Shown here piece by piece: positions 1-52,325 of a DNA stretch of 52,325 nt. Location of the stretch: contig LVBD01000060.1 of assembly GCA_001604275.1 (NCBI GenBank), forward strand, positions 1 to 52,325, read 5' to 3'. This DNA is from Spirochaetales bacterium Spiro_02 (GTDB lineage Bacteria > Spirochaetota > Spirochaetia > Sphaerochaetales > Sphaerochaetaceae). The notes beneath the pieces are model-generated. The model was not told the origin of the DNA and did no database searches. It was given only the letters and a program-made list of their open reading frames with translations. Made by a program: the position numbers and the translations under genes. Numbering within the stretch: position 1 is the stretch's first letter; the number at the start of each line of letters is the position of its first letter.

Positions 1-43
1 AATAAAAGGATTTATGTAAAACTCACCACCAAATTCTCGTTAG

Positions 44-1285
44 GTGTTTCGGGAAGGCAGGGTGTCATTCCTTCTCATCCTGCTTGGAAAACGTTTCATC
101 CAGAAGCTGAATATCAGGAATCTCGAGGAAAAGCGGAAAGGTACCGAGCTGATCCAGGAATCGTTGGAGAACGTACGGGATCTCAAGGCGCTGCACAAAA
201 CCGATCAGTATCTTTCTCGGCTCGACGATACGCTTGAACATACTGAGCGCCATATCGTGAAAGGGGAACTTGGCACGGGGATCATCGTCACATCGGCGCA
301 GATGATTCTCAAGCTGGGCATCGCGACCGTTGTGCTCGTCGGTTCCATCATGATCTCCAATGGAGCTCTTTCCTTGCTGGAATTTTTGGTTTTCCTGTTG
401 GCGGCTACTAGAATGTACGATCCGCTTTCCATGACGTTGCAGAATCTGGTGGAGATGCTTTCGGCGCAGACGAAGATCGACAGGATGAAGCGATTGGACT
501 CGGAACCCGAACAGAGCGGAACGACATCGTTCGCTCCTACGCACTTCGATATCGAATTCAATGATGTCGGGTTCTCGTACCATGCCGATGAACAGGTACT
601 GTCGAATGTGTCGTTCACGGCGAAACAGGGAGAGGTGACCGCCTTGGTCGGCCCTTCGGGAGGAGGAAAAAGCACCGTTGCGAAACTAGCCGCCAGATTC
701 TGGGATGCGACAAGCGGTACGATCCGGCTTGGCGGGATCGATATCAGTTCTGTGGATCCCGAAACGCTGCTGACTTCCTATTCCATCGTATTCCAGGATG
801 TCGTGCTGTTCAACGATACGGTCATGGAGAATATCCGGCTCGGAAGGCGCGGTGCGTCTGACAAAGAGGTGTTGAAAGCGGCGAAAGAGGCTTGCTGCGA
901 TGAATTCGTATCTCGCCTTCCCGAAGGATACCAGAGTCTGATCGGCGAGAATGGGCAGAAACTGTCCGGCGGCGAACGGCAAAGGATTTCGATCGCCCGT
1001 GCGTTGTTGAAAAACGCGCCGGTCGTCCTTCTGGACGAAGCCACGGCTTCCCTAGATGCCGAGAACGAATCGCAGATACAGACGGCTCTTTCCCGGTTGC
1101 TCGAAGGCAAGACCGTCCTGGTCATCGCACACCGGCTCAGAACTATCACGAAGGCGGATCACATCGTTGTGCTTGAAAACGGAAATGTCGTACAACAAGG
1201 AGCTCCGGAACAGCTATTGGAAGCTGGCGGCGTATTCAAGCACATGCTCGATCTTCAGGAAATCAGTTCCAACTGGAGCCTATAA
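44..1285 (+). pseudogene. ABC exporter (permease-ATPase half-transporter), N-terminally truncated
   Basis: The 413 residues hold the last part of a type IV ABC exporter membrane domain and a complete nucleotide-binding domain. Membrane segments lie near residues 8-15 and 80-125. The ATPase has Walker A (GPSGGGKST), a Q-loop, the LSGGERQ signature, Walker B with LLDEATASLD and the switch histidine in VIAHRL. Full family members are about 580 residues, so roughly the first 160, covering the first transmembrane helices, are missing. The only start available is GTG at 44, directly preceded by an in-frame TAG at 41-43, with another in-frame stop at 17-19. Either the gene is broken or the left edge of the window is a rearrangement or assembly join. 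As it stands it should not make a working transporter. The substrate cannot be told. Confidence 0.75.
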
Positions 1286-1392
1286 GTAAGGGTCATTGCA
1301 GGGTCATTGCAGGGTCATTGCAGGGTCATTGCAGGATAGTTGCAATGTAAGGTCAGAGAGGGTGTTGGTAGGGTTGCGAAACGAACCCTACC
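1286..1392. repeat. Tandem 11-bp repeat plus hairpin between convergent genes
   Basis: Four perfect copies of GGGTCATTGCA run from 1290 to 1333, followed by a degenerate fifth at 1334-1344. Further on, GGTAGGGTT (1367-1375) pairs perfectly with AACCCTACC (1384-1392) over an 8-nt loop. It fills the gap between the ABC gene and jag, which converge here. Related copies lie at 48851-48895 and 51208-51302. No T-run follows the hairpin on either strand, so it is not a classical terminator. Confidence 0.8.
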
Positions 1393-1408
1393 ATGCCCTG
1401 GACCTCTT

Positions 1409-2119
1409 TTATCTTCTTGTGCAGGAGATGCGGACCTGTTTATACAGCCCGTCTCCTTCGCTCTTAGTGTCCACTCCGTCTACATCGTTTAGTGCGGAAT
1501 GAATGAGTCGGCGTTCAAACGGATTCATCGGCTCCAGCAGCTTGCTGCGGCCGGTACGCTTGACTTGTTCGGCGGTTTTATATGCAAGACGGATCAATTG
1601 CTCTTCGTGGCGCATCCGATAGTTCTCGCTATCAACGATGATCTTTTGGTCAGGATCGATCTGGCCGGCATAGACATTGGCCAACAGCTGGATCGCATCG
1701 AGGTTCTTGCCTTTCCTGCCGATGATGATGCTGGAGAACTCGCTGTCGATGTTCAACCCAAGCTTATGATCCTTGCGAAAGTTGATCGTCACGGTCCCCG
1801 GATATCCCATCTTGGAAAGCAATGTGGCAACGAACTCCACCACTTGTTCTTCCAGTTCCCCTTCCGGAGCGAGCGGCTGGGAAGATACCACGACATCGTC
1901 GAAATGATCATCATACGAGTCATCGATGAACGGAAGATCTTCCTGATCCTCTTCGTCTTCGCCGATATGGACGCGAATCTTGACCATATTTTTCTTAAAA
2001 AGCCCCTTGCGGCCGGAATCAACTATCTCCACATCGAAATCTTCGCGTTCTATATGCAGTTCATCGATAGCTTTCGCAATGGCCTCCTGTTCGGTTCGTC
2101 CTTCAAACTCTTTCGTCAT
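1409..2119 (-). CDS. jag: RNA-binding protein Jag/KhpB
   Basis: The 236-residue protein has the three-part Jag layout: an N-terminal Jag_N domain (about 3-52), an acidic linker (about 54-90), a KH-type domain with the GRKG loop at 134-137, and a C-terminal R3H domain with the RxxxH core at about 203-207. The family binds small and messenger RNAs with KhpA and affects cell elongation and division in Firmicutes; its role in spirochaetes is inferred. It is last in the rpmH-rnpA-yidC-jag run, 51 bp after yidC, and has an SD (GGAG) close upstream of its ATG. The neighbourhood is the classic one for this family. Confidence 0.93.
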   Translation of the reverse strand: MTKEFEGRTEQEAIAKAIDELHIEREDFDVEIVDSGRKGLFKKNMVKIRVHIGEDEEDQEDLPFIDDSYDDHFDDVVVSSQPLAPEGELEEQVVEFVATLLSKMGYPGTVTINFRKDHKLGLNIDSEFSSIIIGRKGKNLDAIQLLANVYAGQIDPDQKIIVDSENYRMRHEEQLIRLAYKTAEQVKRTGRSKLLEPMNPFERRLIHSALNDVDGVDTKSEGDGLYKQVRISCTRR

Positions 2120-2131
2120 ATATCACTCCAC

Positions 2132-2153
2132 GGACACCCTTCGCAGGGTGTCC
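2132..2153 (-). other. Intercistronic stem-loop between yidC and jag
   Basis: GGACACCC (2132-2139) and GGGTGTCC (2146-2153) form a perfect 8-bp stem with a 6-nt loop. It lies in the yidC-jag gap, just upstream of the jag SD. No T-run follows it, so it more likely acts as an RNA processing or stability element, or tunes jag translation, than as a strong terminator. That role is inference. Confidence 0.5.
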
Positions 2154-2170
2154 TCATAGGTATTTTAGTA

Positions 2171-4009
2171 TTATTTGCGCGGCCCTTTGCCTTGTTTCTT
2201 CGATGTCTTCTGATCCGTCCTCTGCGGGAACTTCGATACGTTGGCGACGGACGAAGATTCCGAAGCCATCTCCTTCTGTTTCTTCTTGTTCATATAGTAC
2301 TGCTGAACGATGGAAAGGAAGTTCTGCACCGTCCAGTAGAGAATCAGCCCGGAAGGGGCATCATACAATACGAAGAAGAATATCAACGGCATCCCCCAAG
2401 TCATGAACTTCATGGTGCTGTTGTTCTGCGGAGTTCCTCCTGTCTGGGTGAACTTCATCGAATAGATCATGCTGGCCGTGTAGATGATCGGAAGAATGTG
2501 GAGGCCGTTGCCGAGGAACGGAATATTGAACGGGAATGTGAAAACGGTATCAGGCATCGACAGATCGGTGATCCAGCCGGGGATAAACATGGCTCCGCGA
2601 AGTTCGAAATGCTTGTTCAGCAGCCCATATAGCGCTATGAAGATAGGGAACTGCAAAAGCATCGGCAGACATCCTCCCAGCGGATTGATTTTCTCCTGCT
2701 GATAGAGTTTGGCCATCTCCTCGTTGAGCTTCTGCGGATTATCCTGGTACTTGACCTTCATCTCCTCCATCTTCGGGCCAAGGGTACTCATCTTGGCGGT
2801 CGAATCCATGCTTTTCTTCGTCAATGGATACAGAATCAACTTGATGAATACTGTCAGCAGGATGATCGCGACTCCATAGTTCGGGATAATCTTGTAGAAC
2901 AACTGAAGCAACCATTTCAGCACGTTCTCCAGCCATCCCAGCCAGGAACTGCTGTCCAACGCTTTTTCCAGATGCAGATTGGCGAGGCCGAACCCATTGT
3001 GGGCGGATTCGTTGTAGATTGTCATCTGGCTTTTGATCTGGGGACCGCAGTAGAAACGAAACGTATCCGTATTGGAAGCGCTCCTGACCGCGGGACGGGA
3101 GAAATACAGCTTCGAAGAAAGCGCGATATCGCCGGCAGTGCTTTCCGTCAGCGTAGTAGTGTAACGGGTGGCGTCGGGAATGCCGATCAAGGAGAAGTAT
3201 TTCCCGCACAATGCCGCCCAGGTCAGATAGTCGGACGTCTGGTACATCCCGTTGGAAAGTTTCGGAGTGCTCTTCTTTCCGCCGTCGGCCTGAACATAGA
3301 ATCTTCGATAGTTGTAGTTGTTGTTCGGCATTTCGTCGAACGCAGGACCAATCTGAGGTTCGAACGCAAGCGTATAGGCAAAATTATTGTAGGAAAGAGG
3401 AATCGACTTGTTGACGCTATTGCGTATATCCACGACGATTTCGAACAGATAGTCTTTCTCACCGAAATGATACGTCTTGGTGATGGTGAATGTCTCGTCA
3501 GAGACAGTTCCATCCGTAAGAATGGGAGCGAACGTCCGAGAGAAAACGACTTCATTGCCACGGATATCATAGGTAAAGGCAGCGTCTATCGGATTGGTCC
3601 TGTCATCGCCGGCATACATCATGAAAGCGTTGTTGTCGTTCGGACCTTTGAAAAGCAGTTCGACAGGTTCACTCCCGTCAAGGTGGTCCTTCAGTCTGAT
3701 ACTCGCGACAGAGGCTCCTATAGGATCAAATTCTATATCGAACACTTCTGTCTGATACTTGAACGGAGACGTGTCGCCTGGTTCACCTATACTTGTGAAC
3801 GACCCGGGCAATCCGGAATCCCAGGCCAGCCCGGCTCCCGTCGTCAGGAGTTCTGAAGAAACCGAAGGAGCTTCAGCGGGTACGATGGTCGTTGTTTCGG
3901 TAGGTTCGGTCGCTACGGGGTTCGGTGCGAAAAACGTGGTCTGGATCGTCATTGCCACGGTAATGACAATGACGGACAAAACAATGGCGATAATGGTATT
4001 CTTGTCCAT
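2171..4009 (-). CDS. yidC: Membrane protein insertase YidC
   Basis: The 612-residue protein inserts and folds inner-membrane proteins, alone or with SecYEG. The Gram-negative layout is clear: an N-terminal membrane anchor (about 5-27), a large periplasmic domain (about 55-350), then the five-helix insertase core (about 365-580). The core contains the conserved GGCLPMLLQFPIFIALYGLL segment and ends near LYWTVQNFLSIVQQYYM. The basic tail is lysine-rich, as expected for ribosome contact. There is no lipobox, so this is the anchor-type rather than the OxaA lipoprotein form. It sits between rnpA and jag. No yidD is present in the 136-bp gap to rnpA, although yidD is found there in many bacteria. 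Confidence 0.97.
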   Translation of the reverse strand: MDKNTIIAIVLSVIVITVAMTIQTTFFAPNPVATEPTETTTIVPAEAPSVSSELLTTGAGLAWDSGLPGSFTSIGEPGDTSPFKYQTEVFDIEFDPIGASVASIRLKDHLDGSEPVELLFKGPNDNNAFMMYAGDDRTNPIDAAFTYDIRGNEVVFSRTFAPILTDGTVSDETFTITKTYHFGEKDYLFEIVVDIRNSVNKSIPLSYNNFAYTLAFEPQIGPAFDEMPNNNYNYRRFYVQADGGKKSTPKLSNGMYQTSDYLTWAALCGKYFSLIGIPDATRYTTTLTESTAGDIALSSKLYFSRPAVRSASNTDTFRFYCGPQIKSQMTIYNESAHNGFGLANLHLEKALDSSSWLGWLENVLKWLLQLFYKIIPNYGVAIILLTVFIKLILYPLTKKSMDSTAKMSTLGPKMEEMKVKYQDNPQKLNEEMAKLYQQEKINPLGGCLPMLLQFPIFIALYGLLNKHFELRGAMFIPGWITDLSMPDTVFTFPFNIPFLGNGLHILPIIYTASMIYSMKFTQTGGTPQNNSTMKFMTWGMPLIFFFVLYDAPSGLILYWTVQNFLSIVQQYYMNKKKQKEMASESSSVANVSKFPQRTDQKTSKKQGKGPRK

Positions 4010-4145
4010 CTCTACTCCTCATCGACAAAACGCAACGTCTTGCTGACTTTGATATGTTTCCGCCTTGCGGAAGAGGCAATGATGTATCGGAAAGACAAGA
4101 ATCGAAGATCTATTTCAACCGGATATGGAACCACCGAACCGGCGA

Positions 4146-4502
4146 TCATCCTTCATCAGGACCATACACACCGGCTCTTTTACAAAGAGACACTATCTGC
4201 TTCGCTTGCTTTTCATGATCAAGAGCCTTTCCTGGATACACCACGAACGCGAAATCATAACCAGGAACCATCTTTGGCTTTTCGTTTCTCCAGATCTCCT
4301 TGATCTGCCGCCGGATCCTGTTACGCTGTACGGCCGTGCCATAATGACGCACAGGAATGACGATGATACGATTATACTGGAACTGGTTCTTGGAAACTAT
4401 CAACCGCAGACCTCGGCAGGAATTTTCCTGCCCGGTCTTGAAGATCCTGTCGATCTCCGGTTGTTTCTTGACGATTTCTTGCTTAGTAAGGCTTCTTCTC
4501 AT
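4146..4502 (-). CDS. rnpA: Ribonuclease P protein component
   Basis: RnpA is the protein cofactor of RNase P, which removes the 5' leader of tRNA precursors. The chosen ATG at 4502 gives 118 residues starting MRRSLTKQE, a normal length. The family RNR box is present ([14 protein letters not shown]), and the N-terminal RIFKTG motif precedes it. The start lies inside rpmH, overlapping its last 20 bases in another frame. The rnpA frame stays open for 30 more codons upstream through rpmH, with an ATG at 4592, so a longer form is possible but unlikely to be needed. Confidence 0.93.
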
Positions 4503-4650
4503 CACTGGCCGTGAGTTTGTATCTACCTTTGGCTCTTCTTCTAGCAAGCACAAGACGGCCTCCCTTGGTAGCCATGCGGGCACGGAATCCAAAGCTTCTA
4601 TTTCGTTTCATCTTGCTAGGCTGGTACGTTCTCTTTCCTTTGTTGCTCAT
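4483..4650 (-). CDS. rpmH: Ribosomal protein L34
   Basis: This 55-residue basic protein of the large ribosomal subunit carries the family signature (KRTYQPSK near the start and [21 protein letters not shown] in the middle). The SDEKKPY tail is the form seen in spirochaetes. The ATG at 4650 ([13 protein letters not shown]) is preferred over the ATG five codons upstream because it brings the protein nearest to family length. It is first in the rpmH-rnpA-yidC-jag run and has a strong promoter about 76 bp upstream. Its 3' end overlaps rnpA by 20 bases. Confidence 0.95.
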
Positions 4651-4725
4651 GGGATCATTCTCCAAATATTCATCGCTTTACGCGGGATTTTTTCATAGTA
4701 TCGGGCATAGGCCACCGAGTTTTGC

Positions 4726-4754
4726 AGTATAATGAGCAAGTCGATGACAGTCAA
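4726..4754 (-). promoter_or_regulatory. Sigma70-type promoter for rpmH operon
   Basis: Read on the minus strand, TTGACT (4749-4754) and TATACT (4726-4731) are separated by 17 bases. Each hexamer differs from consensus at one base. Predicted transcription starts about 70 bases before the rpmH ATG, giving an ordinary leader. Confidence 0.75.
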
Positions 4755-4830
4755 GTATGTATACGGACGACAACTAGATAGCGCGCAGGAAAAAACTCTG
4801 TTGAATGGCGTAGGTAAACAAGGTTTTCCC

Positions 4831-5148
4831 TTAGCGGGACACAACCTGTAGCGTGAATATGCCAAGCGACGGATATTTTGCGTTGATACGCGCGAGAATC
4901 TGTTTTTTCTGCATCTGAAGAATTGACGACCAGCTGGGATGATCGCTTTTCACAATCAGTGTGCCGTTCTTCACATCGATGGGAGTGATATGCGGATACA
5001 GTCTGGAACCGATCAGCCCCTGCCAGTTCCTGCAGAAGGAGACGTACGGATCATCGTCCGTGATATTGAGCCTGATCAACGTGGCGTCCAGCAACTCCTT
5101 GATATCAATTGGTTCGTCCGGACTTCTATGGGGTCTGTCATCCCTCAT
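4831..5148 (-). CDS. dciA: DciA-like protein (DUF721)
   Basis: This small basic protein matches the DUF721 family, whose member DciA helps load the replicative helicase DnaB in bacteria that lack DnaC or DnaI. The core ends in a region typical of the fold (FCRNWQGLIG, then GTLIVKSDHPSWSSILQMQKK). The ATG at 5148 gives 105 residues and has GGGAGG about 10 bases upstream. It overlaps the recF stop region by 11 bases, which suggests translational coupling. Longer starts up to 5202 are open but lie deeper in recF. The order dnaA-dnaN-recF-dciA is a common origin arrangement. Confidence 0.87.
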   Translation of the reverse strand: MRDDRPHRSPDEPIDIKELLDATLIRLNITDDDPYVSFCRNWQGLIGSRLYPHITPIDVKNGTLIVKSDHPSWSSILQMQKKQILARINAKYPSLGIFTLQVVSR

Positions 5149-6229
5149 GAACGGAAAGCCTCCCGTCATCGACATCATATATGAGGCAATCATCATCCGC
5201 AAGAGCGGAAAAATACCGTTCCTCGGGAAGAAACGTGAAGAACGCCTGGCTGTAGCCTTCCATCATTTCAAGAAACGCGCCGCGGCGTTTCACGTCGAGT
5301 TCCAGCAGCACGTCGTCCACGAGCAACACAGGCTCCTTTCCCGTCTTCATCCTGTAGAAAGATGTCTGAGCCATTCTGAAGATCAGTGAAGCGAGCCGCA
5401 GTTGTCCGGTGGAGCCAGAAAGCGTAAAAGGACCGTTTTCATCGACAACAACGAACCGGTCTCGATGGACTCCGCTAGCCGTCGTCTGAAGCTTGATGTC
5501 TCGCTGTAGCGTTCTCGCCAATTTTTCCTCGACATCCTGTACTGTAGCGCAGTCTCCCCAAGACGGAACATATTCAATGCTGATTTCCGTTCCGGTGCAT
5601 GATACCTGTCCGTACATTCTAGGAAAAATCTTATTGAATTCGTACACAGCCTTGATTCTCTCGCGTTGTATTTCAATCCCGTATCGGGCAAGCTGTCCAT
5701 CATAGATGGGGATCAGGTCGGTTCTTTCATCCTTGATGGCGGCGTTCCGTTGCTTGAGTATCGCCTTGTATCGACGCATATCGTCGAAAAAAAGTGGATT
5801 GTACATCGACATTGTCTGATCGAAGAATCTTCGGCGGAATTCCGGCTCCCCTCTGACAAACGAAATATCGTCATGACTGAACACGATGCAGGGAACGTTG
5901 TAGATGAGTTCCTTTCTGTCCCTGACTTCGCGTCCGTCGATGGACATAGACCGTTTGCCGTCGAAGAACCGATATTCGATAGTCTGATCGAACCCTTCGT
6001 CATTCTTCAGCGTGGCGGATAAGGAGAAGTCTTTTTCTCCGTGCCGAATCATTTCACGACTGTTGACAGCCTTGAACGACGAACCATAGCAAAGCGTATA
6101 GAGCGCCTCGATAAAATTCGTCTTGCCCTGACCGTTGGGACCTATGAGCATCACCTGCTTCGCATCGACGGAAACGGAGGAATTCGAAATATTTCTGAAC
6201 CGATCGAATCGAACGGAAGTAAATCTCAT
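5138..6229 (-). CDS. recF: DNA replication and repair protein RecF
   Basis: RecF is an SMC-like ATPase that, with RecO and RecR, loads RecA at gapped DNA. The 363-residue protein has Walker A GPNGQGKTNFIEA near residue 30, the family signature segment around LSGSTGQLRLASLIF, and Walker B near LLVDDVLLELD. The ATG shares one base with the dnaN stop (TGATG), pointing to translational coupling. RecR, its partner, is encoded at 46.0 kb in the same window. Confidence 0.96.
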   Translation of the reverse strand: MRFTSVRFDRFRNISNSSVSVDAKQVMLIGPNGQGKTNFIEALYTLCYGSSFKAVNSREMIRHGEKDFSLSATLKNDEGFDQTIEYRFFDGKRSMSIDGREVRDRKELIYNVPCIVFSHDDISFVRGEPEFRRRFFDQTMSMYNPLFFDDMRRYKAILKQRNAAIKDERTDLIPIYDGQLARYGIEIQRERIKAVYEFNKIFPRMYGQVSCTGTEISIEYVPSWGDCATVQDVEEKLARTLQRDIKLQTTASGVHRDRFVVVDENGPFTLSGSTGQLRLASLIFRMAQTSFYRMKTGKEPVLLVDDVLLELDVKRRGAFLEMMEGYSQAFFTFLPEERYFSALADDDCLIYDVDDGRLSVHEG

Positions 6230-7338
6230 CAGTTTGATTGGGGTTGCATCGGCATGACAATGTGGAAATAGTCCCGTTCAGGATCGGGCTTGACGGTCAT
6301 AGCCTTCGTAGGTCCACTGAACTGTAGGAAGAAATGGTCTCCTTCCATGACGCGCAGCGGGCTGAGCAGATACGTGTAGTTCAACGAAAGCTTGCAGGGT
6401 TCTCCCTCGTATTCGCATGGAATGATTTCCTTTGCGGCGCCGAAGTCGCTTTCTTCGGAACTGAGCATGATTCCCGTAGATTCGATGTCCATGATCAGCC
6501 TTTTCGATTTATTCTCCACAAATAGGGACACTCTCTTCAGTGCATCAAGCATCTCCTGGATGGAGACACGGCAAGAGAAAGACTGGCTTTCAGGGATGAC
6601 TCGTTTGTAGTTTGGAAATTGTCCGTTGATCAGCGTAGAGTAGATGCAATGTCCCTCGAAACGCGCGAATATCATTGTTTCCGTTACTGCAAGCTCGAAT
6701 GTCCCTTCTCCTGTACCCATTTTTTTGACAAGATTAAGAAATTTAGCAGGGATGATGACCGATGGAAACTGAGCTGTCTGCTCCATCATTTTCCTTCTGA
6801 TGATGGAAAGACGTCTGCCGTCGGTGGCTACCATTGTCAGGCAGTCCGGAGCATGTTCAAAGAAAACTCCGTTCATGAAGTATCTGGTCTCGTCCTCGCT
6901 GATAGCGAAGATTGTCTGATTGATCATTTCCATGAAGTCGCTTTGAGGGATGGAGAAGTATTTGCTTTCATCGGCGATCTGCAATTGAGGAAATTTATCC
7001 GCCTCGATCGTTCTGAGCTGAAAATCAATGGTCTGTCCGATAGGACGAATCACAAGCTTCATATCTTTTTCTTCGAATTGGACATCCCCGTCTGGTAAGG
7101 TACGCAGAACTCCGAGGAGTTTGTCGCAGAATACGGTCGTAGAACCGGCTTCTACCGTCTTGACTTGGATTTCGGCGGAGAAACCTATTTTTTGGTCGGT
7201 AGCTTTGATGGTCAGCTTGTCGTCGTAGTTCTCGAGCAGAACGTTGGAAACGATCGACAGAGAATTGCGCTGGCTGGTGAAATCCAATGCAAGAGTGATT
7301 TCTTTCAGCAGGTTGTTTTTTTCGCAGACGAATTTCAT
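6229..7338 (-). CDS. dnaN: DNA polymerase III beta sliding clamp
   Basis: The 369-residue protein has the usual length and the three repeated clamp domains (about 1-120, 128-245 and 248-369). It starts MKFVCEKNNLLKEITLALDF and ends in VMPMQPQSN, close to the usual clamp C-terminal VMPMR motif. The dimeric ring tethers polymerases to DNA. An AGGAG SD lies 9 bases before the ATG. A perfect TATAAT (7358-7363, minus strand) just upstream is a likely -10, so transcription would start beside the DnaA-trio of oriC. This suggests that initiation and dnaN expression may affect each other. Confidence 0.97.
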   Translation of the reverse strand: MKFVCEKNNLLKEITLALDFTSQRNSLSIVSNVLLENYDDKLTIKATDQKIGFSAEIQVKTVEAGSTTVFCDKLLGVLRTLPDGDVQFEEKDMKLVIRPIGQTIDFQLRTIEADKFPQLQIADESKYFSIPQSDFMEMINQTIFAISEDETRYFMNGVFFEHAPDCLTMVATDGRRLSIIRRKMMEQTAQFPSVIIPAKFLNLVKKMGTGEGTFELAVTETMIFARFEGHCIYSTLINGQFPNYKRVIPESQSFSCRVSIQEMLDALKRVSLFVENKSKRLIMDIESTGIMLSSEESDFGAAKEIIPCEYEGEPCKLSLNYTYLLSPLRVMEGDHFFLQFSGPTKAMTVKPDPERDYFHIVMPMQPQSN

Positions 7339-7367
7339 TTCGGATTACTCCTATGTTATTATATCTT

Positions 7368-7407
7368 GTAGTAATGGTAGTAATAATAGCACATTTTCTG
7401 TGGATAA
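7368..7407 (-). promoter_or_regulatory. Basal unwinding system: DnaA box plus DnaA-trio
   Basis: On the minus strand a perfect DnaA box (7399-7407) is followed by a 10-nt spacer and seven triplets TAT TAT TAC TAC CAT TAC TAC (7388 down to 7368), then AT-rich DNA with TATAAT. This matches the order of the basal origin unwinding system described in Bacillus, in which a DnaA filament grows from the box onto the trio strand and opens the duplex. Unwinding here would run toward dnaN. Confidence 0.8.
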
Positions 7408-7531
7408 AGATACTAATTCGTTACACCGTTTTTCATTAATCCTTTTCTAACCTGTGGATGAAACGAATGGTTTTTCCACATTCCATCCACAGGTTAATTA
7501 TACTATCCACAGGTTCCTCACTTTTTCCACC
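7368..7531. other. oriC: Chromosomal origin oriC (dnaA-dnaN intergenic)
   Basis: The gap holds a dense DnaA-box cluster. A perfect TTATCCACA lies on the minus strand at 7399-7407. Near matches are at 7453-7461 (minus), 7472-7480 (TTTTCCACA), 7483-7491, 7503-7511 (CTATCCACA) and 7523-7531. Two boxes form a 13-bp perfect inverted repeat (7448-7460 and 7484-7496, 23 bp apart). Next to the perfect box is a DnaA-trio tract (7368-7388). Gene direction switches across dnaA-gyrB, as expected for replication leaving in both directions. Confidence 0.92.
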
Positions 7532-7606
7532 GTTTGTCCTATGGTTCTCAACAACTTGTCTGACAGTAAGAAAAATGAAGGTTTCCCAGTTGTTATGGAG
7601 TCCTTA

Positions 7607-9037
7607 CTAATTTTTCTTGTAGTTCTGTATTTCTCGTTCGAGCTTCTGTATCGTGTTGCTCATGCCGGAATCGCTTTTGATCAACCCCTCGATGCGCTGT
7701 ATGGCGTGCATGACGGTGGTATGATCCCTTCCTCCGAAATCATTACCGATTTCCGTCGTGGAGAAATCGGTAATATGGCGCGCTATATACATAGCGATCT
7801 GCCTCGGCTGGACAAGGGATTTCGTCCTCTTTTTTCCGCGAATATCATAGGGGGAGATGTTGAAGTATTCCGCGACCACCTTGATGATGGTGTCGATGGA
7901 CAGGGCCTGGTTTGCGTTGATGATCGGATACGACGTCTTCAATTGCTCCTTGGCGATATCCAGCGTAATTTCCTGACCGAGAAGATCGCTATATGCTATC
8001 AATTTCGTCAGCGAAGCCTCAAGATCCCTGACGTTCGTATTGATGTTCCGACTGATGTAGTCGAGTACGTCGTCCGACATGTAGCTGTTCTTTTCCTCGC
8101 ATTTCAATCTGAGGATCGCCATCCTGGTTTCGTAGTTCGGCGGTTGGAGATCTACGTTCAGACCGCGCTCGAAGCGGCTTCTCAGCCGCGCAGTAAGATC
8201 TTTCAGTTCGCTGATGGGCCGGTCGCAGGTAAAGACAAGCTGCTTGTTCGTATCATAGAGATTGTTGAAAGTATGGAAGAGTTCCTCCTGCGTCGAATCC
8301 TTGCCTTGCAGGAAATGAATATCGTCGATCAGCAGTACGTCCACTTTCCGATATTTGTTCTTGAATGAATTGGTCTTCTTGTCGCTGATGGCCTGTATGA
8401 ACTCGTTGGTGAACATCTCGGCCGTTACATACACGACCTTGAGCATCGGCGTGTGGTCGAGGATATAGTTGCCGATGGATTGCAGCAGGTGGGTTTTTCC
8501 AAGACCTACTCCTCCATAGATCAGACACGGGTTGTAGTTCGTGCCCGGATTCTTCGAAATTGCATAGCATGCGTTGTAGGCGAACGAACTGTTATCTCCG
8601 GTAACGAAGGTCTCAAAACGATATGCAGGGTTTAAATTGCTAGCCTGTCTCACGGAAGCGGACACTGTTTGGGTTTTTTGCTTTTCCGATGAACCGATGG
8701 TTTTTCCAGCTTGGACGGTCTGTTTTTCATCAGCTTCCTTGGCCTGCTTCTCAAGGGCTTCTTTCTGATCCGGATTCAGTTTCTTGACGATGAATTCGAC
8801 TTTGATATCTTCCCCGGTCAGTTCGCTCATCATGTTTTCGATCGGGCTTTTGAACTGTGCTGAAACCTTGTCGAGAATAAACTGTGAAGGAACGGATAGA
8901 ACGAGTCTCCGATCCTTGGAGGAATCGTAGGAAATCCGTGTGAACCAGAAGCTATAATCCTGTTCGGGCAGGGTGTCCTTCATCCGTGAATCGGTCTCCT
9001 GCCAGAAAAGCAAGTAGTTCAGATTGTTCTTCGACAT
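7607..9037 (-). CDS. dnaA: Chromosomal replication initiator DnaA
   Basis: The 476-residue protein shows all four DnaA domains: the N-terminal DnaB-interaction domain (about 1-85), a variable lysine- and glutamine-rich linker (about 88-135), the AAA+ core with Walker A GGVGLGKT (175-182) and Walker B LLIDDIHF (about 235-242), and the DNA-binding domain with GGRDHTTVMHA near residue 440. It opens oriC in the gap beyond its 3' end. No SD precedes the ATG. A promoter-like TTGCAA-17-TAATAT ends six bases before it, so the transcript may be leaderless. Confidence 0.98.
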   Translation of the reverse strand: MSKNNLNYLLFWQETDSRMKDTLPEQDYSFWFTRISYDSSKDRRLVLSVPSQFILDKVSAQFKSPIENMMSELTGEDIKVEFIVKKLNPDQKEALEKQAKEADEKQTVQAGKTIGSSEKQKTQTVSASVRQASNLNPAYRFETFVTGDNSSFAYNACYAISKNPGTNYNPCLIYGGVGLGKTHLLQSIGNYILDHTPMLKVVYVTAEMFTNEFIQAISDKKTNSFKNKYRKVDVLLIDDIHFLQGKDSTQEELFHTFNNLYDTNKQLVFTCDRPISELKDLTARLRSRFERGLNVDLQPPNYETRMAILRLKCEEKNSYMSDDVLDYISRNINTNVRDLEASLTKLIAYSDLLGQEITLDIAKEQLKTSYPIINANQALSIDTIIKVVAEYFNISPYDIRGKKRTKSLVQPRQIAMYIARHITDFSTTEIGNDFGGRDHTTVMHAIQRIEGLIKSDSGMSNTIQKLEREIQNYKKN

Positions 9038-9043
9038 GCCCCT

Positions 9044-9072
9044 ATATTACCTTGTCGGACCGCTCCTTGCAA
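9044..9072 (-). promoter_or_regulatory. Promoter for dnaA, leaderless layout
   Basis: On the minus strand, TTGCAA, a 17-base spacer and TAATAT are followed by only six bases before the dnaA ATG at 9037. A start point about seven bases past the -10 would fall on the A of ATG. The G-rich AGGGGC between them is too close to the ATG for a normal SD. Confidence 0.6.
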
Positions 9073-9104
9073 TAGTTGTCGACATTCCGTTCGCCCCTCT
9101 TCTT

Positions 9105-9165
9105 TAAATTGTATATATTTTTTTATAATATAAAAATTTAATATTCCCTATTTTTTTACTGGTAG
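9105..9165. other. AT-rich tract in the dnaA-gyrB gap
   Basis: About 60 bases are almost only A and T, rich in T-runs and TATAAT-like words, between the divergent dnaA and gyrB genes. No DnaA box was seen here. It may supply UP-element-like promoter sequence for gyrB or be a second easily melted region near the origin. Its function is unknown. Confidence 0.5.
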
Positions 9166-9167
9166 GG

Positions 9168-9196
9168 TTGCTATTTGGGATGAAAAATGGTATTCT
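9168..9196 (+). promoter_or_regulatory. Sigma70-type promoter for gyrB-gyrA
   Basis: TTGCTA (9168-9173) and TATTCT (9191-9196) are 17 bases apart, just after the AT-rich tract. The start would lie near 9203, giving a leader of about 45 bases with an AAGGA SD at 9235-9239. Confidence 0.6.
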
Positions 9197-9247
9197 GATA
9201 GAGATGTTCCTAGGACTACTTTTTATTTGTACACAAGGATATAAAGC

Positions 9248-11230
9248 ATGAACGAAGCCAATTATGACGAAGCTTCCCTGAAGCCGGCGCCGCACCATGA
9301 TCTGGCGCATCAGGCCGAGGGTACGGAGACCTATACCGCAAACAACATTCAGGTTCTCAAAGGGCTTGAAGCTGTCCGCGTGAGGCCCGGTATGTATGTC
9401 GGCTCCACCGGCATCGACGGGTTGCATCATCTGGTCTACGAGGTGGTTGACAATAGTATCGACGAGGCCATGGCCGGGTATTGCGATACGATCGACGTCA
9501 CCATTGATCCAGGACAGATAGTATCTGTCGACGATAATGGCCGCGGTATTCCTGTGGATATCCATCCTACCGAAAAGAAGAGCACGCTGGAGGTCGTTCT
9601 GACCCAGCTTCATGCCGGAGGTAAGTTCGATAAGAATTCCTACAAGGTGTCCGGCGGTCTGCACGGAGTGGGGGTCTCCGTCGTGAACGCTCTGTCCGAG
9701 TGGATGGAAGTGACCGTATTCCGCGCCCCGAACGTGTTCCGGCAGGTGTATCATCGCGGGGTTCCCGACGAACCGGTCAAGATCATCGGTGAAACCGATC
9801 GTTCTGGAACCATCGTCAGGTTCAAGCCGGACACGACCATCATGGAGACGGACGATTTTAGCTACGGTGTGCTTTCCGAGCGGTTCCGCGAGCTGGCGTT
9901 CCTCAATAAAGGCATCACGATTTCCATCACCGACAATCGCGGCGAGGAGAAGCGAAGCCGGTCTTTCCATTTCGAAGGCGGGATCAAAAGCTTCGTACAG
10001 CACCTCAACGACAACAAGAAGGTGATCCATGAAGAGCCGATCTCCTTCGAGGGCGAGAAAGACTCCGTGAAGGTCGAGGTGGCCGTCCAATACAACGATC
10101 GATACGACGAGGTGCTCTATACCTTCGTCAACAATATCAATACGCGGGAAGGCGGTACTCATTTGTCCGGTTTCCGTGCGGGCTTGACCAGGGCGGTGAA
10201 CGAACAGCTGAAGAAGAACGCCAAGTTGTCGAAGAAATTCGACGAACAGCTGACAGGCGACGATCTGAGGGAGGGCTTGACCGCTGTCATTTCGGTGAAG
10301 ATTCCCGATCCTCAGTTCGAGGGCCAGACGAAGATGAAGCTTGGCAACCCGAAGGTGATGGGCATCGTTTCGTCGATGGTGTATGAAAAGCTTACAAACT
10401 ATTTCGATGAATTTCCCGCCATCACCGAAGCGATCCTTGAGAAGTCGATTCTGGCTGCGAAGGCCAGATTCGCCGCTCGGGACGCAAGGATGCGGATCCG
10501 TAAATCCAGCGAAGGCGGCGGTCTGCCCGGGAAGCTCGCCGATTGCAGCGAAAAGGATCCAGCGAAGTGTGAGATCTTCATCGTTGAGGGTGATTCTGCC
10601 GGCGGCAGCGCCAAGCAAGGACGTGACCGACAGTACCAGGCGATTCTTCCTCTCTGGGGAAAAATGCTTAATGTCGAGAAATCCCGGGAAGAGAAAGTCA
10701 TGGGAAACGATAAGCTTCAGCCGGTCATTTCCAGCATCGGGGCCGGACTTGGCGTACATTTTGACGTTGATAGGGTCCGATATCATAAAGTGATCATCAT
10801 GGCCGATGCCGATGTCGATGGTTCGCATATTCGGACCTTGTTGCTGACATTCTTCTTCCGATATATGCGGCCTCTTATCGAGGCTGGATATGTGTATTTC
10901 GCAATGCCTCCCCTGTACAAGATCACGATCGGGAAAAAGCTTTTCTATGCGTATGATGAGGATGCGAGGAAGCGGATATTGGCGGAGAACGGTCTCGGAA
11001 ACGACGACAGCAAGGTTCCGATCCAGCGGTACAAGGGTCTCGGTGAAATGAATCCTGACCAGCTGTGGGAAACCACCATGAATCCCGACACCAGAATGAT
11101 CACGCAGGTTTGTCTCGAGGACGCCGTGGAAGCCGACAAGGTCTTTACCATGTTGATGGGAGAAGAGGTCGAGCCTCGTAAGGAATTCATCGAAAACAAC
11201 GCGGTATATGTCTCCAACTTGGATATTTAG
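9248..11230 (+). CDS. gyrB: DNA gyrase subunit B
   Basis: GyrB is the ATPase subunit of gyrase, which adds negative supercoils. The 660 residues include the GHKL ATPase ([11 protein letters not shown], then [15 protein letters not shown]), the transducer domain, the TOPRIM domain with EGDSAGGSA and DADVDGSHI, and a C-terminal tail ([11 protein letters not shown]). The TOPRIM segment reads [14 protein letters not shown]; most bacteria have a basic residue (LPLKGK or LPLRGK) where this protein has Trp. AAGGA lies 8 bases before the ATG. gyrA follows after 14 bp, so the two are one operon. Confidence 0.98.
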
Positions 11231-11244
11231 CAGAGGATAGTCAC

Positions 11245-13785
11245 GTGGAAGAATCAACCAACAAGATAATCAGAGTGGACGTGTCGAAGGAGATGAAGGA
11301 ATCCTATCTCAACTACGCCATGTCCGTCATAGTCAGTCGAGCGCTCCCTGACGTCCGGGACGGTTTGAAGCCTGTCCATCGGAGAATTCTCTTCGATATG
11401 TTCGAGATGGGGCTTCGCGCGAATACTCCGTTCAAGAAGGCGGCGAGAATCGTCGGTGATGTGCTCGGAAAATACCATCCGCACGGCGATGCTTCCGTCT
11501 ATGATGCATTGGTCCGTCTCGCACAGGATTTCTCCCTTCGGTATCCGGTGATCAAGCCTCAGGGCAACTTTGGCTCCGTCGACGGCGATCCTGCGGCGGC
11601 GATGCGATATACCGAAGCGAAGATGAGTCGTATCGGGGAGGAGATGCTCGCCGATATCCAGAAGGAGACGGTGGACTTCGGACCGAACTACGACGATTCG
11701 TTGCAAGAGCCGCAGGTCCTTCCCGCCGCGTTCCCCTATCTGCTGGCAAACGGCAGCAGCGGTATCGCGGTCGGTATGGCGACGAACATGGCTCCTCATA
11801 ATCTCACGGAAATCTGCGATGCGATTTGCGCGGTCATCGAGAATCCCGAGATCAGCATCGACGAATTGATGAACTGCATCAAAGGACCTGATTTCCCCAC
11901 TTATGGAGTCATCTGTGGAAGGAGGGGAATCCGGGATGCGTTCTCGACTGGTCGTGGCAAGATCGTGATCAGGGCGCGGTACGAGATCGAGGAACATGCG
12001 AACCACAGCCAGATCGTCTATACAGAGATTCCGTACCAGGTGAACAAAGCGGAACTGGTCAAGAAGATCGACGAGCTTCGGAAGACCGACATTCCTGCGA
12101 TCGCCGCGGTCCGAGATGAATCTGACCGTGACGGGATGCGAGTGGTCGTCGAACTGAAGAAAGGAGCGGTAGCTCGTGTCGTAGTGAACCTGCTGTTCCT
12201 CCGCACGCCGTTGCAAAGCAATTTCAACGTCAACAATCTCGCGTTGGTAAACGGTAAGCCCCAGTTGCTTTCGTTGAAGGACATGTTGGTCCATTTCATC
12301 CACCATCGGGAGGTGGTCGTCGAGCGACGTACCCGGTATGATCTCAGGAAAGCCGAGGAACGAGCCCATATCTTGCTTGGGTTGAAGATCGGTCTGGAGA
12401 ATATCGACGAAGTGATCAAGGTGATCAAGGAGTCGGAGAACAACGATGTCGCGGTCGATCATCTGATGAAGCGGTTCTCGCTGACGCAGATCCAGGCGCA
12501 GGCGATCATCGACATGAAACTGGGGAGGCTTTCCCATCTGGAAACGGAGAAGATTCTTGAAGAGTTGGCCGATCTTGAAGTCAAGATCGCCTATTATAAG
12601 GATTTGCTTTCCGATGAAAAGAAGATTCTCGGTGTCGTTGAACAGGAAACTCGTGAACTTGCCGGCAAGTACGGCGATAAGCGACGCACTGAAATCCGGT
12701 ATGAAGAAATCGGGGAATCGTCGATCGAAGATTTCATCAAGGAAGAGGATGTCGTCGTCGTGATCAGCCATAAAGGCTTCGTCAAGCGAGTTCCGGTCGA
12801 CGAGTATCGTTCGCAAGGTCGTGGAGGCAAGGGGGTTCGTGGGGCGGCATTGCGCGATGAAGACTTTGTCGAGCATTTGTTCGTGGCTTCGACTCACGAG
12901 TACGTCATGTTCGTGACAAATCTCGGAAAGGCGTATTGGATCAAGGTCCATGAGCTTCCAGAAGGGTCAAAAACGGCGAAAGGAAGCAGTATCAAAACGT
13001 TGCTTCAGCTGGAAGACGGAGAGGAAATTTCTTCGATTATTAATTTTAAAGATTTTTCTTCAGATATCTATCTTCTTATGGTAACTAAACTTGGAGTGAT
13101 AAAGAAGGTTTGTTTGGATGCCTTCCGAAATGCAAAAGCACGAGGTGTCAAGGCGATAATCCTCGATGAAGACGACGTGTTGATGCAGTGTGAATTTGTC
13201 TCGAACGGGGACGATGCCATGTTGGTTACCAGAAAGGGTCAGGGTTTACGATTCGCCGAGTCAGATGTTCGGGCGATGGGACGGGCCTCCAGAGGGGTGC
13301 GAGGTATCAAACTGATTGGAGATGATACGGTAGCGGGTTTGGTGAAGGTCGATCCTTCCAGACGTATTTTGATGGTTACAGAGCTCGGACAAGGCAAGCA
13401 GGTTGAATTCGATCAGTTCAATCGGCATGGCAGAGGCACGCAAGGTCAGAAGATATATAGAATTGGAGAAAAGACAAGTCAGATTGTCAATGCTTTGGCG
13501 GTGAATGATGACAATGATCTTGTCTGCATCACTTTGAATGGGCAGACGATTCGTGTGCATGTCAATACGATTTCTATTCAAGGGCGAAATGCAAGCGGTG
13601 TTTGTGTCGTCAAGCTTCGTACCGCGAAAGAGCGCATCGTTGCAATGGCTGTTACAGAATATGCGAAGGATGAAGACGAAGAGGATTCTGAGATTTCGGA
13701 GAACGGAGACGAGTCGGATGTTTCACGTGAAACACAGCAAGAAGTATCTGATGCGGCAGAAGTAGAAATGAATTCTGAAGAATAA
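11245..13785 (+). CDS. gyrA: DNA gyrase subunit A
   Basis: The 846-residue protein is the breakage-reunion subunit. The catalytic Tyr is at 122 (AMRYTEAK), with numbering identical to E. coli. The quinolone region reads [11 protein letters not shown]: position 83 is Ala and 87 is Asp. The C-terminal beta-pinwheel has the GyrA box QGRGGKG, needed for DNA wrapping. The start is GTG with AGAGGA upstream. The protein ends in a long acidic tail (about 805-846). Its codons for DVSRET contain a complete parS palindrome. A terminator follows 24 bp after the stop. Confidence 0.98.
13719..13734. other. parS: parS site inside the gyrA coding sequence
   Basis: TGTTTCACGTGAAACA, a perfect palindrome matching the consensus parS centromere bound by ParB. 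It encodes part of the acidic GyrA tail, in a stretch free of obvious structural constraint. Confidence 0.9.
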
Positions 13786-13808
13786 TCTAAATTCGTGATT
13801 TTTATGAA

Positions 13809-13839
13809 TGGCCGGGATATCTCCCGGCCAATTTTTTTG
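13809..13839 (+). terminator. Rho-independent terminator after gyrA
   Basis: A perfect 9-bp stem, TGGCCGGGA (13809-13817) with TCCCGGCCA (13822-13830), has a 4-nt loop and is followed by A then seven T. It ends the gyrBA transcript. Confidence 0.93.
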
Positions 13840-14110
13840 TTGTCTGACGGTGCGTACTCGACGGTAGCAATCCTGAGAGAAGTTTTAGAGTCTTCTCTAT
13901 TCTGTTTGTCTGATGTCTGGTCGCACAACAGAAAGACATTGTTTTTCCCTTCTGGATAGTATTCTGTGTCCAATAGCATTCCAAATGACGCATGCTCTTT
14001 GTTTGCTGTATGAGCATGTTTCACGTGAAACAGCAGTGTTCAGTTTGAGAATGTGTGGAGTCGTTTTTTTATTCACTACAGACGACACGGCGCGTTGTCT
14101 GTAGCGATGG
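13840..14110. other. Non-coding stretch between gyrA terminator and IS remnant
   Basis: No supported gene lies here. It contains one parS (14017-14032) and an 11-bp imperfect palindrome (14076-14086 with 14094-14104, ten of eleven pairs matching). The palindrome has a T-run before it rather than after it on the plus strand, so it is not a plus-strand terminator. Composition is more AT-rich than in neighbouring genes. Confidence 0.6.
14017..14032. other. parS: parS site
   Basis: TGTTTCACGTGAAACA, perfect consensus, intergenic, 298 bp from the copy inside gyrA. Confidence 0.93.
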
Positions 14111-14575
14111 GATGATGAATACCCCGCAGCTTGCTGCGGAGAAGCCAGAAGACTGATATAATCAGGCTGAGGGGGCGGCAAAGGAGATGTCTGACAGTGA
14201 ATATGTGCATGGAAGTCTCAATGTATCGAACCTTGTCTACCAGTATGTATGCCCTGCGAAATATCGTCGCATTGCGATTAATGAAGAGGTGGATGTAAGC
14301 CTGTGGCAGATATGCGAGGGTATCGAGCTGATGTGGGACCGGATACGATTTCTTGAGATCGGGACGGACGGGGACCATAGTTAAGAAACGACTATGGGGC
14401 GGGGAGTTCTGGAGCGACGGATATTTCGTATCGAGCGTCGGCAAGTATACGAGTGAAGACGTGATAGCGAACTGTATAAGGAACCAAGATGGACAGGGTG
14501 AGTACAGGCAGTTGTACTTGCACCCATGAGTCGCCTTGGGAGAGATGCCTCGGCTTGCCCCGAGGAGATTCATTG
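14110..14575 (+). mobile_element. Decayed IS200/IS605-family element
   Basis: The element keeps both subterminal hairpins typical of the family: CCGCAGC-TT-GCTGCGG at 14124-14139 on the left and CCTCGG-CTTGCC-CCGAGG at 14548-14565 on the right, each with CTTG in the centre. Between them is a tnpA with an internal deletion. Exact ends are not known because these elements have no terminal inverted repeats or target duplication. The length is below that of a complete tnpA-only element, so it resembles a MITE. It sits between two parS sites. Confidence 0.8.
14187..14529 (+). pseudogene. tnpA: IS200-type Y1 transposase TnpA, internally deleted
   Basis: The first part (14187-14384, 65 residues) has the family N-terminus (VYQYVCPAKYRR, then FLEIGTDGDH). 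After a frame change, 14380-14529 encodes the C-terminus (VKKRLWGGEFWSDGYFVSSV, then CIRNQDGQGEYRQLYLHP). About 35 residues are missing between them, including the second His of the HUH metal motif. Where the family has the nucleophilic Tyr (usually YI.NQ), this copy has CIRNQ, so that residue also appears lost. The protein cannot be active. AAGGAG precedes the ATG. Repeat CCATAGT and its complement ACTATGG (14375-14397) flank the deletion junction. Confidence 0.85.
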
Positions 14576-14880
14576 CCCTTATTCATTTTTTTACTAGAAT
14601 ATAGGTTTTTCCTTACACGATTCTGTATTGATACATAGAAACAATTGCTGAAAAAACGACAATTTTGGTATTGTTTTCGCGGTTTTTTGTGTTTTCGAGA
14701 AATCTTTTTGATTTGAACCAACCAGTGAGTTTGCGTCCCGATTTGCCGTGCAGCTTACTTGAAAACAATTTGATATTCAGTACCTTGATTCTTTCATTTG
14801 TGCTTGGTGTTCGTTGTTGGATCTTGGAAGGTTCTTTATATGGTAAGCCAATGAGATGGAAATGTGCTGTGTATAAAAAA

Positions 14881-14896
14881 AGTTTCACGTGAAACT
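14881..14896. other. parS: parS-like site
   Basis: AGTTTCACGTGAAACT keeps the inner 14-bp GTTTCACGTGAAAC palindrome. Only the outermost pair differs from the other three copies, and it is still a perfect dyad. Confidence 0.87.
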
Positions 14897-14914
14897 GGCT
14901 CCGATTGAATGTTG

Positions 14915-14930
14915 TGTTTCACGTGAAACA
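14915..14930. other. parS: parS site
   Basis: TGTTTCACGTGAAACA, perfect consensus, only 18 bp after the previous copy. Such close pairing could favour ParB nucleation. Confidence 0.93.
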
Positions 14931-14957
14931 TAAATACGAATGTCTGAGGGCTTTGCG

Positions 14958-15182
14958 TTAGAAGGTGTCGTTCACAACCTCAAGACCGCTGTCAACCGTT
15001 TCCTTCAAATACCGTTCAACTCCACTCTTGAGTGTCATCTGTGACATAGGGCATCCTGCACATGCGCCATCCAGGCGAACATATACTTTTTTATCATCGA
15101 GCTTGATGAATTCGATATCTCCCCCATCGTTCTGTAATGCTGGGCGGATCGCTTCGATGGCTGCTTTGACTTTATCTTCCAT
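14958..15182 (-). CDS. NifU C-terminal-domain iron-sulfur carrier
   Basis: The 74-residue protein is a stand-alone Nfu domain that carries or transfers Fe-S clusters. It shows the family run IRPALQNDGGDIEF and the CAGCPMSQ motif with the two cluster-binding cysteines. The ATG at 15182 is chosen because AAGGAG lies directly upstream at normal spacing; a longer frame to 15218 lacks support. It diverges from parA, and no other Fe-S assembly genes are nearby. Confidence 0.92.
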   Translation of the reverse strand: MEDKVKAAIEAIRPALQNDGGDIEFIKLDDKKVYVRLDGACAGCPMSQMTLKSGVERYLKETVDSGLEVVNDTF

Positions 15183-15263
15183 GTTTTTCTCCTTATCGGT
15201 ATTCAGAAGATACATCACCCTGTGCTACAGGTCAAGGACTCGACGAGTTATGTTCTTTTTCTG

Positions 15264-15292
15264 GTGACATTTGCTCTGTTATTCTTTATAGT
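15264..15292 (+). promoter_or_regulatory. Promoter for parA, leaderless layout
   Basis: GTGACA (15264-15269), 17 bases, then TATAGT (15287-15292), followed by six bases before the parA ATG at 15299. No SD is visible. The predicted start point falls on the ATG. Confidence 0.6.
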
Positions 15293-15298
15293 AGAGAC

Positions 15299-16063
15299 AT
15301 GAGCGCAGAGAAAATTATCTTTTTGAATCAGAAAGGTGGAGTCGGAAAGACTACGACGGCTGTCAATGTTGGTTCTGCTCTTGCTCAGATGGGCAAGCGC
15401 GTTCTTCTCGTCGATATTGATTCGCAAAGCAACATGACAAGCGCCGTGTCTGCTGACAGTCGCCTTCCTGGGACTTATGAGGTTATCGTCGGTCAATGTT
15501 CCCCTCGTGATGCTTGTCAGCCGACACCAGTGAAAAATCTCTTTGCCATGGCTGGCAATATTAATCTTGCTGGGTTGAACATTGAACTTGTCAATGAGGA
15601 ATCAAGGGAATTTTTCTTTAAGAATGCGATCGCTCCGATCGAAGACGATTGGGACTATATCCTTGTCGACTGTCCTCCTTCCTTGGGTTTGGTGACCATG
15701 AATGCAATGTGCTGGGCGAAATATGTCATAATCCCACTGCAGTGCGAATACCTTGCCATGGAAGGGCTCAATATGTTGATGAGGACGATTGCGAATATTA
15801 AGAAGTCCTTGAATCCTGATCTTGCTATCCTGGGGATCCTATTTACCATGTATAGCAAGCGTACGAAATTGGCGAACGATGTCGTCGAGGATATCTCATC
15901 CTTTTTCCCGGATTTGGTGTTCAAGACGATCATTCCACGCAATGTTCGCCTTTCTGAGGCTCCTTCTCATGGCCTGCCAATCAACGTGTATGATGCAAGT
16001 AGCGCAGGAACAAAGAGTTATCAGAGCCTTGCCGAGGAGGTTGTCAGCCGTGTCAGAAAGTAA
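15299..16063 (+). CDS. parA: Chromosome partitioning ATPase ParA (Soj)
   Basis: The 254-residue ATPase has the deviant Walker A motif KGGVGKTTT (12-20), and an A' and B region (DIDSQSNMTSA, then ILVDCPPSLG) typical of chromosomal Soj. These proteins bind DNA as ATP dimers and move or regulate origin regions together with ParB. It is short at the N-terminus, without the extra HTH domain of plasmid ParA, as expected for a chromosomal system. It overlaps parB by 14 bases. Four parS sites lie 0.4-1.6 kb upstream. Confidence 0.96.
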   Translation: MSAEKIIFLNQKGGVGKTTTAVNVGSALAQMGKRVLLVDIDSQSNMTSAVSADSRLPGTYEVIVGQCSPRDACQPTPVKNLFAMAGNINLAGLNIELVNEESREFFFKNAIAPIEDDWDYILVDCPPSLGLVTMNAMCWAKYVIIPLQCEYLAMEGLNMLMRTIANIKKSLNPDLAILGILFTMYSKRTKLANDVVEDISSFFPDLVFKTIIPRNVRLSEAPSHGLPINVYDASSAGTKSYQSLAEEVVSRVRK

Positions 16064-17039
16064 TCTGAATAAAAAGCATCATGGATTGGGGAAAGGCATC
16101 AGTTCCTTGATGGACGACTATTCCTTTGACGCCGTATTTGAAAATGCTCTCGGCGTCGCCGCTGCCACCAAGGATGGAGCTTCGACCGAATCTTCGACGA
16201 AGCAGTCCGTAGTTCTTGAGGTGGAGATCTCTCATATCCGGCCGAATCCCCGCCAGCCTCGAAAAACATTCGATGAAACAGCATTGATGGAATTGGCTCA
16301 GTCGATCAAGGAACAGGGCGTGCTTCAACCGATTCTTGTGGAGAAGATTGCCGACGATGAGTATAGCATCATCGCCGGAGAGCGTCGTTATAGAGCGTCC
16401 AAGCTTGCTGGATTGGAAAAGGTACCAGTCATAGTCAAGGATTTCACCGATTTGCAGCGGCTCGAAGTTTCCTTGATCGAAAATATCCAGCGCGAGAACC
16501 TCAATCCGATCGAAGAGGCGAAAGCCTACTCGTATCTTCTGCAAGAAGCGGGTATCAAGCAAGAGGAACTGGCGCAGCGAGTTGGCAAGAACCGCTCAAC
16601 GATCAGCAACAGCATCAGATTGCTTCAGTTGCCAGAACCGATGCAGGACGCCTTGCTGAGAGGAAAGTTCACTGCCGGGCACGCCCGTGCGGTTCTGTCC
16701 GTCGTCAACCCTGCGGACCAGGAGATTCTCTATCGAAGAATGCTGGAACAGGATTTGTCAGTACGCGCGACGGAACAGCTCGCATCGGATCTGAACAGGG
16801 GCAAGCGTGCCACGCTCCAGAAGAAGCGAGGCGCCGGATCTTCCGATGAAATGATTCCCATGAAGTCCGCGGATATGCTGGCAGTGGAAGAGAAGTTCCT
16901 CGAGGCTTGCGGAACCCGCGTTGAGATCAAAGGAACGATGGATCGCGGAAAAATTGAAATCACATATCATTCGCAGGAAGATCTGCAACGATTATATCAA
17001 CTCTTGGCCCCCGGTCATGATTTGTACGAATTTGAATAA
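16050..17039 (+). CDS. parB: Chromosome partitioning protein ParB (Spo0J)
   Basis: ParB binds parS, spreads as a CTP-dependent clamp and helps load SMC. The GTG at 16050 has GAGGAGG nine bases upstream and gives 329 residues. An N-terminal GLGKGISSL segment (12-20) is the ParA-stimulating motif. The CTP-binding GERRYRA box is at 110-116, followed by [10 protein letters not shown] (about 144-153) and the HTH at about 169-191. The C-terminal dimer domain ends the protein. Starts further upstream in this frame run through parA and are not needed. Confidence 0.95.
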
Positions 17040-17053
17040 CAGGAATGAATAAA

Positions 17054-18001
17054 ATGGAAAAGAAACTACCGGACGGCCTCTATGCTATCCTGCACACGAG
17101 CAAGGGTGACATCGTCGTCTCCCTTGAATATCAGAAAGTTCCCATGACCGTAGCGAACTTCATAGGTCTTGCAGAGGGGGTTTTGAATCTCAAAACCGAA
17201 GGAAAACCGTATTATGATGGTCTGAAATTCCATAGGGTGATCAAAGACTTCATGATTCAAGGCGGTTGCCCGAAAGGAAATGGCACTGGAGGTCCCGGCT
17301 ATACGTTTCCCGACGAATTCGATGATTCTTTGAAGCATACGGGGCCTGGCGTTCTTTCGATGGCGAATGCCGGTCCGGGAACGAACGGAAGCCAGTTCTT
17401 TATTACCCATGTCGCTACTCCATGGCTGGACGGCAAGCATTCCGTTTTCGGCCATGTCGTCGAGGGACAGGATGTCGTCAATGCCATTGAACAGGATGAT
17501 GTACTCAATTCAGTAGAAATTCGTCGGATCGGGGACGATGCTCAGAAATTCATTGTCAGTCGCGAGTCGTTTGCGAAATATGTCGAACGAGCTGAAAAAG
17601 CCGCTGAAGAACGGGATGCGGTTGCGAAGGCTTCGCTTGATGCGGAAATCAAGAACCGCTGGCCAGAAGCAGTCGGTACTCCCTCCGGACTGCGCTATGT
17701 GGTTCTGAAGCCTGGCAAGGGAGGGAAAAGCCCGAAGCAGGGACAGCTTGTGACCGTCCATTATACCGGGACATTGATGGACGGACGGATGTTCGACAGT
17801 TCTGTGCATCGCGGAGCTCCGGCCCAGTTCTCCGTAGGACAGGTGATCGAGGGGTGGAACGAAGCGCTGAAGCAAATGACGAAAGGAGAGAAGCGTACGT
17901 TGATCATTCCTCCCGAACTGGGATACGGCGTACAGGGATATCCCGGCATCATTCCGCCGAATGCCTATCTCATTTTTGATGTCGAGTTGCTTGATTTTTA
18001 A
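17054..18001 (+). CDS. Cyclophilin-FKBP fusion (dual-family prolyl isomerase)
   Basis: One polypeptide of 315 residues joins two unrelated prolyl isomerase folds. Residues about 5-170 are a cyclophilin ([31 protein letters not shown]). After a helical charged linker (about 175-205), residues about 208-315 are an FKBP ([34 protein letters not shown]). Such dual-family immunophilins are known but uncommon. There is no signal peptide, so it is cytoplasmic. ATG at 17054 is preferred over 17045 because AGGA at 17041-17044 then has normal spacing. It follows parB by 14 bp and is probably co-transcribed. Confidence 0.92.
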
Positions 18002-18032
18002 ATAATTATATATATTATAAGAGGTTGTTTGT

Positions 18033-19418
18033 ATGAAAGAGCTCGTTGCCCGATTCGTCTGCTCCCAGTGCGGACGGGTTGAGTCAAAGTGGCTCGGGCG
18101 ATGCCCCGATTGTGGTTCGTGGAATTCTTTTACCGAGGAGGTGGTGCGCCAGTCCTCCAGAAAAAGCGGGAAAGGCTCCCCCTCCGCGACCGGTGGCGTC
18201 GAGAATGTGCAGAAACCTCGTTCATTGTCTTCCGTCGTCGTGGAACCTGAATTCAGATTCAAAACCGGAATCACCGAATTGGATCGCGTCCTTGGGGGTG
18301 GCGTGATGCGTGGAAGCGCAATCCTTCTCGGAGGAGAGCCTGGCATCGGAAAGTCTACATTGATGCTCCAGGTTCTTGCCACATGCGGGGGCGGCCCTTC
18401 GGCGAGAAAGACGCTGTATGTTTCTGGAGAAGAATCTCCAGGCCAGGTACGACTTCGGGCGGAACGGCTGGGGCTTGCGCTCGATTCGATCATGATCTTC
18501 TGCGATACGCGACTGGAAGAACTGACTAAGATTCTGCAGGAGGAGAAACCGTCCGTAGTCGTCATCGATTCCTTGCAGACTCTTTCCGCCGCCGATATCC
18601 CTTCCGTGGCTGGTTCCGTGAATCAGATCAGGGCGTGCAGCATGGAATTGGTCAGTATCGCAAAACAGCTGGGTATCGCTTTGTTCCTGATCGGGCATGT
18701 TACGAAAGAAGGGATGATCGCCGGCCCGAAAGTGATAGAACATATGGTCGATACTGTCCTGTACTTCGATCAAGCGGGGACGGGAGTCAGACTGATCAGG
18801 GCTGCGAAGAACCGGTTCGGGTCAGTGGACGAGATCGGAATTTTCCTGATGACCGCCACAGGGTTGGAAGCGGTTCGGGATCCGGCGGGCTTCTTTATTT
18901 CGGAGCGTCCTGCCGGAGCGCTTCCTCCGGGAATCGCATATACCGCCGTAGTAGAAGGCACGAGGACGTTTCTTGTGGAAATACAAGCATTGTGCGTTCC
19001 TGCGAAAGGTGGATTCTCCCGCGTCTATTCCGACCGGATCGATACAGCGCGCGTCACTCGCGTTGCTGCGGTTCTGGAGCGACATGCTGCGGTTCGATTG
19101 AACGACCAGGACATCTATGTGAATGTCGCCGGTGGAATGAAGCTGTCGGAAGTCTCGATCGAGCTTCCTCTCGCATTGGCGCTCTGGTCCGCCGTGACCG
19201 GAAAAAGTCTGCCGGAAAAACTGGTGAGCTTCGGAGAGCTGAGTCTTGCCGGGGAGGTCAGGTCTGTGGGATTCGGCGACAAACGGGAGAAAGCCGCAGC
19301 CGACATGGGCTTCAAGCGGGTTCTTGCCCCTACGAACATGACGATGGGCAAGCAACTGGCCATTTGCAGATGTACAGCAGTAAAGGATGCGATAACCGCT
19401 TGTTCTCAAATGAAATGA
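18033..19418 (+). CDS. radA: DNA repair protein RadA (Sms)
   Basis: RadA is a RecA-related helicase acting on recombination intermediates. The 461 residues hold an N-terminal C4 zinc finger (Cys10, 13, 24, 27), a RecA-like core with Walker A GEPGIGKST (101-109) and the family motif KNRFG, and a C-terminal Lon-like domain (about 310-455). Length is normal. AGAGG lies upstream of the ATG. An AT-only stretch between it and the isomerase gene may hold its own promoter. Confidence 0.97.
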   Translation: MKELVARFVCSQCGRVESKWLGRCPDCGSWNSFTEEVVRQSSRKSGKGSPSATGGVENVQKPRSLSSVVVEPEFRFKTGITELDRVLGGGVMRGSAILLGGEPGIGKSTLMLQVLATCGGGPSARKTLYVSGEESPGQVRLRAERLGLALDSIMIFCDTRLEELTKILQEEKPSVVVIDSLQTLSAADIPSVAGSVNQIRACSMELVSIAKQLGIALFLIGHVTKEGMIAGPKVIEHMVDTVLYFDQAGTGVRLIRAAKNRFGSVDEIGIFLMTATGLEAVRDPAGFFISERPAGALPPGIAYTAVVEGTRTFLVEIQALCVPAKGGFSRVYSDRIDTARVTRVAAVLERHAAVRLNDQDIYVNVAGGMKLSEVSIELPLALALWSAVTGKSLPEKLVSFGELSLAGEVRSVGFGDKREKAAADMGFKRVLAPTNMTMGKQLAICRCTAVKDAITACSQMK

Positions 19419-19440
19419 ATATATTTGTAAGTGTCTATTA

Positions 19441-20637
19441 CTAACTTGCCAATATGCCTACGAGTACCGGAAATCCGACAAAAGTGCCCAGCATGCTGCC
19501 GATGCTTGTCAAAAAAAAGACCAGTAGAGCATGCAATACCCGGTTCCTATACCAACCTTTGATCGTAAGGGCGTCATCGGAAAGGCTTTCGAAATCCTTG
19601 ACCTGCGGTTTCCTCAGATTCGCTTCCAATATGCCGCTGACGATGCCTACTCCGATCGTGGGATTGAGGCTCGTGAACGGTGCGGCGACCATGGATACCA
19701 GCCAGTTCAGCGGATGCGCCCAACTCAATACGGCGGCTATTCCGGTGAACGTGGCGTTGACGGCGACCCAATAGAGGAACATCTTCAGCCCTTGCGACCA
19801 TCCTGCGTGTATGAATCCGTATATGATGATCGCGACGATGATCGCGGGAATGAGCCATGCCACGACTTTGCCGACTTTTCCTGGCGGGGGAGTCTCTGAA
19901 ATTTGTGTCAGATCGGTGCTGAGCGTGCCTTGTTCGAGTTCCTGCATGGTTGAGACGATGCCATTCGCATGCCCCGCTCCGATGACGGCGACGATTTTCT
20001 TGCCGGGCGCCCCGAAGATGCTGGTCGCAAGATACCGGTCCCGCTCGTCGATCAGGACTTCCTTGACCATCGGAAGTTCCTTGGCCATTTCATCCATCAT
20101 CGTCTGCAGGATGTCCGACTGCTTGAGCTTCGCGAGCTCTTCCTCCGATATCTCTTCCTTGCTGAATGCTGCGGAAATCAATGTGGCGAGCAGTTTCGCT
20201 TTGTTCCAGAGGTTCGATTTTCGCCATGCGCGTTTGAGCGTGATCTGGATTTCCCTGTCGCAGAAGGAGAACGGGATTCCTTTTTCTTCCGCGATGCGAG
20301 CGGCGCCGATGATTTCCTCGCCCGGAGCGCTGCCGGTCTGGGCTCCCATTCGTTTCTGGAAAGAGGCGAGCGCCATGTTCGCCAGCAGAAGAAATCCTTT
20401 TCCTTCTTTGAGCACCTTCGAGATATCCATGTTCGACCAGGACTTCCCTTCGGTCTTCGTCTGATATCGACCTGCATCGAGTTCCAGGCAGATGTGGTCG
20501 GGCTGTTCGGTCTCGATCGTCGAAGAAACTTCGTCGACGCTGTCCTTCGAGACATGCGCCGTCCCCACGAGAATGATTTCCCTTCCATCCGCCATATGGA
20601 GCTTATGTATCGTATCGCTCACCTGTTCAACTGTCAT
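19441..20637 (-). CDS. TraB/PrgY/GumN family protein
   Basis: The 398-residue protein has the family N-terminal domain with the conserved GTAHVS motif near residue 25 and a second conserved site, VIGAGHANGI, near 235. Its C-terminal half (about 265-398) holds several membrane segments. Family members include the pheromone-limiting PrgY of enterococci; a metalloprotease-like activity has been proposed but is not settled. The ATG at 20637 is chosen over 20739 because it starts just before the domain and has a promoter (TTGTAC-17-TATAGT) ending seven bases upstream, without an SD. Confidence 0.87.
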   Translation of the reverse strand: MTVEQVSDTIHKLHMADGREIILVGTAHVSKDSVDEVSSTIETEQPDHICLELDAGRYQTKTEGKSWSNMDISKVLKEGKGFLLLANMALASFQKRMGAQTGSAPGEEIIGAARIAEEKGIPFSFCDREIQITLKRAWRKSNLWNKAKLLATLISAAFSKEEISEEELAKLKQSDILQTMMDEMAKELPMVKEVLIDERDRYLATSIFGAPGKKIVAVIGAGHANGIVSTMQELEQGTLSTDLTQISETPPPGKVGKVVAWLIPAIIVAIIIYGFIHAGWSQGLKMFLYWVAVNATFTGIAAVLSWAHPLNWLVSMVAAPFTSLNPTIGVGIVSGILEANLRKPQVKDFESLSDDALTIKGWYRNRVLHALLVFFLTSIGSMLGTFVGFPVLVGILAS

Positions 20638-20644
20638 AGAGGAA

Positions 20645-20673
20645 ACTATACCTACGAACAGACAAAGGTACAA
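20645..20673 (-). promoter_or_regulatory. Promoter for traB-family gene, leaderless layout
   Basis: On the minus strand TTGTAC (20668-20673) and TATAGT (20645-20650) are 17 bases apart. Seven bases then lead to the ATG at 20637. Confidence 0.5.
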
Positions 20674-20695
20674 GGGGAAAGTAAGCCTAGCGAAC

Positions 20696-20725
20696 TTGAT
20701 GTCCTCCTTCTTTTGCCTGTACACT
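20696..20725 (+). promoter_or_regulatory. Promoter for lysO-like gene, leaderless layout
   Basis: TTGATG (20696-20701), 18 bases, TACACT (20720-20725), then eight bases to the ATG at 20734. No SD is seen. It is divergent from, and 23 bp beyond, the traB-family promoter. Confidence 0.5.
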
Positions 20726-20733
20726 GGGTTGCT

Positions 20734-21681
20734 ATGCATACGTTGCTGTACTTGGCCAAGCTTTTTTCCTTTTTGTTCGCTGGAATGCTCCTTGCCCGTG
20801 TAGTGGGACGGGATAGGTTTGTAAGGATCACTTCCTTGATGCGTTCGATCGTGTTATGGGCGCTGCTTTTCTTTATGGGTGTGAATACCGGCGGTATTCC
20901 GAATATCATGCAGGAGATGTCGTCGATCGGAGCTCTGGCATTTTTCAGCGCCGTGGTCGCCATGCTCGGGACCTTCGTCCTCGCGTATCCTTTGGGCTGG
21001 TTCGTTTCCCGGGCCGATCCTGCCTCCTCCGTCGCGCCGGTGACGCAGCGGCGCGACGGAGGAGGACTTCGGATGGTATGGGATATCCTTAAGGAGCCGC
21101 TCGTACTTGTCGGGATCGTCGCCATGGGGTTGCTGCTGCGGCTTCGGACCCCCCTGTTCGATTGGTTCGACCCGTCGTTGGTCACATATCTGCTGTATGG
21201 CTTGCTGATGTTCGTCGGTATGTCGATGGTGCAGCAGCGCGTTGATTTCAAAGGAATGTTCTCGACACCTGTCGTGTTGCTGCTTCCCGTATGCACGATC
21301 CTCGGTTCATGGCTTGGCGCGCTTGTCCTGCCTCTGTTTACCGAATGTACCGTCAAGCAATCGATCGGATTGGTCAGCGGGTTCGGCTGGTATACGCTCA
21401 GCGGAGTTCTGATCTCCGATCTCGGGTACCCGCTGTTGGGTTCTGTCTCATTTCTCAGTAATCTGTTTCGGGAAAGCCTGACGTTCTTCCTTGTTCCGCT
21501 TTTCGCCCGATTGGGAGAGCGGTACCTGTTTCCGTCGATCTGCATCGCCGGGGCGACGAGCATGGATGTGACACTTGCGTTGATCGCCGGAACGTTCCAT
21601 GTCGGATGCGTCGGAGCGGCGGTCTACCATGGGTTCGTGATCTCTCTTTCGGTTCCGTTGCTCATTCCGCTGTTTTTCTGA
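20734..21681 (+). CDS. lysO: LysO-family lysine exporter (DUF340)
   Basis: The 315-residue membrane protein has about eight hydrophobic helices and the family's hallmark SGFGWYTLSGVLISD near residue 210. The second half carries GATSMDVTLALI and RESLTFFLVPL, also typical of LysO (YbjE), which exports L-lysine and toxic analogues such as thialysine in E. coli. The ATG at 20734 places the first helix at the N-terminus. The same frame is open far upstream but that part lies antisense to the TraB-family gene. Confidence 0.88.
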   Translation: MHTLLYLAKLFSFLFAGMLLARVVGRDRFVRITSLMRSIVLWALLFFMGVNTGGIPNIMQEMSSIGALAFFSAVVAMLGTFVLAYPLGWFVSRADPASSVAPVTQRRDGGGLRMVWDILKEPLVLVGIVAMGLLLRLRTPLFDWFDPSLVTYLLYGLLMFVGMSMVQQRVDFKGMFSTPVVLLLPVCTILGSWLGALVLPLFTECTVKQSIGLVSGFGWYTLSGVLISDLGYPLLGSVSFLSNLFRESLTFFLVPLFARLGERYLFPSICIAGATSMDVTLALIAGTFHVGCVGAAVYHGFVISLSVPLLIPLFF

Positions 21682-21695
21682 TCGTCTTGTGTCGT

Positions 21696-22184
21696 TTAGT
21701 CCAATGGAATCAGCAGCTGGACAGTGGTCTCGAATTCCTTCTCCTTGATCATCCTGATATAGAACGGGCCGGAACCTGGGCTCGCCCCCTCCGGTGCCGC
21801 AAAGAACGGGAGCAGCGCCTGGACAAGCGAGGTTCGTTCCGGCGTCCATGGCAACTGTGTGAAACGATAGTCGGATGCAGGAATAGAGAAGGCGATCCTC
21901 GACGCTTCGGGAACCGGAACGGTTTCTCCTTGTTCAACGGCCTTTCGTATCGCCTCGTCGGGAGGATTCGACCAGCCTGCCGTCTGGACGGAAAAGAGAA
22001 TTCCATCGTCGGAGGCTCCGTACCTGCATGCTAGGCAAGCCTCGCTGCCAGCGGGTGCCGCATCGATGTGGTCGAGCAGGATGCCATACGTTCGGCCGAG
22101 GTCGTCGGTAGGAACAAGGTTGTGAAAGAGATATGGAATCGCCTGATACAAATGAAGTATCATCTGTCTAGGAGCATGTTGCAT
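21696..22184 (-). CDS. Hypothetical protein, divergent from ygjP
   Basis: I do not recognise this family. The likely start is ATG at 22184 (162 residues) or 22163 (155). The frame extends to 22370, but that part is antisense to the next gene. The protein looks soluble, with no signal peptide or membrane helix, and is rich in Ala and Pro. Two cysteines (EACLACRYG) are near residue 55. The end, MIKEKEFETTVQLLIPLD, suggests a beta strand. It converges with lysO (14-bp gap). Its ATG and that of ygjP share the bases CATG. Confidence 0.6.
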   Translation of the reverse strand: MQHAPRQMILHLYQAIPYLFHNLVPTDDLGRTYGILLDHIDAAPAGSEACLACRYGASDDGILFSVQTAGWSNPPDEAIRKAVEQGETVPVPEASRIAFSIPASDYRFTQLPWTPERTSLVQALLPFFAAPEGASPGSGPFYIRMIKEKEFETTVQLLIPLD

Positions 22185-22953
22185 GGGGAACATTGTACTG
22201 GAAAGCGATGGCAAAGTACAGACGATGCCGTATACGCTGAAACGGAGAAACGGAAAACGGGGAATCACCATCAGAATCTTCGCCGACGGGAGTGTCGTCG
22301 TGTCCGCTTCCTCGAGAGAACCGATTGCGAATATCGAGGCTTTTCTCCTTCTGAAGCAGGAATGGATCATGAAGAAGGTAGCGTTGATGCGTTCCCGTCC
22401 TCAGCTTCCGCAGCATACCTGGACCGACGGCGACGTCTTCCCGTTCTTCGGAAATCTTGTGCCATTACGCATCGAACGAGATGTGTGGCTCGGAAGAAAG
22501 ACATCTTCAATCATCGTTCAGGATAATGAAATGATCATTATGACGGCATCTCAGGACATCGATCAGAAAAAAGTCCATGATCTGGTTATCGCTTTTTACC
22601 GTGAGCGTGCGCTGTCCATCCTTTCGGACGAAATACCTCGGCGTGCATCGGAGCTGGGGTTGCCGGTTCCCTCCTTTTCCGTGATCGACTGCTACGGGAG
22701 GTGGGGAAGTTGCAGTTCGTCGAAGAAACTGTCGTTCGCCGTCAGGATCGCCACGCTTCCGGTCCGATTGATCGAATATCTGGTGTTGCACGAACTGGCT
22801 CATCTGGTGCATTTCAATCATGGCTCTGAGTTCAAGGCGTTGCTCAGCTCCCGGATGCCCGACTGGCGGAAGCGACAGAAGGAGTTGTACGAGATGCAGG
22901 CGCTTTCCGATCTCCGCTTATATGCATCGCAGTCCGGATCCAGCGTGCGATAG
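22183..22953 (+). CDS. YgjP-like metallohydrolase (DUF45)
   Basis: The 256-residue protein belongs to the DUF45/YgjP family of zinc-dependent metallopeptidase-like proteins related to SprT. It carries the WGSCSS motif (174-179) and HELAH (203-207) followed by FNHGSEF, with His213 as a likely third zinc ligand. The N-terminal half is a beta-rich domain with RxRxRxG-like basic strands. No signal peptide is present. AGGAG lies eight bases before the ATG. Cellular substrates of this family are largely unknown. Confidence 0.9.
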   Translation: MGNIVLESDGKVQTMPYTLKRRNGKRGITIRIFADGSVVVSASSREPIANIEAFLLLKQEWIMKKVALMRSRPQLPQHTWTDGDVFPFFGNLVPLRIERDVWLGRKTSSIIVQDNEMIIMTASQDIDQKKVHDLVIAFYRERALSILSDEIPRRASELGLPVPSFSVIDCYGRWGSCSSSKKLSFAVRIATLPVRLIEYLVLHELAHLVHFNHGSEFKALLSSRMPDWRKRQKELYEMQALSDLRLYASQSGSSVR

Positions 22954-23045
22954 CCTCTCCGCCAGGACACCGACCCTGTACGAGGCTCGGACATTCTGCT
23001 ATATTTTTATCGGTATCATTATTGAAGCTGTATATGGAGGTTGTT

Positions 23046-24266
23046 ATGCATCCTGATATCATCGCCGACGGTGTTTGGCGTGTCCATGCCAAAATCGGAA
23101 GCCGCGATTTGTTCGAAGGTATCTGGCCAATCCCTCAGGGAGTTCTGCTTAATTCGTATATCGTGAAAGGAACCGACAAGATCGCCTTGATCGATCTGGT
23201 CAAGGATTGGGAAGGAGCCGAAGGGGAAGTGACCCGGCAGATGGCCGAACTGGGGATCAAGGTCTCCGACATCGACTACCTGATCCTCAACCATATGGAG
23301 CCCGACCATACCGGATCGCTCGCCGATTTTAGGAAGAAGAACCCGCGCATGGAGATTCTCTGTACGGCGAAAGCCGTTCCGTTGGTGCAGACTTTCTACG
23401 GAGTGTACGACAATGTACGCGCGGTGAAGACCGGCGATTCCATCGACCTTGGCGGCAAGACGCTACAGTTCGTGGAGACGCCGAACATCCACTGGCCCGA
23501 GACGATGATGACGTTTGAACCGGAAAGCGGGACGTTGTTCTCTTGCGACGGCTTCGGCGCATATGGACAATACGACCATTGTTTCGACGATGAGCTGACA
23601 CGGGAGGAACGCGAGCTGCTGTCCACCGAGCTGGAACGCTACTACGCGAACATCGTTTCCTCCTTCTCTCTGTTCGTTCAGCGGGGGATCGCCAAACTTG
23701 CCGAACTGCCGGTGAAAATCGTCGCTCCGAGCCATGGCGTCGTCTGGCGCAGGGAGCCGCAGAAAGTGATCGACTGGTATGGCCTTCTTGCTTCGTATAT
23801 GAACGGTCCTGCGGAGCCGGAAATCACGTTGGTCTGGAGCAGCATGTACGGCAATACCGCCTCCCTGCTGTCGGCGGTTCGTGAAGGCGTGGCTTCCGAG
23901 GGCGTGAAACTGTATGAACTGCAGGTTCCTCAGACCCATGAATCGTTCGTTCTGGAAAAAGCATGGCGTTCAAGCGGTTTGATCATCGGCATGCCGACTT
24001 ACGAATACAAGATGTTTCCGCCGATGTATCATGTACTGGATGTCTTGGAACGAAGCCATGTGAACAACCGCAAGGTGATGCGCTTCGGCTCGTTCGGTTG
24101 GTCGGGTGGTGCGCAGAAACAGTTCGATCCGTTCGTGGAAAGCCTCAAGTGGGACTGCGTCGGCAATGTCGAATATCAGGGCGCTCCGTCGGACGTGGAC
24201 CGGCAAAAAGCCCGAGAGATGGCCGCCGAGCTCGCAAGACAGGTCAAGGGATGGTGCGCGCGGTAG
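23046..24266 (+). CDS. Flavodiiron protein (A-type flavoprotein)
   Basis: The 406-residue protein should reduce oxygen to water or nitric oxide to nitrous oxide in anaerobes. A metallo-beta-lactamase-like domain holds all diiron ligands: His83, Glu85, Asp87, His88, His149, Asp168 and His230. The C-terminal flavodoxin domain (about 260-400) has the FMN loop SSMYGNT. There is no rubredoxin or reductase extension, so a separate electron donor is needed. The ATG at 23046 is chosen because GGAGG lies at proper spacing; the frame is open from 23022. It stands alone, which suits an oxidative-stress gene of an anaerobe. Confidence 0.95.
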   Translation: MHPDIIADGVWRVHAKIGSRDLFEGIWPIPQGVLLNSYIVKGTDKIALIDLVKDWEGAEGEVTRQMAELGIKVSDIDYLILNHMEPDHTGSLADFRKKNPRMEILCTAKAVPLVQTFYGVYDNVRAVKTGDSIDLGGKTLQFVETPNIHWPETMMTFEPESGTLFSCDGFGAYGQYDHCFDDELTREERELLSTELERYYANIVSSFSLFVQRGIAKLAELPVKIVAPSHGVVWRREPQKVIDWYGLLASYMNGPAEPEITLVWSSMYGNTASLLSAVREGVASEGVKLYELQVPQTHESFVLEKAWRSSGLIIGMPTYEYKMFPPMYHVLDVLERSHVNNRKVMRFGSFGWSGGAQKQFDPFVESLKWDCVGNVEYQGAPSDVDRQKAREMAAELARQVKGWCAR

Positions 24267-24306
24267 TGCGTTCCCTGTTTCCGCTGGGATTGCCCGACGG
24301 GCTGTA

Positions 24307-25566
24307 CTATGGTTCGGTCCGCCGATAAGAACGGGAGGCGATCGATCGTGCGGCCAGCTCGGCCGTCGACCATGCCGCCTGGAGGTTGTATCCGCCGCTT
24401 TTCCCGTCGGCATCGATCGTCTCCCCTGCGAAATACAAGCCCGCGGCGCGGGTCGACATCATCGTCTTCGAATCGATCTCCTCGAGCGAGACGCCTCCCG
24501 CTGTCGCCATGCAGGTCTTGAACGCACCTTCGAACGAAACGACCAGCGGCCATTGGCAGAGCCCTGATGCGATTTTCGCGGCCAGAGATCCCGACATGTC
24601 GGCGCATGGGATGTCCTGCGATATCCGTAGCATGGACATCTTGTGCGCGACCAGGCGTTTCGGGAGGCCGGTCGCAAGATGGAGCATCGTATCGATTCGT
24701 TTGGCCGGCATGCTATGCGCCTGCCGCAGCAGGACGGCAGCGAACTGTTCCCGGGACATCGGCTTTCCTTCATCGCGGAAGACAAGACGGAGACGGACGG
24801 TCTCTCCTGTGGCGAGGTCTCTGCTGTTGTCGATGACCACCGGTCCCGAGATGCCGTTCCGGGTAAAGACCAGCGGACCTTTCCAGCGGCCATGGCTGGC
24901 GGAAAGCTCCACGGTTTCGAGAGAGACTCCTTCGAGATCCGCAAGGTCTTCGTTCAGGACGCGAGCCGATGCGAGGGCCGGGCGGGGAGGGATGATTCTA
25001 TGTCCGAATGTCTTTGCCAATGCATAGCCGTCTCCGGTCGACCCCGTTCCGGGACAGCTCATGCCGCCGGTTGCGATCAGTACCGCGTGCGCTACGATCG
25101 ACCGTCCGTCCGATGTCCCGACCGAGAACGCGGAGCCGTCCGTATCGATCGACATGCAGGCAGTATGGTACTGTATGTCGATGCCTAGCGCTTCACAGCG
25201 TCCCATCAGTACATCCAGGACATCCATGGCACGAAACGACGCGGGGAAAATCTTTTTGTCGGAACGTGTAGTCAACGGCAGTCCGCAGGTTTCGAACCAT
25301 GAACAGGTAGCTTGCGGCGACAGCGTCGCAAGCGCAGTGCCAAGAAAGCGGCCTTGCCGCCCGTAGCCTGAAATCATCTCCCTGCTTGTTTCCGCTCTCG
25401 TCAGATTGCACTGCCCCGCGCCGGTGAGCAGGAGCTTGCGACCGCATCGGTCCATCTTTTCCAGAACCATTACGGTGATGCCGGGATTCAGTTCCTTCGT
25501 CCTGATCGCGGCGAACAGTCCCGCAGGACCTCCTCCGACGACGACTAGGTCGATGCTAGTGTCCAT
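24307..25566 (-). CDS. HI0933/YhiN-family FAD-dependent oxidoreductase
   Basis: The 419-residue flavoprotein has an N-terminal Rossmann motif GGGPAGLFAA (12-21) and the family signature GRKLLLTGAGQCNLT (about 43-57). The C-terminal FAD loop GETIDADGKSGGYNLQAAW closes the fold. Family members include BaiN, proposed to act on bile-acid intermediates, but most have no proven substrate. The gene overlaps the upstream hydrolase by 11 bases, so the two are probably translated together. Confidence 0.92.
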   Translation of the reverse strand: MDTSIDLVVVGGGPAGLFAAIRTKELNPGITVMVLEKMDRCGRKLLLTGAGQCNLTRAETSREMISGYGRQGRFLGTALATLSPQATCSWFETCGLPLTTRSDKKIFPASFRAMDVLDVLMGRCEALGIDIQYHTACMSIDTDGSAFSVGTSDGRSIVAHAVLIATGGMSCPGTGSTGDGYALAKTFGHRIIPPRPALASARVLNEDLADLEGVSLETVELSASHGRWKGPLVFTRNGISGPVVIDNSRDLATGETVRLRLVFRDEGKPMSREQFAAVLLRQAHSMPAKRIDTMLHLATGLPKRLVAHKMSMLRISQDIPCADMSGSLAAKIASGLCQWPLVVSFEGAFKTCMATAGGVSLEEIDSKTMMSTRAAGLYFAGETIDADGKSGGYNLQAAWSTAELAARSIASRSYRRTEP

Positions 25567-26338
25567 AGGATGTCCTGCCGCGGTTCTTCGCTTGAAGAAC
25601 GAACTGTAAGAAAATCGGAAGCATCATGTCGTTGCGCATCATCATCGCTTCGGGATGCCACTGGATTCCGACTGTCCATCTCCCGTCGTCGATCGATTCG
25701 ATCGCTTCGACGCCGCCGTCTTCCGAGCGAGCCGATACGGCAAGCCCGGTACCGATCTCGTCCAGCTGTTGATGATGCAGGCTGTTGACCAGCAGGTGCG
25801 GCCCCGGAAACAGCGAGGCGACCTGCGAACCCGGTTCCAGAAATGCCTGGTGACAGCCTTCCGTCGGATGGGCATACTGTCGATGCTCGATTCTCGTTCC
25901 TTCGACGGGGCGCAGACTTTGATCCTGCCAGAGCGTTCCTCCTTGCGCCACATTGATCACCTGGCATCCTCTGCAGATGCCGAGGATCGGCGTGCGGCGG
26001 ATTCTCGCCGCATGGTAAAGCGCGAACTGGAACCTGTCGGTCACCACGTCCGTCGGACCGAGCAGCTCATGCCTCCGTTGCCCGTAGTACGAAGGATCGA
26101 TGTCGTATCCTCCGGGGAAGAGTATGCCATCGCACAGAGAGACGAATTCCTCGATTCCGACGATCGGCTCTTCGCACGGGACGGTCAACAGAACCGGAAC
26201 CCCTCCCGCCAGCCTGATGGAACGGGTATAGGCTTCGTTGGTGATATCCCTTCGGATATCGGAAAACGGCGTACTTTGTGGCGGAGCATCCAGCGTTCCC
26301 GCGATACCGATGACAGGCCTATCATATCCGTCAGTCAT
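25556..26338 (-). CDS. Class I amidotransferase-like gamma-glutamyl hydrolase (peptidase C26)
   Basis: The 260-residue protein matches the PuuD-like C26 family, which cleaves gamma-glutamyl amide bonds. The nucleophile is in GICRGCQVINVAQGG (first Cys about residue 120), and the catalytic His and Glu are in WHPEAM near the C-terminus. It follows pepD by one base and has no visible SD, so it is likely translationally coupled. Its company (pepD, nagA) points to scavenging of peptides and cell-wall material. Confidence 0.9.
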   Translation of the reverse strand: MTDGYDRPVIGIAGTLDAPPQSTPFSDIRRDITNEAYTRSIRLAGGVPVLLTVPCEEPIVGIEEFVSLCDGILFPGGYDIDPSYYGQRRHELLGPTDVVTDRFQFALYHAARIRRTPILGICRGCQVINVAQGGTLWQDQSLRPVEGTRIEHRQYAHPTEGCHQAFLEPGSQVASLFPGPHLLVNSLHHQQLDEIGTGLAVSARSEDGGVEAIESIDDGRWTVGIQWHPEAMMMRNDMMLPIFLQFVLQAKNRGRTSYGH

Positions 26339-26339
26339 G

Positions 26340-27806
26340 CTATCTGATGATGGCGAGCAACTGTTTCACAAGCGATGACGTCCGTTCGGTGGAGGGGATG
26401 GAAAGCCGCTCGTTCACCGAATGCACGCCGAACAGATCCGGACCGAGCGATACGGAATCCATTCCCGGAATCTTGCTGTTGATGATGCCGCACTCCAATC
26501 CTGCGTGGATCGCGGTGACGACGGGCTTCTTTCCCTCGATCCGTTCATAGGCCTTGGCGCAGAAACTGGCCATCTTGGAAGACGGGTCAGGCGTCCAGGA
26601 CGGATACGCACCGCTGAAACGGAGATTCGCGCCGCTTGTCGCCAGTGCCACGCCCATGCGGGCCGCGACATCGTCCCGAGCCGACATGACCGATGATCTA
26701 TGGCTGCTCACCACATGGTACGCTCCGTCTTCGAGCGTGACGATGGCGAGGTTCGATGACGTCTCAACGATACCCGGAATGGTCATGCTCATCGCATCCA
26801 CGCCATGGGGGGCGATGTACAGGGAATCGACGAAACGCTCGGTCCGCTCCACTTCCATCGCCAGTCCTTTCGCGGTTCCCTGACAGGATACCGTGACCGA
26901 CGCATGAGGATCGGATACGCCATATTCTTTGGCGAACGCTTTCTGAAGCGAGGCTACGTGCGCCTCGATATCGGCATGGGCCTCCTTCGGTGCGAAGAAT
27001 ACGGCGTCGCAGAGGGAGGGTATCACGTTGCGTTTCGTGCCGCCCTGCAGGGAGGCGAGCATGATCGGGCTGTCCTGCTGGATGACATGGAGCGTGCGTG
27101 CGGCGAGTTTGATGGCATTCGCCCGTTGCTTGTGGATTTCCGCTCCGCTATGTCCTCCAAGCAGTCCATCGACGCGCAGCGACCATGATTCCCATCGAGA
27201 GGGGGCCTGGACAAGCGTCGCTTTCAGCGTCGCGTCAACTTCGATTCCTCCGGCGCAACCGATGTAGATGATGCCTTCTTCCTCGCTGTCGAGATTCAGC
27301 ATTCTGCGGCTGGAGATCAATGATTCATCAAGCCCGAAAGCACCGGTCAGCCCGGTCTCTTCGCTGACTGTGAAAATAGCTTCCAACGGGCCGTGCTTGA
27401 CCGATGGGTCGGTGAAGATGTCGAGAATCATCGCCACGGCGATGCCGTTGTCTCCGCCGAGCGACGTGTCTTTTGCACGGATGAAGTCCCCGTCGCGGAC
27501 CAATTCGATCGGATCCTTGAGAAAGTCGTGGGTGCTTTCCTGCGTCTTGACGCAGACCATGTCCATATGTCCCTGCAGGGCCACGGGAGGGACTGCCTCA
27601 TACCCTTTTGAGGCTTCCTTGTAGATGATGACGTTCCCGACGGAATCTACGGCATGCCGAAGCCCATGCTCTTGCGCGAAAGCGACCAGCCAGTGACGTA
27701 CTCCCGCCTCGTTGCCGGATTCCCGCGGAATCTGGGAAAGCTGGTAGAAATAGGTCCAAAGATTTGCCGGCCGCAGGCCTTTGATCGCATCCAAAGATGA
27801 TGACAT
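26340..27806 (-). CDS. pepD: Aminoacyl-histidine dipeptidase (M20, PepD-like)
   Basis: The 488-residue M20 zinc peptidase resembles cytosolic beta-Ala-His dipeptidase PepD. Metal and catalytic sites are visible: GHMDMVC (first His and catalytic Asp), GGDNGIA (bridging Asp) and SEETGLTGA (catalytic Glu and ligand). GGHSGAEI marks the start of the lid or dimer domain. It starts IPRESGNEAGVRHWL after a short leader, as in the family. A strong SD (AGGAGGAATTC) precedes the ATG. It probably hydrolyses imported dipeptides. Confidence 0.94.
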   Translation of the reverse strand: MSSSLDAIKGLRPANLWTYFYQLSQIPRESGNEAGVRHWLVAFAQEHGLRHAVDSVGNVIIYKEASKGYEAVPPVALQGHMDMVCVKTQESTHDFLKDPIELVRDGDFIRAKDTSLGGDNGIAVAMILDIFTDPSVKHGPLEAIFTVSEETGLTGAFGLDESLISSRRMLNLDSEEEGIIYIGCAGGIEVDATLKATLVQAPSRWESWSLRVDGLLGGHSGAEIHKQRANAIKLAARTLHVIQQDSPIMLASLQGGTKRNVIPSLCDAVFFAPKEAHADIEAHVASLQKAFAKEYGVSDPHASVTVSCQGTAKGLAMEVERTERFVDSLYIAPHGVDAMSMTIPGIVETSSNLAIVTLEDGAYHVVSSHRSSVMSARDDVAARMGVALATSGANLRFSGAYPSWTPDPSSKMASFCAKAYERIEGKKPVVTAIHAGLECGIINSKIPGMDSVSLGPDLFGVHSVNERLSIPSTERTSSLVKQLLAIIR

Positions 27807-27854
27807 GATGAATTCCTCCTAATCTGCGTGAATTTCCTGCGAGGGGGGTTCCTT

Positions 27855-29039
27855 TCAGGCAAAGCGGTCCCGGACCAGATCGCCGTCGATGAACACCCCC
27901 TTGAGCTGGAAATTGTCGTCGAATACGACGACGTCGGCTTGATAGCCGGGGACAAGACTTCCGATCTTGCTAAAGTCATATATTCTGGCTGGGTTGGTGC
28001 TGGACATCTGGATGACCTGTTCGATCGGAACCTCCCAGTCGACCATATTGCGGACGGCCTGAAGCAACGTAAGCGAAGAGCCCATGAACAAGTCGGGATT
28101 CGCGGCGCTGATGAATCCGCCTTCCGGACCTGGTACGCAAGGCTCTCCGTTGGCGAGCAGCTTGCCGGTTCGTTGCTTCGTCGGTTTGAGGGCGTCGGTG
28201 ATCATGACTACGTTGCCCAGCGGCTTTTCCCTCAGCAGCAGCTTTACCAGCTCTGGATGCACATGCACGCCGTCGCAGATGATCTCGCACTGCATATCCC
28301 GCTGAATCATGATGGCCCCTACGGTTCCGGGGTTCCTGTGGTGGAGCCGGCTCATGGCATTGAAGAAATGGGTGGAATGAAGGATTCCGCACTGCATCCC
28401 CTCGAGGATGTTCTCGTACGTGGCGTCGGTATGACCAGCCAGAAGCGTGATGCCCTCTTTCCGGGCTGCAAGGGCAAGTTCTCGCATATGCTTGAGCTCT
28501 GGGGCTACTGTCATGCAGACCACGTGCCCCCTACCTGCGGCGATCAGCGTGTTGAATACATCGATGTCCACGTTCTGCAGTCCGGCGGGATTCTGAGCGC
28601 CGATCCGAGCGGGAGAAATGAACGGCCCCTCCAGATTGACCCCCAGAATCTTCGCTCCCTTTTCCTGTCCCATCGCATCGACGATTGCTTCGGTCGAAGC
28701 GATCATCTTGTCCAGTACGTCGGTATAGACGGTCGGCAGGAACGCCGTCACTCCGAAATCGGCGAGCCGTTCCGACATGTTGAGAATGGACTCCGCCTTG
28801 CAGTCTTCCGTGCCGTAGCCTCCGATCCCATGGATATGTGTGTCGATCAGTCCTGGCGTGATGTATGCGCCTCCGACGTCGATCATGACGGTCTCGGGGG
28901 GGAAGTTCTTCTCCGCTAGTCGTTTCATGTTGAAGATGTCGCCGATCGTTCCGTCTTCTTCGATGTATAGTCCGCAATTCGGCAGTTTCGCGAAACCCGT
29001 GATGATCGTACCGTTGACCAAAACCGTCCGGTTGTTCAT
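27855..29039 (-). CDS. nagA: N-acetylglucosamine-6-phosphate deacetylase
   Basis: NagA removes acetate from GlcNAc-6-phosphate in amino-sugar and peptidoglycan recycling. The 394-residue amidohydrolase shows DTHIHGIGGYGTED (metal-binding HxH), NLEGPFISPARIGAQNP with the metal Glu, HTDATYENI and THFFNAMSRLHHRNPG. AAGGAG lies upstream of the ATG. No nagB was found in this window. It sits upstream of pepD with a 48-bp gap, so the two may be co-transcribed. Confidence 0.95.
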   Translation of the reverse strand: MNNRTVLVNGTIITGFAKLPNCGLYIEEDGTIGDIFNMKRLAEKNFPPETVMIDVGGAYITPGLIDTHIHGIGGYGTEDCKAESILNMSERLADFGVTAFLPTVYTDVLDKMIASTEAIVDAMGQEKGAKILGVNLEGPFISPARIGAQNPAGLQNVDIDVFNTLIAAGRGHVVCMTVAPELKHMRELALAARKEGITLLAGHTDATYENILEGMQCGILHSTHFFNAMSRLHHRNPGTVGAIMIQRDMQCEIICDGVHVHPELVKLLLREKPLGNVVMITDALKPTKQRTGKLLANGEPCVPGPEGGFISAANPDLFMGSSLTLLQAVRNMVDWEVPIEQVIQMSSTNPARIYDFSKIGSLVPGYQADVVVFDDNFQLKGVFIDGDLVRDRFA

Positions 29040-29168
29040 CCCAATGCTCCTTCCAGACCTCCTGCGGAGAAGGAACCTCCTTCGGAGTCTGTGATATCCT
29101 GGGTCTATGATTCAACTATACGTACGAAACTTTCAAAGGTCAATTCACGACCGCCGCGTTCGATTCCG

Positions 29169-30554
29169 CTATGCTGGGTTCCGCGCCAGATCGTTGAGCC
29201 ATCTGCCGGAGCGGACGCGCAACGTTCCGACGACGAACTTGCTCAGTTCTTCGAGCCCGAGCAGCAGATAGAGCCACCAGATCGGAAGATTGAGCAGCAG
29301 AGCTCCGATGAAGGCGCAGGGAACGCCGACGCCCCATACTCCGAGCATTTCGGTGAACATGGAGAACTTCGTGTCCCCGCCGCTTCGCAGGATTCCGACG
29401 ATGATGTTCATGTTGACCGATTTGATCGGGACAAGGCAGGCTCCGACCAGCAGCGAACGCGATGTCATGATGTAGATATTCCGGGGGACATTGAACAGGC
29501 GTGGGATGAACGGGGCGGCGACCGCCATGCACGCTCCGACCGCCATGCCGAGCAGGAATCCGATCTTGACGAACTTTTTCCCGTATCTGGCCGCGGTTTC
29601 ATGGTCCCCTTCCCCGATCTTGACGCCGATCATGATCGAAGTAGCGCTGCTGACCCCCATCATTGCCACGAAGAACAGGCTATTGATCGCTTCCGTGACG
29701 TTGACCGAGGCGATGACATCGATACCCATCCGGCTGAAGGCAATTTTATAGGTGGTCATGCCAAGCGACCAGAATACTTCGTTGACGATGACCGGCAGGC
29801 AGGTGGCGAAGAAGACTTTGATGAACGGGCGGTCCCATCGCAGCGCATTGCGAAGGTTCATTGCGGCGGGAGTCTTTTTTTTCTGCGACAGAACGATCAA
29901 TGCGATCATCTCTATGAATCGGCTGCCGGTTGTTGCCAGCGCAGCACCTGCAACTTCCATCCGGGGAAACGGGCCGACGCCGAAGATCAGCAGCCAGTTG
30001 AATACCGCATTGAACGTGAGTGCGAAGCATGCGATCACAAGCGGAGTCTTCGCATCGCCCGTGGCGCGGAGCGTCGTTGAATAGACGGCCGTCACCGCCG
30101 AGAATATATAGCTGATCCCGACATACCGGAGGTACTGGCAGCCCCGCTCGACGACCGACTGGTCATAGGTGAAAATATGCATCACCTGTTGCGGGAACAG
30201 GATCGAGACCGCCGAAAAGATCATCGCCCCCGCGATGCCCAGCGTAAGAGCGATGCCCATCACTTTCTGGATCTGTTCCCGATTCCCCGCTCCCCAGTAC
30301 TGGGAAATGAAGATGCTCGCGCCGCTGCTGATTCCGAAATAGAAGAGATTGATCAGGAAGAACATCTGGTTCGCCAGTCCGACCGCCGCGATTTCGTCGC
30401 TTCCTAATTGGCCGATCATCAGCGTGTCAACGAAGGAAAGTGAAGATATCAACAGGTTCTGCAATACGATCGGCAATGCGATCGCGATCATGCGTCGGTA
30501 GAAATCTTTCTGAGATTCGATGCTGGTCGGCCGAAGCCGTTGGTCGCTGGACAT
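29169..30554 (-). CDS. MATE family efflux transporter
   Basis: The 461-residue protein has about twelve hydrophobic helices in two similar halves, as in NorM/DinF-type exporters of drugs and metabolites. Early conserved stretches are VLQNLLISSLSFVDTLMIG and SSGASIFISQYWGAG. ATG at 30554 places the first helix at a normal distance; longer starts run into ygiQ. TTGACT-15-TATAGA ends nine bases before this ATG, a weak promoter that would give almost no leader. The substrate is unknown. Confidence 0.93.
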   Translation of the reverse strand: MSSDQRLRPTSIESQKDFYRRMIAIALPIVLQNLLISSLSFVDTLMIGQLGSDEIAAVGLANQMFFLINLFYFGISSGASIFISQYWGAGNREQIQKVMGIALTLGIAGAMIFSAVSILFPQQVMHIFTYDQSVVERGCQYLRYVGISYIFSAVTAVYSTTLRATGDAKTPLVIACFALTFNAVFNWLLIFGVGPFPRMEVAGAALATTGSRFIEMIALIVLSQKKKTPAAMNLRNALRWDRPFIKVFFATCLPVIVNEVFWSLGMTTYKIAFSRMGIDVIASVNVTEAINSLFFVAMMGVSSATSIMIGVKIGEGDHETAARYGKKFVKIGFLLGMAVGACMAVAAPFIPRLFNVPRNIYIMTSRSLLVGACLVPIKSVNMNIIVGILRSGGDTKFSMFTEMLGVWGVGVPCAFIGALLLNLPIWWLYLLLGLEELSKFVVGTLRVRSGRWLNDLARNPA

Positions 30555-30586
30555 GCTGATATCTCTATAGGTTCTCAGTCGGCAAG

Positions 30587-32560
30587 TCAAGCCTTTCCGA
30601 AGAGATTCGCGGAAGTTCCTCCGGCCGTTCTGCGAAAGCTCGACGGAATCCGTCCTCTGCTTCGGGCGGATCCTGAATTTCCTCCGAGGAGCACAGGGAT
30701 CAGATCCTGGCGACCAGCCGTACGTAGCGCTTCCATGACCAGCGCACGGTTCTCCGGTTTGTGGAATTGGAGCAATGCTCGTTGCAGGCGTTTTTCCCGT
30801 CCTTTCGGAACAAAGATAGGGGTGAAGTTCCTGCCTGGACGAGGGTCGAGCCCGGTATAATACATGCACGTGGCTACGGTTCCCGGCGTGGGATAGAATT
30901 CCTGGGCTTGATCGGGAACGAAGCCTGCCTCATGCAGATGGAGCGCCAGCGCGATCGCCGAATCGAGCGTCGAGCCGGGGTGCGCGGCAATGAAGTACGG
31001 GATCACGTATTGTTTCATGTGCAGTCGTTCATTGGTCTGGAAGAAAGCCTGCCGGAACGCTTCGTATACCGAGATATCCGGCTTGCCCATGGCATCGAGC
31101 ACTTCCGGCGCCACGTGCTCCGGGGCTATCTTCAGCTGGCCGCTGATATTGTTGAGAACCATATGTTCGAGGAACCGCCTGCGGGTCCTCTCGGCGGCGG
31201 TTTCCATGAGATAGTCGTATCTGATGCCGGAGCGAATGAACACTTTCTTTACCCCTTCGACGGCCTGCACTGCGTCGAGGATGTCGAGATATCGTTCATG
31301 GGAGTCCTGTAGATTCGGACACGGGGAGGGGAACAGACACTGCCGTCCTTGGCAGGGCCCGGTTTCCGACTGCCGGTCACAGGCGATCTCCTGAAAGTTC
31401 GCCGTCGGCCCCCCGAGATCGTGGATATAGCCTTTGAAGTCAGGATGTGCGGCGATGGTGCGCGCTTCCTTGACAAGTGACTGCTTGGTGCGGATCTGGA
31501 TCATCCTTCCTTGGTGGCTGGTGATGGCGCAGAATGAACAGGCTCCGTAGCATCCCCTGTTGCTGGTAATGCTGAATCTGACTTCTTCCAGCCCCGGAAT
31601 TCCACCCGCGTCGTCGTAGCTGGGATGCTGGTTTCTGGTATAGGGGAATTCGTAGAGTTCGTCGAACTGTCTGGACGTCAGCGGGGATGCCGGAGGGTTC
31701 TGTATCACGACTCTGTCCCCGCAGGCTTGCATAAGCCGTTTCGGCGCCATCGGGTTCTCGTTTTCCATAGCGATCCGGAACATGTGCGCATACGCCCATT
31801 TCCCGGATTCCGTGGGAATGTTCGATCGAGGATCCCGTTCGCTTGCCTGCTCATAGGAAGGAAGCGTTATGACCGGCCATGGCGAGGTCCTGATGCTGGC
31901 ATCCGCGGTTCTGGAGGGGATGGAGCATACAGTGCCCCTGATATCGGTCATATCTTGGATCGAAGCTCCGGACGCAAGGCGGGAGACGATCTCCACGGTC
32001 TGTAGTTCCCCCATCCCGTATACCAGCAGGTCGGCTTTCGAATCGACGAGGATGGGGCGACGGACCGTGTCGGACCAGCAATCGTAGTGGCTGAGCCTGC
32101 GAAGCGAGGCTTCCAGCCCTCCGATGACCAGCGGGATATTCCGTCCATAGGCCTGTCTCGCTCGTGAACAGTAGGTGGCGACAGCCCTGTCCGGACGCTT
32201 TCCGGCGAGTCCACCGGGAGAGTATGCGTCGTCGCTTCTCGGCTTTCCCCCCGCCGTATAGTGGGCGACCATGGAGTCTATGTTGCCGGCGCTGACCATG
32301 CAGCAGATGCCCGGTGCGCCCATGGCCAGAAAATCGTCTGTTCGATCCCAGCGCGGCTGTGCGACGATCCCCACTTTCCAGCCTTTCGCTTCCAGAAGCC
32401 TTCCGAGCAATGCTGCGCCGAACGACGGATGGTCGACATACGCATCCCCGGTCACGAACACGACATCGAGATGATCCCAACCCCGTAGCTCCATGTCCGA
32501 ACGACACATGGGAAGGAACGCGGAGGAATCGGTGTGTCGAACGACGGTCGTATTGCGCAT
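30587..32560 (-). CDS. YgiQ-family radical SAM protein
   Basis: The 657-residue protein matches the UPF0313/YgiQ family. A cobalamin-binding-like N-terminal part precedes the radical SAM core, whose cluster motif CYGACSFCA is near residue 325. A second cysteine-rich stretch (about 395-420, CDRQSETGPCQGRQCLFPSPC) is also typical. No activity has been proven for the family. ATG at 32560 is preferred over 32605: TTTACA-17-TATCAT ends six bases upstream and no SD is present, so the mRNA may be leaderless. Confidence 0.92.
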   Translation of the reverse strand: MRNTTVVRHTDSSAFLPMCRSDMELRGWDHLDVVFVTGDAYVDHPSFGAALLGRLLEAKGWKVGIVAQPRWDRTDDFLAMGAPGICCMVSAGNIDSMVAHYTAGGKPRSDDAYSPGGLAGKRPDRAVATYCSRARQAYGRNIPLVIGGLEASLRRLSHYDCWSDTVRRPILVDSKADLLVYGMGELQTVEIVSRLASGASIQDMTDIRGTVCSIPSRTADASIRTSPWPVITLPSYEQASERDPRSNIPTESGKWAYAHMFRIAMENENPMAPKRLMQACGDRVVIQNPPASPLTSRQFDELYEFPYTRNQHPSYDDAGGIPGLEEVRFSITSNRGCYGACSFCAITSHQGRMIQIRTKQSLVKEARTIAAHPDFKGYIHDLGGPTANFQEIACDRQSETGPCQGRQCLFPSPCPNLQDSHERYLDILDAVQAVEGVKKVFIRSGIRYDYLMETAAERTRRRFLEHMVLNNISGQLKIAPEHVAPEVLDAMGKPDISVYEAFRQAFFQTNERLHMKQYVIPYFIAAHPGSTLDSAIALALHLHEAGFVPDQAQEFYPTPGTVATCMYYTGLDPRPGRNFTPIFVPKGREKRLQRALLQFHKPENRALVMEALRTAGRQDLIPVLLGGNSGSARSRGRIPSSFRRTAGGTSANLFGKA

Positions 32561-32566
32561 TGTATC

Positions 32567-32595
32567 ATGATATGGTATTGCGCTCCGGGTGTAAA
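32567..32595 (-). promoter_or_regulatory. Promoter for ygiQ, leaderless layout
   Basis: On the minus strand TTTACA (32590-32595) and TATCAT (32567-32572) are exactly 17 bases apart. Six bases follow before the ATG at 32560. Confidence 0.55.
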
Positions 32596-32667
32596 TAGGG
32601 TACATTAACCGGTTGTGGTATTGAAATTTATATGCATGGTCCGTCCATAGCGAAGAGAAGATGGATA

Positions 32668-33621
32668 ATGGAAGAAAAGAACCCCAGAGACCGCGAGGTT
32701 TTTGTGATATTGAATCCGAACGCAGCGAAAGGAAAGGCCGCCGGGCGACGCAGTTCGATCGAATCGTATTTTTCCAACGCCGGATACCGGTGCGAACTCG
32801 TCCTGACCACGGAACCTCGTGAAGCCATTGTGCTGGCCGCTCAGGCGACGAAGGACGGGCGGCGCTTGATCGTAGCCGCCGGAGGCGACGGGACGTTCAA
32901 TGAAGTGGTCGACGGCGTCATGCGCGCGGTCGAGGAACTGGAGCTGTCCGCAGGGGATGCTCCGGTGGTAGGCCTGATCCCCATCGGAAGGGGAAACGAT
33001 TTCGCATTTTCCGCAGGGATTTCGAAACGGATCGAAACGGCGTGCGGCCGGATCGTCAACGGCAAGCTCCGCAAGATCGATGTCGGCAAGGTCTATGGAG
33101 GCGAATTTCCGGAAGGACGCCATTTCGTCAACGGAGTGGGAATGGGGTTCGAGCCGCTGGTCAATTTCCAGGCCATGGACTTCAAGCGGATCAGCGGCAT
33201 GCCCAGCTATGTGGTCGCATTGATCAAGATCCTATGCCACTATCCAGCCCCGTACAACGTGACCATGACGACCGACTCCGGCATGGAACAGCTTGCGACA
33301 CAGCAGATTTCGATCTGCAACGGCCGGCGCATGGGCTCTGCGTTTCTCATGGGCCCCGATGCGATTCTTGACGACGGGCTGCTGGACATCGTCTACGCCG
33401 CCTGTCCGATCAAGGGCCGGGAACTGATTCCCATAGCGCTCCGCTTCTTCAAGGGCGGGCAGGTCCATCATCCGTACTTCAAGGTGCAAAGGACCCTGAA
33501 TATCACGCTGGACGCTCCACAGGGAAATATGCCGGTTCATGCGGACGGAGAGGTCATCTCGAGGTCCTGCGGCCATATTCGCGTAGAATTGACGCCGGGA
33601 GTCTTGACAATGGTGCTATAA
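32668..33621 (+). CDS. Diacylglycerol/lipid kinase family protein (YegS-like)
   Basis: The 317-residue protein has the DAGK catalytic fold. VFVILNPNAAKGKA (about 11-24) binds phosphate, AAGGDGTFNEVV (about 70-81) is the nucleotide-binding GGDGT motif, and PIGRGNDFA (about 110-118) follows. The C-terminal beta-sandwich ends with VHADGEVI. It is soluble and probably phosphorylates diacylglycerol or a related lipid at the membrane. ATG at 32668 fits the family start; an ATG at 32632 would add 12 residues. It is divergent from ygiQ. Confidence 0.92.
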   Translation: MEEKNPRDREVFVILNPNAAKGKAAGRRSSIESYFSNAGYRCELVLTTEPREAIVLAAQATKDGRRLIVAAGGDGTFNEVVDGVMRAVEELELSAGDAPVVGLIPIGRGNDFAFSAGISKRIETACGRIVNGKLRKIDVGKVYGGEFPEGRHFVNGVGMGFEPLVNFQAMDFKRISGMPSYVVALIKILCHYPAPYNVTMTTDSGMEQLATQQISICNGRRMGSAFLMGPDAILDDGLLDIVYAACPIKGRELIPIALRFFKGGQVHHPYFKVQRTLNITLDAPQGNMPVHADGEVISRSCGHIRVELTPGVLTMVL

Positions 33622-33840
33622 TGGATAAAGACGCCGTCAGTTGACGGATCGGGTGATTTTTGTGCGTTTTTCGGATTTATTCATTGATATATGTAAGTTC
33701 TTTCATTGAAAAGAAAAAATCCGAGATTTCAATGATGAAAAAACAAGTTTTTGTTGACTTGTGACGTTTTGCAGTGTATTTTATATACTAAGCGTCATGT
33801 CGGCAATATTCTGTCGGTACTTTGGAAGGAGTTTCCCATT
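33622..33840. other. Intergenic region with nested inverted repeats and promoter
   Basis: TCGGATTT (33671-33678) pairs with AAATCCGA (33717-33724), and TCATTGAAA (33703-33711) with TTTCAATGA (33727-33735). The two pairings interlock, so only one could form at a time in RNA. Both lie upstream of a -35 at 33754, so DNA-level operator use is as likely. The order suggests regulated expression of the next gene. Confidence 0.4.
33754..33782 (+). promoter_or_regulatory. Putative promoter for glycosidase-like gene
   Basis: TTGACT (33754-33759), 17 bases, TATTTT (33777-33782). It gives a leader of about 50 bases ending in the AAGGAG SD used by the TTG start at 33841. Confidence 0.5.
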
Positions 33841-35265
33841 TTGATAAAGGATTTGGTGCCATCCGTACATTTTTATGATCAGGATTTCGTCGATATGTAC
33901 GACCGTTCGTGGGTATGGATCGACGAGCTATGGAGACAAGGGACCAAGGAAAATAATTTTCCCGGAGGGTATCTATCGTATCCAAGCCAGACGACGTTCA
34001 ATCAGTTCTATTCCTGCATGGCCGCATTGTTTCTGGTATACAGCAATCAGGTGTATTCTCCGTTTCCGTTGCTGGATTTCTTCTATCAGAAGCAGGAGGA
34101 GAGCGGAGCGATCCGCGGCGAGTATTCGGTGGAGGACGGGAACGCTGTCGTCGATCCCCTGAACCCGGAAGGAATCTTTCCGCCGCTGTTCGCTTTCGTC
34201 GAATACAGTTTCTATCATAAGATCGGCAACAAGAAGCGCTTGAAAGAGATCGTTCCGATTCTTGAAAAGCATTTTTCATGGATACAGGCTACAAGTCTTC
34301 GGGAGAACGGTTTGTATTCCGTACCTGTAGAAGCCTGCATGACGGGCAATCTTCCTCGCGACCGGGTCTACTATCCTGTGGATTTCAATGCGGAACTTGC
34401 AGTGAACGCTCTGTACATGTCTGCGATCGGAGACATCCTCAACGACAAGGAGCTGAGCTTCCGCTACAAGCGCATCTATTTCTCCTTGAAAACAAGGATC
34501 AATTCGCTGATGTGGGACCCCGATACGGAGTTCTACTATGACCTTGACATCAAGGAGATCCGGGTCGGCTACAAGCATATCGGCGCCTATTGGACGATGC
34601 TTGCGGAGATTCCCAACGATGAGCGCGCCGCCCGGATGATCGAATACCTCAAGGATCCTGAGAAGTTCGGCACGGAGAATCCCTTTCCCGCGCTTTCTGT
34701 CGATTCCCCCGATTATTCCGAGGCCAGCGACGGATATTGCGGCGGCGTGATCCCGTTCTATACCTACATGGTCATCAAGGGACTGGAACGCTACAAAGAA
34801 TTCGTTTTCGCCAGGGAATGCGCGATCCGCCATATGTATTTCATTCTCGATACATTGCACCCGGACGGGGACAAGATGGGGGATGTCTGGGAGGCGTATC
34901 TGCCTGCCAAGGAAGGGTACCCGCTCTGCGACAAGCTGCCGGGGTTCCCACGCAAGCGGTTCATGCCCATGATCGGACTGGTGACCATCACGCTGATGAT
35001 CGAGAACATCATCGGGCTGGATATTTCGCTTCCCCGCAAGACGGTCAACTGGACCATGCCGAGCCTCGAGGCCATGGGGATAGAAGGCTTGTCCCTCAAG
35101 CGGAACTTGATCACGATCCTGAGCAACAAGAATGCTCGAGGATGGGAAATCCGTCTCGAATCGGAGAAACTGTATTATTTCACCATCGAGATACTGGATG
35201 AGCAGAAAAAGAAGACGCTCCCGATTCCTTCAGGAAAGTGTTCCATGCTCATCGACAAGCTGTGA
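33841..35265 (+). CDS. Six-hairpin glycosidase-like protein (GH37/GH63-type fold)
   Basis: The 474-residue protein resembles (alpha/alpha)6-barrel glycosidases such as trehalase and mannosylglycerate hydrolase. Repeated helical hairpins carry PVDFNAELAVNALYMSA, LMWDPDTEFYYDLD, GAYWTMLAEI and GGVIPFYTYMVIKGLERY. WEAYLPAKEG could supply the general-base Glu. A small beta domain follows (about 415-474). There is no signal peptide, so it should be cytoplasmic. TTG at 33841 is favoured by AAGGAG nine bases upstream; the frame is open back to 33751. The exact sugar is unknown. Confidence 0.75.
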   Translation: MIKDLVPSVHFYDQDFVDMYDRSWVWIDELWRQGTKENNFPGGYLSYPSQTTFNQFYSCMAALFLVYSNQVYSPFPLLDFFYQKQEESGAIRGEYSVEDGNAVVDPLNPEGIFPPLFAFVEYSFYHKIGNKKRLKEIVPILEKHFSWIQATSLRENGLYSVPVEACMTGNLPRDRVYYPVDFNAELAVNALYMSAIGDILNDKELSFRYKRIYFSLKTRINSLMWDPDTEFYYDLDIKEIRVGYKHIGAYWTMLAEIPNDERAARMIEYLKDPEKFGTENPFPALSVDSPDYSEASDGYCGGVIPFYTYMVIKGLERYKEFVFARECAIRHMYFILDTLHPDGDKMGDVWEAYLPAKEGYPLCDKLPGFPRKRFMPMIGLVTITLMIENIIGLDISLPRKTVNWTMPSLEAMGIEGLSLKRNLITILSNKNARGWEIRLESEKLYYFTIEILDEQKKKTLPIPSGKCSMLIDKL

Positions 35266-35274
35266 CGTGCCGGT

Positions 35275-36093
35275 ATGGGTTGGCTCGGTAAAATCATCGG
35301 AGGAACTCTCGGGTTCATGTTCGGGGGACCTCTCGGCTTGATCGCAGGTGCCGCGTTCGGGCATATGTTCGATCTGGCCGGAGACAAGGGGGCCCCGCAT
35401 CAGCAGCAGGACCAGCGCTCATCGTTTTTTCACGGTCAGGATCAACGATACTACGGGTACGGACCGGTAGCCTCCGGCATTGACCAGACGCAGATGCTGT
35501 TCTTCGTCGGAGCGTTCTCCATGCTCGCACGTATCGCCGCGATCGACGGGCAGGTCTCCCCGCTGGAACAGAGGAAGGTCGAGGAGTTCATCGACAAGGA
35601 TCTGCGCCTCGATGCCCAAGGCCATGCGGCCGCGATGCGTGTGTTCAACGCCGCGATCAACGGGGGCGGAACGTTCGAACAGTTCGCCACTCAGTTCTAC
35701 CAGAATTTTTCCCGCGAACCGGCGCTCCTGCAGCTGATGATCGATATCTTCTATCGAGTCGCGGCGGCGGACGGGGACGTCAACCGTGCGGAGAATGATC
35801 TGATCAGGACGGCCGGCAGAATATTCCATCTGTCGGATGCCATCATGGACAGCGTCAGCCGTCGATATGGTGGGGTCTCCGCTTCCACCAGATCGTATGC
35901 CGTGCTCGGCCTCACGCCGCAGGCGACGGATGAAGACGTCAAGAAAGCCTATCGGAAGATGAGCATTGAGTTCCATCCCGATACGGTCGCCAGCAAAGGG
36001 TTGCCGGAAGAGTTCACCACGTATGCGACTGAGAAATTCCGTGAAATCCAGGAAGCGTACGAGGCGATCAAGCGGGAACGCGGGATCAAGTAA
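35275..36093 (+). CDS. DjlA-like co-chaperone (TerB-like plus J domain)
   Basis: The 272-residue protein has a Gly-rich hydrophobic N-terminus (about 2-30) able to associate with membrane, a TerB-like helical domain (about 72-200) with the acidic [11 protein letters not shown] and [11 protein letters not shown] repeats, and a C-terminal J domain with HPD at 234-236 that stimulates Hsp70 DnaK. The layout is that of DjlA. The start is nine bases after the previous stop, without a clear SD, suggesting coupling to the glycosidase-like gene. Confidence 0.9.
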
Positions 36094-36110
36094 GCGTCGG
36101 GAGGCAGGCG

Positions 36111-37007
36111 ATGGAGCAGAAGAAAACGCAACCGTCCGATATTCTGGAACGAATCAAGCTGAATTATCATTCGTTCAGCAGAAAACGCAGGATGATCGCC
36201 GACTATGTTCTTTCCAATGTCTCCACGTGCGGTTTTCTCTCCTTGAAGGAGTTCTCTGCCGCCGCCCAAGTTACCGAAGTGACGGTGCTGAGTTTCTGCA
36301 AGCAGCTCGGATACGACAGCTTCGTCGAACTGAAGAAATCCCTACAAGAGTATGTTCTGTTCTGGATCCGCCCCGACGAACGATTCAGGCGGATCGCGAA
36401 TCGGGACGTCGATGTCGAGGATTTCCTCCGGCAGTTGGATAGGGACGAGCGGGACATTATCCGCGAAACTTTCATGCAGAATACCGCCTCCAGCGTTTCC
36501 GATTTCATCGGTGCCATCAAGGCAGCCAGGAAGGTTTTCGTGGCCGGACACGGTCTCAGCTCCATCTCATCCGCATACTGCGTCTACCGCATGCTTTCCC
36601 TCGGCGTCGATATCGCTCCTCTGAATCTGCAGGACACCCATCTCATGGTGGGACAGCTGGCGGTAAGCAAGGCTTCGGAAGTTCTGGTAATCGCCATTTC
36701 GATGCCCCCCTACGGCAAAGTGACGCTCGCCACTGCATCGATGTGCAAGAAAGAGGGCATTCCGTTGATCGCGATCACGGACAGTCGGTATTCTCCTCTG
36801 GTGCCGTTTTCCTCCCGTACGTTGATCTGTCCTTCTCGGATTCTTGGGGTGACGAACTCCGTGGTATCGGTGATCGCTATGATCGATCTGATCTCCATGC
36901 TGTTTCCCGGAAACAGCGAAGACCGCTCCGTCGATGGAACTGACTCCGGCTCGTTGCATGAACGGCATGAGGAACTGTTGCGATGTCTGGAGAATTGCGA
37001 TACCTAA
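36111..37007 (+). CDS. MurR/RpiR-family transcription regulator
   Basis: The 298-residue regulator has an RpiR-type N-terminal HTH (about 8-80, with EFSAAAQVTEVTVLSFCKQLG as the helix pair) and a SIS sugar-phosphate-binding domain (about 120-260, VFVAGHGLSSISSAYCVYRM). Relatives sense phosphosugars such as MurNAc-6-P. GGGAGG precedes the ATG. It is the last gene of the plus-strand run and meets the minus-strand peptide cluster head-on, overlapping the PLP-fold gene by four bases. Its target genes are unknown; nagA at 27.9 kb and the dpp operon are candidates. Confidence 0.9.
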   Translation: MEQKKTQPSDILERIKLNYHSFSRKRRMIADYVLSNVSTCGFLSLKEFSAAAQVTEVTVLSFCKQLGYDSFVELKKSLQEYVLFWIRPDERFRRIANRDVDVEDFLRQLDRDERDIIRETFMQNTASSVSDFIGAIKAARKVFVAGHGLSSISSAYCVYRMLSLGVDIAPLNLQDTHLMVGQLAVSKASEVLVIAISMPPYGKVTLATASMCKKEGIPLIAITDSRYSPLVPFSSRTLICPSRILGVTNSVVSVIAMIDLISMLFPGNSEDRSVDGTDSGSLHERHEELLRCLENCDT

Positions 37008-38074
37008 AGACTGTTCAACACATCGGCGAGAAAGAGCATGTCGTCGGTTCCATATCGCTGGTCCAGTTGGATCGAGCACACATGTCCGTAGATATAGGAA
37101 GCTCCTGGGAAATACCGTTCGTAGCGCTCGATCCGCTTCAGATGCGGAGGGACCGGCCAATATACGGTGCTTGCCACGCCGCATGCCGCCAGGTCGCTTC
37201 GAAGGCTCTCCCTGTCTTCCGCATAGAACGTAAAATGGCTCGGCACGTCCTGAGGGTGGAGTTCCTGGAATACGGGGACGTATCGGGACGACGGAGCAAG
37301 ATGTCCTAGTAGCGTTTCGAAATTCAGTCTTCTTCGAGAGGCCATCTCTTCGAAATCGAAAGTCCGTACGATCCGTTCGGAACGTTCGTCGCTTGCGAAA
37401 GCGTCGAACATCTTCCTGAGCCGAAGCTCCGTATTCCAGAATACATCGGCGGCCTGTTCGTCATACATCCTGTCGCCGGTTTCCAACGCGAGCCGATGGA
37501 GCTCCATCGCCTCGTATCTGCCGGCCAGATGTTCCTTGTCGGGTTGCAGCGCTTCAACGGAAAACTTGCCCATCCGTTTGACCGCGACGCCACCGCAGGC
37601 GATTCCCATCCATTTACGCAGACTGCCGGCGGCGTAGTCGGCCAGCGGATCCACGAACAGAGGGGAATGGGTCGTGTCGTGCACGATCGCGATACGGCGA
37701 TCCCTGCATGCCTTCACGAACGATCCGTCGTATCTGGCGAAACCGAAATAGCCGCAGAGAGCGAGCGTCGAGACTCCTGCGAGCTCCTCCTCCCGGAAGA
37801 CGGGGCGCATCTGTTGCGGATCAAGATCGTAGAATCTGCAGGAATACCCTGCTTTTTCATAGCTGTCGAGGACGGTTTCGCACGTATATGCCGGAAGATA
37901 CGCGACCGGCTTTTCTTCTGTCTGCGGTGGCCGATGCATGGCCAGATCGGTCAGAACTGCGTATAGCGCACAACGTCCTGACATGCAAAGCAGCGTGTCG
38001 TCACCGAGAGATTGGAGATACGAATTTTTGATATTTCCAATTGGTTCGACTGTAAACATTCCCCCGATACGCAT
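37004..38074 (-). CDS. PLP-dependent aminotransferase-fold protein (DegT-like)
   Basis: The 356-residue protein looks like a fold-type I PLP enzyme. An N-terminal SGRCALYAVL (about 32-41) resembles the PLP phosphate-binding segment of DegT/DnrJ enzymes. IAIVHDTTHSPLF (about 127-139) supplies the Asp that contacts the ring nitrogen. SLRKWMGIACGG (about 151-162) likely holds the Schiff-base lysine. The C-terminus (VASTVYWPVPPHL) fits the small domain. AGGAG precedes the ATG. It closes the dpp cluster, 28 bp after the M42 peptidase. Substrate unknown. Confidence 0.7.
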   Translation of the reverse strand: MRIGGMFTVEPIGNIKNSYLQSLGDDTLLCMSGRCALYAVLTDLAMHRPPQTEEKPVAYLPAYTCETVLDSYEKAGYSCRFYDLDPQQMRPVFREEELAGVSTLALCGYFGFARYDGSFVKACRDRRIAIVHDTTHSPLFVDPLADYAAGSLRKWMGIACGGVAVKRMGKFSVEALQPDKEHLAGRYEAMELHRLALETGDRMYDEQAADVFWNTELRLRKMFDAFASDERSERIVRTFDFEEMASRRRLNFETLLGHLAPSSRYVPVFQELHPQDVPSHFTFYAEDRESLRSDLAACGVASTVYWPVPPHLKRIERYERYFPGASYIYGHVCSIQLDQRYGTDDMLFLADVLNSL

Positions 38075-38101
38075 GTCAGGACTCCTATTTCGTGCCGGAT
38101 C

Positions 38102-39181
38102 TCAGAATGAGGCTATCGTTTCCCGATCAAGGCTCTTGATGATCTTGATGGCGAGCTTCACTCCGTTCTCGAAGTCGGAATACGCGGACATGCCGTAGTG
38201 CGTATGGGCGTATCTGACCGGAGTACCGATGACGATCGTCGGAACGCCTTGGTTCGACATATGGATCGGAGCGCCGTTCGTCGCGCCGGCCGCGCGGACC
38301 GCTTCCTGCACAGGAATTCCGTTTCGTGCGGCCATGTCCAGAGCGTATCGCTGGAAGCGGGGGTTCGTGATCATCCTGGCATCGATATGGCGTAGCATCG
38401 GACCTTTCTTGACGACGGTCTGCGCCGCATAGGCGGGAACCACGGTATCGTCCGCCGGACACCCCTCGAACACGATCGCGATATCCGGTTTGACTTTTCG
38501 TGCCGTCACCGTGGCGCCTCTGGTTCCTACTTCCTCCTGCGAAGCGAATGCCCCGACGATATCGACCGCAAGCTGTTCTGCGGCGAGCTCTCGCATGGTG
38601 GCTATCACCGATGCGCAGCCGAGCCTGTTGTCGAACGCTTTTCCTATCAGGATATCGTGCGTTTCATCGTAGGTGCAGGTCGCATCGGGAACCACAGGCG
38701 CGGCGATCGGGATCCGATACGTTTCCACGACCTCCTGTCTGGAACTTGCGCCGATATCGATGACCAGCGCGGTGATCTCCAGCGGAGCTTTCCGTTCGCT
38801 TTCCGTCATGAAGTGAGGCGGTTTGCTTGCGACCACTCCCGGAACGTAGCGGCCATCCCGATTCAGAACCCTGACGCGATGTGCCGGTACGTTGGTCGGG
38901 ATCCATCCTCCGATGGTGATGAACTCGATCATGCCGTCGTCGCGGATCGCCTTGACCATGAAGCCGACTTCGTCGGTATGGCAGTCCAGCTGAACGACCG
39001 GCTTGCCCGGGGTGGTTTTCCTGCTTTCCAGATAGAGGTTCAGCAGAGAGTCCCTGCTTGTCGTGCCGATATCCTTCGTCCAGTTCTTGATGATATCCAG
39101 GACTTCGTCCTCAAAGCCGGATATGCCGTTTGCATCGCTGAGCTGCTTGATCAGCGCCAGATTCGTTTGTTTATCTATCAT
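38102..39181 (-). CDS. M42 family metallo-aminopeptidase
   Basis: The 359-residue enzyme belongs to the M42 family, which forms tetrahedral dodecamers that trim short peptides. Metal and catalytic sites can be seen: DCHTDEVGFMVK (first His), KAFDNRLGCASV (bridging Asp), ASQEEVGTRGA (catalytic Glu pair), and the C-terminal AGATNGAPIHMSNQG and RYAHTHYGM (final His). An insert of the usual PDZ-like dimerisation domain covers about 75-165. It follows the creatininase gene by 13 bp and fits a role in breaking down imported peptides. Confidence 0.93.
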   Translation of the reverse strand: MIDKQTNLALIKQLSDANGISGFEDEVLDIIKNWTKDIGTTSRDSLLNLYLESRKTTPGKPVVQLDCHTDEVGFMVKAIRDDGMIEFITIGGWIPTNVPAHRVRVLNRDGRYVPGVVASKPPHFMTESERKAPLEITALVIDIGASSRQEVVETYRIPIAAPVVPDATCTYDETHDILIGKAFDNRLGCASVIATMRELAAEQLAVDIVGAFASQEEVGTRGATVTARKVKPDIAIVFEGCPADDTVVPAYAAQTVVKKGPMLRHIDARMITNPRFQRYALDMAARNGIPVQEAVRAAGATNGAPIHMSNQGVPTIVIGTPVRYAHTHYGMSAYSDFENGVKLAIKIIKSLDRETIASF

Positions 39182-39194
39182 GAATATTCACGTC

Positions 39195-39956
39195 CTATAG
39201 CTGTACACGGGAGAATTCATCGAGGAACGACACCATGAAAGAGGCGAACGTGTCAAGCATCTTCGTTCCCCATTCCACCGTCGCGAACCGTGGATGATCC
39301 GGTCCGATCCAGCCGTTATCGGTCACATGGTTCGTCAGGCGAGGAACCGTGACCGTGATTCCATTGTATTGCACCGTATTGAAACCGCTCCCCTTGATCG
39401 TGTCCGAAATGTCAGTCAACTCCAGGGGAAGATCGATGTAGGTCCTGTCGATGAGGTCCGGATTGATCGCCATGACCGCGGCGGTCTCTTCGCCTCCACC
39501 GTGGCCACCTTTCCACGCCGGATCCATCTCCCAGACGTTCAGCCACCAGTTGAGGATCGCCATCAGGCATCCGTCGGCATCCAGTTCGTATCCGATTCGC
39601 TCCAGCGCCTTGATGTTCCCTCCATGGCCGTTGAGAACGACGAACTTGCGAGCTCCATGGCGCTTGAGGTTCTCCACAATCTTCTTCACAAGCTCGTACA
39701 GCAGATCGGTCCCGAGATTGATAGTGCCGCTGAACGGATAGAGGCTCTCACAGGCTCCGTACGGGATGGTCGGAATGACCATGACCTTGTCGTTCTGTTT
39801 GCGCACCAGCTCGATGATCTTGTCGGGAATCATCGTGTCGGTCCCCAGCGGCATGTGCTTGCCATGGCATTCGATGCTGCCGATCGGAATGATCACCATA
39901 TCCGATTCCTTGAAATATGTTTCGGCCTGCACCCAGGTCATTTCTGATAACAACAT
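39195..39956 (-). CDS. Creatininase-family amidohydrolase
   Basis: The 253-residue protein has the family metal site IPIGSIECHGKHMPLGTD (about 23-40; usually EQHG, here ECHG), then NGHGGN (about 107-112), and GGHGGGEETAA with the active-site Glu. The family opens cyclic amides such as creatinine and formamidopyrimidines or shortens peptides; MftE also belongs to it. ATG at 39956 is supported by GGAGG immediately upstream. Position between a peptide-binding protein and an aminopeptidase suggests it acts on an imported amide or peptide. Confidence 0.88.
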   Translation of the reverse strand: MLLSEMTWVQAETYFKESDMVIIPIGSIECHGKHMPLGTDTMIPDKIIELVRKQNDKVMVIPTIPYGACESLYPFSGTINLGTDLLYELVKKIVENLKRHGARKFVVLNGHGGNIKALERIGYELDADGCLMAILNWWLNVWEMDPAWKGGHGGGEETAAVMAINPDLIDRTYIDLPLELTDISDTIKGSGFNTVQYNGITVTVPRLTNHVTDNGWIGPDHPRFATVEWGTKMLDTFASFMVSFLDEFSRVQL

Positions 39957-39987
39957 GTTGAACCTCCAGTTTTCAATCGACTGCGAC

Positions 39988-40032
39988 TTCACTATGTGAA
40001 GACATGGCGAAGAGCTGACAAAGTGTCAGCTC
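39988..40032 (-). other. Two stem-loops after the binding-protein gene
   Basis: GAGCTGACA (40012-40020) pairs perfectly with TGTCAGCTC (40024-40032) over three bases. Next to it CTTCAC and GTGAAG form a second 6-bp stem (39988-40002). Neither is followed by a good T-run on the minus strand. They lie between the binding-protein stop and the creatininase SD, where they may stabilise the upstream mRNA or partly end transcription. Confidence 0.6.
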
Positions 40033-40055
40033 CTCGTTCTGCTTCCGGCTTCGTC

Positions 40056-41594
40056 CTAGTTGCGGACTTGGACGCCTTCCAGCTTATGGTATCCGATCGG
40101 ATCCAACGTAAAATTTTCCACCTTGCTGCTGGCTCCCGCGGTAATGGCGGTATAGAGGATCGGCGCATTGTTGGCGATGTCCTTGAGCAGGATCGCCAGA
40201 TCCTTGTAGGCCTTGAGCCTGACTGCGGAATCGGCGTTGGTCCGACCGATTTCGACCAGCTCATCGACCTGCGGATCGGCAAGGAACGTTCTATTGCCAG
40301 CGGCGCCCTGCTGCGAGGAATGCTCCAGCGAGTAGTACGTATAGTCGGCGTCCTTCGTGGAAGTGACCCAGCCGAAATACCCCATGTCGTGTTCGCCTGC
40401 GGTGGTTCGGCTGATGAACGTACCGAATTCCATCACCTCAACCTTGCAGGTGATGCCGACTTCGCGCAACATCTCCTGGATCGCCTGGCACATCTCGACG
40501 CGGGACTGGTTGTTGTTGACCCAGAGTGTGCAAGAGAATCCGTTGGGATAACCGGCCTGGCCAAGCAGTTCCTTGGCTTTCTGCGGATTGTATTCGATAG
40601 CTCCAGGACTATAGTAACCGAATACCGCAGGAGCGATGATCGCGTCGGCTGGGGCTCCTGTTCCGCTGTTGACGGTATCGACGAGCAGCTGGCGGTCGAT
40701 GGCGTAGTTGATCGCCTGGCGGACCAGCTTGTTGTCGAACGGAGCCTTCTTCATGTTCATCGAAATGTAGAAGCAGGTGAGGGACGGAGCTTCGAACAGC
40801 GTGAGCTTGCTGTTGTTCTTGACCCGCTTCAGGTCGGAAACGAGCAGATCGTAGGCAAGATCGATCTCCCCGGTCTCCAACGCGATCGTCCGCTGGGAAG
40901 CTTCCGGGATGGTCTTCATCACGATATTCTTCGTCTTCGGGGCTCCTGCGTAGTATTCGTCGAACGCGGTGAGCTTGCAGTTGTCGTTCTGCGCCCATGA
41001 GACGAACTTGTACGGACCGGATCCGACGGGAGCGGTCTTGAGGATGTCGGGATTCGCGGAGACATAATCCTTCGGGACGATCGCGGCGAACGGAACGGCA
41101 AGGTTCCTCAATGCGGGAGCGTACGGAGCCTTGGTCGTGACCAGTACGGTATATTCGTCTTCCATGGTGATGTTGTCGATGAAATCGACGATATAGGATA
41201 CCGCGGCGCTTGCGATCGCGCGATCGAGGGAGAACTTCACATCGTCGGCGGTCAGCGCTTCGCCGTTATGGAACTTCAATCCCTTGCGGATATGGAACCG
41301 ATATTCGGTATCCGACAGCTGTTCCCAGCTCTCTGCGATCTGCGGTACGACTTCTCCGGTAACCGGATCGACATCGACCAGCGTGTCATAGATGTGGTTC
41401 GTGACGGCGACCGCGGGCGTCTCTTTCCCGATGTGGGGATCGAAGGACGTGACGTCGGCTCCTTGGCCGAAGATGATCGTATCCTTGTAGCCGGTGGCGC
41501 CGGATGCGGCCCCGGTCTTTTCGGACGATCCGCCGGCGAAGGCGAGCGTACAGCTTGCGATCAGCAGCAACAGAACGGACAGTGTTCTTTTCAT
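40056..41594 (-). CDS. Peptide ABC transporter substrate-binding protein (family 5)
   Basis: The 512-residue extracytoplasmic protein has a signal peptide MKRTLSVLLLLIASCTLAFA, followed by GGSSEK. It could be cut by signal peptidase I after AFA, or lipidated at Cys15 (LIASC). The mature part is a type II DppA/OppA-like fold, with YKDTIIFGQGADVTSFDPH at the start and FHNGEALTADDVKFSLDRA near residue 110, the family signature. It binds peptides or similar ligands for the permease encoded upstream. Unusually it lies after the ATPase genes, with stem-loops on both sides, which may let it be made in excess. Confidence 0.94.
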   Translation of the reverse strand: MKRTLSVLLLLIASCTLAFAGGSSEKTGAASGATGYKDTIIFGQGADVTSFDPHIGKETPAVAVTNHIYDTLVDVDPVTGEVVPQIAESWEQLSDTEYRFHIRKGLKFHNGEALTADDVKFSLDRAIASAAVSYIVDFIDNITMEDEYTVLVTTKAPYAPALRNLAVPFAAIVPKDYVSANPDILKTAPVGSGPYKFVSWAQNDNCKLTAFDEYYAGAPKTKNIVMKTIPEASQRTIALETGEIDLAYDLLVSDLKRVKNNSKLTLFEAPSLTCFYISMNMKKAPFDNKLVRQAINYAIDRQLLVDTVNSGTGAPADAIIAPAVFGYYSPGAIEYNPQKAKELLGQAGYPNGFSCTLWVNNNQSRVEMCQAIQEMLREVGITCKVEVMEFGTFISRTTAGEHDMGYFGWVTSTKDADYTYYSLEHSSQQGAAGNRTFLADPQVDELVEIGRTNADSAVRLKAYKDLAILLKDIANNAPILYTAITAGASSKVENFTLDPIGYHKLEGVQVRN

Positions 41595-41630
41595 AGCGTT
41601 CTCTCCTTAGCTAAGAAACAAAATATGATA

Positions 41631-41650
41631 TTTGCGATATGTGTCGCAAA
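41631..41650 (-). other. Stem-loop upstream of the binding-protein gene
   Basis: TTTGCGA (41631-41637) and TCGCAAA (41644-41650) form a perfect 7-bp stem with a six-base loop between dppF and the binding-protein SD. It may protect the 5' end of a processed binding-protein mRNA. Confidence 0.5.
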
Positions 41651-41663
41651 ATCCCACACCAAT

Positions 41664-42632
41664 TCATCGGACGAGCGTACAGGCCACGAAATGATCCGGC
41701 TCGACTTCTTTCAGCGGAATATCCGCTTCGCGGCATTTGTCGCATGCTTTCGGACACCGTTTCGCGAACCGGCATCCAGGAGCAGGGTTGATCGGACTGC
41801 TCAGTTCCCCCTCCAGCAGGATCCTGTTGACGGGAAAATCAGGATCCGGTACAGGAATCGCAGACAGCAGCGCCTGGGTGTACGGGTGGAGCGGATTGGC
41901 GAACAGCCGCGAGGTTTTCGCCTTTTCGACCATCTTGCCCAGGTACATGACGATGATCTCGTCGGACAGATGCTTGACGACCGACAGATCGTGGGTGATG
42001 AACAGATACGAAAAGCCGAACGAATCCTGCAGATCCTGCATCAGATTCAGCACTTGCGCCTGGATGGACACGTCGAGCGCCGAAACCGGTTCGTCGCAGA
42101 CGATGAACTTCGGATTCAGCGCAAGCACCCGAGCGATGCCGATCCGCTGTCTCCTCCCTCCATCCAGTTCATGCGGATAGCTGTTGATCAGTCTGGGTGC
42201 GAGACCTACGAGATCCATCAGTTCCGCCACCCGTTTGTCCAGACTCCGCTTGTCCTGCTTGTCGACCAGGCCTTGGATGATGAGGCTTTCGGAGATCGTC
42301 TGGCCGACGGTCATTCTGGGGTTGAGGGATGCGAACGGATCCTGGAAAATGATCTGCATATCCCTTCTCAGCGCTTTCATCCGTTTCTTGTCCAGCCCGG
42401 TGATATCCTGGCCATCGAAAAAGATCTTTCCGTCCGTCGGTTCGTGCAGCCTGAGGATCGTTCTGCCGAGTGTGGACTTCCCGCAGCCGGATTCTCCGAC
42501 GACCCCTAGCGTCTTTCCTTCATCCAGAACGAAAGACACGTCATCGACCGCATGAAGGATTCCGCTCGGAGTGGAGAAGTATTTCTTCAAGTGTTCGATC
42601 CGAAGTAGTTCCCGTGTTTCCTGCATAGCCAT
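41664..42632 (-). CDS. dppF: Oligopeptide/dipeptide ABC transporter ATPase (DppF/OppF)
   Basis: The 322-residue ATPase powers peptide uptake. It carries Walker A GESGCGKST near residue 44, a Q-loop (MQIIFQDP), signature LDGGRRQRIGIARVL (SGGQ here reads DGGR), Walker B and the H-loop (LFITHDL). The C-terminal OppF-type extension contains CRFAKRCPKACDKCREADIPL with four cysteines, as in the subclass that binds an iron-sulfur cluster or metal there. The Ser-to-Asp change in the signature (LDGGR) occurs in this DppF/OppF neighbourhood and is worth noting. It follows dppD by two bases. Confidence 0.94.
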   Translation of the reverse strand: MAMQETRELLRIEHLKKYFSTPSGILHAVDDVSFVLDEGKTLGVVGESGCGKSTLGRTILRLHEPTDGKIFFDGQDITGLDKKRMKALRRDMQIIFQDPFASLNPRMTVGQTISESLIIQGLVDKQDKRSLDKRVAELMDLVGLAPRLINSYPHELDGGRRQRIGIARVLALNPKFIVCDEPVSALDVSIQAQVLNLMQDLQDSFGFSYLFITHDLSVVKHLSDEIIVMYLGKMVEKAKTSRLFANPLHPYTQALLSAIPVPDPDFPVNRILLEGELSSPINPAPGCRFAKRCPKACDKCREADIPLKEVEPDHFVACTLVR

Positions 42633-42634
42633 CC

Positions 42635-43639
42635 CTATTCCCTTGTTGAAGCGTAGGATTGTGTATCCTTCGAGTTGATGCAGCGGACCATGTGCCCGTC
42701 ACCGATATCGATCAGGTCGGGGACGCGCTGCGCACATCGTTCACAGACGAACTTGCACCGTGGCGCGAACTTGCAGCCCGGCGGCAAGTCGGTGGGATCG
42801 GGCATCATGCCCTTGACCGGGTTGAGCCGTTCCACATCCTTCGCCAGCGATGGAATCGATTCCAACAGACCGATGGTGTAGGGGTGCGTCGGGCGTTTGA
42901 AAATCTGTCGCAGGTCGCCGATCTCGACGATCTCCCCCGCATAGATGATCGCCACCCGATTGCAGTTCTGCGCCACTACCCCAAGGTCGTGGGTAATGAG
43001 CATCATGGCCGTGTTCAGTTCCTGCTTCAACGTGCGGATCATGTCCAGCACCTGCGCCTGGATCGTTACGTCGAGCGCCGTCGTCGGTTCGTCTGCGAGC
43101 AACAGCTTCGGATTGCATGCCAGTGCGATCGCGATGATCACCCGCTGTTTCATCCCTCCTGAGAACTGGTGGGGGTATTCGTCGATTCTGTCGGCGGATA
43201 TCCCGACTTTCTCCAGCATGGCACACGACCATGCATGGAGTTCCTCCTTGTCCAGTTCAGGATTATGGTTCCTGATCACTTCCTGTATCTGTTCTCCCAC
43301 CGTCATGACTGGATTGAGGCTGGTCATAGGATCCTGGAAGATCATGGAGATCGATTGTCCGCGGATTTCCTGCATGGCATGCTCGGGAAGCTCAAGCAGA
43401 TCTTTGCCTTCGAACCATATCTTCCCTTCCTTGATCTTCCCGGGAGGATCAGGAATCAGCCGGAGAATGCCTTTTGCAAGGGTCGTCTTGCCGGCTCCCG
43501 TTTCACCGACGAGCCCGAGCGTTTCACCGACATGGAGCGTCAGCGATACACCGTTGAGCGCATGGACGATGCCGTCATCCGTTTCGTAGTCTATGAAGAG
43601 GTCTTCTATTCTGATCAGCTCTTGATTTGTCTCCGTCAT
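42635..43639 (-). CDS. dppD: Oligopeptide/dipeptide ABC transporter ATPase (DppD/OppD)
   Basis: The 334-residue ATPase has Walker A GETGAGKTT near 45, Q-loop MIFQDP, signature FSGGMKQRVIIAIAL, Walker B LLLADEPTTALD and H-loop LITHDLG. Its C-terminal cluster PPGCKFAPRCKFVCERC is typical of OppD. It pairs with DppF to form the ATPase heterodimer. SD and start fall directly after dppC with a 9-bp gap. Confidence 0.95.
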   Translation of the reverse strand: MTETNQELIRIEDLFIDYETDDGIVHALNGVSLTLHVGETLGLVGETGAGKTTLAKGILRLIPDPPGKIKEGKIWFEGKDLLELPEHAMQEIRGQSISMIFQDPMTSLNPVMTVGEQIQEVIRNHNPELDKEELHAWSCAMLEKVGISADRIDEYPHQFSGGMKQRVIIAIALACNPKLLLADEPTTALDVTIQAQVLDMIRTLKQELNTAMMLITHDLGVVAQNCNRVAIIYAGEIVEIGDLRQIFKRPTHPYTIGLLESIPSLAKDVERLNPVKGMMPDPTDLPPGCKFAPRCKFVCERCAQRVPDLIDIGDGHMVRCINSKDTQSYASTRE

Positions 43640-43648
43640 CGCCTGCTC

Positions 43649-44542
43649 CTAGTTCTTCAATCGCGGGTCGAGCGCATCGCGCAGCCCGTCGCCGAGGACG
43701 TTCAGCGCAAGGATGGTCAGCATGATCCCTAAGCCCGGAATGACCGTGATGTGCCAGCCGTCTCGGATATACGATCGTGCATTGGAGAGCATCGACCCCC
43801 ATTCCGGCGTAGGCGGCTGGATGCCCAACCCGAGGAACGATAGTCCTGCGATCGATAGGATCGCGCCCGCCACTCCGAGACTGGCCTGGACGATCAACGG
43901 CGCCAGGGAGTTGGGAAGAATGTATTTTCCGATGATGCGCAGGTCGCTGGCGCCCAGCGCCCGGGCGGCTTCGATGAATTCCTGATCCTTGATCGTCAGG
44001 ACGGAAGCTCGTACCGTTCTAGCGAACGTGGGAATATAGCTGATCGCGATGGCCATCAGCACGTTTGTCAGACTGGTGCCCAACGCCGCGACGATGGCTG
44101 TGGCAAGGAGCATGGACGGAATCGCAAGCAGGATATCCATGAACCGCATGATGATGTTGTCCGTCCGTTTTCCATAGAAGCCGGCGATTGCGCCAAGAAT
44201 TCCTCCGACGATCGTCGACATGGCGATGGCGATGGTTCCCATGAACAGCGAGTAGCGTACCGCCCAGAGCATCCTGAGGAATATGTCCCTTCCAAATTCG
44301 TCGAGGCCGAAGATGTGGTCCTTGCTGGGACCTTGGAGCCGCAGCCTGAGGTTCTGCTTGATCACGTGGTCGTTGTAATAGGATTTGTTCGTGGCGATAT
44401 CGATGATGATCGTCGATATGGCGATCACGACCAGGAGCGCTAGGAACAGGAGTCCCGCCATTGCCAGCTTGTTCTTCTTCAGCCGTCTCCAGGCTTCGAA
44501 CCAGAGGGATCGCTGCTTGCGTTGTGTCCGTGTCGTGCTCAT
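43649..44542 (-). CDS. dppC: Peptide ABC transporter permease (DppC/OppC)
   Basis: The 297-residue permease begins with the OppC_N segment (a first helix at about 25-47) and carries the BPD_transp_1 domain (about 95-290), with the EAA loop near EAARALGASDLRIIGKYILPN. FGLDEFGRDIFLRMLWAVR is the usual family lead-in (HILGTDEFGRD in others). About six helices. It overlaps dppB by four bases (ATGA-type), showing coupling. Confidence 0.95.
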   Translation of the reverse strand: MSTTRTQRKQRSLWFEAWRRLKKNKLAMAGLLFLALLVVIAISTIIIDIATNKSYYNDHVIKQNLRLRLQGPSKDHIFGLDEFGRDIFLRMLWAVRYSLFMGTIAIAMSTIVGGILGAIAGFYGKRTDNIIMRFMDILLAIPSMLLATAIVAALGTSLTNVLMAIAISYIPTFARTVRASVLTIKDQEFIEAARALGASDLRIIGKYILPNSLAPLIVQASLGVAGAILSIAGLSFLGLGIQPPTPEWGSMLSNARSYIRDGWHITVIPGLGIMLTILALNVLGDGLRDALDPRLKN

Positions 44543-45513
44543 GCGCGTACCTCTTTCTTCGTGAAGCCTGCTTTCCTATATTGGCTTTTGATTCTCGGGT
44601 CGATGAACGCATACACGATATCGACGACCAGGTTGACGAACGAGAACATGACCGCCATGAAGATGACCGCGCCCAGCACCATCGGGATGTCCTTGCTGGC
44701 GATCGAATCTACCATCAGGCGGCCAAGGCCCGGCCAGGAGAACACCGTTTCGGTCAGCATCGCACCGCCGAGCAGTTGACCGAACTGCAATCCGACCGCA
44801 GTCACGATAGGAATCAGCGCATTCTTCAGCATGTGTTTCTTCGTCACGATCTTTTCAGGGAGCCCTTTCGCTCGCGCCGTCGAGATATAGTCCTGGCGGA
44901 TGACTTCCAGCAACGAGGAGCGCGTCATGCGTACCACAGTGGCCGCCGCGCCGGTGCCGAGCGTGATCGCGGGCAGAACGAGGCTTTTCAGCAGCGGTAT
45001 GAACTCTTCGCCCATCCCTTGCGAGGGCAACCAGCCGAGTTTCAGCGCGAACAGGAGGGAAAGAAGCAGTCCAAGCCAGAAGTTCGGCATGGATACCCCG
45101 ACCAGCGACAGCACCATCGACGTGTTGTCAAGCGCGGTATACTGCTTCTTTGCGGAAAGGATGCCGATCGGGATGCCGATCAGCAGCGCCACAAGGATCC
45201 CTGCCACCGCCAGGATGGCCGTGTTCGGGAACTTGTCGATGACTTGGGCGGCTACGCTGATCTGGTTCTTGTACGAGGTGCCGAGATCGCCGCGGATCAT
45301 GTTCAGGAGGTAGTTGAAATACCTGATGAGCAACGGATCGTTCAATCCGAGCTCGATCCGCTTGAGTTCAAGCGCTTCCGCGCTTGCCTGATCACCGAGA
45401 ATGATCGCCGCAGGATCTCCGGGTGTCATCGCCAGAATGAAGAATACGATGAACGTCACTCCGAGAAGCACGGGAATCATCATCAGCAGACGCTTGAGAA
45501 TATACTTCCACAT
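44539..45513 (-). CDS. dppB: Peptide ABC transporter permease (DppB/OppB)
   Basis: The 324-residue permease has an N-terminal helix with KRLLMMIPVLLGVTFIVF, the family lead-in FILAMTPGDPA, and the BPD_transp_1 domain with the EAA loop (YISTARAKGLPEKIVTKKHML). ATG at 45513 is chosen for its SD (GGAG) at good distance; a GTG two codons upstream is less well placed. It is first in the operon dppB-C-D-F, binding protein, creatininase, M42, PLP-fold protein. The AT-rich region upstream contains a 19-bp dyad. Confidence 0.95.
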   Translation of the reverse strand: MWKYILKRLLMMIPVLLGVTFIVFFILAMTPGDPAAIILGDQASAEALELKRIELGLNDPLLIRYFNYLLNMIRGDLGTSYKNQISVAAQVIDKFPNTAILAVAGILVALLIGIPIGILSAKKQYTALDNTSMVLSLVGVSMPNFWLGLLLSLLFALKLGWLPSQGMGEEFIPLLKSLVLPAITLGTGAAATVVRMTRSSLLEVIRQDYISTARAKGLPEKIVTKKHMLKNALIPIVTAVGLQFGQLLGGAMLTETVFSWPGLGRLMVDSIASKDIPMVLGAVIFMAVMFSFVNLVVDIVYAFIDPRIKSQYRKAGFTKKEVRA

Positions 45514-45575
45514 ACACACTCCAATTCACGCACTAGCATATGGGTCTTGCTATAGTAAAACGCGAAAATTGGGAA

Positions 45576-45594
45576 AAAGTAAAGCATTTACTTT
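45576..45594. promoter_or_regulatory. Perfect 19-bp dyad upstream of dppB (putative operator)
   Basis: AAAGTAAA-GCA-TTTACTTT is a perfect 8-3-8 inverted repeat 63-81 bases before the dppB ATG, in AT-rich DNA with no gene. A possible -10 (TACTAT) lies between it and dppB. A repressor bound here could block the -35 region. The protein that binds it is not known. Confidence 0.55.
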
Positions 45595-45693
45595 AATTTT
45601 TTACATTTTTATGCAGAATAACTCATAGATATGCAATTGATATGCATGTTCGTGCGTTCAGTCAGGAATTGCAGGCGCAAGGGCATGTTGTGT

Positions 45694-46008
45694 TCATTTG
45701 GATTCCAGCGCTTGCTTCGTCGCTGAGAACAATGCGGAAAGGAAGGCTGCGTCCTCCACATCCTCGATCAGGAATATCGGTTTCGCGCCTTGATATGGGG
45801 GAACGAGCATCGTTTCCTTCCCGAATGCAAGGAGCACGTCCTGTCCCTGTCCGGTGATCTTGCAGAACAGCCGGTCGTCGCACAGCAATGCGATGAACAC
45901 ACCGTCGCAATAGATGCCGTATTCCCCGAACATTTTTCTGTAGGTCAGGACCCCCGCCTCACGAGCCTGGTCCACGATGAACTTCGCATACGCTTCGCTG
46001 CTTGCCAT
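45694..46008 (-). CDS. TfoX N-terminal-domain protein
   Basis: The 104-residue protein has the TfoX_N fold only: RKMFGEYGIYCDGVFIALL is the hallmark, with LVPPYQGAKPIFLIED further on. The C-terminal TfoX half is absent, as in many stand-alone members of unknown role, so a competence function should not be assumed. It starts two bases after the recR stop and is probably the last gene of the dnaX operon. Confidence 0.9.
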   Translation of the reverse strand: MASSEAYAKFIVDQAREAGVLTYRKMFGEYGIYCDGVFIALLCDDRLFCKITGQGQDVLLAFGKETMLVPPYQGAKPIFLIEDVEDAAFLSALFSATKQALESK

Positions 46009-46010
46009 GT

Positions 46011-46601
46011 CTAGAGTTTGATCCTTCCCCGAAGCGAACGCGCCAGCGTCAGCCGGTCGGCGTATTCCAGGTCTCCTCCGATCGGAAGCCCGGATGCCAG
46101 TCGGGTGATCGTCAGGTCCGGCCGGTCCTTCAGCAGATGCCGGATGTACAGTGCGGTCGTATCGCCTTCTTCCGTGGGGTTCGTGGCGATGATCAGTTCC
46201 TTGAACGAGCCTTCGTCGATCCGTTTCAGCAGTTTGTCGAACGTCAGGTGCTCAGGTCCGACACCGTCGAGCGGGTTGATCGCCCCTCCCAGCACATGGA
46301 ACAGGCCGTCGTACGCTCCGGAGGCGCTGATGGTCACGACATCCTGCGGTTGCTCGACAACGCACAGCGTCGATCTGTCCCGCGAAGGGTCGGTACAGTA
46401 CGGGCATGGATCCGTTTCGGTATAGCTTCCGCAGATGGAGCAGGGGAAGATCACTTCCTGGATATGGGCGATATCCTGGGAGAGCGCCTGGTTGTACGCA
46501 TTGTCCGTCTTGATCAGATGGTATGCGATCCGTGACGCACTTTTCGGTCCAATGCCCGGCAACCTGCTGAGATTTCTTGCGAGCTGCTCCAGCGCCGTCA
46601 T
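46011..46601 (-). CDS. recR: Recombination protein RecR
   Basis: RecR works with RecF and RecO in gap repair. The 196-residue protein has an N-terminal HhH (LSRLPGIGPKSASRIAYHL), a C4 zinc finger (Cys54, 57, 66, 69), a TOPRIM domain (VVEQPQDV, then IIATNPTEEGDTTALYI) and the C-terminal ADRLTLARSLRGR. It overlaps ybaB by four bases. The order dnaX-ybaB-recR is widely conserved. Confidence 0.97.
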   Translation of the reverse strand: MTALEQLARNLSRLPGIGPKSASRIAYHLIKTDNAYNQALSQDIAHIQEVIFPCSICGSYTETDPCPYCTDPSRDRSTLCVVEQPQDVVTISASGAYDGLFHVLGGAINPLDGVGPEHLTFDKLLKRIDEGSFKELIIATNPTEEGDTTALYIRHLLKDRPDLTITRLASGLPIGGDLEYADRLTLARSLRGRIKL

Positions 46602-46924
46602 TGCGGGAACCCGCCTTTCATTAGGTCGTTCAGCCCCAGCTCGCTGGATTTCCGTATCGCTTCCTGCTGCAGGTATTCCTGCAACTGCGAATTTGCATTG
46701 TTCGTAGCGGATGCAATCAGGACTTCCAGCGTCGGGATATCGTTCGGATCGACGATTTCCGGGGCGATCTTCACCGAGACGACCTGATGCTGGCCGTTCA
46801 CGACTACCGTCACCATGCCGGCTCCGGCGGTGCCTGTGAATGCCTTGTGCTCGAGTTCCTGCTTCATCTGCTCCATCTTGTCCTGGAGGTTCTTGACATT
46901 CTTGAACATTTCAAATGGATTCAT
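46598..46924 (-). CDS. YbaB/EbfC family nucleoid-associated protein
   Basis: The 108-residue protein begins MNPFEMFKNVKNLQDKMEQM and has the family core GAGMVTVVVNGQHQVVSVKI. Relatives form DNA-binding dimers; the Borrelia member EbfC binds TGTnACA-like sites. It lies 29 bp after dnaX and overlaps recR, forming a dnaX-ybaB-recR operon. Confidence 0.95.
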   Translation of the reverse strand: MNPFEMFKNVKNLQDKMEQMKQELEHKAFTGTAGAGMVTVVVNGQHQVVSVKIAPEIVDPNDIPTLEVLIASATNNANSQLQEYLQQEAIRKSSELGLNDLMKGGFPQ

Positions 46925-46953
46925 GGTGTTTCCTACTCCTGGCGGCTGACTGT

Positions 46954-48750
46954 TCAGCCTACGATTTCTCCTCGGAACATATTGGCTATCCGTGTGATGG
47001 TCTCATCGGTCTGAGCTGCGGAACGCGGTTTGTTTTCCTGCCGCTGTACGATGAACTCAAGCGGCCCCGTGTAGCCGCAGATCGTTTCGATGGCCTTGCG
47101 GAATACGGCGATATCTGTTTTCGCTTGGTCGACGCAGAACTTGCTGGAAAAGACGAATTTCAACGTTCCGTTCTCGACGAAGCAATCGACGAGTTGCCCC
47201 ATCAGCGTCGCGGCGCGTTCCTTGGATTCCTCCAGAAGATTCTTGAGTGCGGGGATGTCCTCTTTCATGAACGGACGTGGCTGTTTTTGGTTCGATGGCG
47301 CTTGTGCTGGCTCGATGTCCTCTGAGGGCTCTTTTCGTGCGATATTATCCTTTTGTCTGGGAAAAGGGGCGTCTGTATCCCTCCTTTCCGGTTGCGTTGT
47401 CCGTAGGGGGGGCGTTCGGACTTCCATGCTGTCGCGCCGTGCGTCGGTGCTTGGCGCTTGGTTCTGTTCCTTGCTTTCCGTCGGAACCGGCCGGTCCGCA
47501 TGGGCTGCGATACGCGGAGTTCTCTCGGGTATCGTGGCTGCCGGCTTTGCAAAAGGAAGCGATGGTATCCTGCCTGCCAGGTCGGGGTTTTCCGGCGTCA
47601 TGTTTCCCGCAAGAAGATCGTTCTTCATTTTCGCGAGCTTTTCCATCAGGATGACTGGAGAGACGAGATATGGCAGCGATTCGAGTCGGCTTACCGCCAG
47701 TTCCAGTTCCAGTCGGGGATTCAGCGAGTATCGGATATCCCGATACAGGCGGAGGAAGAGTTCCACTGCGGCTTCCAGCTGTTCTTCCGTATAGGCGTTC
47801 TTGATGGGATCGGGGAAGCGCTGGGGCTGTTCGCCCAGCACATCGGCGTCGGTCACTCCTTTTTTCATCAGTAGCAGCGCTCTGAAGTACTGGGCGAAAT
47901 CTTTGGTGCACTGTTCGACGGAGATGCCTTTGCCAAGCAATTCCTGCAATCCGAGAAGCGCCCCGCCTGAATCTCCCGACAGCAACGAGGACAGCAGCGA
48001 GGAAATCTGGTCGATTCCCACGAGGCCGAGTTTGTCCTGTATCTGGGCAAGGGTGATATGGCCGTTGGAAAACGAGACGACCTGGTCGAACAGCGTATAT
48101 GCGTCGCGCATCGAGCCGGTCGCTTCCTTGGCGATCCAGAACAATGCGTCGTCGTCCGCTTCGACGTTCAGGTCGGCGGCCGCTTCGGCGAGGCGTCCCT
48201 TGATCGTTTCGAGAGAGATCAGCTGGAAATGGAACTGCTGGCATCGGGAACGGATCGTGGCCGGTACTTTCTGCGTTTCGGTGGTTGCGAAGATGAATAC
48301 GACGTACTCAGGGGGCTCTTCGATCGTTTTGAGCAAGGCGTTGAACGCGCTGGTGGAGAGCATGTGGACTTCGTCGATGATGTAGATCTTGTACCGGCTG
48401 CTTTGCGGCGGGAAGAGCACTTCGTCCTTGATCGTCCGTACGTCGTTGACCGATGTGTTGCTCGCTCCGTCGATTTCGATCACGTCCATGCTGTTGCCTT
48501 GGGTGATCTCCCGGCAGTTCTCGCATACTCCGCATGGATGGGGGGTGGGACCGTGGACGCAGTTCAACGCTTTGGCGAGTATTCTCGCCGATGTGGTTTT
48601 CCCGACCCCTCGAGGTCCCGAGAAGAGGTATGCGTGCGCGATTCGTCCTTGTTCGATCGCGTTGGTGATCGTGGAGACGACGAACTCCTGCCCGACCAGG
48701 GTATCGAACGCTTGGGGGCGTTTGCGTGTCGCCGTCACTTCATATGCCAT
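46954..48750 (-). CDS. dnaX: DNA polymerase III gamma/tau subunit
   Basis: DnaX is the clamp-loader ATPase. The 598 residues show the AAA+ core with Walker A GPRGVGKT (45-52), zinc cysteines around 64-79 (CGVCENC), Walker B IIDEVHML and the SRC sensor ATIRSRCQQF. A Pro- and charged-residue-rich linker covers about 385-490, ending in a tau-type tail. ATG at 48750 has GAGGAG at good spacing; an earlier in-frame start lacks support. An A6G stretch near 47860 is not in the frame that E. coli uses for frameshifting. Confidence 0.96.
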   Translation of the reverse strand: MAYEVTATRKRPQAFDTLVGQEFVVSTITNAIEQGRIAHAYLFSGPRGVGKTTSARILAKALNCVHGPTPHPCGVCENCREITQGNSMDVIEIDGASNTSVNDVRTIKDEVLFPPQSSRYKIYIIDEVHMLSTSAFNALLKTIEEPPEYVVFIFATTETQKVPATIRSRCQQFHFQLISLETIKGRLAEAAADLNVEADDDALFWIAKEATGSMRDAYTLFDQVVSFSNGHITLAQIQDKLGLVGIDQISSLLSSLLSGDSGGALLGLQELLGKGISVEQCTKDFAQYFRALLLMKKGVTDADVLGEQPQRFPDPIKNAYTEEQLEAAVELFLRLYRDIRYSLNPRLELELAVSRLESLPYLVSPVILMEKLAKMKNDLLAGNMTPENPDLAGRIPSLPFAKPAATIPERTPRIAAHADRPVPTESKEQNQAPSTDARRDSMEVRTPPLRTTQPERRDTDAPFPRQKDNIARKEPSEDIEPAQAPSNQKQPRPFMKEDIPALKNLLEESKERAATLMGQLVDCFVENGTLKFVFSSKFCVDQAKTDIAVFRKAIETICGYTGPLEFIVQRQENKPRSAAQTDETITRIANMFRGEIVG

Positions 48751-48850
48751 GTAGCTCTCCTCGGTCCTGTCCGTATGGTGATCGTTCCCGCGCAACTGGC
48801 GTGAGCGTCACAGACAAGTATATCATATCGAACGCTCCACCGACAATGAG

Positions 48851-48895
48851 GTAAGGGTCATGGTAGGGTGATTGCAGTAGGTACGAAGGATAGGA
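48851..48895 (+). repeat. Single copy of the GGGTCATTGCA-type repeat
   Basis: A copy beginning GTAAGGGTCAT, followed by GGTAGGGTGATTGCAG and TAGGTACG, lies in the dnaX/DUF1207 gap. It matches the copy at 51208 across about 45 bases (20 of 26 in the second part). Confidence 0.7.
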
Positions 48896-48962
48896 TGAGT
48901 TCTCAATGACTCGCCGGATTTTTCTGTATGCCAATTGCAGAATATGCGGTATGCTATGAGCC

Positions 48963-50108
48963 ATGAAAGGTCATAGATTCCTGGTTTCGCTTTTTGTCGT
49001 GTGTTGCGTTCTTGCTCCTGTTTTTGGCGCCTATACGTTCTTCGGAGACGATTTTTCCATCACGCTCGCTCCGATGGATCCCTTGTACAAGGAAAGCCGG
49101 GCATATCCGTTTACCAACAACGTGGCGTTTCGGTATTTCGTATCACCCAAAGATATCCAGTATCTGCCGACTGATATCCTTGCCACCGACGCTTCTGCCA
49201 ATGAGGGAAACGGTGCCTATGTCCGGCGTTCGTTCAAGGATCCGAACGAGAACAACAACAAGTATTGGAACCTCAAGTCGGCGATCAACATCGGTCTGCT
49301 TCGGTTCGAGTACAAGGATATCATGGCGTTGGAAGGGTACATCCACGGTGGCTTGAATACCGTCTTCGGCGCATATGGCGGGGTGGACGTCCTCGGTTTC
49401 GATGGCCAATACGGTGCCGGCGTGACGATGCAGCTGTTCCGGCAACTGACTTTCCGTTTCGGATTCCACCATTTCTCCGGACATTGGGGAGATGAGATTC
49501 TCAAGGATTTCATGGAACGGAATGATGAAGACTCATATGACGGGATTACCGAATATACCCGCAACAACTCCTATCTGTTCGATGTGTCGTATCAGCCTGT
49601 CCGGTATGTCAAGTTCCTCGTCGAAGCGGAACTGCCGATGCATGTCGGCTGGATACGTCCGGCCGCCCATGTGCCGGCAGATGCGATCAAGAATACCAGC
49701 GAAGAAAGTCCCGACTATGGCAAACCGCTAAGCGGCTATATCTATGGGCAGGAATTCGGCAGTGAGTTTGAACGGAACAACGATTCCTATCCTTCCTCCT
49801 ACAAGGCGTGGCGTATCGGGCTGGGGGTGGAATTCGAAGTTCCGATCCCCACTGTCGGGCTCTCCTATCTGGCGACCGACCTGCAGCTCCATCAGGACGG
49901 AAAGATCAATCTCGACACGTTGGAATATGAATCCGATCGCCCATGGGACATGGAGTTCACGGTAGCTCTCGGACTATCGTTGGAGGAAGTGGCGAACCTT
50001 CCCGATTTCACTATCGAACTGGCATATCATGACGGGCGCTTTCCGTTGCTGAATTTCTTCTTCCAGCGGTCGCGATATCTGTCGCTGGGGCTTGTCGTCA
50101 CCATATGA
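48963..50108 (+). CDS. DUF1207-like outer-membrane barrel protein (paralog 1)
   Basis: The 381-residue protein has a signal peptide (about 1-22, cut before AYTFFGDD). The mature part is rich in aromatic and alternating strands, as in a beta-barrel. RFGFHHFSGHWGDEIL (about 162-177) resembles the DUF1207 core motif, and it ends in LSLGLVVTI, a barrel-type terminal strand. It is divergent from dnaX, with no clear SD. A second member follows 23 bp on; both share the VLGFDG and YHDGRFPLLNxF motifs. Function unknown; the outer-membrane location is inferred. Confidence 0.78.
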   Translation: MKGHRFLVSLFVVCCVLAPVFGAYTFFGDDFSITLAPMDPLYKESRAYPFTNNVAFRYFVSPKDIQYLPTDILATDASANEGNGAYVRRSFKDPNENNNKYWNLKSAINIGLLRFEYKDIMALEGYIHGGLNTVFGAYGGVDVLGFDGQYGAGVTMQLFRQLTFRFGFHHFSGHWGDEILKDFMERNDEDSYDGITEYTRNNSYLFDVSYQPVRYVKFLVEAELPMHVGWIRPAAHVPADAIKNTSEESPDYGKPLSGYIYGQEFGSEFERNNDSYPSSYKAWRIGLGVEFEVPIPTVGLSYLATDLQLHQDGKINLDTLEYESDRPWDMEFTVALGLSLEEVANLPDFTIELAYHDGRFPLLNFFFQRSRYLSLGLVVTI

Positions 50109-50131
50109 CGATATCTTGCAAGGAGTTTTCC

Positions 50132-51211
50132 ATGAAACGTGTTCTGGCTGTTCTGTGCTTCTTTTTGTTCGCCCTGTCCGTCGTGTCCGCTTCTTTCGTT
50201 TTCGATTTCGGTCCATCGGATCCGTTGTACGCGCCTTCGTTGAACGACTCCTATACCTTCTATTCGGGGCTCCATTATATCCATCAGACGGAAAGCTCGC
50301 CCGAGGGAAACAACATCATGGTGATGTGGAAGGAGCGTGAAGCGACTGATCCAGATAAATTCGAGGTCATTTCATATCGGGATGGAACGATCAATGATTT
50401 TCTCCATCTCCAGCTAGGAACGTCCGTTTCGTTCTTCCGCATCGGCTGGCCGGAATATTTTCTGCTGAGTCCTACGTTGCAGGCTTCGTTCAATTCTGTG
50501 TTCGCCGCAAGCGACGGAGCCGATGTACTGGGCTTTGACGGGAGTTTCTTCTTCGGTGGAGAGGCTAGGATACTGGATGGCTTCGTCATGCGTTTCGGGT
50601 TACGCCACTATTCCGGGCATACTGGCGATGAAGTTCTGCAGGATGCGGTTTCTCGAAATGTCACAGACTCCACCGGATCGTTCGAAGTGGTCAATTATGT
50701 CCGCGACAACATGTATGAGCTGGGAATCGGATATGACGGAAACCAAAATGTGCAGGTTTTCGCTTCCATCCTGCTGCCGAAGAAGTCGAGTTGGTGGAAT
50801 CCTGTCTTCCATAAGCCGGATTGGATCGAATCTTTGCCTGGGAAACCCACTTCCGTTCGCGACGAAGCGTACTGGAACGCTCGTGGCGGTGGCCTTGGCT
50901 CCGGCTACGGGGCATATATCCTTCAAGGGGATCTTAATCTGGCATATCCTTTTTCAGAGAAATATAAGGTCTTCAGTTCTTTGAACGTCAAGTTCCATCA
51001 GGATGGTACGACCAACCATACTCTTACGCTGGACGATGATACCGTTCGGTGGGAGATGGAATGGACCGCATCGCTGGGGTTTACGATCAGCGATGCGGCG
51101 GCGAACAAGGCTCTTTCCATCGAGGTCCTCTATCATGACGGTCGGTTTCCGTTGCTCAACTATTTCTGGAAACGTTCGAAGTATGTATCGGTAGGCATCG
51201 CTATCAGGTAA
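50132..51211 (+). CDS. DUF1207-like outer-membrane barrel protein (paralog 2)
   Basis: The 359-residue protein has a signal peptide MKRVLAVLCFFLFALSVVSA. It shares with its neighbour GADVLGFDGSF (about 130), RFGLRHYSGHTGDEVLQDA (about 160) and the C-terminal YHDGRFPLLNYFWKRSKYVS. ATG at 50132 is supported by AAGGAG; the frame is open from 50105, inside the first gene. The pair is likely one transcript from a tandem duplication. The TAA stop is part of the repeat that follows. Confidence 0.78.
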   Translation: MKRVLAVLCFFLFALSVVSASFVFDFGPSDPLYAPSLNDSYTFYSGLHYIHQTESSPEGNNIMVMWKEREATDPDKFEVISYRDGTINDFLHLQLGTSVSFFRIGWPEYFLLSPTLQASFNSVFAASDGADVLGFDGSFFFGGEARILDGFVMRFGLRHYSGHTGDEVLQDAVSRNVTDSTGSFEVVNYVRDNMYELGIGYDGNQNVQVFASILLPKKSSWWNPVFHKPDWIESLPGKPTSVRDEAYWNARGGGLGSGYGAYILQGDLNLAYPFSEKYKVFSSLNVKFHQDGTTNHTLTLDDDTVRWEMEWTASLGFTISDAAANKALSIEVLYHDGRFPLLNYFWKRSKYVSVGIAIR

Positions 51212-51302
51212 GGGTCATTGCAAGGTCATTGCAGCAGGTACGCAGGACGGAACGCTGCCCTTGCCCTTGCCCTTGCCCATGACCCTACCATGACCCTTGC
51301 CT
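51208..51302. repeat. GGGTCATTGCA repeat facing an inverted copy between convergent genes
   Basis: Two units (51212-51222 and 51223-51233) follow the stop codon. They are followed by three CCCTTG units and ATGACCCTACCATGACCCTT in inverted orientation. AAGGGTCAT (51210-51218) can pair with ATGACCCTT (51290-51298), making a long imperfect hairpin between the convergent DUF1207 gene and the secreted-protein gene. It has the same layout as 1286-1392. Confidence 0.75.
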
Positions 51303-51307
51303 TTCTC

Positions 51308-51853
51308 TTAGATCGCACTGTAGGTGATGGTGATCGTGCTTTCGTAGTCGCCGGCCGTCAGACTAGGGTTGATCGTCCAAGTGACTGCGAGTAGTTCGGC
51401 ATGGACATCCGTTTTCAATCCAGTCTGATACGTACCGGTCAGATTTACGGAGGCCGGCGTTTCGGCGGTGGATGTGCTCTTGTTAGCGGAAGTCCAAGTA
51501 TCGGTCAGCGTGACGGGGACGGTATCGTTTGATCCGTCGGCGGAGAAACTGGTAGCCGCCACATTGATCTTGTAGTTGAGATTCGTATAGTTGTTGTTGA
51601 TATTCGAGGTATACGTAAAGGAGAGTGCGACATCGGTGACTCCCTCCGAATCCGTGATGCTGACGGGAATCGTGGCGTTGGTAGCAAGGAGCGTTCCGGT
51701 TGTCGGACTTTTCCCGCTATAGACCTTCCATGTGGGGTCGATCTGAGCGACCTTTGTTGTAAGATTCAACGATGAAGCGCCCTCCGTCGCTGCAGACACG
51801 CCAAAGAGTGCGAACGTCAGCAATACCAGAACCGATACTATAGTCTTCTTCAT
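51308..51853 (-). CDS. Small secreted beta-rich protein
   Basis: The 181-residue protein has a clean signal peptide (MKKTIVSVLVLLTFALFGVSA, cleaved near residue 21). The mature part is low in charge, rich in Thr, Ser and Asn, lacks cysteine, and alternates in a way typical of beta-sandwich surface proteins. It ends in AGDYESTITITYSAI, which resembles the final strand of several fimbria- or coat-like folds, though the family is not recognised. It has its own promoter-like sequence and an SD-like AAAGGA. Surface or periplasmic location is inferred. Confidence 0.7.
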   Translation of the reverse strand: MKKTIVSVLVLLTFALFGVSAATEGASSLNLTTKVAQIDPTWKVYSGKSPTTGTLLATNATIPVSITDSEGVTDVALSFTYTSNINNNYTNLNYKINVAATSFSADGSNDTVPVTLTDTWTSANKSTSTAETPASVNLTGTYQTGLKTDVHAELLAVTWTINPSLTAGDYESTITITYSAI

Positions 51854-52325
51854 CTTTTCGTTCCTTTACAGAATCAAGCATGTGCAATGTGATTTTCATC
51901 AGCGCTCGTTTCCCATAACGCATAAGTAATGTACGTATAACCGTTAACTTGTGTCAACTCTTGTTGTTTCGATGTGGTTGCTTGGCTGATTTTTAGTATC
52001 TGATTATATACAAATAAAATATAACATATAGAACAAGCAAGGGAAATATTGTGCCAAAAAAATCTGAGGAAAAAGGTGAGATTTTTTTGCAATCAGCCAT
52101 AGGTGATGAGTGAGAAGAATGTCAACTTATGCCATCGTTTCAGTTGGTTCTTGAATTGATGGGTCCTTCTTGCCAGCATGAAAGAAGAAAAGAATTTCCA
52201 TATCATCTGGACAGAATGGTTAGAGTGTATAGTTTATGGCAAAGGCAAAGCAATGGCCGAACACTATCACCGCCGGGTAAAAAGTAGTCACATACCGACG
52301 GGCAGAATTTCGTCAAAAAACAACG
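51854..52325. other. AT-rich terminal stretch without a convincing gene
   Basis: The first part holds the promoter of the secreted-protein gene. The minus-strand frame at 51874-52092 has no family likeness and no SD. From 52178 a plus-strand frame beginning MKEEKNFHIIWTEW stays open to the window edge (49 codons), but it has no SD and no match I recognise. It may be the start of a gene outside the window. Confidence 0.4.
51928..51957 (-). promoter_or_regulatory. Promoter for the small secreted protein
   Basis: On the minus strand TTGACA (51952-51957) is perfect and TACATT (51928-51933) lies 18 bases on. The leader would be about 70 bases. Confidence 0.6.

Follow-up and report, generated by a model that had tools for sequence, protein, structure and literature searches.

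A DnaA-trio basal unwinding module and an upstream candidate DNA-bending site in the dnaA-dnaN gap of spirochaetes

The dnaA-dnaN gap of a spirochaete was analysed within a continuous stretch of 52,325 nucleotides (the window), which is contig C60 of a Spirochaetota genome that comprises 2.61 Mb in 74 contigs. On the grounds of sequence, spacing, conservation and gene presence, this locus is probably an origin unwinding module in which a DnaA-trio basal unwinding system (BUS) is combined with an upstream DNA-bending site; from these grounds we infer the HU/IHF binding, the bending and the melting. The box and trios are, judged by their sequence, an ordinary basal unwinding system of the known kind, since the Bacillota origins used as controls share their layout. 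The element upstream of the box, which the preliminary description of this region had overlooked although it was right about trio and box, appears to be a second conserved origin element of spirochaetes, a candidate DNA-bending site, and to be new: no open-access literature joining IHF, oriC and spirochaetes was found on this subject.

Genomic setting

The leftward gene content of the window comprises dnaA (7607-9037, minus strand), dnaN, coding for the sliding clamp (6229-7338, minus strand), recF and further genes, while gyrB, gyrA, parA and parB lie rightward. The gap between the dnaA ORF and dnaN is 268 nt long and houses the box and trio module, with dnaN downstream of it. The window's dnaN is at most 65% identical to those of its own family; for named loci, all from Spirochaetia metagenome-assembled genomes, the highest identity is 55%. 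GC skew, computed inside the window, is weak, and Rfam at gathering thresholds gave no match anywhere in the window. Just ahead of parA and parB there are three perfect and one near-perfect parS sites (TGTTTCACGTGAAACA; 13719-13734, 14017-14032, 14881-14896 and 14915-14930), a set with a chance expectation of 0.02. Between the divergent dnaA and gyrB lies a very AT-rich tract (9105-9165) with no DnaA box nearby, which is probably promoter DNA.

Proximal DnaA box and trio array

Read 5' to 3' on the minus strand, the module runs from the proximal DnaA box TTATCCACA (7407-7399), which is taken as position 0, through the 9-nt spacer GAAAATGTG (7398-7390) and seven triplets (7389-7369) to CAAGATATAATAAC. 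The box sequence is perfect at a single place in the window, namely here, and the aligned box is conserved in relatives. The triplets read CTA TTA TTA CTA CCA TTA CTA and are followed by CAAGATATAAT. Because a DnaA-trio reads, by definition, 3'-GAT-5' on the complement of the box-reading strand (PMC8287927), the register is CTA/TTA, and DnaA would hold the plus strand. The seven in-register T/C-A-C/T triplets reported in the preliminary description are thus a real array, but the TAT/TAC register was dropped as one base off the known trio, and six of the seven trios are canonical: the fifth is CCA (3'-GGT-5', 7377-7375) and misses the central adenine. A BUS is recognised by a DnaA box with at least three trios of the form 3'-NAN-5', ideally 3'-GAT-5', no more than 16 bp away, and the window has six canonical trios of seven behind a 9-bp spacer.

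When the 268-nt gap was shuffled 4000 times with dinucleotides preserved, no shuffle scored as well. The 2.61-Mb genome has a single match to TTWTNCACA-N6-16-(YTR)4 and none to its backwards control; a run of four YTR is found at two places in the window, and a box adjoins only the one at 7389-7369. The strand and side of the trios relative to the box orientation are as in the Bacillota controls and all anchored relatives. No second tandem box (+8) is recognisable in the window, GAAAATGTG being no box. Such a box stands beside the trios in 57% of known BUS cases and is not obligatory, because single-box systems count as BUS. The AT-rich stretch after the trios (7355-7368, minus strand), which is likely part of the melted zone, contains TATAAT (7363-7358), a possible dnaN -10; AT-rich columns also follow the trios in aligned relatives. 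The dnaN -10 that the preliminary description placed in the melted zone amounts to this TATAAT; no -35 partner for it is recognisable on the minus strand, and no promoter-like pair was found there.

The DnaA protein fits this picture. With the B. subtilis structure 8BTG as reference for the pocket, the trio-holding residues N187, I190, I193, K222, E228 and R264 are kept in the window DnaA; two changes at the pocket are similar (R202 to K and E223 to D), and N196 is also changed to K. In B. subtilis, Asn187 contacts the central adenine of the trio (PMC10721633).

Conservation of box and trios in relatives

The 300-nt regions upstream of dnaN were searched in relatives for a box (at least 6 of 9 positions) and then at least four trios at 16-24 bp. 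Both were present in 29 of 39 members of the window's own family, 56 of 72 members of other families of the class and 3 of 26 members of other classes, and at most 0.3% of shuffled regions passed. A second set, of named relatives, gave box and trios in 64 of 77, so the triplet register, whose check in related genomes had been proposed, is kept in most genomes of these three sets, which speaks for the trio reading. With register, spacing, strand, orientation, conservation and DnaA residues all in agreement, the earlier proposal of a DnaA-trio beside a DnaA box in oriC is well supported.

The first trio mostly begins 21 bp from the start of the box, or 18 bp from it where the array is one trio longer, as in the window; a second box at +8 is carried by many members of the class. 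In a non-redundant set of 92 Spirochaetia origins (less than 60% identity over -60 to -1, aligned on the proximal box), the central A of the trios at +21 and +24 is present in all 92. At +30 it is present in 73 of 92, and the loss there (19/92) is the commonest among trio positions in Spirochaetia; the fifth trio of the window (7375-7377) is the equivalent of this position. The commonest substitute on the trio strand is cytosine (10 of 19), which fits the reported tolerance of cytosine for adenine in B. subtilis.

The earlier view that such an array would extend a Bacillus-type model was overstated. DnaA-trios have been predicted in 85% of 2070 origins, and those of H. pylori, Synechococcus and Deinococcus are functional (PMC8287927), so that their presence outside Bacillus is no novelty.

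A conserved palindrome upstream of the box

When origins are aligned on the proximal box, several upstream columns rise far above the flank: TAA at -31 to -29, T at -24 and -23, AA at -15 and -14, and TTA at -9 to -7. These columns were seen in the first genome set, again in the named relatives and again in the 92 non-redundant origins, where columns -30, -29, -15, -14 and -8 exceed every flanking column. Together they make up an inverted repeat that spans 31 to 7 bp upstream of the box, YAA-N4-TT-N7-AA-N4-TTR, with 9 bp between its TT and AA steps. In the structure of IHF, the kinks are likewise 9 bp apart and contacts are made at the outer TTR. The kinks are made at TT and AA steps (PMC12854757). 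Judged by its sequence, the palindrome is thus built like an IHF/HU site, the two kinks being separated by 9 bp. In the window, this predicted bend site, TAA tgaa AA acggtgt AA cgaa TTA (7414-7438, minus strand; -31 to -7), has 8 of the 10 core positions, with AA instead of TT at the left kink.

Scoring the core at every offset in the 92 origins gave a peak at -31 (mean 7.27 of 10, z 9.8), for a pattern chosen after seeing the same kind of data that were later scored; neither this z-score nor those below is a probability, because the sequences share ancestry and relatedness inflates all of them. A core of at least 8/10 is found in 52 of the 92 origins at -31, in 12 at -30 and in at most two at the other top-ranked offsets, and the core holds in the named relatives as well. 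A weaker palindrome is seen in the window's own family (mean 6.1, z 5.5), where the left half alone does not give the best offset; the claim is therefore stronger for the class than for the window sequence, despite the 8/10 of the latter. Three checks are independent of the choice of pattern, namely the IHF consensus, the E. coli spacing and the Borreliaceae. The published E. coli IHF consensus (WATCAANNNNTTR / TAANNNNTTGATW) has its best offsets in the class at -19 in reverse orientation (z 5.9) and at -31 in forward orientation (z 3.6), its GAT part being weak. Compared with this consensus, the window has the TAA, AA and TTA, and AA for TT.

The Borreliaceae (28 genomes, L227-L254) were left out of all pattern derivation because their proximal boxes are too divergent to anchor. 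Scored at the only offset that preserves the spacing to the trios, their palindrome core has a mean of 7.9/10. The dnaA-dnaN gap of all 28 (e.g., L238, upstream of position 1500) carries two tandem AATYNRACA at an offset of 8, and YTA triplets follow the pair in most Borreliaceae. A closely similar pattern was found at a single place per genome in the four Borreliaceae genomes scanned. The Borrelia DnaA box has been stated as an open question (PMC9879097). AATYNRACA is a candidate for it, and the fixed box-palindrome-trio geometry may thus serve to predict the DnaA box of Borrelia.

Further DnaA boxes upstream

Beyond the palindrome, the window has a distal DnaA box, TCATCCACA (7453-7461, minus strand), in the same orientation as the proximal box at -54, followed by opposite-orientation boxes TTTTCCACA (7472-7480, plus strand; -73) and CTATCCACA (7503-7511, plus strand; -104) and the box-like TTTTCCACC (7523-7531, plus strand; -124). 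Same-orientation upstream boxes of spirochaetes fall at -57 to -52 (22/88) and -45 to -40 (27/88), one helical turn apart, and opposite-orientation boxes lie further out. In relatives the latter (-60 to -123) recur at steps of about 10 bp, at -73, -82, -102, -112 and -123, of which -73 belongs to the commonest offset class; this suggests a putative phased array. The idea that a distal same-orientation box (-43/-54) is peculiar to spirochaetes and E. coli was rejected, as 6 of 7 Bacillota controls carry one.

The HU/IHF-family protein

The window's genome has a single HU/IHF-family gene (C73:4312-4578), and exactly one was found in most of the 61 genomes searched. Among solved structures, an IHF fusion and Borrelia Hbb are the closest to its protein, while HU is clearly further away, and the NPKTG tip is kept; the protein scores below the NCBIfam IHF cut-offs, though it is nearer to IHF/Hbb than to HU. 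The match to Hbb extends over 95 residues with 92 bits. Hbb is a homodimer that binds and bends DNA, is presumably linked to the Borrelia chromosome origin, and disruption of hbb was not achieved. A homodimer would fit the symmetric site.

Proposed mechanism and alternatives

We propose that DnaA would bind the proximal box (7399-7407) and, about 54 bp upstream of it, the phased box of the same orientation (7453-7461), while a homodimer of the single HU/IHF-family protein would occupy the palindrome (7414-7438) between the two boxes and fold the DNA. The fold would bring the distal DnaA beside the proximal box. An ATP-DnaA filament starting at the proximal box could then extend along the plus strand over its 3'-GAT/AAT-5' triplets and stretch that strand, so that the trios and the AT-rich DNA would open toward dnaN.

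The locus might instead be a plain BUS, with the upstream columns representing a weak DnaA site, like tau1 of E. coli, or a self-bending A-tract. Tau1 overlaps the IHF region in E. coli, the TTA at -9 to -7 doubles as the start of a DnaA box, and the region is AT-rich. Moreover, B. subtilis tolerates synthetic DNA with one distal box in place of the native DNA upstream of box 6, and HU is able to act without sequence specificity. A weak box would, however, leave unexplained the mirrored TAA at -31 to -29, the TT and AA exactly 9 bp apart and the exact E. coli IHF spacing, and the palindrome is kept in Borreliaceae despite their different box. We consider this explanation unlikely.

Another reading takes the upstream element for all or part of the dnaN promoter, with the triplets simply lying in its transcribed region. 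In some relatives TATAAT or TATAAA stands just before GAATTA, and the Borrelia origin also adjoins the dnaN promoter. But the core score stays the same whether dnaN begins as little as 39 or as much as 225 nt away (near versus far, 7.29 versus 7.20), the conserved positions differ from those of a -10 box, and no promoter-like pair was found on that strand. Since the element keeps its place relative to the box rather than to dnaN, the dnaN promoter was rejected as a source of the conserved columns, and this reading is very improbable. That melting occurs in the dnaA-gyrB gap, the trio region only regulating dnaN, is hardly credible: the tract at 9105-9165 is very AT-rich and Borrelia DnaA binds the dnaA-gyrB gap in vitro, but there is no DnaA box with 0-1 mismatches between 7512 and 9552, no other box-adjoining trio array exists in the genome, and the dnaA-dnaN module is conserved across the class.

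Comparison with Bacillota and E. coli origins

The trio module with its candidate bend site can be set beside two well-studied origins. With the BUS of B. subtilis and other Bacillota it shares the DnaA box, the short spacer and the in-register 3'-GAT/AAT-5' triplets on the opposite strand. Spirochaete relatives further share the box-to-trio distance of 21 bp and the second box at +8 with Priestia, Paenibacillus, Acetoanaerobium and Staphylococcus epidermidis, the Priestia control having the layout TTATCCACA-TTTCCACAGCCC-CTATTACTACTACTA. The window differs in lacking the second box, and its family often starts one trio earlier (+18). A distal same-orientation box is present in Bacillota as well, one or two helical turns further (-43/-44 or -53/-55), and this spacing, common to Bacillota and the R5M of E. 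coli, agrees with the helical phasing reported for B. subtilis (PMC6669920). In contrast, where Spirochaetia have the palindrome, five of the seven Bacillota controls have an opposite-orientation box (-33 to -35), and the core scores 3-7 in the seven.

The upstream part resembles the left half of E. coli oriC (R1, IHF site, R5M). The IHF site of E. coli oriC has been given as GATCAACAACCTG (PMC4285127). Read in the direction of R1, it is CAGGTTGTTGATC at -31 to -19 from R1, and the spirochaete candidate bend site falls on the identical interval. Beyond it, both have a same-orientation box, R5M (TCATTCACA) at -55 in E. coli and TCATCCACA at -54 in the window. The spirochaete site differs in being symmetric, as expected for a homodimer, whereas that of E. 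coli is asymmetric, and the predicted melted zone of the window is a clean trio array.

We are therefore inclined, with some reserve, to regard spirochaete origins as composite, with the box-trio system of Bacillota joined to an E. coli-type bend module at identical spacing and served by a homodimeric IHF-like protein. IHF has been described as confined to Proteobacteria, Nitrospirae and Nitrospinae, with IHF sites in only some species (PMC10316083, PMC10797057). If the composite reading is true, the bend-box-trio layout would be ancient and no proteobacterial addition. A class-wide spirochaete bend site at the E. coli distance would unite the loop-back picture of E. coli with the filament picture of Bacillus, and their one geometry would allow both models to be tested within one origin.
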